64,000 nucleotides of DNA from Pedosphaera sp. (GCA_002690655.1 NZFL01000016.1:43859-107858); one strand, 5' to 3'. Counted from the stretch's first letter, positions 1-64,000 are shown. Notes: generated by a model from the sequence alone, not told the origin. Program-made: numbers and translations.

Positions 1-1273
1 TCATTTCAAAGGGGTCCTCAGCCGTGTGATAAAGAGTTTCGGCTGGACGTCGAGTGTAACGTTTGACCAACTCATAAGTCGCCTCGTCGTCTGAGGAAGC
101 AAAAACCCAGGTTGCCCAATATGGGTTATTGAGTTTTCCATCTCCATTCGATCCCATCAGATGCTTTTCAATATAAATCTCATTGGGCTCAAGATTCCTG
201 ATATAATGATATTCCCCATCAAAAACACTTCGTATCGGATATGGAGGACCTTCGGGTACGTTGTTGTGCATGCCGAAAACAAAAGATCGATGACTTTTTT
301 CCAGTCCTGACAAGACCTTGTGAAAACTGGTTCCATCAAATCCTTTTTCTTCGGATACGCCTCCAGCAAGTTCCATGATAGTTGGTAGTACATCGGCATA
401 CTGAACCATCGCGGGCGTTCGCTGCCCTGCCGTGATCTTTCCTGGCCAACGCGCAATCAAGGCAGTGTGAAGCCCAGTGTCCCAATTCGTCCATTTGCAA
501 CCCGGGAATTGAGAGCCTTGTTCCGAAGTAAAAAAGACGATGGTATCCTTGGCTTTTCCTGAGTGCTCCAAGGATCGAAGAATTTCTCCAACCTGTCCAT
601 CCATGTAGGTAATTTCTGCGAGATAGCGACCAAAGTCTGAACGGGTCCGCTGTGTGTCTGCAATGTTGGCAGGCAATTGAATTTTTTCAGGCGGGTAAAT
701 TGAAGCGTCTCCCATTACCCAAGGTACATGTGGTTCGACAAGGGCCACCACCAGGCAAAAAGGTTGTTTGCTATCTTTATTGATAAAAGCCTCCAGTCCG
801 TTGAGATCGTGATCACGAGTTGGGTTACGAACGCAATTCGGATCAAATCCAGCCACTGTCTCAAAAGGAAAAGAAGCCTTGGGTTTAACGTGCACCTTGC
901 CGGCAAGCCCGACCCGATAGCCCTGACTGGACAAATGATATGGCATACTCGTTGTCCCGGGGCGGCTGGCAGAATGGTTCCACGCGCATCCATTTCTCAT
1001 GGGAAATTGACCCGTATATAATTCGGCTCGACATGGCTGACACATCGCGGAAGTCAGGTAGGCCCTGTCAAAAACCAATCCTTGTGATGCCAATCGGTCA
1101 ATATTAGGAGTGAGGGCGTTTTTCCCTCCATAAACGGGAAGATCGTTGTAGGTGCAATCATCGGCCATGATGATCAGAAAATTCGGGCGCTGTTCTGCTA
1201 CCAATCCTGTTCTGAAAATCAGAGAAAACACGAATACCAACAATGCGATAGCATGACGGAAAGAATGTGACAT
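1..1273 (-). CDS. Exported sulfatase (arylsulfatase family), C-terminus cut by window edge
   Basis: This gene is absent from the ORF track because its stop lies outside the window. I translated it by hand from the ATG at 1273 and it stays open to base 1. The N-terminus is a hydrophobic signal peptide (about residues 1-25) followed by PNFLIIMADDCTYNDLP, the metal-binding start of the alkaline phosphatase/sulfatase fold. The sulfatase signature is MCQPCRAELYTGQ, so the Cys to be converted to formylglycine is present, with Cys instead of the commoner Ser at the fourth motif position. Later segments such as FFTSEQGSQFPG and ALIARWPGKI fit the family. It probably cleaves sulfate esters from polysaccharide in the periplasm or outside the cell. 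It diverges from the glycosidase-sulfatase-isomerase set, which suggests a shared substrate. Substrate cannot be told from sequence. Confidence 0.9.
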   Translation of the reverse strand, partial: MSHSFRHAIALLVFVFSLIFRTGLVAEQRPNFLIIMADDCTYNDLPVYGGKNALTPNIDRLASQGLVFDRAYLTSAMCQPCRAELYTGQFPMRNGCAWNHSASRPGTTSMPYHLSSQGYRVGLAGKVHVKPKASFPFETVAGFDPNCVRNPTRDHDLNGLEAFINKDSKQPFCLVVALVEPHVPWVMGDASIYPPEKIQLPANIADTQRTRSDFGRYLAEITYMDGQVGEILRSLEHSGKAKDTIVFFTSEQGSQFPGCKWTNWDTGLHTALIARWPGKITAGQRTPAMVQYADVLPTIMELAGGVSEEKGFDGTSFHKVLSGLEKSHRSFVFGMHNNVPEGPPYPIRSVFDGEYHYIRNLEPNEIYIEKHLMGSNGDGKLNNPYWATWVFASSDDEATYELVKRYTRRPAETLYHTAEDPFEM

Positions 1274-1510
1274 GGGGATATAGTGAAAACTAAAAAAAAA
1301 AGGTCAATCTGTTTATCATTGAACGGTGTTACCCAAGCATTCCCAACGAAGATGCCTATTCACATATGTGTTCATAGATCAAAGGCGATCCCGAGGTATT
1401 CCTCTCGCAAACTTGGCCTCTTCATTAGTTTCTTGTTAGCTTTTTTTAAACTTGAGGGGTGATTTTTAAATTGGATTTACAGTCTATCGAGCCTAACAAT
1501 ATTAACCATT

Positions 1511-2491
1511 ATGAGTTCCCAATCATTAAATCGCTGGAATGCCTTGAAACCATTCGATCCCGAACAGGGTAAGGTCGTCGTGAAACCTCTGGGTGACGGC
1601 GAAGGCTACTGGGTTGGAGCCTGTGGTATCGTCTTTGATCCATCAGATGAGACCTACTATCTCTACTATAGAGCCCGCGAACCCCGCCCCGTTCGGGGTG
1701 GAAAATGTTTTGTTGCTCAAAGCAAAGATGGCATTCATTTCGACACTATCTGGAAAACGACGAAGGAAGAACTGAATACAGATTCCATCGAGAAGGGAAG
1801 TTTGATAAAAACCGAGAACGGGCGCTGGAGACTCTACCTCAGTTATGTTGACCCCACGGACCAGCGTTGGTTTGTGGTTATGCTCGAGGCCGATCATCCT
1901 TCGAATTTCGATATCAGCAAACAAATCCCCATCCTCAATGCAGAGGAAACGCAATGTGAAGGTGTCAAGGATCCGTTTGTGATGGAAGTTGATGGTAAAT
2001 TTTACATGTTCCTGAGTTACGCGCCGGGTAATTCCAATGTCACGGATGAAGAAAAACAACAAATGCATGCCACCTCTGACATCTACAATACTGGACTCTC
2101 CAAATCTTCTACTGCCCTTGCAGTCAGTGACGATGGCATCCATTTTGAATGGATTGGAGATGTTTTCCCTCCAAGTAAGGCCGGCTGGGACTGTCACGCG
2201 GCCAGGATAGGATCAGTTCAGGTTATACCTCCTTTCTATCTTGGCTTTTATGATGGTGGGCCAAGCCACACGGAAAATTATGAAGAAAAAACCGGTTTGG
2301 CTGTCAGTCTAGATCTCAAGAAGTGGCATCGCATTACACCTGACGCCCCTTACCTGACCTCACCACATTCTAGCGGTTCTCTAAGATATTTGCATCCATT
2401 GGAGCTTGAAGATGAACTCCGCTATTATTACGAGTATGCTAGACCGGACGGGGCCCATGAGATTCGTATGATCCAAATGCCCAAAAGCTGA
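1511..2491 (+). CDS. Putative glycoside hydrolase, five-bladed beta-propeller fold (GH43/GH32-like)
   Basis: 326 residues with no signal peptide, so probably cytoplasmic. Repeated propeller-blade features are visible: YYLYYRAREP near residue 50, GRWRLYLSYVD near 105, the acidic VKDPFVMEVDGKFYMFLSY near 155-175, STALAVSDDGIHFEW near 205 and TGLAVSLDLKKWHRI near 265. The blade motif DPFV..-DG-FYMF-SY is typical of the GH43/GH32/GH68/GH117/GH130-like propellers, where the Asp of such segments lines the active site. I infer a glycosidase or phosphorylase acting on an oligosaccharide. It starts a plus-strand run, with only 10 bp to the next gene (sulfatase) and then a sugar isomerase, consistent with intracellular processing of sulfated oligosaccharides. 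The exact family is not assignable by eye. Confidence 0.7.
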   Translation: MSSQSLNRWNALKPFDPEQGKVVVKPLGDGEGYWVGACGIVFDPSDETYYLYYRAREPRPVRGGKCFVAQSKDGIHFDTIWKTTKEELNTDSIEKGSLIKTENGRWRLYLSYVDPTDQRWFVVMLEADHPSNFDISKQIPILNAEETQCEGVKDPFVMEVDGKFYMFLSYAPGNSNVTDEEKQQMHATSDIYNTGLSKSSTALAVSDDGIHFEWIGDVFPPSKAGWDCHAARIGSVQVIPPFYLGFYDGGPSHTENYEEKTGLAVSLDLKKWHRITPDAPYLTSPHSSGSLRYLHPLELEDELRYYYEYARPDGAHEIRMIQMPKS

Positions 2492-2501
2492 TACGTTTGA
2501 C

Positions 2502-3920
2502 ATGTCTCAACGTCCTAATATCCTGTGGATCTGTACGGATCAACAGCGTTATGATACCATTCATGCGCTAGGCAACCACAAAATCAAAACCCCGCATACG
2601 GATCGACTCATCCGTGATGGGGTGGCCTTTACTCGAGCCTACTGCCAGAGCCCCGTCTGTACTCCAAGCAGGGCTTCCTTCCTGACTGGCCGATACGCAA
2701 GGACCACTCGTTGCCGACAAAACGGGCAGCAAATACCCAAAGAGGAGAAACTTCTCAGCCGCATATTTGCTGATCATGATTATACATGCGGACTCGCAGG
2801 GAAGCTACACCTCTCAAGTTGTGCCAAGGGGCGTGTGGAAAGTCGAATTGACGATGGTTACAAGGTATTCGACTGGTCGCATCACCCGCAGCCTGATTGG
2901 CCTGAAAATGCGTATTCACAGTGGCTCGGATCGAAGGGACAATCCTGGGACAAACTCTATCAAGGCGCCTCCACTCCTTATATCAAAGAAGGAGTCCCAT
3001 CGGAATATCACCAGACTACATGGTGTGCAGAAAAAACGATTGAATTCATTCAGAGCCACAGCGAAGAGCCATGGTTTTTCAGTTTCAACTGCTTTGATCC
3101 GCATCATCCATTTGATCCTCCTCCTGAATACATGAGGTTGTACGATCCAGATCAGATGGAATTACCCAAGTTCAAAGATGAAGAGTGGAATCAGAAATCA
3201 AGCTACCAAAAACTGGATCACCGATGGGCTCACAACGAGCCGGGCTACTTTGATTTACAATCCATGACCGATGACGACAGACGTCAGATCACTGCAGCAT
3301 ATTATGCCATGGTTACCCTTATTGATGATCAATTGGGGCGTATCATTGCTGCCCTCGAAGAATCGGGACAACTTGAAAAAACTCTGCTTGTGTTCATGTC
3401 TGACCATGGCGAAATGCTCGGCGACCATGGACTGTATCTAAAAGGCCCTCATTTTTACGAAGAAGCACTGCGCGTTCCATTGGTATTGCACTGGCCTGAG
3501 GGGTTTGAATCAGGCATTCAATGTGACGGTCTGGTGGAGCTAATTGATCTTGCCCCCACCTTTTGCGAAGCCGCAAATATTCCAGTCTATGAAGGGTTTC
3601 AGGGAAAGAGCCTGACGAATATTTGCAGAGGTGAAAGCTCACCTGATCAGCATCGTGATTTTGTCTTCAGTGAATATTATAATGCATGGACACACCGTCA
3701 CTCCTATGGGACCATGCTACGCTCCAGGACTGAAAAGATCGTTGCCTATCACGGCACAGACGATGGGGAAATATACGACCTGGAAAAAGATCCCGACGAG
3801 TTTGAAAACCTTTGGAATCGCCCCGGGGAACAGGACCGCAAAATGCGATTATTGAAATGGTGCTTCGACACAAGTGTCTTCACCATGGATCCAATGCCTC
3901 CACGACTAGGCCCCTTTTAA
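2502..3920 (+). CDS. Sulfatase without signal peptide (cytoplasmic type)
   Basis: 472 residues. The protein opens directly with RPNILWICTDQQRYDT, the N-terminal metal site of sulfatases, with no leader, unlike the sulfatase at the left edge. The maturation motif CTPSRASFLTGR places the catalytic Cys at about residue 53. VFMSDHGEMLGDHGLYLKG near residue 300 is the second metal-binding block, and RVPLVLHWPEG follows. The C-terminal EIYDLEKDPDEFENLW is the usual family ending. It should desulfate imported sugars in the cytoplasm and needs a formylglycine-generating enzyme, which is not in this window. It sits 10 bp after the propeller glycosidase and 39 bp before the TIM-barrel isomerase, so the three are probably one operon. 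Family is certain, substrate unknown. Confidence 0.92.
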   Translation: MSQRPNILWICTDQQRYDTIHALGNHKIKTPHTDRLIRDGVAFTRAYCQSPVCTPSRASFLTGRYARTTRCRQNGQQIPKEEKLLSRIFADHDYTCGLAGKLHLSSCAKGRVESRIDDGYKVFDWSHHPQPDWPENAYSQWLGSKGQSWDKLYQGASTPYIKEGVPSEYHQTTWCAEKTIEFIQSHSEEPWFFSFNCFDPHHPFDPPPEYMRLYDPDQMELPKFKDEEWNQKSSYQKLDHRWAHNEPGYFDLQSMTDDDRRQITAAYYAMVTLIDDQLGRIIAALEESGQLEKTLLVFMSDHGEMLGDHGLYLKGPHFYEEALRVPLVLHWPEGFESGIQCDGLVELIDLAPTFCEAANIPVYEGFQGKSLTNICRGESSPDQHRDFVFSEYYNAWTHRHSYGTMLRSRTEKIVAYHGTDDGEIYDLEKDPDEFENLWNRPGEQDRKMRLLKWCFDTSVFTMDPMPPRLGPF

Positions 3921-3959
3921 TCAAAATATCCCAAACACTCATTATCCATATTCTTTGAA

Positions 3960-4769
3960 ATGAATCCAAAACTCTGCCTCAATACCAGCACGATCAAGCC
4001 TCAACCATTAATGGAAAAAATCCGTCTGGCTGGAGAAGTTGGCTACGATGGAATCGAATTGTGGATCAATGATCTCTACGAACACATCGGTCAAGGGGGT
4101 GAAATTTCCGATGTTGAAAAAGCCCTTGATGATCACGGGCTCATCGTCCCTTGCTGCATCGCCATCAGGCAGTGGGGAGACATGCACGGTTGGGAGTATA
4201 AACTCGTAATGGACGAAGCCAAAAGACGGTTTGACCTCGGCGCGCGCATCGGAGCCCCTTACATCGTAGCAACCCCTCCCATCGAAGCATGCGACATTTC
4301 CACCCTTCCTGAAAGATATGCAGACCTCCTGCATATCGGCAGAGAAACTGGGATTAAACCTACTTTTGAATACATCAGTTTTTTTAAATCCATCCATCAG
4401 TTATCACAGGCCTGGGATGTCGTCCAGCAATCAGGGGACTCTGATGCCACACTGATTCTGGATGCTTTTCATAATTGGAACAGTGGCTCTACACTGAACG
4501 ATCTGGAACAAATCCCGGTGGATAAGATCAGTCATTACCACATCGACGATGCGCATCCAGATAAACCCGCCCAAACACAAACGGACCCCGATCGAGTCAT
4601 GATTGGTGACGGTGTCATTGACCTGAAGTCAGAAATATCCATTCTGCGCAATAAAGGATACAAAGGGGCCATGAGTCTCGAGCTATTTAATGCAGACCTG
4701 TGGGCAAAGGATCCTAAGGAGGTTCTCAAAACTGGTCTGGAGAGAATGAGGGAATTGATTGAGCTCTGA
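3960..4769 (+). CDS. Sugar phosphate isomerase/epimerase family TIM-barrel protein
   Basis: 269 residues, cytoplasmic. MNPKLCLNTSTIKPQPL followed by EKIRLAGEVGYDGIELWIND is the beta1-beta2 opening of the AP-endonuclease-2/xylose-isomerase-like TIM barrel. Metal-ligand strands follow: PTFEYISFF near 140, TLILDAFHNWNSG near 165, SHYHIDDAHPDKP near 190 and GAMSLELFNADLWAKDP near 240, giving the Glu-Asp-His-Glu set expected for a divalent metal site. Members isomerise or epimerise sugars or dehydrate polyols, and reaction type cannot be predicted. It is the third gene of the glycosidase-sulfatase set and ends 13 bp before the convergent CRTAC1-like gene. Confidence 0.88.
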   Translation: MNPKLCLNTSTIKPQPLMEKIRLAGEVGYDGIELWINDLYEHIGQGGEISDVEKALDDHGLIVPCCIAIRQWGDMHGWEYKLVMDEAKRRFDLGARIGAPYIVATPPIEACDISTLPERYADLLHIGRETGIKPTFEYISFFKSIHQLSQAWDVVQQSGDSDATLILDAFHNWNSGSTLNDLEQIPVDKISHYHIDDAHPDKPAQTQTDPDRVMIGDGVIDLKSEISILRNKGYKGAMSLELFNADLWAKDPKEVLKTGLERMRELIEL

Positions 4770-4782
4770 GGGCTCGGGTTCA

Positions 4783-7104
4783 TCATCTGCGAACAGGTTC
4801 AACCAGATGGTAGCGGTCAATATTCTCGGGAGAAAATGAGTGCCGGGTTCCGTCTGGCCATTGCAGGATCATTTCGTCTATTTGGTCCGTTTGCCCAATC
4901 CCAAAATGAAATCGGTAGGGTGATTGAGACCGATAGCCGTCACCGGTGATTATCGGACGAGTCAATGTCTTGTTTTGATATTTAATCTGTAATTGCGCCC
5001 CCATCAGGGGCGGCCAATCCCTGGATTCGCGCAGTTTAAAACCTATCCAATGATTCTTGGTTTGATGAAAGTTTGGAAAGAGGTGCATTACTTGTCGTTC
5101 ATCAGGCCAAAGCTCGAAAGTCGTCACAGCAAGGTCAGGTAATCCATTCCCATCAAAATCCGCCGCAACCACATTGCGGCAATCTTCAGGCATCGCCAAT
5201 CCAAACAGGTAGGCTACCTCTACCCATTCCTTTCCGTTGAGATTCAGAAAAAATTGATTACGTTCGTTTCCTCCATAGGAAGCCCCTGCCTGCTGGTATC
5301 GGAGTTGTTTGGATTCAAAATATTCGCTAAGTCCAGAATCCTCGCGGGAGTTTCCAATAGAAAGATCTTCCCTCCAGAATTCGGATTCATAGTCGTAAGT
5401 CCGCGCTCCCGTAATGTGTCCATTCACAATGTAAACATCCTGATCTCCATCGAGATCAAAGTCGATATTAGCCGCCCCCCAGGACCACCCAGTTTGGCGC
5501 ATCGGATTCAATCCTGCCACTTGCTGCACCCCATTTTCATTCCCCCAGAAAACCCGATTCCCGTATGACATGGCTTGGCGCATCCCTGAGGGATCCGTCG
5601 CATTTGCAAGCGTTCGAATACCAAGTGTCGCCATGCGCTCTGCTGCCGCAGAATGCATCCCAATCATCAACAGATCCAGGCGTTGATCCAGATTCCAATC
5701 GCCCAGCAAATGTGCCATCCCAAACCCATACCGGTTTCCTCCCCAGTCACTCGTGACATCTTCAAAATGTCCAGAGCCATCATTCCGATAAAAATCAACA
5801 CCCGAGAAATCACTGACGACAGCCAAGTCCAAATCTAAGTCGTGATCAAGATCCACGAGGGAGGCACTGTATGTTCGACGGAATCGTTTCGACTCCAACC
5901 CGGCCTCAATTGTCGCATCCGAAAATGTACCATTCCCTTCATTTAGAAGCAGAAAAGCCGGATGCCCATCATTGGCATCAAAAAACGGCGCTGGCATTTG
6001 ACCGTTCTCATAAGGGACTTTGTATTGCCCCAACCAAACATCCAAATCTGAATCGCCGTCAATATCTCCCGATGTCAGTACGAACGGGTTGATGAGTTGT
6101 CCATTGAATAAATCCTGCCTGCGAGGCGCCTTGGCGAAGGCTCCCTTGCCATCGCCCTCATACAAAGCGAGGCCCTCCGTTGTCACGGCCAGAAAATCCA
6201 GCAATGCATTTCCAGAAAAATCTGCCACAATCCCTTGGTGAAATTGCGCTAAAGGAAATTCCAGCAAGGAGCCGGTTCTAAAACGCCCGCTGCCCTGATT
6301 CCAGAATACACGGTTGATTCTCGATAGAATGATCTCAGGCTCAAAATCACCATCAAGATCGAGCACTTGCAAATTAGGTTCTAGAACGAGATCCTGATCG
6401 GCAGGAGAAACATCAGCTGCCACAACATGCTCAAATGGCGGAGGGCCATCTCGTTGCAGGAGGGTCGCTTCGGTAACTTCGATGTGCTTCACTCCAGCAA
6501 ATACATTACTTTTTCGACCGGAGTACCAAATAACGTCCATGCCTCCCCGGAGGATCCATCTGGTTGCCGGTTCACCTCGTTTGGCATGAAACTCAAATGT
6601 AAATTCGGAAACAGGACTGGAGTAGCGGTCATCATGGGCCATGAATCCCACATGACGCCATTGCATTTGCTCCAGCTCAATGCCTGCTGATTTGATCTCC
6701 TCCAACCATGAACGCCATTCATCGAGCATCCATTTTTTTGAAGATGGCTGGAGATCATGAAGTCCAATGTCATGATCAATGCGTCTTTGATCACTCCATT
6801 GTCCCCATTGCATTGAGATGAATTCCAACTTACTGAAGACACCTAGTTTATCTTTACTGGCTTTGACATCATCCCAAATAGCCTCCATCCATTGTCCGTA
6901 AGATTCCGCCAGCATTTCACCTGCTAAAGAAGCACTTTCGAGTATTTCACGCTGGGATTCAAAATCAATTCCCTCAGGTGCCTTTTGCGGTGCAAGGGAC
7001 ACGTTTACCGATTCAATCTTCTCCAAATTATCCCCGCAACCAGAAACAAGAAGGGCTAAACACAGCAACCCCACATCCTGAGCGAGAAAAGAGCCTGATT
7101 TCAT
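4783..7104 (-). CDS. CRTAC1-like exported lipoprotein with FG-GAP/VCBS repeats and ASPIC/UnbV C-terminus
   Basis: The track gives 798 residues from an ATG at 7179. The ATG at 7104 (about 773 residues) gives a normal lipoprotein leader ending in LLVSGC, so I prefer it. The middle contains many FG-GAP/VCBS calcium-binding repeats, seen as LDLDGDFEPEIILSRIN, SGDIDGDSDLDVWLGQ, VDLDHDLDLDLAVVSD, NIDFDLDGDQDVYIVNG and AADFDGNGLPDLAVTTFE, as in an integrin-like beta-propeller. The C-terminal block from about residue 725 of the track ORF, with ITGDGYRSQSPYRFHFGIG and LQWPDGTRHSFSP, matches the ASPIC/UnbV domain. The family is abundant in Planctomycetes and Verrucomicrobia; function is unknown, possibly carbohydrate or surface binding. 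It is convergent with the isomerase gene and 13 bp from it. Confidence 0.88.
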   Translation of the reverse strand: MKSGSFLAQDVGLLCLALLVSGCGDNLEKIESVNVSLAPQKAPEGIDFESQREILESASLAGEMLAESYGQWMEAIWDDVKASKDKLGVFSKLEFISMQWGQWSDQRRIDHDIGLHDLQPSSKKWMLDEWRSWLEEIKSAGIELEQMQWRHVGFMAHDDRYSSPVSEFTFEFHAKRGEPATRWILRGGMDVIWYSGRKSNVFAGVKHIEVTEATLLQRDGPPPFEHVVAADVSPADQDLVLEPNLQVLDLDGDFEPEIILSRINRVFWNQGSGRFRTGSLLEFPLAQFHQGIVADFSGNALLDFLAVTTEGLALYEGDGKGAFAKAPRRQDLFNGQLINPFVLTSGDIDGDSDLDVWLGQYKVPYENGQMPAPFFDANDGHPAFLLLNEGNGTFSDATIEAGLESKRFRRTYSASLVDLDHDLDLDLAVVSDFSGVDFYRNDGSGHFEDVTSDWGGNRYGFGMAHLLGDWNLDQRLDLLMIGMHSAAAERMATLGIRTLANATDPSGMRQAMSYGNRVFWGNENGVQQVAGLNPMRQTGWSWGAANIDFDLDGDQDVYIVNGHITGARTYDYESEFWREDLSIGNSREDSGLSEYFESKQLRYQQAGASYGGNERNQFFLNLNGKEWVEVAYLFGLAMPEDCRNVVAADFDGNGLPDLAVTTFELWPDERQVMHLFPNFHQTKNHWIGFKLRESRDWPPLMGAQLQIKYQNKTLTRPIITGDGYRSQSPYRFHFGIGQTDQIDEMILQWPDGTRHSFSPENIDRYHLVEPVRR

Positions 7105-7335
7105 GCGTCGTAAATGACAGAGAACATCAAAGAGAAACCGGGATATTGAAATCTTGCTTTTTTGGCGTTTTAAATCCATGGTTTAAGTCATTCCAACAAG
7201 TAATAGACTATCTGGCCAATCTGGAGTGATCTCGGTTCAGTGTAAATGAGGACGTTATGCGGTAGCGATAAGGAGGTAAAGATCTATCCTGAAGACCATC
7301 AAGGCCTGTTCACTTCTAACTCAAAATACAAGATT

Positions 7336-7515
7336 ATGTCCCATCGCATTCAAAAATATAAACTCGTCATATCTGAAAGCTCCAATGATCTGGAGCAATC
7401 CATCAATGAACATTTCAAAAAAGGTTTTGAATTATACGGCGACCCCGGAATAAAGGCATCATCCGACGGAACCTCGAAATTTTTCCAGGCCATGGTGCTC
7501 AGAGGCGACTTTTAA
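7336..7515 (+). CDS. DUF1737 small protein
   Basis: A 59-residue protein starting at the ATG at 7336 inside track ORF 7246..7515. It reads QKYKLVISESSNDLEQSIN then KGFELYGDPGI and FFQAMVL. This fits the DUF1737 pattern of a tyrosine-lysine opening, a helix of the 'bind to N-terminus of a long sequence' kind, and G-x-x-x-x-G. The family is small, cytoplasmic and uncharacterised. The longer reading from 7246 adds 30 residues without family similarity. A strong Shine-Dalgarno-like AGGAGGT lies near 7270-7277, but no ATG, GTG or TTG in this frame follows at usable spacing, so its role is unclear. The gene diverges from the CRTAC1-like gene. Confidence 0.7.
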   Translation: MSHRIQKYKLVISESSNDLEQSINEHFKKGFELYGDPGIKASSDGTSKFFQAMVLRGDF

Positions 7516-7589
7516 GCTGGGGAATCTTTCTTGCTGAATGGCTTGTTCGCGGTAATGATCGGGACCGAACAATGGCCCGTGGTCTAATC

Positions 7590-8387
7590 ATGAAAAGAAA
7601 ATCAATCCACCTGTGGACGTCAGGCATCTGCCTTTCGTTGTTACTTGTTAATACAACATTGAAAGCGGAAGTCGGCGTCGGCGCTGAGCCTTTGCAGGGA
7701 GCAGCAATGCTCTTTGATGGAAGCAGGGAAATGCTCGACGAAAAATGGACCTACTGGAAGGGGCCGCGTTTCGCATCCTCGCTCCCCATCAAGTGGAAAA
7801 TTGTGGATGATCCGGTAGACAGTGGGACAGCAGTCATGACGGATGACCCCGCTGCAGCAGGTGGCATTTATGGTGCCGCCGACATTGTTACCAAACAAAA
7901 ATTCAAGGACTTTCGATTGCACGTCGAATTCCTTATCCCAAATAAGGGAGGTAACAGTGGAGTTTACCTTCAGAACCGATATGAAATTCAAGTTCTGGAT
8001 GGCGACAAAACAAAACATGGTATGGGAGCTGTCATCAATGAAAGTGAATCTCCTTATCATGCCTACAACGGGTTGGGCAAATGGAATGCTTACGATTTCA
8101 CTTTCAGAGCAGCCCGTTTTCAAGATGGCAAACGCACCGAAAAAGCTCATGTCACCGCCTATTTCAATGGGAAGAAAGTCCACACCAACTTTCCAATCAA
8201 TAAAGTCTGGGGCGGGAAAAATTCCGGTATCGATGGAGGCAACAATGGAGGATTAGGTATCACAGATCGTCCCGGTGGGTTGAAACTTCAATGCGAAGGA
8301 CACGACGTACGTTACCGCAACATCTGGATCAAGGAATTAGACATCAAGAATCCTGATACCGATTTCTCCGAGCCAAAGGTCAAATAA
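7590..8387 (+). CDS. Exported DUF1080 (3-keto-disaccharide hydrolase family) protein
   Basis: The ATG at 7590 gives 265 residues with a clean signal peptide of the form MKRK..LWTSGICLSLLLVN..LKA; the track start at 7572 only adds six residues. The body is one DUF1080 jelly-roll: AMLFDGSREMLDEKW, FKDFRLHVEFLIPNKGGNSGVYLQNRYEIQ (split over two strands), GKWNAYDFTFRAARF, and a C-terminal GGLKLQCEGHDVRYRNIWIKEL. The D-x-R-L-x-x-E-F and G-N-S-G-V-Y-L motifs are the core of the family, some members of which hydrolyse 3-keto-glycosides or bind glucan. It precedes the DUF3311-symporter pair by 31 bp, suggesting degradation coupled to uptake. Confidence 0.9.
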   Translation: MKRKSIHLWTSGICLSLLLVNTTLKAEVGVGAEPLQGAAMLFDGSREMLDEKWTYWKGPRFASSLPIKWKIVDDPVDSGTAVMTDDPAAAGGIYGAADIVTKQKFKDFRLHVEFLIPNKGGNSGVYLQNRYEIQVLDGDKTKHGMGAVINESESPYHAYNGLGKWNAYDFTFRAARFQDGKRTEKAHVTAYFNGKKVHTNFPINKVWGGKNSGIDGGNNGGLGITDRPGGLKLQCEGHDVRYRNIWIKELDIKNPDTDFSEPKVK

Positions 8388-8418
8388 CAATAGATTCATT
8401 TCGATTCCGAAACGAGAG

Positions 8419-8724
8419 ATGGCACCGCCTCGCATGTCAGCAGAATCCACCCCCAGCTCAACCGGCATTGACTTGTCTGGCGAACGTCTTTTTTTATCGT
8501 GGTGGATATGGGTGGTCTACTCAATATTGATAGTCGTGGGTATCCCATGGTATTGGCCGGCTCAATATGAAGGCACCCTTTTTGGATTGCCTACCTGGAC
8601 ACTGTGCTCCCTTGCTGCGTCATTTGTGGCCTCTTGCTTCACTGCTTGGTTACTGATGAGCAGATGGCCTGTGGAGTCTGTCGAAAACGATCTTCCTGTC
8701 AGCGAAAAAAACACTCATGAATGA
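8419..8724 (+). CDS. Small two-helix membrane protein, DUF3311-like, partner of the symporter
   Basis: 101 residues with two predicted transmembrane helices, about residues 30-50 (WWIWVVYSILIVVGIPWYW) and 60-85 (LPTWTLCSLAASFVASCFTAWLL). The pattern of a first helix ending in GIPW, a short acidic/aromatic loop, then FGLP leading into the second helix resembles DUF3311, small proteins that often accompany sodium:solute symporters. The gene overlaps the symporter by 8 bp, supporting translational coupling and a joint role, perhaps as an accessory subunit. The family call is by pattern only. Confidence 0.6.
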   Translation: MAPPRMSAESTPSSTGIDLSGERLFLSWWIWVVYSILIVVGIPWYWPAQYEGTLFGLPTWTLCSLAASFVASCFTAWLLMSRWPVESVENDLPVSEKNTHE

Positions 8725-10234
8725 GAGCGTGATGCCATTCGGCTGGGGAGGTATCACTTTCCTGGTGTGCTACCTCATAGGCCTGCTTTTCATTGGCTGG
8801 CTTGGGGGTCGCGCCAAAAAAGACAATTCGCTGCGAGACTTTTATCTTGGGGGTAAAGGTGTCGGTATGGTCGTCCTTCTCCTCACACTTTACGCGACAC
8901 AATACAGTGGAAACACAATGTTTGGATTCAGCGGCAAAGCTTATCGTGTAGGCTTTTCCTGGATCACCTCGGTGCATTTCATGACGGCTATCATCGTCGG
9001 GTATCTGCTATTCGCACCGGGATTGCATCGCCTCAGCAGCAAACATCAATTTATCACCCCAAATGACTTTCTGAATCATCGATACCACCATCGTGGAATC
9101 AATATAGTTGCCCCAATCCTCATGATCCTCGCTCTGGGGAACTACTTGCTGGCACAATTGATGGCGATGGGTCGCGCATTGCAGGGATTGACGAGCATGC
9201 CACCAGAAACGGCCTACATTGTGGGAGTTTTGTTATTGGCTGGAATCATGCTGGTCTATGAAACGATGGGAGGATTTCGAGCTGTTGCCTGGACGGATGT
9301 GCTTCAGGGCGTGATCCTGATGATTGGATTTAGTATTTTAATTTTTCTTATCTGGACACAATTTGGAGGTATTGCTGAAACCACCCAAAAACTTTTCAAC
9401 AGTTCAGATGCCGATCGCGTCAAGGTTCTCCCACCAGATCCCCTGGGAAGCAGAAGATGGTTGAGCTATATCCTGATCTTTGGACTGGGAGCCTCGCTTT
9501 ACCCTCAAGCAGTGCAAAGAATTTATGCTGCAAGATCGACCAAAGTGCTCAGGAACAGTCTAATTGCAATGGTATTTCTCCCATTGATGACTTCATGGAT
9601 AGCGGTGATGGTCGGAGTTACAGGTGCAGCTCATTTCCAAGGGCTTGATGGCTCGCAAACCGATCGCATTCTCACCATCATTTGCAGGGAAGTGCAACAA
9701 TCTTCAACACTTGGATATTGGCTGGTAGTCATACTCTTTTCGGCCATATTAGGTGCTTTGATGTCCACAGCCGATTCATGCATGCTGACCATCTCGTCGA
9801 TGACCACAAAAGACCTTTATCTACGGTTCATCAATCCAAAAGCCACGGAATCGCAACTGACTTTCATGGGTAAATGGCTTTCATGGCTGGTGGTCGGAAT
9901 ATTGGCGGGCTTTGCCATTTATCTTAATTCACTATCGAGCAAACCTACACTGGTGAAGCTGCTCGATTTGAAATTCGATATGCTCGTACAACTGGCTCCC
10001 GGTTTCATGCTAGGTATGCATTGGAAACGTCTAAGCGGTACCGCAGTTTTTTGGGGGCTGATCACCGGCCTTTGTGTCACTTTCGGCCTGTATAGCAATG
10101 AATGGATTCAATCCACCGGATTCCACCACGGACTGTTTGGTTTACTGGCGAATCTCATTGTTGCCATCGGTTTGTCATTGATGCCGCTTTCGAATAAGGA
10201 ACAGTTCTCTCATGCCCCGAAAAAGGCAGCTTGA
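8717..10234 (+). CDS. Sodium:solute symporter (SSS/SLC5 family)
   Basis: 505 residues with roughly 13 hydrophobic segments across the whole length. Family signatures are the opening FLVCYLIGLLFIGWLGGRAKK, then LRDFYLGGKGVGMVVLLLTL in TM2, QYSGNTMFGFSGKAYRVGF, YETMGGFRAVAWTDVLQGV in TM6, and ILGALMSTADSCMLTISSM in TM9, whose Ser/Thr/Asp cluster includes the Na2-site serines. Members import sugars, acids or nucleosides with sodium. Substrate is not readable, but the neighbours (DUF1080, CotH, GDSL-DUF1080) point to a carbohydrate-derived solute. It overlaps the upstream DUF3311-like gene by 8 bp, and its 3' end overlaps the track ORF of the next gene. Confidence 0.95.
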   Translation: MNESVMPFGWGGITFLVCYLIGLLFIGWLGGRAKKDNSLRDFYLGGKGVGMVVLLLTLYATQYSGNTMFGFSGKAYRVGFSWITSVHFMTAIIVGYLLFAPGLHRLSSKHQFITPNDFLNHRYHHRGINIVAPILMILALGNYLLAQLMAMGRALQGLTSMPPETAYIVGVLLLAGIMLVYETMGGFRAVAWTDVLQGVILMIGFSILIFLIWTQFGGIAETTQKLFNSSDADRVKVLPPDPLGSRRWLSYILIFGLGASLYPQAVQRIYAARSTKVLRNSLIAMVFLPLMTSWIAVMVGVTGAAHFQGLDGSQTDRILTIICREVQQSSTLGYWLVVILFSAILGALMSTADSCMLTISSMTTKDLYLRFINPKATESQLTFMGKWLSWLVVGILAGFAIYLNSLSSKPTLVKLLDLKFDMLVQLAPGFMLGMHWKRLSGTAVFWGLITGLCVTFGLYSNEWIQSTGFHHGLFGLLANLIVAIGLSLMPLSNKEQFSHAPKKAA

Positions 10235-10277
10235 AATAAGGACCGAGCCATCAGGTATGCAGAACGATGCATTAAAC

Positions 10278-10284
10278 GAAGGAG
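10278..10284 (+). promoter_or_regulatory. Shine-Dalgarno site GAAGGAG selecting a GTG start at 10293
   Basis: GAAGGAG is followed after 8 bases by an in-frame GTG at 10293. Starting there places a normal signal peptide at the very N-terminus of the CotH protein, whereas the ATG at 10212 overlaps the symporter and leaves 27 charged residues before the hydrophobic core. Confidence 0.65.
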
Positions 10285-10292
10285 TATTACAT

Positions 10293-13200
10293 GTGGTTCA
10301 TCATTCGTTTTCAAAGTTTTGGCGAATTTGGATACAGTGCCTGGCATGGATTATTCCATTTTGTCCAGTTGAAGCTGATCAAATCATCTTCAGCGAAGTT
10401 ATGTACCACCCAAGGCAAGAGAACAATTCAGCCTGGATTGAATGTGTCAATTTAACGGCAACTCCCTTTGATTGCGCAGAGTGGACGTTGGATGGAAAAG
10501 CGCTTGAATATAATTTTCCACCCTTTGATCGATTCAATGCAGGTTCTAGCTTCATCAAGCCTTTTGAACGTTTCTTGATCACTGAAGCCGAGCCAAATGA
10601 GTTTCGTGCACAATACCAAATCCCGAGCGAAATCAGAATATGGGGTCCATGGAAGGGGAAGATTGATCGTGGAAGTGAAAAATTGGTGTTAACGGACAGG
10701 AACGGTGTCGCATTATGTCAATTGGATTATGACAATGATCCACCTTGGCCTATCGAATCAACAGGTGCAGGCTACAGTATCGTCATTAAACATTCGGACA
10801 AAACCGTGAACCACTGGGGCAACTGGAAAGCCAGTTCAAAACCAGGAGGAACCCCCGGACTTGCCTCATTTCCAGAGGAAGGTCTCCAATTCCAGATACA
10901 AACCAGCGAAACCGAATTGAACCGGGAGTTGCTGGTTCCCATGAATGTTGCATGGCGTTATCATGAAGGTCATTCAGAGTTAGGACAAAATTGGATGGCA
11001 CCTGATTTTGATGATAGTTCCTGGAGTAATGGAGAAGGATTACTTGGATTTGAAGGCGATGCACTCCCAGCGCCGGGCATTCGAACCCATCTTTCAAAAG
11101 GCCCCTTATCTTATTATTTCAGGACACAATTCAACATGACCACACCCATCACGGATAGCTATCTGGAAGTCAATCAGGTGGTGGATGATGGAGCCGTTTA
11201 TTACCTCAACGGTAAGGAAATTGGTTCGAGTCGCATGTCCGGGAATCGCAATCAAAACAGGCATGATGCCATGGCGATTGAATTCGTTGAAGACGCCGTG
11301 CTAGAAGAAAATGTCATCAGGATACATGAAACTCAACTGAAGCAGGGAGAAAATATAATCGCAGTGGCCGTACATCAAGCTGACAACACAAGTACTGATT
11401 TAGTTTTTGGCGCTGAGATATGGGCTATTACTCGGAATACACCTCTCCCTTTGAACATCGTCGAATTGGGGATAGCCCAAAACTCCGAGGCATATGTGAT
11501 CATTGAAAACACCTCAGGCATCAATGAGCAATTGGCAGACTACACGATCAGCGCAGCAAATAATCCGAATCAAACCATGCGCACTGTCGCAATTTTACCT
11601 TCGGTCATGCTGAAACCAAGAGAACAAAAAAAAATATCACTCGATAGAAACATTTCACTACGAGCTGATATTTCGATTTCGAAACCGAATGAAGGAATAT
11701 CTGGGTCGAACATTCCCATTAGATTACCAAAAGCTGGTTTTAAGCAGAGGCTGTTCAACCCTATCCGAAATATTTGGAAGGTAGAAGCCATCGAGTCGAT
11801 TACAAACGAACTGAGCTCAAAACCAATGAAAGGCAAAATCCAGATCAGTGAAATAGTATTCCCTGACAAAGGGGAAATGCTGTCCGTGGAATTATATCAT
11901 TCACATGCGCATACCATTTCCCTTTCAGGACTTGCTCTGGCACACCAATCCAAGCTGGATCAGGCTCAATCTCTGGACGGACAGGCAGCGCCCAATGCGT
12001 TGACTGTTGTCGATTTCAAAGGATTCCCAAAGGGTAAAAAACGTTTGAAGTTATTCCTTCTGAACCAAGCTGACGGAGAAGTTCTGGATGCGGTTTCGGT
12101 ACGTATTCAACCGGGTAAGTCATGTCAGAGGTCGGTCTTGAGCCAGCATGGATGGTTCGCAAGCAATCTGCACTCTTTGGGCTCACTCAACCAGCTTGAT
12201 TTTCAATCAGACATTATCATTAATGAAATTATGTATGCCCCTCCCTTTGGCCAAGATGATCTTGAATTCATTGAAATACTCAACAAAGGATCAAAATCTA
12301 TTCAGCTTGACGGATGGAAGTTGCAGGATGGTATAGAATACAACTTCCCAAAAGGGACACGGCTTGAACCAAGCAGGCATTTGGTTATTGCAAAAAACCC
12401 GGAGAAACTAGTGGATGCACATTCAGGTTTGGCCTGTCTGGGGCCTTTCAAGGGTAAACTAGGAAACAATGGCGAACGGATTCGACTACTGGATGAGAAC
12501 GGTAATCTGGCCGATCAGGTTGATTACCGTTGCGAGGGGGATTGGCCTGAATTAGCCAGAGGCAAGGGTAGCAGTATGGAGTTGATTCACCCAGACATGG
12601 ACAATTCTCTGTCTTCTGCCTGGAAAGACAGTCGCGAATCCAGAACATCTGAGTTTCAGAAATTTCATTTCACTACACGCTATCAGGGGTATGAGCAACG
12701 CTGGCACCCCATGGATCATCAAGAATTGCATCTGTATCTGGTTGGAGAAAGTCATGTCGTCTTGAGAAACATCCAGTTCAGAAAAAAAGGTCACAACCGA
12801 AATCTGATTATCAATCCTGGCCGCATATCCATAGAAGGAGACGGTTCTACAGGGTGGTTAATCCAAGGTAATCACGCGGACAGTTTTATTGAAAACGAGA
12901 GGCTACATCTGATTGCACACGGTCATGGAGACAACCGGGCCAATCGAGCCGAAATTGACCTGACCGAATTAAGCCCCGGTGATACTTACGAAATTGACTT
13001 TGAAGCCCGATGGGTTCATGGATCACCTCGATTCATTGTACGAACCTGGGAAAACAGCTTATCGGAATCCGTGCTGCTTCCCATTCCTCGAAACCTGGGA
13101 ACTCCGGGGGCACCAAATTCAAACCTGCGCTCGTACCCTTCACCATTGGTCGAAACTTTACTGCAATCCCCTGCGGTAGGTGCACCTTCAAAACCCCTGA

Positions 13201-14591
13201 GCATTACTGCAAGTGTAGGTTGGCCTGCAGAAACTGGAATAGTTAATTTAGTCTACCGACTCGATGGCGCCCCAGATAGCCCATGGAACCGTGAACCCAT
13301 GGCACCCAGGAAGAAAACCGAACTTCTTGATCATTCCCTGACGACATATCAAGCCATTCTTGAAAGGGAATTCAAGCAAGGTCAATTGATTCAGTATTAT
13401 GTGGAAGCCATCTCCAGAAATGGCCAGCGCAATACACTACCAAGGAAGCCCGTCTCTCAGCCGGCACTGTGTATTTTCGATGGAAGAGAGATTCCTCGCG
13501 ACCTTCGTGTCATCAGAATGCTGATATCGGATCATCACTTACAGACTTTTTCCAATACCGCGTCACAGAAGTATCAATATCGATACCCGCGTCTTTCCAA
13601 TCAATATTTCAATTCGACCTTCATCTCTAACGAAAGGGATGTGTTCCATGGTGCGGAGCTGAGAACGAGTGGGAGTCCATGGACACGTCGACAGCCACTG
13701 GATAGAGGTAAATTTCGACTCCCAAAAGACCGCTTGTTCCGAGATCACGGAAAATTTACTTATGACAATGACCCGACTCGAAACAGAGGGAGCGTCCGCC
13801 ATCACAATCGAATAGCCCGATATCTACTTTATTTATTGGGTCACGTAAGCGGGCAGAATGAGTTTGTTTATGTGATCATCAACTCAGGCCGTGTAGTTGT
13901 AAAAGAAGATGTAGAACCCGTAGATGCAGATTACCTCAAACGGAATTTCAAAAACGGCAATCAGGGAGAGCTCTACCGAATTGATGATGACTGGTGGATG
14001 TCTGACCACTGGAGTCAAGTCAACCGTGATGCATCCTGGAATTATTTGGGTAGCGATCATCCGGCTTTATATCGACACTCATGGATGAAGCGCTCCCAGG
14101 AGGAGAAAGATGATTATTCAAATTTCATTGCCTTTATCAAATTAATCAATCGAAGTGACTACACTCAAGATGAGATTGAATCCGTTCTTGATGCAGATGC
14201 CGTATTGAAAATGACTGCGGTAATGGGTTTTATCGCTGACTGGGACACCTTTACTCAAGCGCGTGGTAAAAACGCCTATTTTTACCAGCGACCCGGTGAC
14301 CGCAAATTCCAACTACTCCATTGGGATGCGGATTTAGCATTTGGACAAAGACGACATAACTCTTTCTACGGAGGCTCCCAGCAGTTCAAAGACTGGGTGG
14401 AAAAAAAATATAATTACTCTAGATTGATTCAATATCTGAATCAACTTGCCACCTTGACCAAGGACCCTCAAGGCCGAGTCGAAGCATGGATGCGAGAGGA
14501 ATCTTACGGCCATCCTGACACAAGGATGAACACTCCTTTCTATCGCAAGTTCTTTAAAAACCGAAGCTTGATTGTAGAGCAACTAAATTGA
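10293..14591 (+). CDS. Very large exported CotH-kinase/lamin-tail-domain protein
   Basis: The track ORF starts at 10212 (1459 residues). I prefer the GTG at 10293 (1432 residues) because of the upstream GAAGGAG and the resulting signal peptide (n-region to FWR, core IWIQCLAWIIPF, cleavage after VEA). In track numbering: a lamin-tail domain at about 57-180 (IIFSEVMYHP, WIECVNL); a galactose-binding-like segment about 240-400 with FDDSSWSNGEG and DDGAVYYLNGKEI; a second lamin-tail domain about 665-790 (IIINEIMYAPP, EFIEILNKG); and a CotH-type domain about 1110-1450 with VVVKEDVEPVD and the acidic LLHWDADLAFG. CotH proteins phosphorylate secreted proteins in Bacillus; in PVC bacteria the target is unknown. 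Probably surface-located or secreted. Confidence 0.88.
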   Translation: MVHHSFSKFWRIWIQCLAWIIPFCPVEADQIIFSEVMYHPRQENNSAWIECVNLTATPFDCAEWTLDGKALEYNFPPFDRFNAGSSFIKPFERFLITEAEPNEFRAQYQIPSEIRIWGPWKGKIDRGSEKLVLTDRNGVALCQLDYDNDPPWPIESTGAGYSIVIKHSDKTVNHWGNWKASSKPGGTPGLASFPEEGLQFQIQTSETELNRELLVPMNVAWRYHEGHSELGQNWMAPDFDDSSWSNGEGLLGFEGDALPAPGIRTHLSKGPLSYYFRTQFNMTTPITDSYLEVNQVVDDGAVYYLNGKEIGSSRMSGNRNQNRHDAMAIEFVEDAVLEENVIRIHETQLKQGENIIAVAVHQADNTSTDLVFGAEIWAITRNTPLPLNIVELGIAQNSEAYVIIENTSGINEQLADYTISAANNPNQTMRTVAILPSVMLKPREQKKISLDRNISLRADISISKPNEGISGSNIPIRLPKAGFKQRLFNPIRNIWKVEAIESITNELSSKPMKGKIQISEIVFPDKGEMLSVELYHSHAHTISLSGLALAHQSKLDQAQSLDGQAAPNALTVVDFKGFPKGKKRLKLFLLNQADGEVLDAVSVRIQPGKSCQRSVLSQHGWFASNLHSLGSLNQLDFQSDIIINEIMYAPPFGQDDLEFIEILNKGSKSIQLDGWKLQDGIEYNFPKGTRLEPSRHLVIAKNPEKLVDAHSGLACLGPFKGKLGNNGERIRLLDENGNLADQVDYRCEGDWPELARGKGSSMELIHPDMDNSLSSAWKDSRESRTSEFQKFHFTTRYQGYEQRWHPMDHQELHLYLVGESHVVLRNIQFRKKGHNRNLIINPGRISIEGDGSTGWLIQGNHADSFIENERLHLIAHGHGDNRANRAEIDLTELSPGDTYEIDFEARWVHGSPRFIVRTWENSLSESVLLPIPRNLGTPGAPNSNLRSYPSPLVETLLQSPAVGAPSKPLSITASVGWPAETGIVNLVYRLDGAPDSPWNREPMAPRKKTELLDHSLTTYQAILEREFKQGQLIQYYVEAISRNGQRNTLPRKPVSQPALCIFDGREIPRDLRVIRMLISDHHLQTFSNTASQKYQYRYPRLSNQYFNSTFISNERDVFHGAELRTSGSPWTRRQPLDRGKFRLPKDRLFRDHGKFTYDNDPTRNRGSVRHHNRIARYLLYLLGHVSGQNEFVYVIINSGRVVVKEDVEPVDADYLKRNFKNGNQGELYRIDDDWWMSDHWSQVNRDASWNYLGSDHPALYRHSWMKRSQEEKDDYSNFIAFIKLINRSDYTQDEIESVLDADAVLKMTAVMGFIADWDTFTQARGKNAYFYQRPGDRKFQLLHWDADLAFGQRRHNSFYGGSQQFKDWVEKKYNYSRLIQYLNQLATLTKDPQGRVEAWMREESYGHPDTRMNTPFYRKFFKNRSLIVEQLN

Positions 14592-14600
14592 GTTATTGAA

Positions 14601-14627
14601 GCAGCGCTCCTGCGGCTGCAGCGCTCC
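14601..14627. repeat. Short direct repeat GCAGCGCTCC x2
   Basis: GCAGCGCTCC occurs at 14601-14610 and 14618-14627, with the palindromic AGCGCT in each copy able to pair across an 11-base loop. It follows the CotH stop codon by about 10 bp. It may be a weak terminator or REP-like element; no T-tract follows. Confidence 0.3.
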
Positions 14628-14789
14628 GCGCCAAGTATCCTGAAGCCACCTGAGCTCCCCTATTTGCTTAACAAGAAACGGAATTAAAAACTCTCACTCG
14701 CCCAGCATTGTTTTTTATGTGGAATCCCTCAATAAAAGATTAATATGATGCAATGCAAATCTTTCATATATTGAATCAATTGAGGCAAT

Positions 14790-15014
14790 ATGACTGACAA
14801 ACGGTTACACCACGAATCCCGCGGGGGAAGTCACCATCATAAAAGAAAACGCAAACGGCGGCGTTCACGAACGAAAGGTAACAACATAAAGCCTCTCAAA
14901 GAAAGCGTGCTTCTGGTTACCTTGCTGACTGGCTTCATGATCGCTCTCGGATTTTGTCTGTGGATGCTTGTCCCACCCTTGATGGATTACCTGAGCCAAT
15001 CGGCGAAATGGTAG
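14790..15014 (+). CDS. Small basic single-pass membrane protein, unrecognised
   Basis: 74 residues from an ATG preceded by TGAGGCAAT, a plausible ribosome binding site. The N-terminal 35 residues are strongly basic with a His/Lys/Arg run (HHHKRKRKRRRSR), followed by one transmembrane helix at about 43-65 (VTLLTGFMIALGFCLWMLV) and a short tail. By the positive-inside rule the basic part should be cytoplasmic, where it might touch nucleic acid or phospholipid. I do not recognise the family. It stands alone between the CotH protein and the GDSL-DUF1080 fusion. The RBS and strong composition bias favour a real gene. Confidence 0.55.
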   Translation: MTDKRLHHESRGGSHHHKRKRKRRRSRTKGNNIKPLKESVLLVTLLTGFMIALGFCLWMLVPPLMDYLSQSAKW

Positions 15015-15370
15015 AAAGAGCATACTCAAAGGACCTCTGCACGTTTCTTATGCCGTCAACCGTCTGGACAAATACCACCCCTCATTCGGCGCAGAAACAC
15101 ATGTGAGCTGAGCGGCGGTCTTGATTTTTTCGAAATGGTGCATGAAGCCATCTCATTGACTTCACAATATTTCCCAACAAAACCGTGCAACGCCGCTAAT
15201 GCCGTCTTCAATTTTCGAAACGTGGAGATTAGAGTTAAAACGCATCGTGATTTCAGTGCCGTTGGCAGTGATCCCCAGTATCTGATTGAATAGATTGGAC
15301 CCCGAAAGCGAATGCATTCTTCAAACCCGTTCTTGTTTCATCCACATCAAGTGCAGTAAAACTGGAATCA
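15015..15370. other. Intergenic region, 356 bp, with one short minus-strand ORF
   Basis: No confident gene. It holds a possible 51-codon minus-strand ORF (separate entry) and the upstream region of the GDSL-DUF1080 gene. No terminator or clear promoter was seen. Confidence 0.5.
15162..15317 (-). pseudogene. Possible small gene or decayed coding remnant
   Basis: An ATG at 15317 opens 51 codons with a protein-like composition, including GITANGTEITMRF and SKIEDGISGVARF. After two stop codons the same frame continues for about 30 protein-like codons, including KTAAQLTCVSAPNEGWYL. No ribosome binding site is evident and no family is recognised. It could be a degraded gene or a coincidence. Confidence 0.2.
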
Positions 15371-16672
15371 ATGAATCTGAAGACATGCTTTCAAACACGA
15401 AATGTACTGCTCCACACCTTCTTGAGCTTGAGTTTTCTAGCTTCACCAATGCAGGCGGATGATACCCAGTCATTAGCTATTCCGGTTTCTGATGATGGCT
15501 TACCAGGAGAGGGCCCCATTCGCCGCTATGACTGGTTTAAGAATCTATGGTTAAGAAAACGCACCGGATGGGTTGACCTGATAGAACAGGACCAAAATTC
15601 CGTAGTGTTTCTGGGAGACTCCATCACGCAGGGTTGGAACGATTCTTTTCGCGGCCACTTCAAACATCTGAAAAAATCAAACCGGGGCATCAGTGGTGAT
15701 ACCACACGCGGAGTGCTTATCCGAATGCAGGAAGACGTACTCTCGTTGAATCCATCAGGAATTGTATTGCTGATCGGCACCAATGACCTTGAAGAAGGTG
15801 CAAGACCACGGGTCATCGCAGGCAATGTCAACCTCATCCTCAAAAAGCTTCAGAGCCACCGAGCCGACATGCCCATTATTTTGTGCAAGGTTTTCCCGAG
15901 TGACAGCTCCAAAAAACGTCCCGCCTCATCAATTAAACAAATCAATGAACACTTGCAGAATCTGGCCAAAAACTATCCACAGGTTACCGTACTGGATACC
16001 TGGGCTTTGTTTGCCAATGCAGAGGGCAATGCCAAGTCCAAGGAATTCCCGGATTTGTTGCACCCAAACGACCAGGGATATACAATGTGGGCAGCTTCGC
16101 TCAAACCATTGCTGGCGACTGCTGGGTTTATTGAAACGACTCAGGATATCTTTCGGTTGGAGAAGGGGTTTGTCTCGCTTTTTAACGGAAGAAATCTTGA
16201 TGGATGGGGACTTCGAGACATGAAATCCATGATGTTGAAATCTGATTTTTCAGGTGAGACGACTTCGAGTGATGGACGCTATCAAGTCATCAATGGACGC
16301 ATCGTAGTGACAACCCCAGCGGAAAGCCATCGTATCCAACAGATGTGGACCACTAGAAATTTCCCCGAAAATTTCATCCTCAAACTCGAATTTCGTGCCA
16401 CCCCAAACGCGGATAGTGGCGTCTTTATTCGACGCCCTCAACTTCAATGCCGTGATTATTCACTCGCTGGGCCTTACAAGGACTTGAAGAGCTACAAACC
16501 TCAGGACTGGAACGAACTGGTCATTGAGGTAAGGGGCAACAGCGCACACTGCACCTGTAATGGAGAAGTTCTGGAAGACGCATTTCAATTACCGGAGACA
16601 GGCCCCATCGGACTTGAGGGGGACAGAGGCCAGATGGAATACAGGCGCATCCGCATGAAACGGCTTCAATGA
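15371..16672 (+). CDS. Exported GDSL/SGNH esterase fused to a DUF1080 domain
   Basis: 433 residues with a signal peptide (core VLLHTFLSLSFLASP, cleaved near MQA). The N-terminal half is an SGNH hydrolase: block I VVFLGDSITQGW near 75 with the catalytic Ser, GISGDTTRGVL near 103, block III VLLIGTNDLEEG near 135, and the terminal catalytic Asp/His in DLLHPNDQGY near 230. From about 265 a DUF1080 domain starts with FVSLFNGRNLDGWG and continues through ILKLEFRATPNADSGVFIR and a final MEYRRIRMKRL. Such proteins may deacetylate or cleave esters on a glycan while the second domain binds or hydrolyses it. It ends at a bidirectional terminator shared with acs. Confidence 0.9.
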   Translation: MNLKTCFQTRNVLLHTFLSLSFLASPMQADDTQSLAIPVSDDGLPGEGPIRRYDWFKNLWLRKRTGWVDLIEQDQNSVVFLGDSITQGWNDSFRGHFKHLKKSNRGISGDTTRGVLIRMQEDVLSLNPSGIVLLIGTNDLEEGARPRVIAGNVNLILKKLQSHRADMPIILCKVFPSDSSKKRPASSIKQINEHLQNLAKNYPQVTVLDTWALFANAEGNAKSKEFPDLLHPNDQGYTMWAASLKPLLATAGFIETTQDIFRLEKGFVSLFNGRNLDGWGLRDMKSMMLKSDFSGETTSSDGRYQVINGRIVVTTPAESHRIQQMWTTRNFPENFILKLEFRATPNADSGVFIRRPQLQCRDYSLAGPYKDLKSYKPQDWNELVIEVRGNSAHCTCNGEVLEDAFQLPETGPIGLEGDRGQMEYRRIRMKRLQ

Positions 16673-16673
16673 G

Positions 16674-16715
16674 TTTTTATTCAGGGCGACATCATCGTCG
16701 CCCCTGAATAAAAAA
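16674..16715. terminator. Bidirectional intrinsic terminator between GDSL-DUF1080 and acs
   Basis: The left arm TTCAGGGCGAC and right arm GTCGCCCCTGAA (one extra C) form an 11-bp stem with an ATCATC loop. A T-run precedes the stem and an A-run follows it, so the hairpin has a U-tract on both transcripts. It lies 1 bp after the plus-strand stop and about 40 bp from the minus-strand acs stop. Confidence 0.85.
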
Positions 16716-16757
16716 CGGGATTCCGTTCAAGCCATGCAAAGGCCCGAAAGTGCATTC

Positions 16758-18782
16758 TCAGCTTGCGTCTTTACTTAGCTGAGCGATGACATTGGCATCC
16801 TCGAGCGTGCTGGTGTCGCCCTGCACTTCTACATTTCCAGCAGCAATTTGTTTAAGCAAACGCCGCATGATTTTACCAGAGCGTGTTTTGGGTAAGGCAT
16901 CAGCAAATCGAACATTATCAGGCTTGGCTACAGGGCCGATTTCTTTACCCACATGCTGGCGCAGTTCTTCAAGTAGCTTCTTATCTCCCTTATTCGAACC
17001 TTTCAGGGTTACAAAAGCCACCAAAGCCTGTCCCTTGATTTCATCTGGCCGGCCTACGACGGCAGCCTCGGCAACTTGAGGATGGCTAACCAATGCACTT
17101 TCGACTTCAGCGGTGCCTATGCGATGACCTGATACATTCAAGACATCATCAATGCGTCCAACAATCCAGAAGTAGCCATCCTTGTCCTGACGGCATCCGT
17201 CACCGGTAAAATAGTTTCCTTTAACCTCACTCCAATAAGTTTCTACGAAACGCTTGGGATCTCCCCAGATACCACGCAGCATACTTGGCCAGGGCTGGCG
17301 AACGACTAGCTTACCTCCACTGTTCTTGGGCACGGCTTTACCATTGTCATCAACAACTTCGGGTTTGACCCCGAAAAACGGTAGCGTGGCCGTGCCCGGT
17401 TTAGTAGGAGTGACACCGGGCAATGGAGAAATCATAATTCCCCCGGTTTCAGTCTGCCACCAGGTATCCACAATCGGACAACGCGAGCCACCGATCACTC
17501 GATGATACCACATCCAGGCTTCGGGATTAATCGGTTCACCTACCGTTCCCAAGAGCCGCAGCGAACTCAAATCATGTTTCCTGGGCCATTCCTCGCCCCA
17601 TTTCATGAAAGCGCGAATTGCTGTCGGTGCAGTGTAAAGGATGGAAACCCGGTGTTTTTCGACCAAATCCCAGAAACGATCAGGTCCCGGCCAGTTGGGC
17701 GCGCCTTCATACATCAAGGTCGTTGCACCATTTGCCAATGGACCGTAAACCACATAGCTGTGGCCTGTGATCCACCCAATGTCAGCGGTGCACCAGTAAA
17801 CATCATTGTCCTTGAGATCGAAGACATATTTCGAAGTCAGTTTGGCTCCCAGCAAGTAACCAGCTGTAGTGTGCAAAATACCTTTCGGCTTCCCGGTAGA
17901 CCCACTGGTATAGAGAATAAAAAGCGGGTGCTCGCTATTGAGTTTGGCAGGTTTACATTCGACCGATGCCTTGGCTTGTTCTTCATGCCACCAGAAGTCG
18001 CGGCCTTTTTTCATTGTGACCTTGTTCTTGGTTCGCCGAAGAACAATCACTGATTCAATCGATTTAGTGATAAATCGCCCCTTGACCTTTATTTTCAGCG
18101 CATTATCCACATTTTCCTTCAGAGGAACCACGCCACCACGACGAAACCCTCCATCAGAAGTCAGGACCATCTTGGCTTGAGAATCTTGAATTCGATCCGC
18201 AACGGACTGCGCACTGAACCCACCAAATACTACCGAATGAATCGCACCGATACGGGTGCAAGCCAGCATGGCAACGGCAGCTTCAGGGACCATCGGCATG
18301 TAGATGAGGACGACATCACCCTTCTTGATACCGCGAGCCTTGAGAACATTGGCAAACTGACAGACTTCGCGGTGCAACTGGCGATAGGTCAAGGTGCGCT
18401 CCTCTCCGGGTATACCGGGTGCGGCAGGTTCGCCTTCCCAAATAATCGCAGCTTGATTGGCTTTTTCAGAATCCAGGAAACGATCCAGACAATTCACACT
18501 GACATTGGTCTGCCCCCCCACAAACCACTTCGCGTTGGGTGCTTTCCATTGCAAGACCTTGGACCAAGGTTTGAACCAGGTTAGTTCCTTCTCCGCTTGC
18601 TCGCCCCAAAAACCCTCGGGATCATCGATAGAATGCTTGTACAATTTCTTGTATTGCGCCATTGAACCGATGTGGGCCTGTTTGGAAAACTCCTTTGAAG
18701 GCTTGAAAACGCGATCTTCGCGTAACATCGATTCGATGTTATCGCTGCCTGCTGCCTTTTTAGTTCGCTTGGTCTTGCTCAT
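16758..18782 (-). CDS. acs: Acetyl-CoA synthetase
   Basis: 674 residues, close to the usual 650. It activates acetate to acetyl-CoA through acetyl-AMP in the cytoplasm. Visible motifs are the N-terminal ACS-specific [20 protein letters not shown], the P-loop-like [16 protein letters not shown] near 290, [22 protein letters not shown] near 325, [16 protein letters not shown] near 435, [27 protein letters not shown] (in two blocks) near 530, and the C-terminal [13 protein letters not shown] with the lysine that is acetylated in characterised enzymes. The first 15 residues ([10 protein letters not shown]) are a basic extension. It is monocistronic, diverges from the molybdate-type ABC operon, and ends at a shared hairpin. 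Confidence 0.97.
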
Positions 18783-19046
18783 AAATATGTATCCGTGGAA
18801 TTGATGACCACAACTTAGAAACTGCGCCGACTGGCGTCAATCATGAAGCAGGAAGCATGGAGGAATCAGTGCCACGCGGGACCTGATGAGCTAAGAAAGC
18901 TAAACAAGCTTTTTGCGGCAAGCTCCCCCTTTTCGGAATCCTTGTCAATGACGCAGTAATCCTGTGACTGGAAATAAGCTATTAGCTTGAAGGTTCCATA
19001 CAGTTGCAAGCATGCTTGAAGGGATTTAGGGTTATTTCCACTGAAC

Positions 19047-20597
19047 ATGAAGGAAACAAAATCAACTTACCAAAATCAGGGCGGAGGACTGAGGTTTTTT
19101 GTCATTGTCACACTCGTAGCAGTGGCGGGTGCTTTTTGGTGGCTTAGCGATTCACCCGAAGAAAGCGCATCGAGCAAAACAGAGCTTGTCATTTACTGCG
19201 CTGCGGGCATCCGCAAACCTGTGGAGGAAGCGGCCAGGTTATTCGAAAAAGAATACGACGTTGAAATCCGGCTTGATTACGGTTCCAGTGGTGAACTTGA
19301 AGGTAAGATTGAACTGGAGCTTGCAAGCAACGCGCCACGCTGCGACGTTTACGTTCCAGCAGACGTATCCTTTGTCGACCGTGCCCGCTCAAAGGGCCTG
19401 ACGCAGGAAAGTCTGTTACTGGCACAATTTGAACTGATATTGGCAGCTAGTAATGATCAAAACTTTTCATTGGAAAGCATAGATCAACTGCATACCGAAG
19501 GCATCCCCTATGGCATGTGTGACGAGAAAGCGGGTGCCGGAAAAAAAACACGCGATATCCTGTCGGCGTCCGGCAAATGGGAAGTGACAAAGGAGAAGGC
19601 TCGTGTCACTTTCCCGAGGGTTACCGAGCTTGCCGGTGCAATTCAAACCTCAGACAACGTGCAAGCTGGTTTCATCTGGGATTCCACAGCGAAACAATTC
19701 GGCTTGAAATCAATTCCTCTCAGGGAATTGAAAAACAGCACATCCACTATTTCAGCGAACATCACAACCGCAACCAAAAACCCAACCTGGGCGCTGAGGT
19801 TTGCAAGATATCTGGCCGCTCCTGAAAAGGGATCACCTTTATTTGAGAAACACCATTTCACTCCCATTCAAGGAGATACATGGGTATTGGAACCTGAAAT
19901 CGTTTTTTACTGCGGCGGTGTGAATCGCGAGGCAGTCGCTGTGGCTTTGAAACGTTTTCAAGAGCGTGAAGGATGCCTGATCAAAACCCAATTTGCAGGA
20001 TGTGGCACTATCGTGGGAAGTATCCAATCCGGTCAATTCAACATGCCGGATTTATTCATGACTTGTGATGTCTCTTACATGGCAATGGTTCAACCGGAGT
20101 TCACAGAACCCTCGGACGTCTCCAGTACACGAGTCTGCATGTTGGTCAGGAAGGGAAACCCCAAGAACATCCAGACACTGAATGACCTCGCACGCGCAGG
20201 CATCGGGATTGGCACGACCGACCCGCAGATGAGCACACTGGGAGCCTTGAGCCATGCGATGTTTGAAGATCTTGACATCAAGCAATCCATTCAGGAGAAC
20301 AAGTCTATCATCGTTACCTCCCCGACGGCTCACGAACTGATACTGCAGATGGAGGGGCATGATAAGCTTGATGTGGCGCTGGTTTACGAAGCCAATTGCC
20401 AACATCTTGAAAGTAATGTCGAGATCATTGATATCCATCACCCGCTGGCTGTCGCAACTCAGAATATAGCAACGGCACGGCAAAGCAAATTTCCACACAT
20501 GATGACTCGCTTGAAACAAGAGGTACTTTCAACTCAATCTCATGATTCGTTCATCAATCATGGCTTCCAATGGGAAGGCCCTGACACTGGCCAATGA
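19047..20597 (+). CDS. Membrane-anchored tandem ModA-like substrate-binding protein (two fused SBP domains)
   Basis: 516 residues, about twice the normal ModA length. After a short basic N-terminus there is one hydrophobic helix (about 16-36, FFVIVTLVAVAGAFWWL), an anchor or uncleaved signal. Domain 1 (about 47-285) begins ELVIYCAAGIRKPVEEAARLF and has GSSGELEGKIEL and DVYVPADVSFVDRA. Domain 2 (about 290-505) begins EIVFYCGGVNREAVAVALKRF and has GCGTIVGSIQSGQ, DLFMTCDVSYM, RKGNPKNIQTLNDLA and LDVALVYEAN. Both resemble type II oxyanion-binding proteins, and the following modB/modC point to molybdate or tungstate. Two domains could dock on one permease or bind different anions. The stop overlaps the modB start by 4 bp (ATGA). 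Confidence 0.82.
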   Translation: MKETKSTYQNQGGGLRFFVIVTLVAVAGAFWWLSDSPEESASSKTELVIYCAAGIRKPVEEAARLFEKEYDVEIRLDYGSSGELEGKIELELASNAPRCDVYVPADVSFVDRARSKGLTQESLLLAQFELILAASNDQNFSLESIDQLHTEGIPYGMCDEKAGAGKKTRDILSASGKWEVTKEKARVTFPRVTELAGAIQTSDNVQAGFIWDSTAKQFGLKSIPLRELKNSTSTISANITTATKNPTWALRFARYLAAPEKGSPLFEKHHFTPIQGDTWVLEPEIVFYCGGVNREAVAVALKRFQEREGCLIKTQFAGCGTIVGSIQSGQFNMPDLFMTCDVSYMAMVQPEFTEPSDVSSTRVCMLVRKGNPKNIQTLNDLARAGIGIGTTDPQMSTLGALSHAMFEDLDIKQSIQENKSIIVTSPTAHELILQMEGHDKLDVALVYEANCQHLESNVEIIDIHHPLAVATQNIATARQSKFPHMMTRLKQEVLSTQSHDSFINHGFQWEGPDTGQ

Positions 20598-21436
20598 AGC
20601 CCGCAACTTCTACAAAAAAAACTGTCAAACAGAGTGATCCTGAGGGAGGCTTCAAGGTTCGCTCAGATGTTCCTTTCATGGTTGGGCTGGTCATCCTGGG
20701 TGGATTTTATGTGGTCATGATCCTTTTGATGGTGCTGGCAGATTTACATTTTACCGATGCATCAAGCTTGAAACAAACCCTGGGACGTCGCGAAATCCAA
20801 CATTCCATTAAATTAAGCCTGATTAGTTGCACGGTGTCCACCATGCTGTCCCTTTGGGTGTCAGTCCCAATCGGCTACCTTATGTCACGCTTCCAATTCA
20901 GGTTCAAAGCAATGGTCGATACGATTCTTGATATCCCCATCGTCCTTCCTCCACTCGTTGTTGGTTTGAGTCTACTGATCTTATTCAACTATGCCCCTTT
21001 TCGGTGGATGAGCCCTTGGGTGGTATTTGAGGTACCCGCGGTGATACTCGCCCAGTTCATGGTAGCTTGCGCATTTGCCGTCCGAACCATGCGTGTCACA
21101 TTCGACCAAATTCCACAACGATACGAGCAGGTGGCCATGACGCTGGGCTGCAACCGAAGCCAGGCATTCTGGAAAGTAATCTTCCCCCAGGCACGAAGAG
21201 GTCTGCTTGCGGCAGGTACCTTGGCCTGGGCGAGGTCCCTGGGTGAGTTCGGACCTATTCTCATATTCGCAGGATCGACCAGCATGCGCACGGAAGTCTT
21301 GCCAACCTCGGTTTATCTGGAAATGCAAAGTGGAAACCTGAAAGGTATGCTGGCCGTTTCCATTGTGATGATTACCCTCTCCGCAGCAGTTCTTCTCATT
21401 GCACGGCTTTTTGGAATGCAAAGGATCAATGCATGA
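20594..21436 (+). CDS. modB: Molybdate-type ABC transporter permease
   Basis: 280 residues with about six transmembrane helices; the first follows a 25-residue basic N-terminus. The cytoplasmic EAA loop is clear: EQVAMTLGCNRSQAFWKVIFPQA near 178-200, followed by GTLAWARSLGEFGPILIFAGST, the conserved stretch of ModB/CysT/CysW-type permeases. It moves an oxyanion across the inner membrane. It overlaps the binding protein and modC by 4 bp at each end, so the three are translationally coupled. Sulfate- and tungstate-type permeases look similar, but a single permease gene with a ModA-like partner favours molybdate or tungstate. Confidence 0.88.
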   Translation: MKPATSTKKTVKQSDPEGGFKVRSDVPFMVGLVILGGFYVVMILLMVLADLHFTDASSLKQTLGRREIQHSIKLSLISCTVSTMLSLWVSVPIGYLMSRFQFRFKAMVDTILDIPIVLPPLVVGLSLLILFNYAPFRWMSPWVVFEVPAVILAQFMVACAFAVRTMRVTFDQIPQRYEQVAMTLGCNRSQAFWKVIFPQARRGLLAAGTLAWARSLGEFGPILIFAGSTSMRTEVLPTSVYLEMQSGNLKGMLAVSIVMITLSAAVLLIARLFGMQRINA

Positions 21437-22077
21437 TCAAGTTAGAAAATATCCGGGTAAGTCAAGGTAGTTTCCAGCTGGAGGATTTGAATTTGGAAAT
21501 TCCTGAAAGTGCTTATGCAGCTTTGATGGGGCGAAGCGGATGCGGTAAGACCACCGTGATGGAAATCATCTGCGGATTACGCCCCATCCTCTCAGGACAG
21601 ATTTATCTTGGAAATTCGAAGGTCACTCTGATGAAACCCGCCGAGCGTGGCGTAGGTTACGTTCCGCAGGACAGGGCACTCTTCCCAACCATGAGGGTAC
21701 GCCACCAGCTCGCGTTTTCACTTCAACTCAGAAAGCAACCGGTTGAGATCATTTCAGATCGTGTAAGAGAACTGGCAAGCTGGCTTGAAATCGAACACTT
21801 ACTCGACCGCATGCCGGAGGGACTGAGTGGAGGAGAAGCCCAGCGTGTTGCATTGGGGAGAGCCTTGGCCTGTCGACCACGAGTTCTCTGCCTGGACGAA
21901 CCTCTGAGTGCTCTGGACGAAGCATTGCATGAAGAAATGTGCGCATTACTTCAGCGCATCCAGAAGGAAACCAAAATCACCATCCTTCATGTCACACACA
22001 GCAAAACCGAGGCCAGACGATTGGCAAATCAGCTGTGGCTGTTTAAGGATGGAAGTATCCACAAAGAGACGGGGTAG
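21433..22077 (+). CDS. modC: Molybdate-type ABC transporter ATP-binding protein, short form
   Basis: 214 residues. Walker A is GRSGCGKTTVMEII, the Q-loop region is GYVPQDRALFPTMRV, the signature is LSGGEAQRVALGRALA, and Walker B is VLCLDEPLSALDE, followed by the H-loop in ILHVTHSKTEA. The C-terminal regulatory TOBE/mop domain of classic ModC (about 350 residues) is missing, so the transporter may lack anion feedback inhibition by this subunit. It overlaps modB by 4 bp and ends 12 bp before a convergent gene. ATPase identity is certain; substrate follows from the operon. Confidence 0.9.
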   Translation: MIKLENIRVSQGSFQLEDLNLEIPESAYAALMGRSGCGKTTVMEIICGLRPILSGQIYLGNSKVTLMKPAERGVGYVPQDRALFPTMRVRHQLAFSLQLRKQPVEIISDRVRELASWLEIEHLLDRMPEGLSGGEAQRVALGRALACRPRVLCLDEPLSALDEALHEEMCALLQRIQKETKITILHVTHSKTEARRLANQLWLFKDGSIHKETG

Positions 22078-22089
22078 CTGATGCTCAAA

Positions 22090-22965
22090 CTATGTTTCCT
22101 GAATCAAATCCAGCAGCTGCTGAATGCTTGATTGACAGGAAGAAGTGTAGCTTGGACCAAAAAGATTGTAGTGATTCAGTTCATGATAAAGCCGATATAG
22201 CGGCAAGCGTCTGGAAAAACCTGCATGTTGAGGCCGCATACTTTCGTATCCTTGAAAAAAAGATCTCCCGAATCCACCAAACATTTCAATGATTCCAAAT
22301 TCCGCCTCAGGGTCGCCATAGTATCCAGCAGGATCAAAAATGACCGGGGTCGCATCACTCAGAGCAGCGATGTTTCCACTCCATAAATCACCATGAATCA
22401 GCGACGGTTGTGGATCATAATGATCAAACAACCTGCCCATACCATTCAGCAAGGCGTCGGCACCACTGAAAGACTGCCCCTTGTCTCGAGCCAGTTTAAA
22501 TTGCCACTCAAGCCGATGCGTTCGCCAAAAGGAAACCCAATCTCTCGAAGGGGGGTTGGGTTGTTTGGTGATACCAATCGTGTTATCACGTTTCCATCCG
22601 AAATAAGGTTGTTGAATTTTGTGCAATGAAGCTAGTTGTCTGCCCAATTCGAACAGGGCATCCCCTTTACACGCTTTCAAATCCAGAAATGAAGTCACCA
22701 GCCAGGCATGACCCTCGCCAGCTCCCCAGCAAATCGGTGTTGGCACCTTAATCGTTTGCGTCGATTCCAATTCCTTCAACGCTTCAAACTCAGCCTGAAA
22801 CATTGGAGCCATAACCTCTTGGTGCCGTTTCACAAAGAAGATATGGTCATCCGTCTCAACGCGGTATGATTGATTGGTGCACCCACCTGAAAGGGATTGA
22901 TGGCCACGAATAACTAATTCAATACCTGTGGCATCAGAAATAGATTTAGAGATCGTTTCCCACAT
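22090..22965 (-). CDS. Fructosamine kinase family protein
   Basis: 291 residues, the normal length for the family. N-terminal LSGGCTNQSYRVETDDHIFFVKRH is the family nucleotide-binding opening with the conserved Lys. Then come FQAEFEALKELEST, the catalytic-loop motif LIHGDLWSGNI near 190 and the metal-binding VIFDPAGYYGDPEAEFGIIEMFGGF near 210-235. Fructosamine kinases phosphorylate ketosamines on glycated proteins or free sugars, starting deglycation in the cytoplasm; bacterial members often act on ribulosamines or erythrulosamines. It lies 27 bp downstream of the PBP gene on the same strand, likely cotranscribed, a link with no obvious functional reason. Confidence 0.92.
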   Translation of the reverse strand: MWETISKSISDATGIELVIRGHQSLSGGCTNQSYRVETDDHIFFVKRHQEVMAPMFQAEFEALKELESTQTIKVPTPICWGAGEGHAWLVTSFLDLKACKGDALFELGRQLASLHKIQQPYFGWKRDNTIGITKQPNPPSRDWVSFWRTHRLEWQFKLARDKGQSFSGADALLNGMGRLFDHYDPQPSLIHGDLWSGNIAALSDATPVIFDPAGYYGDPEAEFGIIEMFGGFGRSFFQGYESMRPQHAGFSRRLPLYRLYHELNHYNLFGPSYTSSCQSSIQQLLDLIQET

Positions 22966-22992
22966 GCTGCGTTTCGCTTCAATTGAAATGGC

Positions 22993-24642
22993 TCACGGAC
23001 GGATCAGTCCATGACGCGCTGCCAATTCCAGAGCATGCCGGGCAATGGGTGCTGCCGTGCTCCCTCCGTAGCCCCCATTTTCAACTACCACACTGATGGC
23101 GATCTGGGGACGTTCCAATGGCGCAAAGCCGATGAACCATGCGTGAGAGTCTCCTGTTGGATTTTGTGCCGATCCTGTTTTGCCACCTACAGACATTTCG
23201 AACCCATCAAAAGCCTTGCGCGCAGTTCCATCCGTCACCACCCGGGCCATCATGTCCCGCATGAATGCTGAGGTACGCGGGCTCATGGCACGTCCAAGCT
23301 CTTCCATTGGCTTGTCAAATGTCAACCTCGGTTGCATTAGCATTCCCTGATTGGCAACGCAAGCAGCTACCATCGCCATGTGCAATGGAGTTACCTGCAA
23401 TTCACCCTGGCCAATGCCCATGAGCGCCATACTAAAAGAGTCATCCGGATTTAATTCTGGAAATCTGGATTTGGCCGATGCGGTAGACCCTACAATACCT
23501 TTGTAAAGCGTCAGCGATTGATCGAATCTCAGTAGGCGACGCAACCAGTCGAATCCATCTTTGCCAATGGTCACCCCTACCTGCGCAAAGTAAACGTTAC
23601 AGGATTGCTCAATGGCTTTTCCTAGATCAATCTTCCCAAATCCCGGCCATTTTTTTCCACGTGCTTGATAACTGTAATAACTCAAATCACGAACAATTCC
23701 CTTTCCGTCAGGAGTGCGAAACTCCGGACCACAATCAATGGTCAATGGAAAACCTGTCCCGAGCATCGCTTTCTCGAGATAGTAAGAACCAATCGCAACC
23801 TTGAAAACGGATCCCGGAGGGTAAAGTCCATGCAATGCTCTATTGAATAAAGGAGATCCGGACTGGCTTTTTGAGAAAGTTTTCCGGGTCATCTGATTGG
23901 GATCGAAACCCGGAGCGCTGCAAGCCGCCAGTAAAGCACCATCGCGCACATCGAGAACAACTATCGCCCCACGGTATGGTTTTCCGCCAGCGGGTTTGCT
24001 TTTCTTGTCATAGCGCCCCTGAACCAGTTTATCGAAAATACCTTGCTGTAACTTGGAGTCCACGGTCAATTTGAGATTCTTACCCTGCGGTAGATCTTTG
24101 CGTGTAATAAGTCTCTGACCAAACGATTCCCAATCGTCTGCATTGACATCATCCAAACCCATAAGGAGCGAGTCGGCAGATTGCTCTAATCCAGTGACGC
24201 CAAAGACAGGGTCGAAATACCCGACCAGATGAACAGTGGCAGGGCCCAATGGATAGTGGCGTTTCACCGTTCCATTGGCTTTTCTATTTTCCGCAAGTGC
24301 GCGCCCGTTACGATCCGCGATAATGCCGCGCTGAATTTGGAGCGCCGGATTGAATTTACGGCGATCATGCTTCTGCATGAAACCCACAAACCGGGGGCGT
24401 AGGAAACCTCCCAGTTGCCAAGTTGCCTGATAAGCCAGAATGGCAATGAATGCAAAAACAAGCACCCAGCTCACAAGCCGGACCCCTTTGAGTTTTGGGT
24501 TTTTAACGGGCTTGATGAATTTCAGCAAGTAGGCGTCTTTAAAGATTAATTTCCAAAGCAACCAAGCCACGCCACAATAAAAACCAACGCGCACCAACAC
24601 AATCAACATGCGTGCCTGTTCTTCTGTGATGCTCGGTTCCAT
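22993..24642 (-). CDS. Class B penicillin-binding protein (peptidoglycan transpeptidase)
   Basis: The track start at 24669 is TTG; the ATG at 24642 gives 549 residues and is preferred. Two hydrophobic N-terminal segments (about 11-30 and 58-80) anchor it to the inner membrane. IIADRNGRALAENR opens the pedestal region, and YFDPVFGVTGLEQSAD resembles the conserved FtsI/PbpA block. The transpeptidase domain carries the three active-site motifs: PPGSVFK (SxxK), SCN (SxN) and VGGKTGSAQNP (KTG). It crosslinks peptidoglycan in elongation or division; the compact size is closer to the PbpA/FtsI group than to PBP2. A terminator-like inverted repeat lies directly upstream on the same strand. Confidence 0.9.
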   Translation of the reverse strand: MEPSITEEQARMLIVLVRVGFYCGVAWLLWKLIFKDAYLLKFIKPVKNPKLKGVRLVSWVLVFAFIAILAYQATWQLGGFLRPRFVGFMQKHDRRKFNPALQIQRGIIADRNGRALAENRKANGTVKRHYPLGPATVHLVGYFDPVFGVTGLEQSADSLLMGLDDVNADDWESFGQRLITRKDLPQGKNLKLTVDSKLQQGIFDKLVQGRYDKKSKPAGGKPYRGAIVVLDVRDGALLAACSAPGFDPNQMTRKTFSKSQSGSPLFNRALHGLYPPGSVFKVAIGSYYLEKAMLGTGFPLTIDCGPEFRTPDGKGIVRDLSYYSYQARGKKWPGFGKIDLGKAIEQSCNVYFAQVGVTIGKDGFDWLRRLLRFDQSLTLYKGIVGSTASAKSRFPELNPDDSFSMALMGIGQGELQVTPLHMAMVAACVANQGMLMQPRLTFDKPMEELGRAMSPRTSAFMRDMMARVVTDGTARKAFDGFEMSVGGKTGSAQNPTGDSHAWFIGFAPLERPQIAISVVVENGGYGGSTAAPIARHALELAARHGLIRP

Positions 24643-24670
24643 GACGATCAGTATGAGGGCATTTACCAAA

Positions 24671-24707
24671 AAGGATCAATCCCGGAAAGTAGATTGATCC
24701 TTACCAT
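24671..24707 (-). terminator. Inverted repeat with U-tract just upstream of the PBP gene (terminator or attenuator)
   Basis: The perfect 11-bp arms AAGGATCAATC (24671-24681) and GATTGATCCTT (24692-24702) are separated by 10 bases. Read on the minus strand, the stem is followed by a short T-run, as in an intrinsic terminator. On the plus strand no T-run follows. It lies about 30 bp before the PBP ATG, so it could end minus-strand transcripts from the gene beyond msrB, or act as a leader attenuator. Confidence 0.6.
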
Positions 24708-24824
24708 GAGACGCATCAAACAGGACGAGCTGGTTCTGCAGTTACAGGGGGATCTTTGAAAAGCAGATTAAAGGCGGTTAAATTCAATTTTACAATTCTC
24801 AAGACTCAAGGCAGGTTTGCTTGC

Positions 24825-25262
24825 ATGAAAGATTACGATCTCCCAAGAAACGAGGAAGAATGGAAAAAAATTTTGACCGAAGAGCAATTCAAGGTAGCTC
24901 GAGAAAAAGGAACTGAACCTGCCTTTACAGGAAAGTATTGGAACCACAAAGAGACCGGTAGCTACCACTGTGTGTGCTGCGGACAAACGCTCTTCGAATC
25001 CTCTCACAAATACGACTCAGGGTCCGGCTGGCCAAGTTTCTGGCAGCCTGCAATAGAAGAGGTTGTTCGGACGAAGGAAGATCGAAAACTGCTCATGACT
25101 CGAACCGAAATCCTATGCTCCAAATGCGACGCACATTTAGGGCATGTTTTTGAAGATGGGCCCAATCCAACAGGGCTGAGATACTGCGTCAATTCTGCTT
25201 CACTGGATTTCAAAGAAACCTCTTGTGATGCACAGCAGGAATGCGGGAACCCTCAGGGTTGA
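24825..25262 (+). CDS. msrB: Peptide-methionine (R)-S-oxide reductase
   Basis: The track start at 24756 is TTG; the ATG at 24825 gives 145 residues, the family length, with AAGGCAGG upstream. The protein reduces methionine-R-sulfoxide in damaged proteins in the cytoplasm. Visible are [23 protein letters not shown] (split), zinc ligands in CVCCGQTLF and [12 protein letters not shown], the [11 protein letters not shown] block, and catalytic [11 protein letters not shown]. All four zinc cysteines and the catalytic Cys are present. Its 3' end overlaps the convergent 157-residue gene by 10 bp. Confidence 0.96.
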
Positions 25263-25726
25263 TTCTGCTCAAGGACCTCAGCTTGCCGAGTCCATGCTTC
25301 GTCAGGCGTGACTTTGATGACTTCACCAACTTGCCATGGATGCTCCTTGAAGTTGATGATCAGCGTTCTTGGCAATACCTCAAGCTCGTGCCCGAAAAGA
25401 TCGAACGTCACAGATCCGGGCAAATAAGTGGTATCAAAGAAGATTGCTTCACCGAAAGGCAGCTCGAGGCCGGGCTTGTCAAAACGCAACCTTTGAGTGG
25501 GTCCTTCGAAGGATTCCCCTTCCATGACAATCCTGACTTTACTAATCCCGTAATGAGGCTGGTCAATCGTGAGTACGGGCTCTCCACTGGAAGAACTTGA
25601 AAAAGTGAATTCCCAGGCACCTTTGCGAGACCTCAGGTGGCGGTCACAACTGTAAAGAAGGATATAGCCAAGCAGGGCCATTCCAAATGCGATTAAAAGA
25701 TGTTTAGGAAATCCATGGGATTGCAT
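25253..25726 (-). CDS. Small membrane-anchored protein, unrecognised
   Basis: 157 residues. One N-terminal hydrophobic helix (about 8-25, [18 protein letters not shown]) ending in Cys is followed by a soluble part rich in beta strands: [55 protein letters not shown]. The LLYSC position would allow lipidation, but the box is poor. No family recognised. It overlaps the end of msrB by 10 bp in convergent orientation with no terminator between, so its transcript probably runs antisense to msrB until the hairpin at 24.7 kb. Composition and length support a real gene. Confidence 0.65.
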
Positions 25727-25936
25727 ACACTTGAACCGTCTACTGAACTACCCCGGTCTGTCAAGGGCAGCCTTGCATGGGGCGCTTAAATGGGTGTCAT
25801 TTAGAGCGGTGGAAGTATTCACCTCGAATAGCAATCTTTTGACGAATCGGTGTATTGTGGGGACGCAAGCAACATGCAATTGGCAGATGAAATTGGAATT
25901 CGAGCATGAAATATGCTATGTAAGCAGATCAAAACA

Positions 25937-26854
25937 ATGATTCAAAAACTGACATCCAGACATCTGAACAGGAAAACCGACTTTTCTTGCTCGTTCGGAT
26001 CGATCCGCACACGGCATCTAAAGGAGGCTTTTACCCTCATTGAATTGCTGGTTGTAATTGCGATCATTGCCATTCTTGCAGGGATGCTGCTGCCCGCACT
26101 CAGCAAAGCCAAGCAGAAAGCACACGCCATCCAATGCCTGAACAATCATCGTCAGTTGACTTACGGATGGATTCTATATGCAGATGACAATGAAGATAAG
26201 ATCACCGCAGCCAGTGACCCCAGAGACGCTGGTGGACCTGAACCACTGAAACCAGCATGGGTGCGAGGGCTGATGGATTTCAATCCGGAGAACCGATCAA
26301 ACTGGGATGTGGAAGAGGACATCAAAAAGAGTCCATTATGGTCCTACGTTCAATCGGCTGATATTTTTAAGTGTCCAGCCGACAAAAGCGCCGTCACGGT
26401 CAATGGCAAGCGGTTATCCAGAGTCAGGTCCATGGCCATGAATGTTCACTGCGGTGCATGGGGTGAAAACGAGCGTGTTTACTGGTTTGGCTACAAGGTA
26501 TACCAAAATCAGTCCGACTTCACAGATCCCGGGCCTTCATCCACCTTCTTGTTTCTGGATGTTCGGGAGGATGCGACAAATTTCGGGAACTTTCTGGTTG
26601 GAATGAAGGGATACCCGAGCGAACCAGAGGAAACAGTTCTTTTTGATTTCCCCGCAGCATATCACAATAATGCTGCTACTTTGTCATTTGTGGATGGACA
26701 TTCAGAGATCAAACGATGGCAGCATCCTGACACCACACCACCGTTGGTTAAAAACGGATTATTACCTGAGATCGAATCGATGCCATCCATGCTGGTGTCG
26801 CCGAACAATCCAGATGTTCGCTGGCTACAGGATCATAATACGCGCCGACCTTAG
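25937..26854 (+). CDS. Type II secretion-like pseudopilin with H-X9-DG C-terminus
   Basis: The track start at 25913 and the ATG at 25937 are in frame; I prefer the latter (305 residues). After a basic leader the prepilin cleavage/methylation site is clear: EAFTLIELLVVIAIIAILAG, with cleavage before the Phe by a prepilin peptidase. The mature N-terminus continues MLLPALSKAKQKAHAIQC and NNHRQLTYGWILYADDN, typical of PVC pseudopilins. Near the end, HNNAATLSFVDGHSEI gives H followed by nine residues and DG, a signature common in Planctomycetes, Lentisphaerae and Verrucomicrobia, where such proteins occur in large paralogous sets. It is isolated, with no secretion machinery genes nearby. Role unknown, probably an exported surface or filament-associated protein. 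Confidence 0.92.
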   Translation: MIQKLTSRHLNRKTDFSCSFGSIRTRHLKEAFTLIELLVVIAIIAILAGMLLPALSKAKQKAHAIQCLNNHRQLTYGWILYADDNEDKITAASDPRDAGGPEPLKPAWVRGLMDFNPENRSNWDVEEDIKKSPLWSYVQSADIFKCPADKSAVTVNGKRLSRVRSMAMNVHCGAWGENERVYWFGYKVYQNQSDFTDPGPSSTFLFLDVREDATNFGNFLVGMKGYPSEPEETVLFDFPAAYHNNAATLSFVDGHSEIKRWQHPDTTPPLVKNGLLPEIESMPSMLVSPNNPDVRWLQDHNTRRP

Positions 26855-26902
26855 TTTAGGAATAAGATCAAGTAACTGGGCTGCCATGTCCAACTTAGTG
26901 CC

Positions 26903-27796
26903 TTAAACTTTCGGGGGCTCAGACTCAATCTCCTCTTCGATGTCTTTGATCTCGGCTTTGCTTTTAAGTGCTTGAATGTATTCCTGAATTCGCAAGGTTC
27001 GCTGTTCCTGCATCCAGGCTTCCAGCACTGCTTCTCGCACCTCCTCAAAAGGGGTGATAACAGGCGGCTCAATTTCAAGGACCTTGGCTAGATGAAAACC
27101 ATGGTAAGAAGAAAAAACGGGGCTTACTTCACCGACTTGCATGGAAAAAGCAACAAATTCAAATTCATCCATCAACTCACCTCTTTTGAAAAAACCAAGG
27201 TCAATTTCTTCCGCTGGCTTATCTGAAAATTCTCTGGCAATTGTTTCAAAGTCTTCACCCGAACCAAGCCGCTCGCGCACTTTGCAACATTCCTTGAAGA
27301 GCTGATCCTTGTCTTCGGATTGCCTCAATGATTTGAAAATATGCAACGCACGGACACGCGACTCCGAGGTGTAAGGTTCGGAATGTTCTCGGTAATAAGC
27401 GAGCAGTGTATCTTCTTCAGGATGCTGTAAATCCTTACTAAAATTGGCGATGAGTTGATCTGCCTTTAAATTGGCAACGACCTGCCGATCGACAAAGGAC
27501 TTCTGTCCCTCGTTCAAGCCCATGGTCGCCAGAAAAGCCTCTTCGCCACCATAATCCTTGTGGAGCTGCTTAACTGCTGCCTGAATTTGCTCACTTGTCG
27601 GATCCGGGATCTCTTTTTCAGCCGCTTGATTCAGTAACACACGCCCAATCACATTATCACGAGCCTGAGCACGAAATTCATCATCACGCTCACAACAACT
27701 CAATTGAGATCGCTGCTCGTGCCAGGATTTGATCTGCGAAAACTCTTCCTCAATCCATTCCGAAGCGATTGGTTCCCCATTAACTAAAGTCTGCAT
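26903..27796 (-). CDS. Parvulin-type peptidyl-prolyl isomerase, cytoplasmic
   Basis: 297 residues with no signal peptide. The N-terminal 120 residues are helical and SurA/NifM-like, with RAQARDNVIGRVLLNQAAE and PTSEQIQAAVKQLHKDYGG. The PpiC domain covers about 140-245: SRVRALHIFKS, ERLGSGEDFETIAREFSDKPA, DLGFFKRGELMDEFEFVAFSM, VGEVSPVFSSYHGFHLAKVLEIE. A basic/acidic helix ends the protein. It should assist folding of client proteins by prolyl isomerisation; the absence of a leader resembles NifM-type helpers, but no nitrogenase genes are visible. It is convergent with the pseudopilin gene, 48 bp away. Confidence 0.88.
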   Translation of the reverse strand: MQTLVNGEPIASEWIEEEFSQIKSWHEQRSQLSCCERDDEFRAQARDNVIGRVLLNQAAEKEIPDPTSEQIQAAVKQLHKDYGGEEAFLATMGLNEGQKSFVDRQVVANLKADQLIANFSKDLQHPEEDTLLAYYREHSEPYTSESRVRALHIFKSLRQSEDKDQLFKECCKVRERLGSGEDFETIAREFSDKPAEEIDLGFFKRGELMDEFEFVAFSMQVGEVSPVFSSYHGFHLAKVLEIEPPVITPFEEVREAVLEAWMQEQRTLRIQEYIQALKSKAEIKDIEEEIESEPPKV

Positions 27797-28166
27797 GGGA
27801 CGACCCTAAGGAGAACCAGATGAAAGTCAAATACATGACATAATCCAAAATTGCTGAGCAAGAATAATGGTAATCGTACGATCTCTTATTTACCAATATC
27901 CTCAATACCCTCAGACAATCAAAGAAATCGAGCGAGCGAGCCATTGATGGACTGCCGGCAAGTTTAAACGCCAGACTTCCCAAACCCATCGGGCTGCGTA
28001 AAGGTTGCAAGTCATGGTCAATTTTGCGAGCTAGAGTGGCGGATTGTCAAAAACTGTGACTCGAGGGCAACCCATTTTGCCAAGCCTGTGGATCATCTCC
28101 TTTCCACTGTTTGGAAACAAGGAGGACCCGATGAAATGATTGCCCTGAGTTCCGTATTGTCTTAAG
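27797..28166. other. Intergenic region, 370 bp, divergent promoters
   Basis: It lies between the parvulin gene (minus) and the Rrf2 regulator (plus). The minus-strand ORF 27780..28010 overlaps the parvulin start and lacks family features. I see no RNA gene, repeat or terminator. It must hold both promoters and probably the Rrf2 operator, which I cannot place. Confidence 0.5.
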
Positions 28167-28595
28167 ATGAATAAAGTGAAACTTTCCGTTAAAAGTGATT
28201 ATGCAGCACGTGCGGTTCTTGGATTGTCTCGACAATACCAATCCGGAAAAGCCTTGCGCATTGAAGACTTGGCTAAGGAACAAAATATTCCTCAGAACTA
28301 TCTCGTGCAGATCCTGATCGAATTAAAATCACAGAAAATCGTCAAGAGCATCAGAGGCAAAGAAGGAGGCTATCTACTCAATAAAGCTCCGGAGGACATT
28401 ACCTTCGGTGAAATCCTGCGCTGCATTCACGGCGACATTTTTGAACCTGCCGCGCTTGGCAACAATGAATGCCCTCAGGCTTTGAAATCTGCCTGGGAAA
28501 AGATGCAATCCTGCCTGGATGAAACTGCTGATTCGATCCATTTCCGAGCTATCATGGAAGAAGACAATCAGACACGGGAAATGTACTATATCTGA
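28167..28595 (+). CDS. Rrf2 family transcriptional regulator
   Basis: 142 residues, standard length. The winged helix-turn-helix is clear: KLSVKSDYAARAVLGLSR, ALRIEDLAKEQNIPQNYLVQIL, and the wing IRGKEGGYLLNKAPEDITFGEIL. The cysteines fall at about 86, 102 and 116; their spacing does not match the three-Cys cluster of IscR, so an iron-sulfur role is not supported, and a CymR-like sensor of sulfur or cysteine metabolism is as likely. No target gene is adjacent: a 336-bp gap follows, then a convergent operon. It may regulate itself or distant genes. Confidence 0.9.
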   Translation: MNKVKLSVKSDYAARAVLGLSRQYQSGKALRIEDLAKEQNIPQNYLVQILIELKSQKIVKSIRGKEGGYLLNKAPEDITFGEILRCIHGDIFEPAALGNNECPQALKSAWEKMQSCLDETADSIHFRAIMEEDNQTREMYYI

Positions 28596-28931
28596 GGCTC
28601 GATGGCGCTATTCGTTGTTCAGGAGATGTAGCTGAATGTCCTGCCCAGGCTTCGCGATAAAACAAACTCTGCAGTGAAATTTTAAAATTACCGTTCATTC
28701 AACCTATGCGGACAAAGAAGCAGCACACACACAGGGATTGACCGTCTTGATTTGATAAAGCATCCCTTTCTACTGAAGGCCCTTTCCAGTCAATCCAAAA
28801 ACCATACCTCAAATAAACATCAGAGGAACAAGGCTACCCTTGATTGTGAATATGCCCTTGGGCAGTTGATTTGAAAGCGCGCTTACGCTAAACGCTCCGA
28901 CAAAAAGGCTTTGGTGTGGTGATCAGCGATT
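28596..28931. other. Intergenic region, 336 bp, convergent ends
   Basis: It lies between the Rrf2 gene and the end of the DUF1552 gene. I see no ORF, RNA gene or clear hairpin with a T-tract. Confidence 0.5.
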
Positions 28932-30515
28932 CTAGCCGTTTAAGCTATCCGGCATTTTTCCGTGCAGAGATTGCAGCGACTTAATCTTGGTGATCGTGGT
29001 ACGTCCGTCGCGATCCTCGGCTTTCCCCGATAAAGTGATCGGTGTACCACAATGATATGCCAAATTGAAATGATGGAAATCGCGAAACGATACATCGATC
29101 CGGATCGAAGGATGTCTATCAACATCCATGTAAAATATCCTTGCTTCATTGAGGTCCTCAGACAATCGCAAACGCCCCTGAACAATCACGCTATTCACGT
29201 CGCTTTTCACCCAGCTTTGAAAGGGCTGCTCCTGATAGGCCTCATACGATGAGTCATCCAATCCCGGCAACGGCGTTTGGACACCGGCGTATTCAGATGG
29301 CGACACACCAAATTGCTGCATCAATGAGAGATGCAATCGACCCAATTCCTGATTTTCGGCATATCGAATGTATCGACCGGTTTTGATACGACCTTTGCCT
29401 CCAGCTAATATCATGGGAATACGTTTGACCGTGTGATTATCACTATGCCCCATTCCTGAACCGAAGATCACCATGGTGTGATCAAGAAGACTTCCATGCT
29501 GATCCTGATAGGACTTGAGCCTGTTAAGCAAATAATCGAATTTCTCCATGTGCCAGAGACTGATCTTCAAGAGGCCATCGATGTTGGATCGACTGAAATT
29601 GCGAAAGAAATGAGATAGATAATGGTGTTGTTCCTTGACCCCCAGGAAATCAAAAATCATGCGACTGTTGCTGTTTCCCAGCATGTAGCTGATGCAGCGT
29701 GTAGAATCAGTCCAGAGTGCCAATGAAATCAAATCGATCATGGATTCAACCTGTTCATTCAAATTCAAGGCTCTTGGAGGTCTTTGCGAGTCCGATACCT
29801 CAACAGCAGGAATGACGGAATTCTCAAGGTTTTCCAATCTTTTCTCAGTTTCACGGACAACGGTAAGATAGGAATCCAACACCTGCTTATCTTCGTATCC
29901 GGTGTGACGATTCAATGCACTCGTATCCTCTCGAACACGATCAAGAAGACTCGACATATGGCGCCGCTTTTCGGGGTGCTGCATCGGGTTGCGGAATAAT
30001 CGATCAAAGACCAATTGTGGATCGCTTTCACGCGGTATGGGCTGCCCTTTGTGATCATAGGAGATATAACTGCAACCGATTTGGCTTGGAAACAGTCCTT
30101 CAGTCGTCAACTCAAGAGAACGATGAGGGGTCTCATTGCCAATTTGATCTGCAATTAATTGATCAATGGAAGCCGATGCTTTGTTTTCATGATGACCTGA
30201 TAAAAAACGTCTTGTTGAACTTGCATGGGACGAGAAACCAAAGTCTCCCATGTTATCCAGAATCAGCAGATCATCTCTATGCTTCTCGAACGGCTTCATC
30301 AAAGGCGACATTCGGAAATCAAACTCAGAGCCTCCATTGATATTCCACGACGGAGGATGCACTCCATTCGGCTTGAAGAGGGTCATGAAACGTAACGGAG
30401 GTGATGCTTGAGAATGAGTTTTGCCCGACGCTTCCATAAGATTCAGCCAAGGCAAGGGTAACAAAGCGCCTGCAGCCCCTCTTAAAAAAGTACGCCGATG
30501 AATTCGATATTTCAT
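28932..30515 (-). CDS. DUF1552 protein with Tat signal
   Basis: 527 residues. The N-terminus RIHRRTFLRGAAGALLPLPW is a twin-arginine signal, so the protein is folded before export. The body fits DUF1552, a sulfatase/DUF1501-like family: LRFMTLFKPNGVHPPSW, LLILDNMGDFGFSSHASSTR, and HTMVIFGSGMGHSDNHTVKR near 350. The family is almost confined to Planctomycetes and Verrucomicrobia and is found beside DUF1592 genes, as here, where it overlaps the DUF1592 gene by 4 bp (ATGA). The biochemical role is unknown; a periplasmic hydrolase or a partner of the cytochrome-like protein is the usual inference. Confidence 0.92.
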   Translation of the reverse strand: MKYRIHRRTFLRGAAGALLPLPWLNLMEASGKTHSQASPPLRFMTLFKPNGVHPPSWNINGGSEFDFRMSPLMKPFEKHRDDLLILDNMGDFGFSSHASSTRRFLSGHHENKASASIDQLIADQIGNETPHRSLELTTEGLFPSQIGCSYISYDHKGQPIPRESDPQLVFDRLFRNPMQHPEKRRHMSSLLDRVREDTSALNRHTGYEDKQVLDSYLTVVRETEKRLENLENSVIPAVEVSDSQRPPRALNLNEQVESMIDLISLALWTDSTRCISYMLGNSNSRMIFDFLGVKEQHHYLSHFFRNFSRSNIDGLLKISLWHMEKFDYLLNRLKSYQDQHGSLLDHTMVIFGSGMGHSDNHTVKRIPMILAGGKGRIKTGRYIRYAENQELGRLHLSLMQQFGVSPSEYAGVQTPLPGLDDSSYEAYQEQPFQSWVKSDVNSVIVQGRLRLSEDLNEARIFYMDVDRHPSIRIDVSFRDFHHFNLAYHCGTPITLSGKAEDRDGRTTITKIKSLQSLHGKMPDSLNG

Positions 30516-32470
30516 AACGGTTCAGCTCTCACAAATGTTTCACGAAACGGAAGACTGTGGATGATCATTAGCAATAAATCACGATAAGTGCCATCTGTTT
30601 CTTCCATATTTGAAGCTATGGAATCCACCGTTGGCTGATCATAAAGCTCCAAGGAACGGCACAAGGCAAAAGACAGGCTGCGCTCAACGATGTTGCGAAC
30701 AATCTGCGATCGATACTCCGTTTGCAGGATTTCCTTCAGTGAATCAAAATCGGTGAATTTTGTTCCATTGGGCATGACCCCAGTTGTATCTACCTGCTCC
30801 CCTTTGTTATTCAGATACCTGACTTCCCCGTCTGGCAGCATTTTCTTACCCTTCAGAATATAGCCCCCCTGTCGATCAAATCCCTCTGCAGCAAAACCAA
30901 GTGGATCGATCTTGTCGTGGCACAAAGCACAAGATGCTTGATCGCGATGCAATTCAAATCGCTCACGAAAGCTCAGGTTTTCACCTGGTTGTTGAGGGGG
31001 CACCTGCCCCACATCCATGGGAGGATCAGGCAAATGCTCACCAAGAATTCGCTCCAGCATCCACGTTCCACGAATTACCGGCCCTCGGTTCATGGCCAGA
31101 ATACCCGGCATGGTCAATAACCCACCCCGCTCTTTTGTGTATTGCAGTTGAATGCGCTGAGTCGGCACAATTTCCAGCTCAATGCCTTTTTGCTTGCGGT
31201 AAGGTTTCAACTGATTGCGATCCTTACCATAATGTTTCGCAATCAAGGGGCTTACGAAAGAGACATCTGAATCAATCAATTCCATCAGGGGACGATCTTC
31301 AGTAAAAAGGTAATGCATGAAGTCAAGAACCTGACTGCGCATGACTTCGCGCACTGGGACCTGGCGAACCCCTTCATCGATGTCACTCAGCGAAAACCAT
31401 TGGGATGCGAAACTTTCCGAAAGGTAGCGTGACTTGGATGATTGCAGCATTCGATCTAATTGCTCTGCTACCACGTCGGATTCAAACACGACACCCTGGG
31501 CAGCCAGATCCATCAGCTCAGTATCAGGCATATCACCCCATAAAAAGTAAGACAATCGCTCAGCATACTCATGGGCATCCACACGTTGCTGAATTCCGGG
31601 CTGGCGCCGCATAAGAAACCCTCGATAAAGAAAGCCCGGCGACATGAGGGCTGCTTTCATTTCGTGTTTCAAAACCGCAAAAGGGTTCCTGGCAGATTTC
31701 ACTCGCTCCAACCTTGCTTCTAGATCTTGAGGCTCCAAAGGTCGCCGGAAAATGCGTGGCAGAAACGCACTCAGCAACTGGGTTGCCTCCCTGTGTGAGC
31801 TACCTTTGATATTTTTGGAATCGATGAAGGGGCTGAAGGTATCAAGATCCTGCGCGCCAAACCATTGATCGAGGGCGGTATCCGTTAAATACGAATACTG
31901 ACTCCATATCAGACTGGTCAGAGGGTTTCTGTGTGTGTCATTGGTGAAACCACTTTTCCCCGGAGGATCGGTTGGCAGCAGTTTCATGACCAGAGAACGT
32001 TCCACCACGGTCTGCTGTGCCTCAATAATTTGCACCTCCAAATCGAAACCAAACAAAGTCTGCAGAGTATTTCGATATTCTTCTGCAGAAAATCGTCGTG
32101 GCCTGAAGAAACCCGGATGAGCTTCAAGTGAATTCACAAACTTGTCCTGATACCACTGAGCGAAAAGGACGCGATCCTCATCCGTGGGTTGCTCCGCATC
32201 CTCAGGAGGCATTTCCCTGTCATTTATCAGGGCCGCTGCCGTTTCCCAAAGCTCAAAATGTACCTCAAATGCATCATCCGTCTCGAGGATGGAGAAATCA
32301 ACCTGACCTTTGACTTTATCCCCGCCATGACAGGAGTAGCAATATTGCCCTATGAAGCCCTTGACGTCGAAAACAGGATCTGCCGCCCAACCAGAGAGGC
32401 AACCTGAAAGCAACGCGATGATTCTGATGACGTTTCCTGACACGCTCGGGATGGCTCTCGGAGGGATCAA
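30512..32470 (-). CDS. PSCyt1/DUF1587-DUF1592-DUF1588 multi-domain exported cytochrome-like protein
   Basis: 652 residues from a TTG at 32470 that overlaps the upstream stop by 4 bp (TTGA). A GTG nine codons later (32443) gives a better signal peptide, so the start is uncertain. After the leader (core IIALLSGCLSGWA) comes a cytochrome-c-like motif YCYSCHGG with CxxCH, then the DUF1587 region FRPRRFSAEEYRNTLQTLFG, the DUF1595/DUF1592 region RRPLEPQDLEARLERVKS and YAERLSYFLWGDMPDTEL, and DUF1588 with a second CxxCH in CALCHDKIDPLGFAAEGFD; DUF1585 ends it. It probably binds two hemes in the periplasm. The gene sits between a DUF1080 and a DUF1552 gene with 4-bp overlaps on both sides. Confidence 0.92.
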   Translation of the reverse strand: MIPPRAIPSVSGNVIRIIALLSGCLSGWAADPVFDVKGFIGQYCYSCHGGDKVKGQVDFSILETDDAFEVHFELWETAAALINDREMPPEDAEQPTDEDRVLFAQWYQDKFVNSLEAHPGFFRPRRFSAEEYRNTLQTLFGFDLEVQIIEAQQTVVERSLVMKLLPTDPPGKSGFTNDTHRNPLTSLIWSQYSYLTDTALDQWFGAQDLDTFSPFIDSKNIKGSSHREATQLLSAFLPRIFRRPLEPQDLEARLERVKSARNPFAVLKHEMKAALMSPGFLYRGFLMRRQPGIQQRVDAHEYAERLSYFLWGDMPDTELMDLAAQGVVFESDVVAEQLDRMLQSSKSRYLSESFASQWFSLSDIDEGVRQVPVREVMRSQVLDFMHYLFTEDRPLMELIDSDVSFVSPLIAKHYGKDRNQLKPYRKQKGIELEIVPTQRIQLQYTKERGGLLTMPGILAMNRGPVIRGTWMLERILGEHLPDPPMDVGQVPPQQPGENLSFRERFELHRDQASCALCHDKIDPLGFAAEGFDRQGGYILKGKKMLPDGEVRYLNNKGEQVDTTGVMPNGTKFTDFDSLKEILQTEYRSQIVRNIVERSLSFALCRSLELYDQPTVDSIASNMEETDGTYRDLLLMIIHSLPFRETFVRAEPL

Positions 32471-33192
32471 GGCAGCTCACGAATCCTCAGTTTGCGGAAA
32501 ATGATGGGAGAACCTTCGCTCTCCAAACAAAGAAAACCTTGAGATGGATCACAATCAGTACCACCGGAAACCTCTTCGCCATTCACCCATAATCGCACTT
32601 CGCCATTGATAGCGCGTATGTAGTAATGATTCCATTCACCATGACCCTTTGCGAGATGCTTGCGTGGAAAGCTACGTTGTCCATTGGGTGAGACGGGAGG
32701 AAATGGGGTCATCTTCACACGCACAGGAAAAACGTCTCCATTAGTCCCAAACCAATCTGTTTTACCACCATTTGCTTTAACGCGCTCGGTGTAGCCATGA
32801 TCGAGGATTTGAACTTCGATGCCATCAGGTAATCCAGGTTTCCCCTTGTCCGTCAGGTTTTTGATGGATTCAGGGGTGACCCACACAAACACACCGGAGT
32901 TCCCAGCAGATTTCTGATGACTCCACTCCACCACCATCTCAAAATTCTCATACTGCTTGGTAGTTCGCAGAACGCTTACAGGTTTTCCCGTGCAGTAAAG
33001 CACCCCTTCCTTCCACGACCATGTATCTTTCGCGCTATTGACATGGGTGAAATCACCTTTTTTCAACGCACGCCAGCCCGGTTGCTGGTCGTCCATGAAA
33101 GCTTTCACCGTTTCAGTGTTATCAGCTGAAACATCAAGTGCGCTTTGAAAAGAAAGGATAACTCCAATTAAGATCACTGTGAATATCTTCAT
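32467..33192 (-). CDS. Exported DUF1080 (3-keto-disaccharide hydrolase family) protein
   Basis: The track start at 33201 is TTG; the ATG at 33192 gives 241 residues with a signal peptide (core IFTVILIGVILSF, cleavage near VSA). DUF1080 hallmarks are GWRALKKGDFTHVN, the NFEMVVEWSHQKSAGNSGVFVWV stretch (in two parts), GLPDGIEVQILDHGY, GEWNHYYIRAINGEVRLWVNGEEV, and the ending GFLCLESEGSPIIFRKLRIREL. It is the first gene of the three-gene operon with DUF1592 and DUF1552, so glycoside cleavage may be joined to periplasmic redox chemistry. This is one of four DUF1080 domains in the window, counting the GDSL fusion. Confidence 0.88.
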   Translation of the reverse strand: MKIFTVILIGVILSFQSALDVSADNTETVKAFMDDQQPGWRALKKGDFTHVNSAKDTWSWKEGVLYCTGKPVSVLRTTKQYENFEMVVEWSHQKSAGNSGVFVWVTPESIKNLTDKGKPGLPDGIEVQILDHGYTERVKANGGKTDWFGTNGDVFPVRVKMTPFPPVSPNGQRSFPRKHLAKGHGEWNHYYIRAINGEVRLWVNGEEVSGGTDCDPSQGFLCLESEGSPIIFRKLRIRELP

Positions 33193-33278
33193 CACCGACA
33201 ATCACTACCACTTTTTCATGTTCAGTCCCACTGCAAAGTGAACTACCAAAAAACCATCTAATGAAAAAGTGCATGCGT

Positions 33279-33455
33279 TTAAATATCAACCGACCAATCG
33301 GAGATCTCTCCCTGCTCCATGCAAGCGCGCAAGCGAAAAGGTCTGCAACAGTTTTCACAATCGGAGACAAGTTCAGCCACCCCCTCAACCATGTCTACTG
33401 GCACCACACATTCCGCTCCGCAAAACGGGCATTCAAGTTCGATAAATGAGTGCAT
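33279..33455 (-). CDS. CPxCG-type cysteine-rich zinc-ribbon protein (missed by ORF track)
   Basis: Found by reading the minus strand: ATG at 33455, TAA at 33279-33281, 58 residues. It begins MHSFIELECPFCGAECVV, then DCENCCRPFRLR. The CPFCG motif plus the second cysteine group DCENCC at about residue 33 matches the small 'CPxCG motif-containing cysteine-rich' family, which probably binds one zinc ion and is cytoplasmic. It is just under the 60-residue cut-off of the ORF track. Opposite-frame track ORFs at 33134..33388 and 33261..33449 are shadows. It lies between mutT-like and DUF1080 genes on the same strand. Confidence 0.82.
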   Translation of the reverse strand: MHSFIELECPFCGAECVVPVDMVEGVAELVSDCENCCRPFRLRACMEQGEISDWSVDI

Positions 33456-33572
33456 TTAATTTAGAAAATTTTCGCATTTACAGTGAGATGAGTGGAATTC
33501 AAGCGTGGGAGATCCAACGATCGATTGAAAGGCAAAATTGATATTCCATTCAAGAAGTCGAATTGACATGAC

Positions 33573-33983
33573 TCATACCCATAGATGAGGACAGCGACCC
33601 AGATACTCTAATAGCGCGACGTCTGCTGCAGGGAATGAGTAATCTGCGACTTGATCTTTAGTGATCCATTCCAGCGCGTCACATTCGATCGCTCTGGGCT
33701 CTCCCTGAGTCAGCGTACAATGGTAGAAACGTATATCAACGGTCTTTTCCGAATAGGAATGAACATTCCTGAAGACAAGACTGCCAACTGTAATGCCACA
33801 ATCCAATTCTTCCCAAATTTCTCGCTGCAGGCATGATTCGAAGGACTCACCTTGTTCACGCTTTCCTCCCGGAAATTCCCATAACCCTGCCAAATGAACT
33901 CCAGAAGGCCGCCGAGCGATCAGTATTTTTTCATTTCGGAAAACCAACGCAGCGGCAACTTCAATAATGGTGTGCTTCCTCAT
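33573..33983 (-). CDS. Nudix hydrolase, MutT-like
   Basis: 136 residues. The Nudix box is intact: GGKREQGESFESCLQREIWEEL, matching G-x5-E-x7-R-E-x2-E-E. The N-terminus EVAAALVFRNEKILIARRPSG and LAGLWEFPGGKRE strongly resemble MutT, the 8-oxo-dGTP diphosphatase that prevents oxidative mutagenesis, and the C-terminal DALEWITKDQVADYSFPAAD also fits MutT/CTP pyrophosphohydrolase types. Cytoplasmic. A terminator just upstream separates it from the TPR gene, so it has its own promoter. Specificity among oxidised nucleotides is not certain. Confidence 0.9.
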   Translation of the reverse strand: MRKHTIIEVAAALVFRNEKILIARRPSGVHLAGLWEFPGGKREQGESFESCLQREIWEELDCGITVGSLVFRNVHSYSEKTVDIRFYHCTLTQGEPRAIECDALEWITKDQVADYSFPAADVALLEYLGRCPHLWV

Positions 33984-33998
33984 GGTAGTTGATTTAAC

Positions 33999-34032
33999 AA
34001 AAAAAACGGTGGTCGCTCAAGGAGCGCCACCG
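33999..34032 (-). terminator. Intrinsic terminator of the YfgM-like TPR gene
   Basis: On the minus strand the stem CGGTGG-CGCTC pairs with GAGCG-(A)-CCACCG across a short loop and is followed by eight T. It lies about 30 bp after the TPR stop codon. Plus strand: A-run 33999-34006, stem 34007-34032. Confidence 0.85.
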
Positions 34033-34061
34033 CATGTGATCCAAAATCGATACCCAAGCTG

Positions 34062-34757
34062 TTACTCAGCACTCATGGTCGCTTCGACTTCCTCGGCAGG
34101 AGCCAGTTCAGGGTGCTTTTTCAGCAGGGTCTCACGTCGGGAACCAGCTTCCATGCTGTAGGAAGCAGGAATCGTTGGTAATGAAAGCTCATCATACAAA
34201 CCCAAGGCTTCTTTGGCTTTGTCCTGTGATTCGTATAGGCCAGCCAATGGCAGTTTCGCCTGAAAAGCGATAAATGTGTTCGCAAAGTTACTGGCCACCC
34301 GGCGATATTCATCTATCGCGTCGGAGGTTTGTCCCTGAGCATCTTTGCAAGCGGCCACGCCATACATTGCGCTGCTACGAAGAGGGCTGTCCGGATTCCC
34401 TGTCAGGAAAGATTCGAACTGCTTTTGAGCTTCTGCATATTGCCCCTCGTTGAAATAGGAATTGGCAGCAAAAAGCAAAGCACGGCCCGAAGCTGCAGTG
34501 CCCGAGTGATCAGAGACCACTTTAAGCAAATTGGCAGGGTCAACGGTCGTTTCTTCTGCTTTGCTGGCAGCTGCACGAACTCTATAAAGCGCATCGGATG
34601 CATCTAATTCGCTCTGAGTGGTTTTCCAATTGAAAAAGTAACCAACAAGGCCCACGATGAGGACGATCACGCCGCCGGACACCAGTTTCTGCTTGTTGGT
34701 TTCAAACCACGCCAGAAGGTCAATCATTCCGGTTGATTCTGTTGTTTCTGAACTCAT
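34062..34757 (-). CDS. YfgM-like membrane-anchored TPR protein
   Basis: 231 residues. A short cytoplasmic N-terminus (LLAWFETNKQKLVSGG) leads into one transmembrane helix at about 32-50 (VIVLIVGLVGYFFNW), then a periplasmic part of TPR-like helix pairs: ALLFAANSYFNEGQYAEAQKQF near 95, SSAMYGVAACKDAQGQTSDAIDEY near 130, FQAKLPLAGLYESQDKAKEALGLY near 165. This is the architecture of YfgM/YfgM-like ancillary proteins that associate with the Sec translocon and periplasmic chaperones. The C-terminus is acidic (APAEEVEATMSAE). Terminator downstream; another minus-strand gene lies 73 bp upstream. Confidence 0.8.
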   Translation of the reverse strand: MSSETTESTGMIDLLAWFETNKQKLVSGGVIVLIVGLVGYFFNWKTTQSELDASDALYRVRAAASKAEETTVDPANLLKVVSDHSGTAASGRALLFAANSYFNEGQYAEAQKQFESFLTGNPDSPLRSSAMYGVAACKDAQGQTSDAIDEYRRVASNFANTFIAFQAKLPLAGLYESQDKAKEALGLYDELSLPTIPASYSMEAGSRRETLLKKHPELAPAEEVEATMSAE

Positions 34758-34830
34758 AAGGGCTGTTATCTTTGAGATCCCAACGAAAAAGGCAAGTTTG
34801 AAATGCTTTTATGATACGAATAGTGGCAGT

Positions 34831-35400
34831 TCAGCGCGATATTTCGGCTTTTTTCACCATCTCTTTGAACTCTTTCTCGCCGTCGATCACCAAATCGAGA
34901 GGTCCTGTAAACTTGATAAAAATATGACCTTTGGGAGCCTCAAGGATTGCTCCCAACAATGCATAGCCAGCCTTGGCCGTTTTTGGGCCAAACGGGGAAC
35001 CGCTTAAAAAAGTACCGGAGGCTTTCACCAGAGTAACAGAGTGATTGCCCACAGTGATTTTCTCAGATTGGGCTCCCAACTGGTTTTCTGGCTCTTTGAA
35101 TTGACGATACCAGCGCTGTACATTGGCTTCGGTACCCCCCGCCCCCCCTGGGCCAAAGTAAAAGAAGACAACCTCACCTTTATCAGTGATCCCGTCCCTT
35201 GAGACAGCAAACTGTGCTTTGCGCATCGAAGATGCAGGTTTCATTTTCCCCCAGGAGACGGGAGCCTTAAACTTGGTGTCACTTACCACAAAGTCATGGA
35301 ATTCCGAGGCATAAACAGCACTCGAGGACATCACGAAAGTGACTATGAATGCGACATAGGTCACGATCCGGTATTTCTCAACAGGCGTTTTCATACTCAT
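34831..35400 (-). CDS. Secreted protein of unknown function
   Basis: 189 residues, with a second in-frame ATG at codon 3. The signal peptide (core IVTYVAFIVTFVMSSSAVYA) ends near residue 31. The mature part has FKAPVSWGKMKPASSMRKAQF, EVVFFYFGPGGAGGTEANVQRWY, ITVGNHSVTLVKASGTFL and GHIFIKFTGPLDLV. This looks like a compact alpha-beta domain with a glycine-rich loop; I recall similar unnamed proteins in planctomycetes and verrucomicrobia but cannot give a function. Same strand as the YfgM-like gene, 73 bp upstream of it, so the two may be cotranscribed. Confidence 0.75.
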   Translation of the reverse strand: MSMKTPVEKYRIVTYVAFIVTFVMSSSAVYASEFHDFVVSDTKFKAPVSWGKMKPASSMRKAQFAVSRDGITDKGEVVFFYFGPGGAGGTEANVQRWYRQFKEPENQLGAQSEKITVGNHSVTLVKASGTFLSGSPFGPKTAKAGYALLGAILEAPKGHIFIKFTGPLDLVIDGEKEFKEMVKKAEISR

Positions 35401-35643
35401 GCAATACGTTCACCGCGTGGTTTGTGCAAGTCGAATTGCTCCAAGAAAAGATCATGGAGCATGCTAATGTGCATTCGGAAATGGATGTACAAAAAGACAT
35501 CTATCATGCCTTGATTGGTCATCGTCATAGGACAAGGTGCGGGCAGGAATCTTGACTGCACACCTATTTAGATTCAGAGTATGTCGATAGCTTGGCGATT
35601 GGAAGCTGATCATCGATCGTGTTTGTAAAAGCCTATCTTAATC

Positions 35644-37134
35644 ATGAGCGTCATAAGAACCATCTTCGTTGCCAGCCTTCTCAGCCTGAACATTTCATGC
35701 GGCCAGAGCTCAAATAAAATCCAGACTTCAACCCAGCCCGAAGAAATCCTTCTTCCTGAAGCAATCGATGCCGTTGCGCTGACCTCTTTTGATGACTGGA
35801 TTGACAAGTGCAATCTTTTGCCAGCGAACAGAAAACTCAATGGCCGTCTTCCAAGCAAAGATCAGCTCCCTCTAAAGGACCTGAAGGAGTTCAAGTGGCT
35901 GCTTGACCAGTTTTTTGAGCAGCAACTAACAGGCCCTCTTTCAGTTAAAACAAATTGGCTGGGCGATCAACCATCAAAGGAAACGTTCTTCAACACATCC
36001 AAAGCTTATTTTGAGCAAGGAGGCATCCCATTCGAACCTTTTGCTCAGAAACTAAATTTTGATCGAGAAGCAAAAGTTCTATTTCATGGAGATCTGCATG
36101 GGGATTTACACTCCGTCAATGAATGGATCAAACACCTGAATCGTGAGGGCTCTCTGGACGGTTTCAAGGCAACTGACCCTAATTTGAACATGATGTTCCT
36201 TGGTGATTACACCGATCGTGGAGCCTATGGGGTAGAGGTCATGTATGTGTTGCTTCGATTGCGTGTCGAGAATCCCGGACAAATCTGGATGGCGCGAGGC
36301 AATCATGAAGATATTCAATTGACGATGAATTATGGTTTCTTGAAGGAAGCAACCTCCAAATATGGCCCTGAGTTTCCAATTAAACGACTATCACGCATCT
36401 ACGATTTTCTACCGGTCGTCATATATGCCGGTCATGGAAATAATTACATCCAATGCAACCACGGAGGTATAGAACCAGGCTACCTTCCTGCGGCACTGCT
36501 TGATCACGCGACTCCAGTCGCCTTTCATTTACTTGGTGATATCAAACAAAAGACCTTTCTGGATACTCACAAGGATTTAGCTCCCATTTTGGGCAGCAAC
36601 GGGAATCGAATCGCACAAGGCAATTGGAAGGATTTCATCCCCACAAGCCCCACCACCCCGACTATTCTTGGCTTCATGTGGAACGATTTCAGTATCACCA
36701 GCGAAGAAGCCAACTTGACTATCTTCCCAGGGAGGGCGTGGGTTTACGGAAAAGAACTAACCGGTAAAGTGTTGAAAGAGGGCTCCTCACCCAAAAACAA
36801 GGTCAGAGCTGTCTTCAGGGGACATCAACATTCGGGAGCCCCAAACCCAATGATGCGTCGCCTGGTGCACAGTCATGGAGTATTCAGACACTGGCAGGAA
36901 GCACGCCCCCCGTCTCCAGCGGAAAATGAAAGTTCACTGCAAGCATTGAACCTGGAAACTGGAAACAAGCGAAAACTCGTCGAAGGAGCAGCTTACACAT
37001 TCAATGTGGCTCCAGACAGCAATTACGGTGTGGGCAACCGGTATGATTTCGATACGTTTGGAATCCTTACCTTCGCTGAAACTTTCGCGGATTGGGAACT
37101 GGAAGTCGTCAACCTGACCAACATTCGATGGTAA
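35644..37134 (+). CDS. Calcineurin-like metallophosphoesterase lipoprotein
   Basis: 496 residues. The leader ends LLSLNISCGQ, a lipobox-like site, so the protein is probably a lipoprotein. The phosphoesterase core is of the Ser/Thr-phosphatase type: VLFHGDLHGDLHSVNEW near 155 (D-x-H), FLGDYTDRGAYGVEVMYVLL near 185 (GDxxDRG), IWMARGNHEDIQL near 215 (GNHE), and later VFRGHQHSGAPN near 400 (GH-x-H). These give all ligands of a dinuclear metal centre. It would remove phosphate from proteins or small molecules at the envelope, unusual for the PPP-like type. Convergent with the caspase-like gene, 14 bp apart. Confidence 0.9.
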   Translation: MSVIRTIFVASLLSLNISCGQSSNKIQTSTQPEEILLPEAIDAVALTSFDDWIDKCNLLPANRKLNGRLPSKDQLPLKDLKEFKWLLDQFFEQQLTGPLSVKTNWLGDQPSKETFFNTSKAYFEQGGIPFEPFAQKLNFDREAKVLFHGDLHGDLHSVNEWIKHLNREGSLDGFKATDPNLNMMFLGDYTDRGAYGVEVMYVLLRLRVENPGQIWMARGNHEDIQLTMNYGFLKEATSKYGPEFPIKRLSRIYDFLPVVIYAGHGNNYIQCNHGGIEPGYLPAALLDHATPVAFHLLGDIKQKTFLDTHKDLAPILGSNGNRIAQGNWKDFIPTSPTTPTILGFMWNDFSITSEEANLTIFPGRAWVYGKELTGKVLKEGSSPKNKVRAVFRGHQHSGAPNPMMRRLVHSHGVFRHWQEARPPSPAENESSLQALNLETGNKRKLVEGAAYTFNVAPDSNYGVGNRYDFDTFGILTFAETFADWELEVVNLTNIRW

Positions 37135-37148
37135 ATGTGCGATGATCT

Positions 37149-38195
37149 TTATCGCTTATTGATCTCGGCCTGATCTGTATCCAGCGATTGGTAAAGTTCA
37201 GCAAAAGGGATCAATAAGGCTTCCAAGCGTTTGTAGTAAGCCTCGTCATCCATGTCCTCACGATGATCACGCAATTCGAAGATAGCCTGTTCAAGCACAT
37301 CTCTTTGTTGCTTGACCTCAGGTGACATAAGGCTTTCGATTTCATTTTCAATCAAGTGAAACTGGGATGCAATACGACCATCAGGCTGGTTACTTCCTTC
37401 AGCCCTTTTCACTGGCCGCACTCCCTTGAACCAATTAGCAGGGATACCTTTTTGATCACCTGTATCATCAAGAAGCGCATGCTCCGAAGCAAGGCGACCT
37501 TCGATTTCGTAAAATTCTCCCACTTGCCTTGAGGCCATGATAAAGGCTTCCAGCAAGGACGTTTGACCGTCTTTGTCAAGATCCGCTGATTCACTGCCAA
37601 ATGCATTCACTAGGTAGGACCCAAAACGGGCGAAATTTAATTCAAAGCCGTCTCGGGTCGCAGTAAGCACCACACGATTGGGTCCGGACAGTGCATTTAG
37701 AAATGGCGCTGAAGCGGAGGAGGTGTTCATGACAGCCACAGGCCGTTTCAAAGGCTTTAGCCATGAGGCCAGTTCCTCACTCGAAATGTCAGGTCCTTTG
37801 ACATTGAACTTGGCGGTTCGACCATTGAAAGTGCCGTGACCTATGAGAGCAATCCAGAGGGGCTCCTGAGTTTCTTTAGAATATACTTCAATTTTTTTCT
37901 TTAAAAGATCCTTGAGAGATCCCTCCGCAGAGTCAGGTTCAAAGGAACCAAGCAGCTCAACTCGGGCTTGGGCTTCCTCTCCTACCGCCTTCAGCATTGT
38001 TGCCCACTCTACAAACATTTCGCCATAAGATGCTTCTCCCCCCGCTCCGACCACTATCAAAAGATCTGCATTATTTCCGGGCACTCCTTGCTCAGCACCT
38101 TGTACGAGATTGGATTGCAACAACGACATCAGCAATAGCGTTGAAGCAAGGAGGGTTTGCCCCTTCTTACAGCACATTGACCGTGTTTTCATCAT
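37149..38195 (-). CDS. Exported caspase-fold/C13-peptidase-like protein lacking the catalytic cysteine
   Basis: I start at the ATG at 38195, which overlaps the upstream stop as TGATG; the track ORF from 38279 runs into the upstream gene. 348 residues with a signal peptide (core TLLASTLLLMSLLQSN, cleavage near VQGA). ADLLIVVGAGGEASYGEMF, WIALIGHGTFNGRTAKFNV with His-Gly, then VAVMNTSSASAPFLNAL and RVVLTATRDGFELNFARFGSYLV follow the strand order of caspase/legumain-like domains. At the position of the nucleophilic Cys there is a Ser-rich NTSSAS, so it is probably not a cysteine protease. The C-terminal 100 residues form charged helices. The coupling to the vWA membrane protein suggests a joint function. 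Confidence 0.65.
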   Translation of the reverse strand: MMKTRSMCCKKGQTLLASTLLLMSLLQSNLVQGAEQGVPGNNADLLIVVGAGGEASYGEMFVEWATMLKAVGEEAQARVELLGSFEPDSAEGSLKDLLKKKIEVYSKETQEPLWIALIGHGTFNGRTAKFNVKGPDISSEELASWLKPLKRPVAVMNTSSASAPFLNALSGPNRVVLTATRDGFELNFARFGSYLVNAFGSESADLDKDGQTSLLEAFIMASRQVGEFYEIEGRLASEHALLDDTGDQKGIPANWFKGVRPVKRAEGSNQPDGRIASQFHLIENEIESLMSPEVKQQRDVLEQAIFELRDHREDMDDEAYYKRLEALLIPFAELYQSLDTDQAEINKR

Positions 38196-40660
38196 CAAGC
38201 CAAGCCTCGCTTCCTGCGCATATACCACTCCAAAGCAAATAATCCCAATGAAGCTATGAACAAATAGGGTGTGTGCCATATCGGGGCAGAGATTGTTTCC
38301 ATGACAGGTGCTGCTTCAAACTGCAGTCCCTCAGCCCACCCATCTAACTCGCTTCGCTTGAGAACTCGGCCTCCGGTTTTTTGGGCAACTGCATCCATCC
38401 ATGAGTGATGAGGCAGCAACGATTGAAACTCTTCAGCGCTGGGGTCATTGGTCCACCCAGCCTCCTCTCGAGCAATCACAGCTCCGTTGGCATCGGTGAC
38501 TTCCACTTCCATGTGATAGCCACCTTCAAGGCGCGGAACATAGGTGGCCTGATACAAGCCAGGTTCCTTCATGCTGGGCTCCGCGATCAGCTGGACTTCG
38601 CTATGCTGCATACCACCTGTTGGCTTTTCAGCTACCTCATTGCCGGTTTCCCCTGTGGTGAGAGTCTTCACTGTCAATCGGACGTTTGCGTTATCAATTG
38701 GCCAGTATTTCTCATCCTTGACCCCTACCTGAATGCGCATGGTAGATCCCGATTTAGTTTGCTCGCGTTGCAAGTCAATGTCGATACGACTCGGCACATC
38801 AGCGATCAATCCACGAATCATCTGACGCCAAGCCTTGCCCAAATCGCCGCTATCAGTTTGATCATGCATCTGCCAACGCCACAAATCTCCGACTGCCAGG
38901 ACCATGCTGCGACCGGAACCATAGCGCTGGCTGACCAGGGCTGGATAAGTTTCACCTGAGTATTTGCTCTTTGCCTGCATCAAAACAGAGGCCCCGGGCT
39001 TGACTTCAGTCACCAGATTGATGACTTGAAACTCGGGCATGGATTCCAACCTTTCATTCTCCAGAGACTCAGTGGAACGCAGACGGATCCAAGGTTGAAG
39101 CCAGCCTTCGCGGGTCAACTCCAAAGAAACTCCCCGGACTCCAGATAGACCTTTGCCTGAATCAAGATAGACTGGAAGCATTCTGCCGATCGGAGTATCC
39201 TCATAATCGCCACGAGTGAGTGATTCATATCCACCCAACATCATTAAACCACCACCACGTTCTGAAACAAATTTCTGGATCAGGCTCATTTGATCACGTG
39301 TGAAGAAACCCGATTCCAGATCATCAAGAATAATAGCACTGTAACCAAAAAGATTCTCTGCCCTCTTGGGGAAACCTCCTATGAGTTCAGATTCGTCTTT
39401 GATGTTAAGTCGCGTGAAAACAGCCTGGTCAAGCTGCTCAGTAAATTCATCTTTTTTGTCAAAACCACGATACAGAGGATTGCTCGTCTCACCTTGACGC
39501 CCTTTGAACTCAAATTTAGGAGCCTTTTTGGCAATACGAATCAACCCCACCAGCTGCACTTGATCATCTTCATCAAGGGATCGGTTCAAAAATTTGTATT
39601 CCCAGTTGGGACGGCCTGCTACGTAAAGAATGCGATGCGGCTCGGAATCGCGGTCCACGATGGCCAGACGTCTGTTGTTAGCCATGGTAGCTTCTTCCGT
39701 TGACGCATCGCCCGCCAGCGAGTCGGCAACTACTGACACTTCCAGTCTGCAAAACGATACGCCGGTTTGCTCGGGTCGAAACTGGAACCGAAAAGCCAGT
39801 GTCTCCTGATCACTGGAGACTTCTTTAACCAAACTGTCAATAGGTGCTTGGCCTTCGATGCTGGAAGAAGATTCATCAATCTTGACACCTTCACTGAAAG
39901 GTGATTTTGAAAAATTTGCAGCGAACAATCGCGCCTCTACCTCACGGCCAGCGAACCCAATCGAAGAAATGTCCGCAATCAAAGTAACGGGCGCATCCTC
40001 GAAGGCAGTCTGGCTAAGGGACATACTGGTAATGGAAACATCTCGAGAGGATTCTTTTGAACCAATGACGACAGGATAAACTGGTGGCAGGTCGGCTAGA
40101 TCAAGTTGATCCAGATCAGCATCAGTTGCGTTCCCGTCACTGACCAACAGTATGCCAGCGAGTGGCTGATCACGGAAGCGTGAACCCAGTTGATGTAAAG
40201 CAGAGCCCAGTGCGCTGGCACCCCCATCAAAAGTCAATTCGGAGAAATCCTTGAGGCCATGCAAGCGTGAGTCAATTCCGTATTTTCTGACCTGAAACAT
40301 ATCGTCCAGCGTATCACGCCAGAAGCCGGGTTCGGTCACCAGCAGCTTGGTCATTTCTTCACCACGGCTTCGGTTCAACCCCGGATCGAAAATAGACATA
40401 CTCTGGCTGTTGTCAGCAACCACGGCATAGTAGTTTGCACCAGCTTCGGGTTTTTGCTGCGTCCACTGCGGCTCCAGCAAACACAAAACTAACAGGGCAA
40501 CCGCAAAACCTTTCAGGAGAATACAAGTGATGCGGCGTCCGATAGAAATTCCTGTGCCTCGATAGGACCAGACCAGAATCAAGAGGAATACAGCAAAACC
40601 TCCCAGCAAGCCGGGCAGCCACTCCGGCGATGAGATAATGATTTTCCCGGGCAATTCCAT
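38195..40660 (-). CDS. Membrane protein with vWA-like and glutamine-amidotransferase-like domains
   Basis: 821 residues. Two N-terminal helices (about 13-33 and 48-64) and one near the C-terminus (about 795-812) enclose a large periplasmic part, an arrangement common in PVC proteins next to BatA-like genes. A vWA-like domain starts at about 75 with YYAVVADNSQSMSIFD (D-x-S-x-S metal site) and continues with AGILLVSDGNATDADL. The region 430-520 with GYSAIILDDLESGFFT, RGGGLMMLGGYESLTRG and GRMLPVYLD resembles class I glutamine-amidotransferase-like folds without evident catalysis. VLMQAKSKYSGETYPALVSQ and GSGRSMVLAVGDLWRWQM follow. It is the first gene of a pair with the caspase-like protein. 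Confidence 0.82.
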   Translation of the reverse strand: MELPGKIIISSPEWLPGLLGGFAVFLLILVWSYRGTGISIGRRITCILLKGFAVALLVLCLLEPQWTQQKPEAGANYYAVVADNSQSMSIFDPGLNRSRGEEMTKLLVTEPGFWRDTLDDMFQVRKYGIDSRLHGLKDFSELTFDGGASALGSALHQLGSRFRDQPLAGILLVSDGNATDADLDQLDLADLPPVYPVVIGSKESSRDVSITSMSLSQTAFEDAPVTLIADISSIGFAGREVEARLFAANFSKSPFSEGVKIDESSSSIEGQAPIDSLVKEVSSDQETLAFRFQFRPEQTGVSFCRLEVSVVADSLAGDASTEEATMANNRRLAIVDRDSEPHRILYVAGRPNWEYKFLNRSLDEDDQVQLVGLIRIAKKAPKFEFKGRQGETSNPLYRGFDKKDEFTEQLDQAVFTRLNIKDESELIGGFPKRAENLFGYSAIILDDLESGFFTRDQMSLIQKFVSERGGGLMMLGGYESLTRGDYEDTPIGRMLPVYLDSGKGLSGVRGVSLELTREGWLQPWIRLRSTESLENERLESMPEFQVINLVTEVKPGASVLMQAKSKYSGETYPALVSQRYGSGRSMVLAVGDLWRWQMHDQTDSGDLGKAWRQMIRGLIADVPSRIDIDLQREQTKSGSTMRIQVGVKDEKYWPIDNANVRLTVKTLTTGETGNEVAEKPTGGMQHSEVQLIAEPSMKEPGLYQATYVPRLEGGYHMEVEVTDANGAVIAREEAGWTNDPSAEEFQSLLPHHSWMDAVAQKTGGRVLKRSELDGWAEGLQFEAAPVMETISAPIWHTPYLFIASLGLFALEWYMRRKRGLA

Positions 40661-40722
40661 GATTTAGTGTACTTCGGTAAAACTACCTTAAAGAACCACC
40701 AATGCAAATAAACTATTTCAGG

Positions 40723-41886
40723 CTACTTTGAAGATGATTCTTGCTGCGATTCAGCATGTCTGGCGCGCTGTTCAAGTACTTTCAAGGTTGGCGTATAACC
40801 AGCAATGAACTCACGCCTGTATTCACTGAAAGTGCCATTATCCAAATGCAATCGGATATTTCGCATCAAATCCAGAAACATATGACTATTGTGAACGCTG
40901 AGCATACGTAGACCTAAAATTTCATCTACATTGAGCAAATGCCTCAGATAAGCCTTCGTGAAGTGGCGACAGGCATAACATTCACAATCCTCTTCGATCG
41001 GATTCCAATCACGTTTGTTATAACCAGCTTTAATGCTGATCGTGCCCTTTTTGGTAAACGCAGTGCCATTGCGAGCGACACGAGTGGGCAATACACAATC
41101 AAACATATCTACCCCGCGAGCCACTAATTCGACCAATTGAGCCGGCGTTCCAAGGCCCATGGCATAACGGGCTTTGTCAGCAGGAAGAAAGGGCTCGGTA
41201 TATTCCACCGCTTTCATCATCTCGGGTTCGGGTTCTCCCACACTGACCCCGCCAATGGCAAATCCATCAAAATCCATCTTGCAGAGCGCCTTGGCACAAT
41301 ACTCACGAAGCTCGGCATTACTTCCGCCCTGACCGATACCAAAAATCAACTGCCCCTCAGCCCTCGGTTGTTCAAGACATAACCTGGCCCACCTCAGTGT
41401 GCGGTCCACGGTTTCTTTCATTTCGCTTACGGGAGCATCGTGGTTTGGGCATTGGTCAAACGCCATGGCTATGTCAGAACCCAATTCACGTTGAATTTTC
41501 ATGGCTTCTTTGGGACCAAGAAAGAGAGGTGAGCCATCGAGATGTGAACGGAACTCAACACCGTCCTGTCGGATTTTACGAATCTTAGCCAGACTGAATA
41601 CCTGAAATCCTCCACTGTCGGTGAGAATGGGGAGATCCCAGTTCATGAAGCGATGCAATCCCCCGGCTTCATTCATGATATCCATTCCTGGCCGGATCGC
41701 CAGATGGTAGGTATTGCCAAGAACAATCTGAGTTCCCATTTCATGCAGTTCTCGCGGGTCGAGAGCTTTGACACTGGCTTGAGTGCCCACCGGCATAAAA
41801 ACCGGCGTTTCAATAACGCCATGTGCAGTGGTTAAGCGCCCACGCCGAGCTTTGCTTCCTGCATCCGTTTTCAACAATTCAAACAT
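40723..41886 (-). CDS. tgt: tRNA-guanine transglycosylase
   Basis: The track ORF begins at 41988, but the family N-terminus FELLKTDAGSKARRGRL starts at the ATG at 41886, giving 387 residues, the normal length. It exchanges guanine-34 in GUN-anticodon tRNAs for preQ1 (or queuine) in the cytoplasm. Visible are TPVFMPVGTQASVKAL, VLGNTYHLAIRPG, ILTDSGGFQVFSL with the catalytic-site Asp, GIGQGGSNAELRE, GGVSVGEP, MFDCVLPTRVARNGTAF, and the zinc site DCECYACRHFTKAYLRHLL with ML-SVHN following. All key residues are intact. queA and the preQ1 genes are not in the window. Confidence 0.97.
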   Translation of the reverse strand: MFELLKTDAGSKARRGRLTTAHGVIETPVFMPVGTQASVKALDPRELHEMGTQIVLGNTYHLAIRPGMDIMNEAGGLHRFMNWDLPILTDSGGFQVFSLAKIRKIRQDGVEFRSHLDGSPLFLGPKEAMKIQRELGSDIAMAFDQCPNHDAPVSEMKETVDRTLRWARLCLEQPRAEGQLIFGIGQGGSNAELREYCAKALCKMDFDGFAIGGVSVGEPEPEMMKAVEYTEPFLPADKARYAMGLGTPAQLVELVARGVDMFDCVLPTRVARNGTAFTKKGTISIKAGYNKRDWNPIEEDCECYACRHFTKAYLRHLLNVDEILGLRMLSVHNSHMFLDLMRNIRLHLDNGTFSEYRREFIAGYTPTLKVLEQRARHAESQQESSSK

Positions 41887-42091
41887 GCGCTCAGATGTAT
41901 AATGACAGAGACTGAGGAAACAAAGTTTTTTCAGAGACGGATCGATTGTCCCAGCACAAAATTGGGACACCATTTGAGAGAAAAACAATGTTTCTTACCT
42001 CGTCAAAGCTCAGGGCAGGAATTCTGAAGTCGATCAGAAAGTGGGGCAGGATTATTCAAAAAAAAGCAAGCTGCGCGGGGAGAGCTCACAA

Positions 42092-44170
42092 TTAAATATG
42101 ATGGCGCCAGCGCTCCAAGGCACGACCTATTTGGCGCGCATCGACAGGTTTAGCGATATAATCATCCATCCCTTCTTCCAGGCATTTTTCACGATCACCG
42201 CGCATCGCATTTGCAGTGATTGCAATAATGGGCACTTGTTTTCCATTGGAGGAATTACCTTCTGTTTCAATATTACGGATCTTTCGAGTAGCTTCGTATC
42301 CATCCATTTCCGGCATCTGGCAGTCCATGAATATCATATTGTAAGGCAAATTCGCAAACATGGAGACCGCTTCCTTTCCATTGGTTGCCGTATCGACGCT
42401 GCACCCCATGCGTTCAAGGATTTTTCCTGCAAGCTTCTGGTTGACAGCATTGTCTTCCACCAGAAGCACCCGGAATGTTTCCGGCAACAAATTCACAACA
42501 GACAGGTCAAACTCGACGTCCTCGGCAGGCTTTTCAGAACCAATCATTGATTCACCGGCTTCTTTCTCAGATCCGAGTTCCCAAAAAGCCAATGTAAACC
42601 AAAAGACAGACCCAATGCCGGGTTCACTTTTGAATCCAATTTCACCACTCATCATACTGACCAGTTCTCTGCAAATCGCCAAGCCAAGCCCAGTACCGCC
42701 ATATTTCCGAGTAGTTGAATTATCTGATTGAGAGAATTTCTCGAAAAGAACACTTTGCTTGTCGGCAGGAATGCCGATCCCCGTGTCTGTGACACTGACT
42801 TTCAAGCCCTCGGGATGTCCGCTCACAGTCATCTTTTCAACTCTCACGTGTATAGATCCAATTTCGGTAAATTTCAATGCATTTGAAATCAGGTTCAACA
42901 TGACCTGCTTGACCCTCCCTGGATCACCAACAAGGCGCCGACGGGCATCAGGCTCGTAAAACAGTTTAAGTTCCAGATTTTTTGCAGCAGCCTCTGCAGA
43001 TAGGAGTTCGATCACTTCCTCTGAAGCCTCGGCCATGTCAAAAGGTTCAGAATCCAGAAAGAACTTGCCTGCCTCGATTTTGGAAAAATCGAGAATACCG
43101 TTAATAATGATCAATAGAGACTCTCCAGAGTTTTTGATCGTCTGCGCATAGTCCTTTTGCATTTCGGATAAATCCGAATTCAGCAGAAGATTGGTGAAGC
43201 CGATGACTCCATTCATTGGAGTCCGTATCTCATGACTCATCGCGGCAAGGAATTCACTCTTGGCTTTGTTCGCAGCCTGAGCTTCTATTGCAAGCTGTTG
43301 CGCTTCCTCAATGGATTCATTTAGTTTTTGATTGGCATTAAGTAATTGTTTATTGATGGATTCGGTCTCTGCCTTGGCTTGTTGCATGGCTGCCGTGCGT
43401 TCCTGAACCCGATCCTCAAGTTCATCATTGGCCTTGCGAATCGTTTCGTCCCTGTACTCGATTTCCTCCAGCATTCGATTGAAACCATGATAAAGTTGAC
43501 CGATTTCGTCTTTGGAAGGACTGAAAACTCGTGTTGAGTAGTCCTTGTCGGAGGCAATCTTGTCAGTAGCTTCAGCGAGAAGTAGCACAGGATCTAATAT
43601 GAAGTGTTGAAGCTTGCGGCTGGCCATTACCGCGATAGACACGGCTCCGATTGCCAGGAGACTGGCAATAAGCATCTCTCGCAAGAATTGCATCCGAGCT
43701 TGGGTCAAATCGTAAATGACGTAAAGGTTTCCGCGAGAACCCTGTTCTTGACCAAATTTCAATACAACCTTTACATGAGCCTTGCCCTCGCCAGACTCGA
43801 CCCAGGCCTTACCGCGATCATCAAAAGATGGCCAAAATCCATCGACAGGCCCCAGCCCTCCAGCTCGGTGATAAGAAGGCATTCGCTCATCTCCGATTTC
43901 AAGATAAGCATCCAGTACGGTTTCGGTGCTTGAAAAAAAAAATTCAAGTCCGGTGTCCCTCAATTCAGCAGGAGTGGGATGCAGCGAGCCAATCGTCCTT
44001 GCGAGCAATTCAGCCTGTGCCTTGAATTTGAAAAGCTCATCCTCGGTATAACGTTGGTACTTGAGACTAAAAACAGCACCAAGCACCAAAACCATCGCCA
44101 GCAAACTAGTGATGATGGTTAAAATATTGATTTTGCCGCGCAGCGACTTTCTTGTAAAAAAAATCTTCAT
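42092..44170 (-). CDS. Hybrid sensor histidine kinase with C-terminal receiver domain
   Basis: The track start at 44227 is GTG; the ATG at 44170 gives 692 residues and puts TM1 at 14-36. A periplasmic CHASE8-like sensor region (about 40-155, with [19 protein letters not shown]) is followed by TM2 (about 165-185), HAMP (about 190-245), a coiled coil, and HisKA with [17 protein letters not shown] (phospho-His about 313). HATPase boxes are [28 protein letters not shown] and [15 protein letters not shown]. The receiver has [29 protein letters not shown] (phospho-Asp) and [10 protein letters not shown]. Phosphotransfer within the protein is expected; the output partner is elsewhere. Signal unknown. 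Confidence 0.95.
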
Positions 44171-44305
44171 GGAACTCAGAATTGTCCCCCGGAGCTTTTG
44201 AGGTAATAACTTGCTCCCGTATTTCACGGTTGTAAACTAAAGAAATTAACTTTCAATTTTCGCTGCTTGAAAAGCTTCTAGCTGTGTGATAGCCGGTTGT
44301 TCCTG

Positions 44306-45049
44306 ATGATAGAGATACAGGACCTCGTAAAAAAATTTGGAGACTTAACCGCCGTCAACGGAATAAACTTATCGGTTCCGAAAGGCGAATTTTTTGCCGT
44401 ACTCGGCCCGAATGCAGCAGGCAAGACAACAACGATTAAAATGATTGCCGGATTGATCAAACCAACAACGGGGTCGGTTGTTGTTGCAGGATATAATATC
44501 CAGAGTGAGCCGCTGCAGGCAAGAAATAGGCTCGCATATGTCCCCGATTTCCCATTCCTTTACGAAAAGCTCACACCTCTCGAGTTTATGCAATTTACCG
44601 GGCAATTATTTAAAATCGCCCCTGATCGCGTGCGCTCGGAAAGTAGTATCCTGACCAAGCGCTTTCACCTGGAACCCTTTCTCAATAAATCAATCGAAGG
44701 CCTCTCGCATGGTACGCGGCAAAGAGTCGCGATAGCATCAGCTCTTTTACATGACCCTGAAGTGTTTGTGATAGATGAACCTATGGTAGGCCTTGACCCC
44801 CAACACGCACGGATCGTCAAAGATATTCTGAAAGAACGCTCCAGAGAGGGAATGACAGTTTTTCTTTCTACACACCAACTTTCCGTTGCAGAGGAAATGG
44901 CTGACCGAATAGGCATCATTCATCAAGGAAAAGTAGTTGCTATAGGTACGATCGATGAGCTTAAGAAGCAAAGCGGTCAAGATGGAGCGCTGGAAAGAAG
45001 CTTTCTTCAACTGACGGCTGAACCGGATGAAACAAGCAACCAATCATAA
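44306..45049 (+). CDS. ABC transporter ATP-binding protein (ABC-2 exporter type)
   Basis: The track start at 44297 is TTG; the ATG at 44306 gives 247 residues (MIEIQDLVKKFGDLTAV). Walker A GPNAAGKTTTIKMIAGL, Q-loop region LAYVPDFPFLYEKLTPLEF, signature LSHGTRQRVAIASALL (Ser-His-Gly variant of LSGGQ), Walker B VFVIDEPMVGLDPQHAR and H-loop FLSTHQLSVAEEM are all clear. It powers the permease encoded 21 bp downstream, probably exporting a lipid, peptide or polysaccharide-like substrate. The SHG signature is common in ABC-2 ATPases. Confidence 0.92.
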   Translation: MIEIQDLVKKFGDLTAVNGINLSVPKGEFFAVLGPNAAGKTTTIKMIAGLIKPTTGSVVVAGYNIQSEPLQARNRLAYVPDFPFLYEKLTPLEFMQFTGQLFKIAPDRVRSESSILTKRFHLEPFLNKSIEGLSHGTRQRVAIASALLHDPEVFVIDEPMVGLDPQHARIVKDILKERSREGMTVFLSTHQLSVAEEMADRIGIIHQGKVVAIGTIDELKKQSGQDGALERSFLQLTAEPDETSNQS

Positions 45050-45070
45050 CCCGAGATCAAGATAATCTGT

Positions 45071-46822
45071 ATGCCGTCCAGTGAATCGATAGATCCCGCT
45101 TGCCCTGAAAAATCAGTTTTTGCACTACTAGCTGGTGTGCATCTCAAGCAAAATTGGCGAAGATTTGCCTCGGTATTGAAGCAATCCAAACTCCTGTCCG
45201 TCACTGTTCTCACTTTCATAGCTGGGTATTGCTGGCTTTCGTTCGCACTTTTTTACAGAGCCATGAGATTCGTTGGCTCTTTTCCCGGGTTGGGAGACCT
45301 GCTTGTTGAAAGGATGATTTTTATTTTATTCGCCTTCCTGTTTGCCCTCTTGCTGATCAGTAACATGGTGATCAGTTACTCGAACCTGTTTCGTAATAAG
45401 GAAACGAGTTTTTTGCATAGTCTGCCGATTTCGCCCAATAGTATTTTTCAATGGAAATTTCTGGAATCCACTTTGGTGGCATCATGGGCATTTTTATTTC
45501 TGATCGCCCCACTATTGGCGGCATTTGGCATAGTAGAACGCGTGGATTGGACTTTTTACCCCTTAACCGTGGTGATGATCCTGCTGTTTGTCATTCTTCC
45601 AGCCATTGCCGGTGCCTGGTCCGCTATCGGGCTGGCGCGCTTCATGGATCGGCGGTTTTTTCAATATACGACCCTCGGACTGGCAATCCTGATCCTGCTC
45701 ACACTGGCCTTCTGGCTTAAAGCTGACGTAGTGACCGACGACATGCTCGAAACGCGCGTGATGTTGGTATTGGACCGACTTTTGAAGAATACTCAATTCA
45801 GTCAATTCGCATTTTTGCCCAGTTATTGGCTGGCTTCAGGTGTAATTTCCTGGAGTGAAGGAGCGTATAGTGCCACCTTCTTCTTCATGCTAGTGCTTCT
45901 CAGCTACGGTTTATTCTGGGGACGAATCACCTCAACCATGGCGGGTATGCCATTCTATGAAGCTGCATCGGCCGTTCAAAGCAGGGGTTCATTGACGAGT
46001 TCATGGAAATGGTGGCAACGCTGGCAAGGGAAGAAAGCCAAACGTTTGAATCAGTGGGGTCCGGGTTTACTTGAACGTTTTTGTTCGATCCTTTTCTGGA
46101 TTCCAAGCGACAGTAGAGCCGTTTTGGTAAAAGATATAAGGGTCTTTTGGAGGGATACAACTCAGTGGGGGCAAAGCCTCCTTTTATTCGGCCTGCTCGC
46201 AGCTTATATCCTTAATCTTAAAAACTTTTCATCACAACTGAACAACCCATTCTGGATCCACCTAATTTCCTACATGAACCTGGGAGCTTGTTCGCTGAAT
46301 CTCGCAACGCTGACGACTCGTTTTGTATTTCCCCAGTTTTCACTGGAAGGAAAACGACTTTGGATTGTGGGGATGGCTCCTCTGGGTTTGAACAAGGTCA
46401 TTCGCATAAAATACACACTGGCGTGTCTGGTTTCCATGGCCATCACAGGTACGCTGATTTTCACCTCCTGCCGCATGTTGAAAATGCCAGCGCCTCAAAT
46501 CGCTTACTTCACATTGGTCATTGCCTTCATGACGCTGACGCTCAACGGACTGGCGATGGGACTAGGCGTCATTTACCCAAACTTCAAAGAAGACAATCCA
46601 AGTAAGATTGTCAGTGGGTTTGGGGGAACTTTCTGTCTTGTATTGAGCTTCCTTTATATTGTTGGAGGGATCTCACTACTCGCTCTGGCGTCTCCCTGGC
46701 GTGATCATCAACAAATCTGGATTATCGCGTCAGGATGGACATGCTTCACGGTCCTGTCATTGGTGTTGGGCTATCTCCCCTATCATATAGGGGTAAGACG
46801 ACTCAGGCATCTGGAAATTTAA
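45071..46822 (+). CDS. ABC-2-like transporter permease
   Basis: 583 residues with about twelve hydrophobic segments. The first cluster (about 45-180) is separated from the second by a cytoplasmic loop with AAASAVQSRGSLTSSWKWWQRW-type sequence and VLVKDIRVFWRDTTQWGQ near 360, the typical entrance to the second half of PVC-type ABC-2 permeases. FRNKETSFLHSLPISPNSIFQWKF near 115 is the coupling-helix-like stretch. It is encoded 21 bp after the ATPase. Substrate is unknown. An inner membrane location is certain from hydrophobicity. Confidence 0.85.
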   Translation: MPSSESIDPACPEKSVFALLAGVHLKQNWRRFASVLKQSKLLSVTVLTFIAGYCWLSFALFYRAMRFVGSFPGLGDLLVERMIFILFAFLFALLLISNMVISYSNLFRNKETSFLHSLPISPNSIFQWKFLESTLVASWAFLFLIAPLLAAFGIVERVDWTFYPLTVVMILLFVILPAIAGAWSAIGLARFMDRRFFQYTTLGLAILILLTLAFWLKADVVTDDMLETRVMLVLDRLLKNTQFSQFAFLPSYWLASGVISWSEGAYSATFFFMLVLLSYGLFWGRITSTMAGMPFYEAASAVQSRGSLTSSWKWWQRWQGKKAKRLNQWGPGLLERFCSILFWIPSDSRAVLVKDIRVFWRDTTQWGQSLLLFGLLAAYILNLKNFSSQLNNPFWIHLISYMNLGACSLNLATLTTRFVFPQFSLEGKRLWIVGMAPLGLNKVIRIKYTLACLVSMAITGTLIFTSCRMLKMPAPQIAYFTLVIAFMTLTLNGLAMGLGVIYPNFKEDNPSKIVSGFGGTFCLVLSFLYIVGGISLLALASPWRDHQQIWIIASGWTCFTVLSLVLGYLPYHIGVRRLRHLEI

Positions 46823-46875
46823 GTGGTCTCAGATGAGATAAAGACAGCGTAGATTACATTTTTTTTAAAAAAATT

Positions 46876-46947
46876 ATGATTCAAAAAAGGAAAAATGCCC
46901 TCGTCCGCTTTACAGATGAGCTGGTTGTCATTAGACTGTTTAAATGA
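46876..46947 (+). CDS. Possible 23-residue leader ORF overlapping the next start
   Basis: An ATG at 46876 begins 23 codons (MIQKRKNALVRF then DELVVIRLF) ending in a TGA that shares ATGA with the start of the coiled-coil gene at 46944. This could translationally couple a leader peptide to the next gene. There is no clear family, and it follows an A/T-rich tract, so chance is possible. Confidence 0.3.
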   Translation: MIQKRKNALVRFTDELVVIRLFK

Positions 46948-47693
46948 CTCCGCACGACGACAACGATTTTATAGATAGAGAATTCGAAAAATCGCAGCAA
47001 ATCCCTTCGTCGTCATCCACTGACACGCCAACTGCACAAAACCCTCAATCGATCGAAGTGAATAGAGTGCCCGCGCGAGAGCAGCTTGAAGCCAAGGTGG
47101 GAACCACCCAACAGCGATTGGCTGCGCTGAAGGAGGAACAAGATCGCCTCGAGAAGGAGCGTATTGCTCTCGAGGATTTGAGAAGACGACGCTCTGAATT
47201 CAGCATGGGCCGTGAAGAAATGATCCATAACCTCACCAAGGGAATCACGATCCTTGAAGAAGATGCATCTAATACTCAACGTCAACTTGAGAGAATGGGC
47301 GGGGCACTGGACGAATTTCGAGATCATCTCGGAAAAGTGGAAATGCTTTCGGAAGACCACTGGGATCAGGAGAACTTGAATCGTGAATTAACTCGGGCAT
47401 TAATCACAATCGAAAATGCACGAAAAGAGTGGATCAGTAATATTCCCAAATTCCCAGTTTTAGATCCTAAATCTGAAGCACAAATACAGCCAGAGAAGGC
47501 CGAAGTAATTAAAAAATCAGAAAATGTCGCAAGCAAGCGCAAATTGCCCCCATTTGCTGACATGATCGATTTTAAGGAATTTTCGTGGAAACAGTGGGCA
47601 CAATTCGGGCTAGCGCTGACCTGGCCGATTGCAGCTGTTCTGTCAGTGGGAATACTCATCCTGGTTTCCATTTGGCTACAAGGCGGGTCCTGA
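46944..47693 (+). CDS. Coiled-coil protein with C-terminal membrane anchor, unrecognised
   Basis: 249 residues. A disordered, Ser/Thr-rich N-terminus (about 1-40) leads into a long heptad-rich coiled coil at about 45-135 (REQLEAKVGTTQQRLAALKE, DRLEKERIALEDLRRRR). A helix about 155 and a final transmembrane helix at about 225-246 (LTWPIAAVLSVGILILVSIWL) follow. Type: tail-anchored inner-membrane protein facing the cytoplasm. No family recognised. It follows the ABC permease by about 120 bp and precedes another tail-anchored small protein, so the two may form a complex, perhaps with the exporter. Confidence 0.75.
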   Translation: MTPHDDNDFIDREFEKSQQIPSSSSTDTPTAQNPQSIEVNRVPAREQLEAKVGTTQQRLAALKEEQDRLEKERIALEDLRRRRSEFSMGREEMIHNLTKGITILEEDASNTQRQLERMGGALDEFRDHLGKVEMLSEDHWDQENLNRELTRALITIENARKEWISNIPKFPVLDPKSEAQIQPEKAEVIKKSENVASKRKLPPFADMIDFKEFSWKQWAQFGLALTWPIAAVLSVGILILVSIWLQGGS

Positions 47694-47733
47694 TGATTCG
47701 CTCAAGCCAGTTGATTCCTTTTGACCAAAACAT

Positions 47734-48276
47734 ATGCAACTGACAGGCAAAAACTCCCTTTTTTCAAAACTGCTTCAAGCGGGGAAAGATCCCTTTTCAT
47801 CCAGGGCCAAGGTATTGAACAATCGTGCGCGCGAGCTCAAGGCAGAAATCCGCAAGTTGGAAAAACAATTCACTCAAGAACCGAAATATCGACGCACCAC
47901 ATCTTCGCGAGGAAAATACGAGCAAAGGGGCACCGGGGATACAAGGCTGCGATCCATGTTCGAAACTATTGAGCATGTATCACTAGGCCTCAAGAATAAC
48001 GCAAGAGATCCTGAAGCTCATTACAACGCTCAAGGGGTCAAGAAACTGGATCCAATGGGATGGATCAAACGCCAATCTGAGAAAAATCCTGCCTTGGAAA
48101 ATACAGATGCAGAACAAGCCAATACAACCAAATGGGTTCAGTATATGGCGACAGGGGGAGTGCAGGGTATTGAACCCCTGCGACGGGAAAAGCGTATTGC
48201 ACGCAACCGATTCCTGTTAATGTTCACACTGTTTCTCGTGATACTTTGTGGTATTTTTGCGGTAATGAGACCCTGA
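47734..48276 (+). CDS. Basic protein with C-terminal membrane anchor, unrecognised
   Basis: 180 residues. The N-terminal part is basic and helical (FSSRAKVLNNRARELKAEIRKLEK), with an Arg-rich middle (RRTTSSRGKYEQRGTGDTRL). A segment from about 68 (FETIEHVSLGLKNNARDPEAHYN) may be structured; one transmembrane helix lies at about 160-178 (FLLMFTLFLVILCGIFAVM). Like its neighbour it is a tail-anchored cytoplasm-facing protein with no recognised family. It ends 1 bp before the ogt start, so it is in an operon with the methyltransferase. The association with DNA repair may be accidental. Confidence 0.7.
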   Translation: MQLTGKNSLFSKLLQAGKDPFSSRAKVLNNRARELKAEIRKLEKQFTQEPKYRRTTSSRGKYEQRGTGDTRLRSMFETIEHVSLGLKNNARDPEAHYNAQGVKKLDPMGWIKRQSEKNPALENTDAEQANTTKWVQYMATGGVQGIEPLRREKRIARNRFLLMFTLFLVILCGIFAVMRP

Positions 48277-48277
48277 A

Positions 48278-48784
48278 ATGTACCAAGAGCTCCAGGTAAG
48301 TTACTTAAAAATCAAGGGGGAAATCTGGAAGGCCTGTTTCTCTGCTGCAGGACTGGTGCGTTTGTGGTTTCCGGAGCAGTTTCCAAAAGAAAAACTTTCT
48401 CAAGCGGAATCAACTCCTGAAACAGCAAGACAATCGCAAGAACAGATAACTCTCCAGTGGCTTCAAGCATATCTGGGAGGCGAATCTATGGGTGCAGTTC
48501 CGGTACCCTGTCTCGATCTCAGGGATGGAACGGTGTTCCAGCAAAACGTGTGGAGAGCCATAAGGGGAATCCCTTTGGGAGAGACGCAATCCTACAGCCA
48601 AATCGCCAATTCCATCGAAAATACCAGAGCAGTCCGTGCCATTGGTAGTGCATGTGGAGCAAACCCGATCCCAGTCTTTGTTCCCTGTCACCGAGTCTTG
48701 GCTGCGAATCACAAGCTTGGAGGGTTTTCAGGAGGTATCTCCTGGAAGAGACGACTCCTCAAACTTGAGGGCATTGCATTCTAA
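48278..48784 (+). CDS. ogt: Methylated-DNA-[protein]-cysteine S-methyltransferase
   Basis: 168 residues, typical of Ogt. The C-terminal DNA-binding/active-site domain is intact: VFQQNVWRAIRGIPLGETQSYSQIA near 85-105, AVRAIGSACGANPIPVFVPCHRVLA with the acceptor Cys in PCHRV near 140, and LGGFSGGISWKRRLLKLEG at the end. The protein removes alkyl groups from O6-alkylguanine by irreversible self-alkylation. The N-terminal ribonuclease-like part is short and divergent (LVRLWFPEQFPK). It starts 1 bp after the preceding anchored protein. Confidence 0.94.
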   Translation: MYQELQVSYLKIKGEIWKACFSAAGLVRLWFPEQFPKEKLSQAESTPETARQSQEQITLQWLQAYLGGESMGAVPVPCLDLRDGTVFQQNVWRAIRGIPLGETQSYSQIANSIENTRAVRAIGSACGANPIPVFVPCHRVLAANHKLGGFSGGISWKRRLLKLEGIAF

Positions 48785-48917
48785 GTTGTCCTTCGTGCCC
48801 GATTTATTGTCAAAAGCTCCCTTAAGCGGGGATGGATTACCTTCTTGATGGACATTGACAACAGAGCAAGGAACTGAAAAAAGAAGCTAGCGGAAATCCG
48901 ATATCAAAGATATCGAT

Positions 48918-49610
48918 TCATGCCCCCAAGCCCACCACAGCTTGTCCCGGCACTGCGTTCGCAACCACCCGAGGAAATTCAATCACAGGACCGCTCGTCT
49001 CGTTAGTTAATCGAGCGAGCGTCTTTTCAAGGCGCTTTCGTATTCTAAACATGCGAACTTTCATGGCTGAAGTATTCCAGCCCGTTTTTTCACGTGCTTG
49101 ATTGTAAGTGTATCCACGGAGACATACCAAATCTACCAGAAGCCGATCTTTTACATTGAGCGTCTCGAGCAATTTGTCAACTAGCTCACGTGCGGCCCAA
49201 CTTTGAGAGGGCTCTAACTCCTCGTCACTTGTTGATAGAGATTCAATAACCATCGCCTCTTCCTCCCCCAGATCTGCAAGACGCAATTCCTGATTCGCTT
49301 TTGCTTTGTGGTATGCGTTGGTGCACATATTGACAGCGATGCGACTCACCCAATGCTTCAATGGAACTTTACCGGAGTACTGTTCAAGCTTGCGAAAGAT
49401 GCGTATGAAAATGTCTTGCGACAGATCATCCACACAGCCTCGTCGAGGAAGTCTGGCTCGAACGATTGACATCACTTGTGGATAAAGGAAATCCATCAAA
49501 TGTTTGGCAGACTCTTCATCGCCTTCGATGGTGAGCTGAATCCACTCGGTCACTTCGGGAGGATTTATTAATTTCGGCTTGCTCTTCATATCGGTTGTGG
49601 ATGAGATCAT
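48918..49610 (-). CDS. ECF-like RNA polymerase sigma factor coupled to a kinase
   Basis: 230 residues. Region 2 runs about 35-105: MDFLYPQVMSIVRARLPRRG, CVDDLSQDIFIRIFRKLEQY and LKHWVSRIAVNMCTNAYHKAK. Region 4 (about 145-205) has LNVKDRLLVDLVCLRGYTYNQAREKTGW and ALKV/AMKVRMFRIRKRLEKTL-type recognition helices. The C-terminal 20 residues (EFPRVVANAVPGQAVVG) are hydrophobic. No anti-sigma gene is nearby; instead the ATG overlaps the stop of the upstream Ser/Thr kinase by 4 bp (ATGA). This implies control by phosphorylation, as in known STK-linked ECF groups. Its regulon is not evident from promoters here. Confidence 0.88.
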   Translation of the reverse strand: MISSTTDMKSKPKLINPPEVTEWIQLTIEGDEESAKHLMDFLYPQVMSIVRARLPRRGCVDDLSQDIFIRIFRKLEQYSGKVPLKHWVSRIAVNMCTNAYHKAKANQELRLADLGEEEAMVIESLSTSDEELEPSQSWAARELVDKLLETLNVKDRLLVDLVCLRGYTYNQAREKTGWNTSAMKVRMFRIRKRLEKTLARLTNETSGPVIEFPRVVANAVPGQAVVGLGA

Positions 49611-52600
49611 AGAGGGTTATTTTCTTTAAGTATTGCGGCCAATCCTTGGTCAATTTGCTCCAGACCCGGCACTCGAAGCAGCCAAGTTTTGTCAATGCCA
49701 AGAATCAGCAATTTCTGATTGTCTTTTGAAAAAATCAGTCGGTCTGCACCGACAACGTCAGGCGTAAAAGTCAGCATTTCACGACCAGTTTCCAGATGCC
49801 AAATACGAATAGTGCCATCAGGACTGCTGGTACAAATAGATTTGTGATCATGCGCAAATGCAGCAGCGTGAATCCCTTGTTTGTGTCCGGTTAAAACATG
49901 TTGCACAGCTCCTGTTGTCGTGTTCCATACCAAACCTCGCTTGTCCCAACCGGTGGCTATTGCAAGCTTCGAATCAGGCGAAAACACAATTCGATGATAT
50001 CCATGATCCATACCATTTAGCACAGAGACGGCCTTCTCTGCATCGAAATCCCATACCACTATTCCAGCCTCTTCGTTCTCGCGTTCCATCGCAAGAAGCC
50101 GACCATCAGACGAAGCCCCTTTGAAGGCAATAAAGTCTTCGGGGATTTTATTTGGTTCGTTGCGATCGTACCTCACATTCCAAACGGCAAACCCATCGTT
50201 CGTCCGGTAAAGTAATCGGTCATTGGAAACAAAAGTGTGAGAGACCTTATGATGACCAAATCTCCGCTCGCTCTTTATGACATCCAGTGATGCCTCAAAT
50301 CTACTTTCGGTTAAATTATGAATCTCAAGCGATTGGTCTTTCACCCTGTGAACCAGGTGCGTTCCGTCCGGAGAAATACGCCATCCACGCCTTTTGAAAT
50401 CAGATGGAAAGAAATAATCCACGTCGCCTCGTTCAAACTCAGCCCATAATGCTGAAGGGAAAACGCCTGCAAATTCCTTGCGAGAATTTAATTCTTCGGT
50501 GTCACGGGCAGATTTCCTGAAGGCAATAGATTCCAGATCTGGTTTTGGCTTCATTGACCGCAGATCCCACAAGTAAACTCGCCCATCTTTGCCGGCTGAG
50601 GCCAGAGTCTGAGAGTTGGGAGCGAAAGCGACACAGAAGATTTCATCGAGATGGCCTTTGAATGAGCCGCGTTTTGCTCCGGTTGAAGGTTCCCAAACGT
50701 GGAGCAGGTAGTCCCAGCCACCCGCAACCAACCATTGTGTATCAGGGGAAAACTCGGCAGCAATGAGCAAACCGGGCTGCGAATTTTCAAGCTGAATTTC
50801 TCGCTCCTCGAAAGGCTGAAATAGTCGTAACTGAACTTCGTCCACACTTCGATTCCAGATTTCAGGCATCCACGCTACATATTGTAAACCACCAGCAATG
50901 GACATAAGGCCTGTATCCCTTGAAGAGGAATGAGGCCAATCCATCATTTTGCGACCTGATTGAACATCATGGATAGAAATCAATTCCTTGTTGCGCTCTT
51001 GAATCGCAATCATTTCACGATCAGCTGTAAAAGCGTAGTTACGGATTTCTTTTCCGGACAATGGGAATGTAGAAAACCCAGCGCCTGTTTCTCTTTGTTG
51101 ATTGACATTAAAAAGCTTGAAATCCCCGTTGTGGTAAGCGGCAAATTGTCCTTCTTTGTCCTGTTCTATCAAAGGAAAGCTCGCACCTTTGAAACATGCA
51201 ACCTGCGACCAATCGGATGTGTCCCTGACACTCAGTCGGGAAATGCGCTGGCCTCCCAAATAAAGAAAGCGATCGTCTTTGGAAAATTGCATCCTTAGCC
51301 CGAAGATCCAGCGCTGCTGTATGTCGGCTTCGAACATAGCAACGCGCATCCGCGTTCTAACACTCCAAACACAAACATTTCCATCCGTACTGATCGCTGC
51401 AAGAAGTGTCCCATCGTTGGAAAATGCAAGCGCGCCGGTTGGCCTTTCAAGATCATCAAAAACAAAAAGTTCATCGCCTTTGGAACGATCCCAAAGGTAT
51501 TGCCATTCAAATCCTCTCAGCGGCTCTTGACTCTGGTTTGAAACTGCATATTTCAATAGGAGCTCGCGCGTTTTGGCAATGTTGCCATCTCTGAGAAAGT
51601 GCTGCGCCTGATACATGTCTGATGCGTAGAGATTTTGGCGCAAGGCACGTGAACTCCTTAACACCAAGTTGCGCTGTTCATTGGCATCTTTCTCTCTTAA
51701 TTCGGCAAGTTCCTGAGCTGACTGTGATTTTTTGGCAAGTGCATCGGCATTTCTTTGAGCAATAGTTGCTTTGATTGCCAGCCCTGTGCTGACGACAGAT
51801 CCTACGGTAAGGAGGATTAGAATGATGGCTGCGGTAATGAGCGCTGCTTGATTTCTGCGAGCAAATTTGCGAAATCGATACAACGAGCTCGGAGCCGCCG
51901 CCTTGACAGGTTCCAAATTCAAATACCGCTGAACATCCAAGGCCAGTTCGGTCGCAGTCTCGTATCGTCGTTTTCTGTTTTTTTCAAGAGCCTTCATGAC
52001 AATCCAATCCAGCTCCCCTCGCATGATACGGTTCAAACGCGCTGGCTCGGTGTTTCTACGCGTTGCCGTTGTGGTCAAATCCGCAGGGTTCATCGAACTC
52101 AACTGCGTAGAAGGATAGATGGGTTCCTCTTCACGGATTCGCCGCCGCATTTCGTCATAATCCGCTTTGGTCAATTCCTTTGCATCAAGAGGCGTGCGGC
52201 CGGTCAGCAGCTCATATAATAAAACTCCAAGTGAGTAGATATCCGTGCGCGTGTCCACGTCTAATCCGCTCATTTGCGCCTGTTCAGGGCTCATGTATGC
52301 CGGCGTCCCGATGAATTGGTGAAACTGTGTGAAAAGTGTCTTGTCTGTCAGGCGTTGCTGAGTGGCCTTGGCAATACCGAAATCAATGATTTTAGGCACT
52401 GACTTATGGTCATGCATAGTGACCAGGATATTCGACGGCTTGATATCACGGTGGATAACACCCTTCTGGTGGGCGTGCTGAATTGCGCTGCAAACGTCCA
52501 TGAACAAATTTAAACGCTCCTTGGTGTCCAGGTTTTGTTGGTCACAGAATTCGGTTATCCGCACACCACGCACCAATTCCATAACGAAAAAAGGCCTCCC

Positions 52601-53062
52601 GTTGTCTGTAGCACCTGCATCCAACACTTTGGAAATGTTGGGGTGGTCCATCATTGCCAGGGCCTGACGCTCTGCTTCGAATCGAGCGATCACCTGTTTG
52701 GTATCCATACCAAGCTTGATGATCTTCAGCGCAACTCGTCGCACGACGGGCGTTTGCTGCTCAGCCATGTAGACTACACCGCAACCGCCTTCCCCTATGT
52801 TTTGCAGTAGTTTGTAGCGACCGATGATGGATCCTTCACCTTCACGTGGGGCCGTTTCCGGAGAGAATTTTGTTTGCTCATTTGGGTCTACCGGGATGAA
52901 ACCATCATTTTCACTGTGAGCAGACAAGAGCTTGTCAATGCGGTCACGCAAGTTTTCGTCACCACCACAGGCACGATCGACAAACTGCTGTCTCTCCGCA
53001 GGGTCTGAAATACCTTCGGCTTCGACGAATATGTCTTTTTCTTTTGAAAATGGGCTACTCAT
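49607..53062 (-). CDS. Ser/Thr protein kinase with transmembrane helix and WD40 propeller
   Basis: 1151 residues. The N-terminal helical region PAERQQFVDRACGGDENLR is usual for PVC kinases. The kinase domain spans about 81-385: GRYKLLQNIGEGGCGVVYMA (Gly loop), VALKIIKLGMD (Lys), GVIHRDIKPSNILV (catalytic loop), KIIDFGIAKA (DFG), and TPAYMSPEQA (APE-like). One transmembrane helix at about 410-435 (AALITAAIILILLTVGSVV) and a coiled coil follow. About 520-1130 carries WD40 repeats, e.g. GALAFSNDGTLLAAISTDGN, SPDTQWLVAGGWDYLLHVWE, CVAFAPNSQTLASAGKDGRVYLWD. The kinase faces the cytoplasm and the propeller the periplasm by topology. It overlaps the sigma gene by 4 bp, and phosphorylation of that sigma factor is the obvious hypothesis. 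Confidence 0.95.
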   Translation of the reverse strand: MSSPFSKEKDIFVEAEGISDPAERQQFVDRACGGDENLRDRIDKLLSAHSENDGFIPVDPNEQTKFSPETAPREGEGSIIGRYKLLQNIGEGGCGVVYMAEQQTPVVRRVALKIIKLGMDTKQVIARFEAERQALAMMDHPNISKVLDAGATDNGRPFFVMELVRGVRITEFCDQQNLDTKERLNLFMDVCSAIQHAHQKGVIHRDIKPSNILVTMHDHKSVPKIIDFGIAKATQQRLTDKTLFTQFHQFIGTPAYMSPEQAQMSGLDVDTRTDIYSLGVLLYELLTGRTPLDAKELTKADYDEMRRRIREEEPIYPSTQLSSMNPADLTTTATRRNTEPARLNRIMRGELDWIVMKALEKNRKRRYETATELALDVQRYLNLEPVKAAAPSSLYRFRKFARRNQAALITAAIILILLTVGSVVSTGLAIKATIAQRNADALAKKSQSAQELAELREKDANEQRNLVLRSSRALRQNLYASDMYQAQHFLRDGNIAKTRELLLKYAVSNQSQEPLRGFEWQYLWDRSKGDELFVFDDLERPTGALAFSNDGTLLAAISTDGNVCVWSVRTRMRVAMFEADIQQRWIFGLRMQFSKDDRFLYLGGQRISRLSVRDTSDWSQVACFKGASFPLIEQDKEGQFAAYHNGDFKLFNVNQQRETGAGFSTFPLSGKEIRNYAFTADREMIAIQERNKELISIHDVQSGRKMMDWPHSSSRDTGLMSIAGGLQYVAWMPEIWNRSVDEVQLRLFQPFEEREIQLENSQPGLLIAAEFSPDTQWLVAGGWDYLLHVWEPSTGAKRGSFKGHLDEIFCVAFAPNSQTLASAGKDGRVYLWDLRSMKPKPDLESIAFRKSARDTEELNSRKEFAGVFPSALWAEFERGDVDYFFPSDFKRRGWRISPDGTHLVHRVKDQSLEIHNLTESRFEASLDVIKSERRFGHHKVSHTFVSNDRLLYRTNDGFAVWNVRYDRNEPNKIPEDFIAFKGASSDGRLLAMERENEEAGIVVWDFDAEKAVSVLNGMDHGYHRIVFSPDSKLAIATGWDKRGLVWNTTTGAVQHVLTGHKQGIHAAAFAHDHKSICTSSPDGTIRIWHLETGREMLTFTPDVVGADRLIFSKDNQKLLILGIDKTWLLRVPGLEQIDQGLAAILKENNPL

Positions 53063-53342
53063 TGCAAGCCATGATAAGTCTTCTATTTAGTAATGCGACG
53101 AAAGGTGTTCTTTTGGGCCAAATTAGTTATTTTTTTAGCCCTGATGCCCTTTCAACTGTAGCTCCTATTTTCTCGAGGGGGGATAATTCCAAATTCTCGC
53201 AAATAGGTGCAAAAAAAAGCGCGTGATTATTCAAATCCAAGCCTTTGACCTATTTAAATCTTGAACTGGATTAAAACTTCCCATTAGGTGTTGATTGTAG
53301 AGGAAGACACCTTCGCATTTCATGCATTTAAACTATTCAATT

Positions 53343-55202
53343 ATGAACTCACCTAAAACCAACTTGCTGATCTGGTCACTAATGATAGCAATGATAGCAA
53401 CCGCTGCCTCCTCTTATGCAGCAGTTTATAAAATCGATTTTGGTCACATCCAAAATGAAGCAGAGATTCTGGCATACGAAGTCGATTATTTTGATGGCGA
53501 AATATTTGGTAATCCCGAAACCATCTTCACAGGAGAATTCCCTGAGCCACTGACCGACTGGGATGTTATTCCAACTTGGACTTTTGAAGATCCAAATAGC
53601 GAAGTCACAGAAGATTCTGCGAGTATTGAAGGCACGGTGAATGATGCCGGGAATGAGGTGACTTGGAAACTTCGTGACTTTTCTGGAACGGCCTCGGACG
53701 TGACGTTGACCATGTTGGACAATGAAGCACTCTCGAATAGTGTCAGTCCAAATGCACCACCAGTCATGTTGGGTCAAATCGCAAATAATCCCACACATGA
53801 AGGTTTCCTGTATCTGGATTTTGACGGCAATCCGGTGCCTTTATACCCTCAGATCGATAAAATTGCATACGATCAGGTATTGGTTCCCTTTACAGTGAAG
53901 GATGATTACAACTATCGAAATCCTGATACAGCTGGTACGGAGGTCCTCATGCGGTTTGCAAATCTGGATCCCGGTTTTTACAACGTAACCGTGTTTGAAG
54001 GCCGCACCACAGATACAAATGGAAGATTTGGAAAAATCTGGGTCGGAGACTTGAACGGAAGCGGTGCACCTGAAGAAGCAAATTCTGGCAATTATTCTGC
54101 CGTCACGACCAAGGGAGATGTGCTTGCATGGGGGCAACCCAGGACAGTCACCGTAGCGGTAGCCGAAGGAGATTATCTGTGGTTCTCAGAAATGGAGGAC
54201 AACTCGGGTGGCATCAGTGGTATGATTATTCGTTCTGTCGATCTTGCGCCTCCTCCAGCGGATGTGACCACATCAAATGGTTTATTCAAGATTGACTTTG
54301 GTCATATCGAAAATGAAAGGGAAATCGCAGACGCAGATGGCTTTCCATCTGGTGAATTTCCTGATGCTTTGGCTGACTGGAATGTCATTCCCACCTGGAG
54401 CTTTGCTAATCCCAATGCGGCAGTAACCGAAGAGAGCTCAAGTCTTGATGGTGTCGCTAATGACGAACTCACCGAAGCAACCTGGAAACTCACTGACTTC
54501 TCGGAAAGTGGTAACAGCAATGTCATGATGACCATCATGGATAATGCCGCCCTCTCAGCTGAAACAGGACAGGCACCCGCAAATGGTCAGATTGCAAACA
54601 ACCCAACCAAGGAGCTTTACGATGCGGTTTACGATGGAGTGCTGGTTCCGGCCGTCGTCAAGGATGATTATAACTACCGTGATCCAGATACAGGAGGAAC
54701 AGAACTTCTCATGCGTTTTTCAGGATTGAGTTCAGGGAGATACAACGTAACGGTGTTCGAGGGGAGAACAACCGACAACAATGGAAGGTTTGGAAAAGTT
54801 TGGGTCGATGGTGCCGTGGTGAGCAACGCGCCCGCCGAACAAAACACTGGCAACTATAGTGGCGTGGTTGAAATCGATGGTGCCCCCATTGTGGCACCAG
54901 ACGGTCAGCCACGAACGGTGACAGTGGATCTGGCAGAGGGCCAACACATCTGGTTTGCGGAGATGGAAGATAATTCGGGCGGTATCAGTGGATTGATTAT
55001 CCGTGGTGTCGCGAAAGATCCCGTTACTGACGGAGGAAGCATATCCTCGATCTCCTTGACTGATAAGAATGTCGTCATTGAATTCGATGGCACGCTGATG
55101 AGCGCTGACAGCATTGACGGGCCATTCAATGCTGTAGATGGAGCAACTTCCCCTCATTCGGTGACACCGGATCAAGCGTCCCAGTTTTTTATCGCAGAAT
55201 AA
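53343..55202 (+). CDS. Exported protein with two tandem copies of an unknown domain and a PVC-type C-terminal module
   Basis: The ATG at 53343 (619 residues) gives a proper signal peptide (core LLIWSLMIAMIATAASSYA); the track start at 53322 adds seven residues. In track numbering, copy 1 (about 37-306) and copy 2 (about 323-563) share KIDFGHIxNE, VKDDYNYRxPDT, FEGRTTDxNGRFGK, and MEDNSGGISGxIIR. Copy 1 holds a roughly 30-residue insert missing from copy 2. The end (about 573-626, ISSISLTDKNVVIEFDGTL then GPFNAVDGATSPHSV) resembles a short beta module often seen at the C-terminus of verrucomicrobial exported proteins. The domain is unrecognised; acidic, beta-rich and probably secreted. A strong terminator follows. 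It lies between two sigma-factor genes. Confidence 0.85.
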   Translation: MNSPKTNLLIWSLMIAMIATAASSYAAVYKIDFGHIQNEAEILAYEVDYFDGEIFGNPETIFTGEFPEPLTDWDVIPTWTFEDPNSEVTEDSASIEGTVNDAGNEVTWKLRDFSGTASDVTLTMLDNEALSNSVSPNAPPVMLGQIANNPTHEGFLYLDFDGNPVPLYPQIDKIAYDQVLVPFTVKDDYNYRNPDTAGTEVLMRFANLDPGFYNVTVFEGRTTDTNGRFGKIWVGDLNGSGAPEEANSGNYSAVTTKGDVLAWGQPRTVTVAVAEGDYLWFSEMEDNSGGISGMIIRSVDLAPPPADVTTSNGLFKIDFGHIENEREIADADGFPSGEFPDALADWNVIPTWSFANPNAAVTEESSSLDGVANDELTEATWKLTDFSESGNSNVMMTIMDNAALSAETGQAPANGQIANNPTKELYDAVYDGVLVPAVVKDDYNYRDPDTGGTELLMRFSGLSSGRYNVTVFEGRTTDNNGRFGKVWVDGAVVSNAPAEQNTGNYSGVVEIDGAPIVAPDGQPRTVTVDLAEGQHIWFAEMEDNSGGISGLIIRGVAKDPVTDGGSISSISLTDKNVVIEFDGTLMSADSIDGPFNAVDGATSPHSVTPDQASQFFIAE

Positions 55203-55237
55203 GACAACCTGAGACCGAACATAACTTACCATTCACG

Positions 55238-55276
55238 AAAAATCGGGTTCCCGTTGGGAGCCCGATTTTTCTTTTG
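55238..55276 (+). terminator. Intrinsic terminator of the tandem-domain exported protein gene
   Basis: GAAAAATCGGG-T-TCCC pairs with GGGA-G-CCCGATTTTTC across a GTT loop (one T:G pair) to give a 16-bp stem ending in a T-run. It starts 35 bp after the stop codon. Confidence 0.92.
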
Positions 55277-55416
55277 AGGACTTCATTCATGCTTGATTCC
55301 AGTTTCGACAGCTTGATTTCGATCCTCTGGCTTGGACAAACGAGATCTGGCCCAATGTTGCGAGCTAAAACCCCTGAAAAAGGAGCCGTAAACCACTCAT
55401 CCAATCTTATCAATCA

Positions 55417-56013
55417 CTATTTATTTCGGGTAATTTCCTCAAAAAGCCAGGCGCGAGCATAAGCCCAGTTTCGCTTGGCCGTGCGTTCGGACATATTGAG
55501 TATTTTGGCGGCCTGAATATTGGGAAGCCCTACAAAGAATCTGAGTTTAATGAGTTCGGCGCTCTCGGGATCTTCTTTTTCGAGTTTGGCGAGGGCTTCA
55601 TTCACTATTAGAAGTTGGCCATCCTCAGCGGTCACGGCGACATCAAGCCCGGCAAGATCCACACGTTTCCATTCACCACCGTGGCGTTGCCGTTGTTTGC
55701 GCCGAGCGTTTTCAACCAGGATTCGACGCATGGCCTCGGCAGCGGCGGCGAAGAAATGACGGCGATTCTTCCAGTGCTGATCGGCATCCCCGAGCAACCT
55801 CAAGTAAGCCTCATGAACAAGTGCCGTTGGCTGCAGCGTGTGACCCGGTTTTTCCTTAACCATCTGATAAGCTGCTTGTTGACGAAGCTCACGATAGACC
55901 AATGGTAGCAACTGCTCGGATGCATGATCGTCACCTCCTTCAATATTATGAAGGATACATGTAATATCAATGGATTGGGTCGTGCTCAAGAATTCAACCT
56001 CGTGCTGTGGCAA
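55417..56013 (-). CDS. ECF sigma factor, Sigma70_ECF/TIGR02999-like
   Basis: 198 residues from a TTG at 56013 preceded by GAAGG; a second TTG at 55989 is possible, and there is no nearby ATG. QLLPLVYRELRQQAAYQM, LQPTALVHEAYLRLLGD and HFFAAAAEAMRRILVENARRK are characteristic of the TIGR02999 ECF type that is expanded in planctomycetes and related phyla. Region 4 contains KLRFFVGLPNIQAAKILNMSERTAKRNWAYARAWL, quoted here as the recognition helix-turn-helix block in outline. Such factors are usually next to kinase-WD40 genes, but here the gene overlaps a TIM-barrel gene by 20 bp. No anti-sigma factor is visible. Confidence 0.9.
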   Translation of the reverse strand: MPQHEVEFLSTTQSIDITCILHNIEGGDDHASEQLLPLVYRELRQQAAYQMVKEKPGHTLQPTALVHEAYLRLLGDADQHWKNRRHFFAAAAEAMRRILVENARRKQRQRHGGEWKRVDLAGLDVAVTAEDGQLLIVNEALAKLEKEDPESAELIKLRFFVGLPNIQAAKILNMSERTAKRNWAYARAWLFEEITRNK

Positions 56014-56896
56014 TCATACCTTCGAATAGTTCTCGCTGCTCCTTCATGGCGGCGATTTTGTCGACTGGTTTGGTGCGAGCTTCCAAGAGTATCCATCCAT
56101 TATATTTTGTTTGAACCATCATCTTCATCAACTGCTGATATGGATAATCACCCAGGTTCAACTCTCGCACATGCGCGGTGGCACCGAACCGATCTCTCAC
56201 CATATTGAAATTCGACTTCAGTCCGGCACCTTGTGTATCCACCCCGTTGGAGTTCCAGCAAACACCTACATTGGGGTGATCTGCCATATCGAAAATCGCT
56301 TTCATGACAGGTAAATCGCTCGTACCTTTACCATGAGCCTCCACACGAATTTCCTGTCCCCAATCATCTCCATATGCGGCCACCTCATTTAATGCACGTC
56401 CAATCTGAAGAATGGTTTTCTCTTTGGATAGCCCTTTGGAGAACCCATTGGGTTTCACTTTGACCCCGCTACCGCCACAATCATGCATCAAACGAATATA
56501 TTGTTTGGTCAGCTCAATATTTGCCTTGAGTTTCTCTGGTTCAACATCATGAAATTGGGCGTTCGAACCGTAACCAACCAGAGAAACTGAGCTGTCCTTG
56601 AAACGATCCCGTACTTCCCTGCGTTCAGCAGCGGACAATAATGGTTCCACTCCGTGCGCATGTTGAGTCCGAGTTTCAACACCTCCTACTCCAGCTTCCT
56701 CACAAGCACGAATCAAATCAGGAAGTTTCATATCCTTACCCCAAAGATAGGTTACCAACCCAAATTTAATGTTACTGCGGACGGCAGCTGTATCTGCTTG
56801 AAGCACATTCGAAGTTCGCATCCCAGCCGTCAGGGATGCGGCCATAAGCGAACTGTTACCCAAGAAAGATCTGCGAGTTAAAAGATTGGAGTTCAT
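55994..56896 (-). CDS. Tat-exported sugar phosphate isomerase/epimerase-like TIM-barrel protein
   Basis: I start at the ATG at 56896 (300 residues); the track ORF from 56992 carries an unlikely N-terminal extension. TRRSFLGNSSLMAASLTAG is a twin-arginine signal, so it is exported folded. The TIM-barrel body has IKFGLVTYLWGKDMKLPDLI, EEAGVGGVETRTQHAHGVEP, SLVGYGSNAQFHD, IRVEAHGKGTSDLPVMKAIF, GVCWNSNGVDTQG and YNGWILLEARTKPVDK, the usual acidic and His ligand pattern of the xylose-isomerase-like family. An exported version of a sugar isomerase-like fold is common in the PVC group and may act on oxidised glycans. Its stop lies inside the downstream sigma-factor ORF, a 20-bp overlap. Confidence 0.86.
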   Translation of the reverse strand: MNSNLLTRRSFLGNSSLMAASLTAGMRTSNVLQADTAAVRSNIKFGLVTYLWGKDMKLPDLIRACEEAGVGGVETRTQHAHGVEPLLSAAERREVRDRFKDSSVSLVGYGSNAQFHDVEPEKLKANIELTKQYIRLMHDCGGSGVKVKPNGFSKGLSKEKTILQIGRALNEVAAYGDDWGQEIRVEAHGKGTSDLPVMKAIFDMADHPNVGVCWNSNGVDTQGAGLKSNFNMVRDRFGATAHVRELNLGDYPYQQLMKMMVQTKYNGWILLEARTKPVDKIAAMKEQRELFEGMIATARG

Positions 56897-57112
56897 CACT
56901 TGAACATATGCCAATTGAATGGGCTCCGACAAGCTTTGATCCGGTGTGGGATAAGCATAGATATGCGAGAAGCAGGTTCGCATCAAAAGCAATAATCAGA
57001 TCAAAAAGATACAACGTTTATTATGTCTGCAACACAGCGGGATTAAAAAATAAGAAAACACAAAGAAAGCCTACTCATTGACAGCGGCCTTCCCTCGTTT
57101 AGCTTGGTATTC

Positions 57113-60103
57113 ATGCCCAGAAAAAAACGGGAAACTTGCATCCAACTGCGTGGGGTGCGTCACAACAATCTCAAAAATTTTGATTTGGATCTCCCTCTTG
57201 GGAAGTTAATTGTAATCACCGGCCTAAGTGGTTCAGGCAAAAGCTCACTTGCGTTTGACACTCTCTATGCAGAAGGTCAAAGACGTTACATCGAAACCTT
57301 CACTCCCTATGCGCGTCAATTTTTTGACCGAATGGACAAACCCAGGGTAGACCGTATCGAGGGAATCCCACCTGCCATTGCGATTCAACAGCGCAATACC
57401 GTCAAGACCACTCGATCCACAATCGGAACGATGACGGAAATCTGCGACCATGTGAAATCATTATGGGCTCAGAAGGCTGACCTCTATTGCTCAGGGTGTG
57501 GTAAAACCGTGATGGAAGAAGACATTCAATCGATCTGGAAATACTGGATTGAATCCGCCTTGGACGAAACCGTCCTCATCTCTTTTGATGTCCCATTAAG
57601 CCTTAAACTGTCTCTGAAGGAATCTATCAATCTGGTGAAACAGCAAGGATTCAGTCGAATCTTCCTTAAAGACGAACCCATGAGGCTTGAAGAATCGTTG
57701 CCTCAACTTGAAAAAGGGAAAGAGACCAAGCTAACCATCATTCAAGACCGTATCAAACTGACACCTCGAATGCGTTCGAGATTCACCGAAGCCTGCGAAC
57801 AGGCATACCACTTCGGCAAGGGGCATTTGACAGTGCGCCCCTTCAACGGAACATGCCAACCCGCGTCTGGAACTCGTCAACATTCCAGACATCGACATTG
57901 CTCCGCTTGTCAACTCGAGTACAAGTTGCCTACGCCTTCCCTTTTCAGTTTCAACAACCCCGCAGGCGCTTGCCCGAAATGCAAGGGTTTTGGAAGGGTC
58001 ATCAGCATCGACTACAAACTGGTGATTCCAGATAAAAACCGCACTCTGAAACAAGGTGCCGTTAAACCATGGCAAACCGGTCAAGGGATGGAATGCCAGA
58101 GGGACATGATTTCGTTCTGCACTCAACGAAAGATTCCAACAGATATCCCATTCAAGAAATTAAAAAAATCTCAGCAAAACTGGGTCATAGAAGGTGATCC
58201 AGGTTACGGCAGCGATGAAAATCATCAATGGCCCAAAGCTTGGTACGGGGTGCGGGGATACTTCAGATGGCTAGAATCCAAATCCTACAAAATGCATGTG
58301 CGCGTTCTGCTGGCTCGCTATCGGTCCTACACAATCTGTCCTTCATGCGAAGGAACTCGATTTCAACCCGAGGCATTAAACTATCGCATGTATTTGCAGG
58401 GATCTTCAAGTGACTCCTTGACGCTGCCAGAATTTTACAAACTCCCGCTGTCAAAATCTCTGGAGATCGTCGAGTCATGGCAAAAACAATTCAAACCGAA
58501 AGTCAATGAACCGATGGGCCTTATTTTAAATGAATTACAATCCAGACTTAAATTCATGGTTGAGGTTGGGCTTTCATACCTGACTCTGGACCGTCCAACA
58601 CGCAGTTTATCCGGAGGTGAGACTGAACGAGTAAACCTGACAAGCTGCCTAGGAACACGCTTGGTTAACACCCTGTATGTCCTTGATGAACCAAGTGTTG
58701 GCCTCCACCCCAAAGACACTCAGAAACTCATCACAACTCTCAAACATTTACGCGACCAGCAAAACACAGTAGTGGTGGTAGAGCATGAGGCTCAAATGAT
58801 GCTCGCAGCGGACCAGATCATAGACATCGGACCCGGTCACGGTACAGAGGGAGGCAACGTGGTTTTTCAGGGTTCGGCGAAACAGCTCATGAATTCCAAA
58901 CGATCTCTAACAGGACAGTATTTGTCGACTGTGAAAACGATCGATGCATTCCGAGGACGCCCTGTTCAACCGAAGCATAAAACTCAATGGATGCAGATCA
59001 AAAATGCTTCGAAGCATAATCTGAAAAATATTGCAGTTAATATTCCATTGAATCGACTGGTTTGTATCTCCGGAGTGAGTGGTTCAGGAAAAACAACTCT
59101 TGTTCGTGATGTCCTGATACCAATGCTCAGAGATCGTTTGAATAATGATCTGACCTCCGAGAAAACTTATGATGGTGATGCCAGCTCGGAACAAACAATG
59201 GACGGGATCCCCAAGGCTAGAGTCTCCATTCAAGGACATCAGAGCATTGACGAAGCGGTGCTTGTTGATCAATCGCCAATCGGAAGGACCCCGCGATCTA
59301 ATCCAGCCGTCTACGTGGGCGCTTTCGATGCGATACGTGAATTGTTTGCAAAAACTCCTACCGCTCGTGAGAAAGGCTACAAGGCAGGGCATTTCAGTTT
59401 CAACTCACGCACGGGTCAGTGCCAGCATTGTCGTGGCGTCGGTTTTGAAAAAATCGAGATGCAATTCTTGAGTGATGTTTTTATTCAATGCGAAGAATGC
59501 GAAGGTCGTCGATTCAAACCCCAGATCCTTAAAATAAAATTGATGGAACCCGGCTCAGCGCAACTTAAGGACGCTCCCAGAGCAGGTGCAAAGGAGTGCA
59601 GGTCTTGGAGCATTGCCGACATGTTGAAAGCAACGGTCGACGAGGCTATGGAATTCCTGCAATCCATTACGGACTCATCCCATGCAATCAAAGCATGCCG
59701 AGGACTCCAATGGCTGCAACAGGCCGGTCTGGGATATTTACAGCTCGGACAACCAGTCAATACACTGAGCGGCGGTGAAAGCCAGCGACTTAAACTAGTT
59801 AAACACCTCACTCAAATTTCCAATCAACGCAAAGGCCCCAAACACTGCCTTTACGTATTTGACGAACCTACGACTGGACTGCATTTCGATGATGTTCGAG
59901 TGTTGCTCGATTTGTTTCAAAAACTTGTCGACTCCGGCCATTCAGTGATCATGATTGAGCATCACACGGACGTGATTAGAAGTTCAGACTGGATCATTGA
60001 CATGGGGCCCGGGGGAGGTGATGAAGGTGGAGAGGTCGTTGTTTGCGGACCACCGAAAAAAATCAAAGCATGCGCCCAAAGTCATACGGGAAATGCATTG
60101 TGA
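57113..60103 (+). CDS. uvrA: UvrA-family excinuclease ATPase (large, possibly a paralogue)
   Basis: The track start at 57104 is TTG; the ATG at 57113 gives 996 residues, somewhat longer than usual UvrA. Two ABC modules are present: Walker A GLSGSGKSSLAFDTLYAEGQ near 45 and GVSGSGKTTLVRDVL near 655; signatures LSGGETERVNLTSCLG and LSGGESQRLKLVKHL; Walker B VLDEPSVGLHPKD and FDEPTTGLHFDDV. Zinc-module cysteines CSACQLEYKLPTPSLFSF, CPKCKGFG and CQHCRGVG, CEECEGRRF are intact. The region RIEGIPPAIAIQQRNTVKTT is near the conserved UvrA sequence. It recognises DNA lesions with UvrB in nucleotide excision repair, or is a UvrA2-like specialised paralogue. No uvrB or uvrC is nearby. The two convergent genes downstream are unrelated. 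Confidence 0.92.
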   Translation: MPRKKRETCIQLRGVRHNNLKNFDLDLPLGKLIVITGLSGSGKSSLAFDTLYAEGQRRYIETFTPYARQFFDRMDKPRVDRIEGIPPAIAIQQRNTVKTTRSTIGTMTEICDHVKSLWAQKADLYCSGCGKTVMEEDIQSIWKYWIESALDETVLISFDVPLSLKLSLKESINLVKQQGFSRIFLKDEPMRLEESLPQLEKGKETKLTIIQDRIKLTPRMRSRFTEACEQAYHFGKGHLTVRPFNGTCQPASGTRQHSRHRHCSACQLEYKLPTPSLFSFNNPAGACPKCKGFGRVISIDYKLVIPDKNRTLKQGAVKPWQTGQGMECQRDMISFCTQRKIPTDIPFKKLKKSQQNWVIEGDPGYGSDENHQWPKAWYGVRGYFRWLESKSYKMHVRVLLARYRSYTICPSCEGTRFQPEALNYRMYLQGSSSDSLTLPEFYKLPLSKSLEIVESWQKQFKPKVNEPMGLILNELQSRLKFMVEVGLSYLTLDRPTRSLSGGETERVNLTSCLGTRLVNTLYVLDEPSVGLHPKDTQKLITTLKHLRDQQNTVVVVEHEAQMMLAADQIIDIGPGHGTEGGNVVFQGSAKQLMNSKRSLTGQYLSTVKTIDAFRGRPVQPKHKTQWMQIKNASKHNLKNIAVNIPLNRLVCISGVSGSGKTTLVRDVLIPMLRDRLNNDLTSEKTYDGDASSEQTMDGIPKARVSIQGHQSIDEAVLVDQSPIGRTPRSNPAVYVGAFDAIRELFAKTPTAREKGYKAGHFSFNSRTGQCQHCRGVGFEKIEMQFLSDVFIQCEECEGRRFKPQILKIKLMEPGSAQLKDAPRAGAKECRSWSIADMLKATVDEAMEFLQSITDSSHAIKACRGLQWLQQAGLGYLQLGQPVNTLSGGESQRLKLVKHLTQISNQRKGPKHCLYVFDEPTTGLHFDDVRVLLDLFQKLVDSGHSVIMIEHHTDVIRSSDWIIDMGPGGGDEGGEVVVCGPPKKIKACAQSHTGNAL

Positions 60104-60121
60104 TCCCTCATGAGCAGATCG

Positions 60122-60787
60122 TCATTTCATCAGGTGTCCGTCGAAACCTTTTTTGATAAGGAATGCATAGGCCGCACGCACCTTATCATCCACAAACTGC
60201 TCGGTCTGAAATCCAAGTTTGGGATATTCAAGAATGCGCTGAAAGTCGCCAACCATGATCTCAGTTACCAATGCCTTGGAGATTCCACCCTGGCAGTAAG
60301 CATTGAAATCGAGTTGGGGCGAAGTAATCTGCCATTCGACATCTGACCATTGTTTGGTGAGGGAGGCGTGAGCCCTGCGTTCCATGTAAGGTTTTTGAAT
60401 TGCGATCGCTCTTTTGATCTTCATTCCCTTAGATTCCAGCAACGCTTTGGAATACTTGATATTCTCACCCGTATTCGTTGCATTAAACTCGGTCATGACA
60501 ATCTCTCTGGGCAATCCCAGGTCGATCGCTCGTTCTGAAATGAGTTGAGCTTCCGGGCGCTCAAAGACTCCCTCCGTCCAGTTACCAAACCCGCCAGTAA
60601 AGAGAAAAAGCGGGGCGATTCCCTGACGATGAAGTTCAGCCGCCCTGTTGCCCACCCTGAGATCATGACTTCCGAGAATGAGCACCATGTCCGCAGGTTC
60701 AATGCGGTGCTCGAGTCGATGATATTCCCACAAGGTCAATGAAGCATTTTCAATCTCCGTGTTCCATGGAAGATCCCCGTGTATCAT
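60122..60787 (-). CDS. YdcF-like (DUF218/ElyC-type) protein
   Basis: 221 residues with no leader or membrane helix. MVLILGSHDLRVGNRAAELHRQG and PLFLFTGGFGNWTEG near 35-70 are the DUF218 signature G-S-x-D plus TGG, and MTEFNATNTGENIKYSKALL and AIAIQKPYMERRAHASL follow. The family includes YdcF, SanA and ElyC, which bind S-adenosylmethionine or act in envelope polysaccharide metabolism. Biochemistry of the short soluble YdcF type is unresolved. Convergent with the UvrA gene, with 18 bp between stops. Confidence 0.86.
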   Translation of the reverse strand: MIHGDLPWNTEIENASLTLWEYHRLEHRIEPADMVLILGSHDLRVGNRAAELHRQGIAPLFLFTGGFGNWTEGVFERPEAQLISERAIDLGLPREIVMTEFNATNTGENIKYSKALLESKGMKIKRAIAIQKPYMERRAHASLTKQWSDVEWQITSPQLDFNAYCQGGISKALVTEIMVGDFQRILEYPKLGFQTEQFVDDKVRAAYAFLIKKGFDGHLMK

Positions 60788-60857
60788 GAGGGAAATTTGT
60801 CAGATTCGAGATGCCGAAACGAGAAGAAAGAATAACTTCGGAAATATTGATCTCTGT

Positions 60858-61295
60858 TCAGCGTTGAGACGCTCCATTCTTCCTGCGAATCTCGAGTAAC
60901 AATTCCTGCGCAGGCTCGTAATTTTTTCGTGCAGCTTCTTTTAACCAATGGATAGCCGAATCCCGGTCCCGGCCGCAACCACGTCCGATCCAGAGCATCA
61001 TACCAAGATTGGTCTGAGCTTTATGGTGACCAAGATCGGCTGCCTGCCGAAACCAGCCCATTGCCAATGCATAATCCTGAGGGACACCCCTGCCTTCATA
61101 AAATCGTTCACCCATTTCAAAAATCGATTCGCGATCTCCCATTTCAGCTTGCTCCAGTGTACTGATGACGTGTTTCTCCATGACCCCATGAGCAAAACTT
61201 TTGGCCTGCCGAATACCCGATTTCGTCTGTTGATAGGTCCCCGTCAGACGTTTCCAAAGTCCACCTGTTGCGATTAATCTGAGCAGCCAGTTCAT
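60858..61295 (-). CDS. Sel1-repeat protein
   Basis: 145 residues. Two Sel1-like repeats are visible: SIFEMGERFYEGRGVPQDYA-type and AMGWFRQAADLGHHKAQTNLG then MMLWIGRGCGRDRDSAIHWL and KEAARKNYEPAQELLLEI. The N-terminus LLRLIATGGLWKRLTGTYQ is basic and amphipathic without a leader. Sel1 repeats mediate protein binding; the partner is unknown. It precedes YdcF by about 70 bp on the same strand and diverges from guaA. Confidence 0.82.
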   Translation of the reverse strand: MNWLLRLIATGGLWKRLTGTYQQTKSGIRQAKSFAHGVMEKHVISTLEQAEMGDRESIFEMGERFYEGRGVPQDYALAMGWFRQAADLGHHKAQTNLGMMLWIGRGCGRDRDSAIHWLKEAARKNYEPAQELLLEIRRKNGASQR

Positions 61296-61392
61296 CGTTT
61301 GCTTGCAATTTTACATTAAAGGAAGTCAAACTTCTCTCAGTTTTACTAGTCAGCAAGGTAAAAACCCATCATAAAACCGGATTTCCGTTCCA

Positions 61393-62934
61393 ATGAAGGA
61401 GCAAATTATCATACTTGATTTTGGTTCGCAATACACTCAGGTGATCGCAAGACGCATCCGAGAGTGTCAGGTTTACTCAACTATCCTCCGCTATGACACC
61501 CCGGCGGCGGAAATTGCGAAGATGAAACCGAAGGGTATTATCCTTTCAGGTGGCCCCAGCAGTGTCTTTGATGAAGACGCACCCAAGCCCGACCCGGCAT
61601 TATTCAAGCTCAAAGTGCCTGTATTGGGCATATGCTACGGTCTGCAAATGCTGGCTGAATCCCTCAAGGGGCGAGTAGAACCGGGACTGAAGCGTGAATA
61701 CGGGAAAGGAACGCTGGAGATTAAAGACAAGACTTGCCCGCTTTTCCGCGGACTGCCCAAACGCATTCAGGTCTGGAATTCACACAGCGACAAACTCACC
61801 AAATTACCACGGGGGTTTACTACCGTTGCAGTCACTGAAAACTCCGATTTCGCTGCTGTTGCGGATATCAAAAAGCATAGGTATGGGCTTCAATTTCATC
61901 CAGAAGTCGTCCATACGCCGCGCGGTAGCGTGATAATAAAGAACTTTGTCTACGATATTTGTAAATGCGGACGCAACTGGACTATGCTCAATTACTTGGA
62001 TCAGGCAGTTGAGGAAATCCGTAAACAGGTCGGAGATGAAAAAGTCATTCTTGGACTGAGTGGTGGGGTTGATTCCAGTGTCGCCGCTGCGTTGATTCAT
62101 CGAGCCATTGGAGACCAACTGACTTGTATTTTTGTCAACAATGGATTGCTGCGCGCAAGAGAGGCAGATGCCGTCAGAGAAGTTTTTCAAAATAATTTCA
62201 AACTCAAGCTTCGATATGAAAACGCCACCACAATGTTCCTCAAGCGACTGAAAGGCATCACCAGCCCTGAGCGTAAGCGCAAGGTCATTGGTAAGGCTTT
62301 CATTGAATCATTTACGCAGGCCACAAAGAAAGTTGGCAATGCGAAGTTTCTTGCCCAGGGGACTCTTTATCCAGACATCATTGAATCCGTCCCTATTGCA
62401 GGCAACCCTGCCGCTTTGATCAAGAGTCACCATAACGTGGGAGGTTTACCTAAAAACCTGAAATTCGAACTTCTCGAACCCCTTAAATGTCTGTTCAAAG
62501 ATGAGGTGAGATTGCTTGGACTCGAACTGGGGCTCCCGAAATCCATGGTTTATCGGCATCCATTCCCCGGGCCTGGACTGGGCGTGCGCATCCTTGGAGA
62601 TGTCACACGCAAACGCATTCGTATTCTCAAAGAGGCGGATACGATTGTACTCGAAGAAATGAAAAGCTCAGGCTGGTATTACAAGGTTTGGCAAGCATTT
62701 GCAGTGCTGCTGCCGGTCAAGAGTGTGGGTGTCATGGGGGATGAGCGAACTTATGAATACACCATTGCAGTCAGGGTGGTGGAATCCAAAGATGGAATGA
62801 CGGCTGACTGGGTCAAACTCCCTTACGAGGTGCTCGAGAAAATCTCCAACCGAATCATCAACGAAGTCAAAGGTGCCAACCGCGTTTGCTACGATATTTC
62901 CAGCAAACCTCCAGCAACGATCGAATGGGAGTAA
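61393..62934 (+). CDS. guaA: GMP synthase (glutamine-hydrolysing)
   Basis: 513 residues, the normal length. It converts XMP to GMP in the cytoplasm, last step of guanine nucleotide synthesis. The N-terminal amidotransferase has GIILSGGPSSVFDEDAP, GICYGLQMLAE with the nucleophilic Cys near residue 80, and GLQFHPEVVHTPRG with the catalytic His near 172. The ATP-pyrophosphatase has LGLSGGVDSSVAAALIH near 220 with the P-loop-like SGGxDS, then FAQGTLYPDIIES-type sequence, IKSHHNVGGLP, HPFPGPGLGVRILGD and the ending PPATIEWE. All catalytic features are present. Monocistronic with a strong downstream terminator. Confidence 0.98.
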   Translation: MKEQIIILDFGSQYTQVIARRIRECQVYSTILRYDTPAAEIAKMKPKGIILSGGPSSVFDEDAPKPDPALFKLKVPVLGICYGLQMLAESLKGRVEPGLKREYGKGTLEIKDKTCPLFRGLPKRIQVWNSHSDKLTKLPRGFTTVAVTENSDFAAVADIKKHRYGLQFHPEVVHTPRGSVIIKNFVYDICKCGRNWTMLNYLDQAVEEIRKQVGDEKVILGLSGGVDSSVAAALIHRAIGDQLTCIFVNNGLLRAREADAVREVFQNNFKLKLRYENATTMFLKRLKGITSPERKRKVIGKAFIESFTQATKKVGNAKFLAQGTLYPDIIESVPIAGNPAALIKSHHNVGGLPKNLKFELLEPLKCLFKDEVRLLGLELGLPKSMVYRHPFPGPGLGVRILGDVTRKRIRILKEADTIVLEEMKSSGWYYKVWQAFAVLLPVKSVGVMGDERTYEYTIAVRVVESKDGMTADWVKLPYEVLEKISNRIINEVKGANRVCYDISSKPPATIEWE

Positions 62935-62967
62935 AGCCATTATTCTGATTTCAAATCATTAACAAAC

Positions 62968-63008
62968 AAAAAGGTCTCTCTCTTTTTTAAAGCAGAGAGA
63001 TCTTTTTA
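62968..63008 (+). terminator. Intrinsic terminator of guaA
   Basis: AAAAAGGTCTCTC pairs with GAGAGATCTTTTT (one G:T) over a 14-base loop and ends in a T-run. The A-run before the stem gives a T-tract on the other strand too, so it may be bidirectional. It starts 33 bp after the guaA stop. Confidence 0.85.
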
Positions 63009-63122
63009 TGTAAGGCTGTTTTCAGCGGAGATCAAAGCGCTTATTTATCCGAATTGGCGTTGAAAAGGTAAGTAAGGAAGGTAGTTTACACTTGTTCTTA
63101 ATGAGCAACAAAAAAAGACCGT

Positions 63123-64000
63123 ATGATGGGTAATTTGAAGAGCGAGGCAATGGATACACACCAAAAGGCATTGGAAATCAACCTGGATCGAGGGAAATAC
63201 GGTGCGCTCGCCGAGATTGGTGGAGGTCAGGAGGTGGCCAGATGGTTTTTCAGAGTTGGGAGTGCATCAGGGACAGTGGCCAAAACGATGTCGGCTTATG
63301 ACATGACGGTCAGTGACTCCATTTATGGAGCAAGCAAACGATATGTCAGTCGCCAGCGAGTCGAAACGATGCTGGAACATGAATACGGCCTGCTGCAGGA
63401 ACGACTTGGTTCAACCCGCGGGGCTGAAACTCGTTTCTTTGCTTTTGCAGATTCGGTAACAACGCGTAACGTTGGGCGTAATAGCAATGGCCATGGCTGG
63501 CTTGGGATCAGATTCCAGACAGAACCCAATACCCAACCCTCCCAGATCCTTATCCATCTTCAGCTCTGGGGCAAGGAATACATTCAGGATCAGGAAACCA
63601 TCGGTGCTTTCGGGATCAACCTGATCTTCGGCGCTTATGAATACCATGACAGACCGGAATTCCTTATCGAATCATTGGGCGACAGTATCCCCAAAGGGCA
63701 CATGGAAGTGGACGTGATTGAGTTCACTGGCCCCGCATTTAAAAATGTTGATAACCGATTGATGAGCCTCAAACTGGTCGAAGCTGGACTTGCCAATGCA
63801 GCTATCTTCAATCCACAAGGTACAATGGTTGAGCCCTCTGAGTTGTTTTACAAAAAATCCGTATTGATTCAACGCGGTAGTTTTCGTCCTGTGACGCGTT
63901 TGGCCATGGACATGCTTGAATGCTCGATAGCCGAGTTTATCCAGGAGCCAAAAGTGGAAAGCGAAGAGGTCGTGATCTTGCTGGAAATGTCGATCCAGAA
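63123..64000 (+). CDS. Conserved protein of unknown function, C-terminus beyond the window
   Basis: This gene was not in the ORF track because it has no stop before base 64000. I translated it from ATG at 63123; in-frame ATGs at 63126 and 63150 are alternatives, and GAGG lies just before the latter. It reads EINLDRGKYGALAEIGGGQEV, FFRVGSASGTVAKTMSAYDM, SIYGASKRYVSRQRVETML, then GHGWLGIRFQTEP, ILIHLQLWGKEYIQDQ, GAFGINLIFGAYE, and DVIEFTGPAFKNVDNRLMSLKLV. At least 292 residues, no signal peptide, well-formed codons. The motif AEIGGGQEVARWF seems conserved in PVC and Bacteroidetes proteins I recall, without known role. It does not look like an outer-membrane receptor. Confidence 0.75.
   Translation, partial: MMGNLKSEAMDTHQKALEINLDRGKYGALAEIGGGQEVARWFFRVGSASGTVAKTMSAYDMTVSDSIYGASKRYVSRQRVETMLEHEYGLLQERLGSTRGAETRFFAFADSVTTRNVGRNSNGHGWLGIRFQTEPNTQPSQILIHLQLWGKEYIQDQETIGAFGINLIFGAYEYHDRPEFLIESLGDSIPKGHMEVDVIEFTGPAFKNVDNRLMSLKLVEAGLANAAIFNPQGTMVEPSELFYKKSVLIQRGSFRPVTRLAMDMLECSIAEFIQEPKVESEEVVILLEMSIQ

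Follow-up and report, generated by a model that had tools for sequence, protein, structure and literature searches.

What does a caspase-like protein without a catalytic cysteine do when its gene begins inside the stop codon of a gene for a membrane protein? The question is raised by a gene pair in a 64,000-nucleotide stretch of DNA from Pedosphaera sp., which is referred to here as the window. The original prediction described the downstream product as an exported, Cys-less caspase-like protein, coupled in translation to an upstream membrane protein of 821 residues, and suggested that the two may act as an envelope sensor or assembly factor. Both open reading frames, and the TGATG in which the second was said to start, are present in the window, and we refer to the upstream gene as P1 and to the downstream gene as P2.

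38195..40660, minus strand: P1, a membrane protein of 821 residues, an open reading frame with transmembrane (TM) helices at residues 12-34, 40-61 and 798-816.
37149..38195, minus strand: P2, a Cys-less protein of 348 residues with a predicted caspase fold and an N-terminal signal-like helix at residues 13-28.
38193..38197, minus strand: TGATG, in which the P1 stop and the P2 start overlap by one base.

Open reading frame finding alone gives a P2 of 376 residues from an ATG inside P1, and a TTG that lies four bases ahead of where the P1 stop ends is in frame as well; since the homologues of P2 begin at the P1 stop, with an overlap of -4 or -1, we set the start there and take P2 to have 348 residues. 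Stop and start overlap in 76 of the 95 evaluable loci (of 104 distinct ones), mostly as ATGA or GTGA, while a gap of 0-165 nt separates the two genes in 16 and they lie further apart in only three. Across 58 related genomes, P1 and P2 occur together in 33, P2 occurs alone in two (G029 and G048, which have no close P1), P1 alone in none, and neither is found in 23 (Fisher p = 3e-14). Chance does not account for the pairing. When one genome per species was scanned, at least 545 relatives were confirmed, and the best 80 that were kept come mostly from Verrucomicrobiota and Planctomycetota MAGs according to their record titles, a sample that leans to closer relatives because only the best matches were retained. 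The pair is conserved well beyond Verrucomicrobiota, into Planctomycetota. Neither of the two outcomes named in advance as refuting, absence of a caspase fold and lack of conservation of the pair, came about; the first reading was incomplete, missing the third TM helix of P1 (798-816) and the rest of a six-gene operon. A promoter scan showed no excess.

Some observations on individual records and on the surroundings may be added. Three records titled as Klebsiella pneumoniae or Akkermansia muciniphila MAGs (L138, L109 and L127) bear a typical planctomycete or verrucomicrobial P2, and their titles are probably mislabelled. At one locus of a same-genus genome (L031, G003), both P1 and P2 are broken by frame changes or a stop, through assembly error or decay. 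Elsewhere in the window, a calcineurin-like phosphoesterase-type protein (35644-37134, judged by eye) is convergent with P2, and a similar neighbour is seen at nine loci; a three-gene block at 28932-33201 resembles, again by eye, a set of DUF1552, DUF1592-type and DUF1080-type genes.

Clustering of the neighbouring genes revealed a constant gene order upstream of P2, and P1-P2 is the distal end of the six-gene operon. One locus (L159) carries the full set, namely MoxR, DUF58, BatA/vWA, a DUF4175-like protein of about 1250 residues, P1 and P2; Pfam runs on the operon partners confirmed MoxR (AAA_3), DUF58 and BatA, and matched DUF4175 weakly, in one case. The window genome has the set divided among three loci, with P1-P2 on contig C7 and the remainder on contigs C3 and C8, which is why the full operon could not be seen when the window was first read.

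L191:6382-11461, on C3: MoxR-DUF58-BatA operon of the window genome, with a DUF4159 gene ahead of it.
L190:7493-11212, on C8: lone DUF4175-like gene of the window genome, 1239 residues.

The same split is found in a single-contig relative (G008), where P2 lies at 3.44 Mb, the DUF4175-like gene at 3.90 Mb and BatA at 0.61 Mb. P1 and P2 remain together where the operon is broken up, and P2 co-occurs with the DUF4175-like gene (p = 2e-10) and with BatA (p = 2e-9). No VMAP-type component was listed in the Pfam scans of the operons.

P1 is laid out as two N-terminal TM helices (12-34 and 40-61, the helix pair noticed at the outset), a vWA-like region, a GATase1-like domain, a beta-sandwich region, a C-terminal TM helix and an RRKRG tail; by the usual topology rules, the large region between the N- and C-terminal TM helices would be periplasmic.

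38213..38269, minus strand: C-terminal TM helix of P1, residues 798-816.
40400..40414, minus strand: MIDAS-type motif of P1, D83-N-S85-Q-S87.
38813..39382, minus strand: GATase1-like domain of P1, residues 427-616 (PF07090, E 8e-8, above the Pfam cut-off).

The D-x-S-x-S metal site that had been read in P1 is indeed present in the window (D83-S85-S87), but its last Ser does not hold for the family. Among 85 homologues D83, S85 and D175 are essentially invariant, whereas position 87 is Ser in 31 and Gly in 54; position 149 is Ser in 61 and Thr in 23. An intact vWA MIDAS consists of DxSxS, T and D, and that of P1 appears incomplete in most homologues. The glutamine-amidotransferase-like middle, also proposed earlier, is confirmed by the PF07090 match. 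The fold search gave a few weak class I GATase-type matches for P1, and with the whole P1 model it returned very low TM-scores, mainly to beta-sandwich enzymes, and was little informative. At the nucleophile elbow, the homologue alignment has no conserved Cys at 478-480, G476 and G477 being invariant or nearly so, and the conserved Cys columns of P1 (46, 60 and 807) lie only within TM helices.

For P2, sequence searches against Pfam, NCBIfam and the PDB (phmmer) gave nothing usable, a profile search of PDB sequences gave chance-level matches only, and there was no match to PF00656; PF01650 appeared weakly in 4 of 33 relatives (best 0.03), and the window P2 has no Pfam match above the cut-off. 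An AlphaFold model built from 33 homologues reached a mean pLDDT of 89.8 and a pTM of 0.85, and its top Foldseek matches in the PDB are caspase-11, Dronc, MALT1, GPI transamidase, metacaspase 9 and a CHAT protein, with probability 1.00. The best E value is about 1e-6, and the TM-scores are 0.35-0.45 by query length and about 0.5-0.6 by target (small caspase chains), modest values that would be expected for remote members of one fold. A search of a viral library yielded only further caspase or metacaspase relatives. P2 is predicted from this model to have the caspase-hemoglobinase (clan CD) fold, and the caspase/C13-like resemblance suggested from the sequence has come through the structure search. 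Its hydrophobic helix at residues 13-28 is typical of a signal peptide and would direct P2, once exported, to the periplasm.

The missing cysteine can be followed in three columns of P2.

37836..37838, minus strand: codon of P2 H120, in the HG motif (GHGT), the catalytic-His column; invariant, 104/104.
37716..37718, minus strand: codon of P2 S160, the catalytic-Cys column.
37710..37712, minus strand: codon of P2 S162, equivalent of the CxSG Ser; invariant, 104/104.

The LIGHGT segment and the Ser-rich nucleophile region (NTSSASAPF), on which the first reading relied, are both real. Seven C13-like peptidases of the same phylum, fetched by PF01650, formed the comparison set, and a pairwise profile alignment of P2 with them (probability 95.8; E 7e-9, which flatters, being the value of a single comparison with no database search) places H120 in the catalytic-His column, S160 in the Cys column and S162 at the Ser of CxSG. 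Over the motif, a mixed alignment has no gaps, and its column 160 is Cys in 7/7 C13-like proteins and in no P2 relative. No profile alignment of P2 to local C14 proteins was obtained. Over the 104 family members, position 160 is Ser in 97 (93%), Ala in four, Pro in two and Gly in one, and never Cys; the seven non-Ser members come from both phyla and keep the rest of the signature intact. The homologue of Aquisphaera insulae (L130) has Ala there; this species and Limnoglobus roseus (L134) are harmless environmental carriers that can be cultured. As judged from these alignments, the catalytic Cys is lost across the whole P2 family, and the loss noted in the window is shared by all its relatives. 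Two other residues were considered as nucleophiles and rejected, S162, which aligns with the CxSG Ser and persists in two remote paralogues that lack the His (L152 and L154), and residue 158 (Cys in 42/104, Thr in 43/104), which precedes the Cys column by two positions and elsewhere takes Thr, Ala, Ser or Gly.

The residues that never change in the 104 members are H120, D136, S162, D205, D207, D209, S213, E216, D244 and D247, several of which fall in one loop.

37548..37583, minus strand: EF-hand-type loop of P2, residues 205-216, DLDKDGQTSLLE; D205, D207, D209, S213 and E216 invariant.

The loop fits the DxDxDGxxSxxE EF-hand pattern and reads as a canonical loop, and EF-hand_5 matches weakly in 7 of 33 members; P2 is probably stabilised by calcium. 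Two of the C13-like proteins of the same phylum (L179 and L183) show an EF-hand-like stretch downstream, NGDGVVSFAEA and NGDGYVSMDEA.

How far does the association with MoxR-type genes extend? The remote matches of a profile search over 289 genomes from the phylum, together with one match found earlier, amount to 12 loci (L145-L156), and with no operon criterion used, all 12 adjoin MoxR, DUF58, BatA, DUF4159 or P1-like genes. The remote homologues take three forms: small proteins beside MoxR (L145 and L146), proteins encoded next to DUF4159 and a P1-like gene (L148, L150 and L153), and seven proteins fused with a transglutaminase domain, in some cases with DUF3857 as well (L147, L149, L151, L152 and L154-L156), for three of which Pfam was run while the others were assigned by alignment to those. 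The fused transglutaminase domain keeps its C-H-D triad by sequence. None of the 12 has Cys at column 160, which is A, E, P or R in the transglutaminase-fused proteins and Ser or Thr in the stand-alone ones. As far as searched, a Cys-less caspase-like domain fused to a transglutaminase next to MoxR-operon genes is an undescribed architecture.

With moderate confidence, we propose that P2 is an exported, periplasmic pseudopeptidase of the caspase fold and that, in Planctomycetota and Verrucomicrobiota, it forms a fixed part of a Bat-type MoxR-vWA assembly machine. First of all, MoxR, a cytoplasmic AAA+ ATPase, would work together with DUF58, BatA and P1, the last two being vWA proteins anchored in the membrane, to remodel or assemble envelope clients. 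Second, P2 would bind P1 on the periplasmic side. Third, the old protease cleft of P2, in which His120 persists and Ser160 takes the place of the Cys, would hold a peptide of a client or partner and not cut it. The last two steps are proposed by analogy with studied MoxR-vWA systems, in which the vWA protein captures a client peptide and MoxR remodels the client; in MoxR-vWA ternary systems, about 70% of the caspase domains that occupy the effector position in fusions with vWA are inactive, and these have been proposed to be peptide-binding domains or dominant negatives (PMC7159879). Of the two roles first suggested for the pair, the context favours assembly or remodelling over a sensor. The Bat-type assembly role is itself putative: when batABD was deleted in Leptospira biflexa, no phenotype was seen in growth or under oxidative stress (PMC3557215). 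The two genomes with P2 but no close P1, and the incomplete MIDAS of P1 in most homologues, also weigh against the proposal.

Is the site of P2 really dead? The invariance of H120 and the 93% Ser at position 160 exceed the constraint that a fully dead site needs, and retention of Ser or Thr by the stand-alone remote homologues likewise speaks against a pseudopeptidase. With Ser exactly in the Cys column of 97/104 members and strong conservation of the whole P2 domain, as expected of an enzyme, P2 could be an active caspase-fold hydrolase or transpeptidase in which Ser160 is the nucleophile with His120, possibly activated by calcium. We regard this as unlikely, since Ala, Pro or Gly stands at 160 in seven members where all else is conserved and since the transglutaminase-fused homologues tolerate other residues there. 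Doubtful, too, is an enzyme that has switched from Cys to Ser and acts on envelope proteins under MoxR-vWA control, the Ala, Pro and Gly members being secondary losses. Caspase-fold peptidases are known as cysteine enzymes. In cyanobacteria, caspase relatives that contain Ser are regarded as presumably inactive (PMC6426788). The balance favours a binding or scaffolding role for P2 over an enzymatic one because of the seven members with Ala, Pro or Gly, the A, E, P or R of remote paralogues and the two paralogues without His. Of the "inactive or Ser-based peptidase" suggested for P2, the Ser-based half is weakened by these seven members. P1, with no conserved GATase nucleophile Cys and a MIDAS that is incomplete in most homologues, seems to show the same trend.

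The transglutaminase fusions, with their triad kept in all seven, and the dominant-negative roles that have been suggested for the inactive caspases of MoxR-vWA systems (PMC7159879) would also suit a regulator acting by mimicry, in which P2 binds and restrains a true protease or shields substrates from it, the protease being, for instance, a transglutaminase-like or C13-like cysteine peptidase of these bacteria. This is improbable in our view: the window genome and its nearest relatives have no PF01650 match, and so no obvious C13 target, and there is no recognised protease in the core operon. It is very improbable that the operon serves conflict or immunity in the manner of the VMAP MoxR-vWA ternary systems, with P2 as an inactive effector. 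The component logic of MoxR, vWA and an often inactive caspase domain is shared, and VMAP systems do occur in planctomycetes (PMC7159879), but nearly every genome with a match has a single copy of P2, the gene set stays the same and includes no variable effector, the proteins seem to be exported, and two phyla share the system widely, all of which is unlike the variable effectors described.

The pseudopeptidase subunit that we propose resembles several known systems. C13-like bacterial cysteine peptidases (PF01650) share the caspase fold and align with P2 in the His and CxSG columns, whereas P2 has Ser, Ala, Pro or Gly for the Cys and sits in MoxR-vWA operons. Pseudo-orthocaspases (C14 p20 with an altered dyad; PMC6426788, PMC7889975) are likewise prokaryotic caspase folds with a replaced dyad, but those proteins are related to C14 and have usually replaced the His as well (YS, YN, YG), while P2 keeps it. 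Trypanosome MCA4 is cited as a pseudopeptidase in PMC4850289. Bat (Bacteroides aerotolerance) operons have the MoxR, DUF58 and BatA N-terminal/vWA genes, to which the P1-P2 operon adds a DUF4175-like protein, the vWA-GATase protein P1 and the caspase-fold P2. VMAP systems also combine MoxR, vWA and often inactive caspase-superfamily domains (PMC7159879); they have variable effectors and a VMAP component, in contrast to a constant exported subunit and no recognised VMAP here. Finally, the envelope system PA2875-PA2874-TgpA of P. aeruginosa includes a transglutaminase-like domain in the periplasm and can be compared with the remote homologues fused to transglutaminase, but its description mentions no caspase-fold domain (PMC3507681).

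Inactive caspase homologues are already known, as are Bat-type operons, whose function is putative (PMC3557215); what appears new is the caspase-fold P2 as a constant part of the operon, which neither Pfam nor NCBIfam covers with a family. Our searches of open-licence papers found no description of the P2 family or of a constant caspase-fold subunit of Bat-type operons. MoxR-vWA operons occur widely, yet little is understood of their periplasmic side. Here a constant caspase-fold subunit appears in three architectures, as the partner of P1 or a P1-like protein, as a small protein next to MoxR and as a transglutaminase fusion, and the P1-P2 pair offers a concrete handle on the Bat-type machines of planctomycetes and verrucomicrobia.
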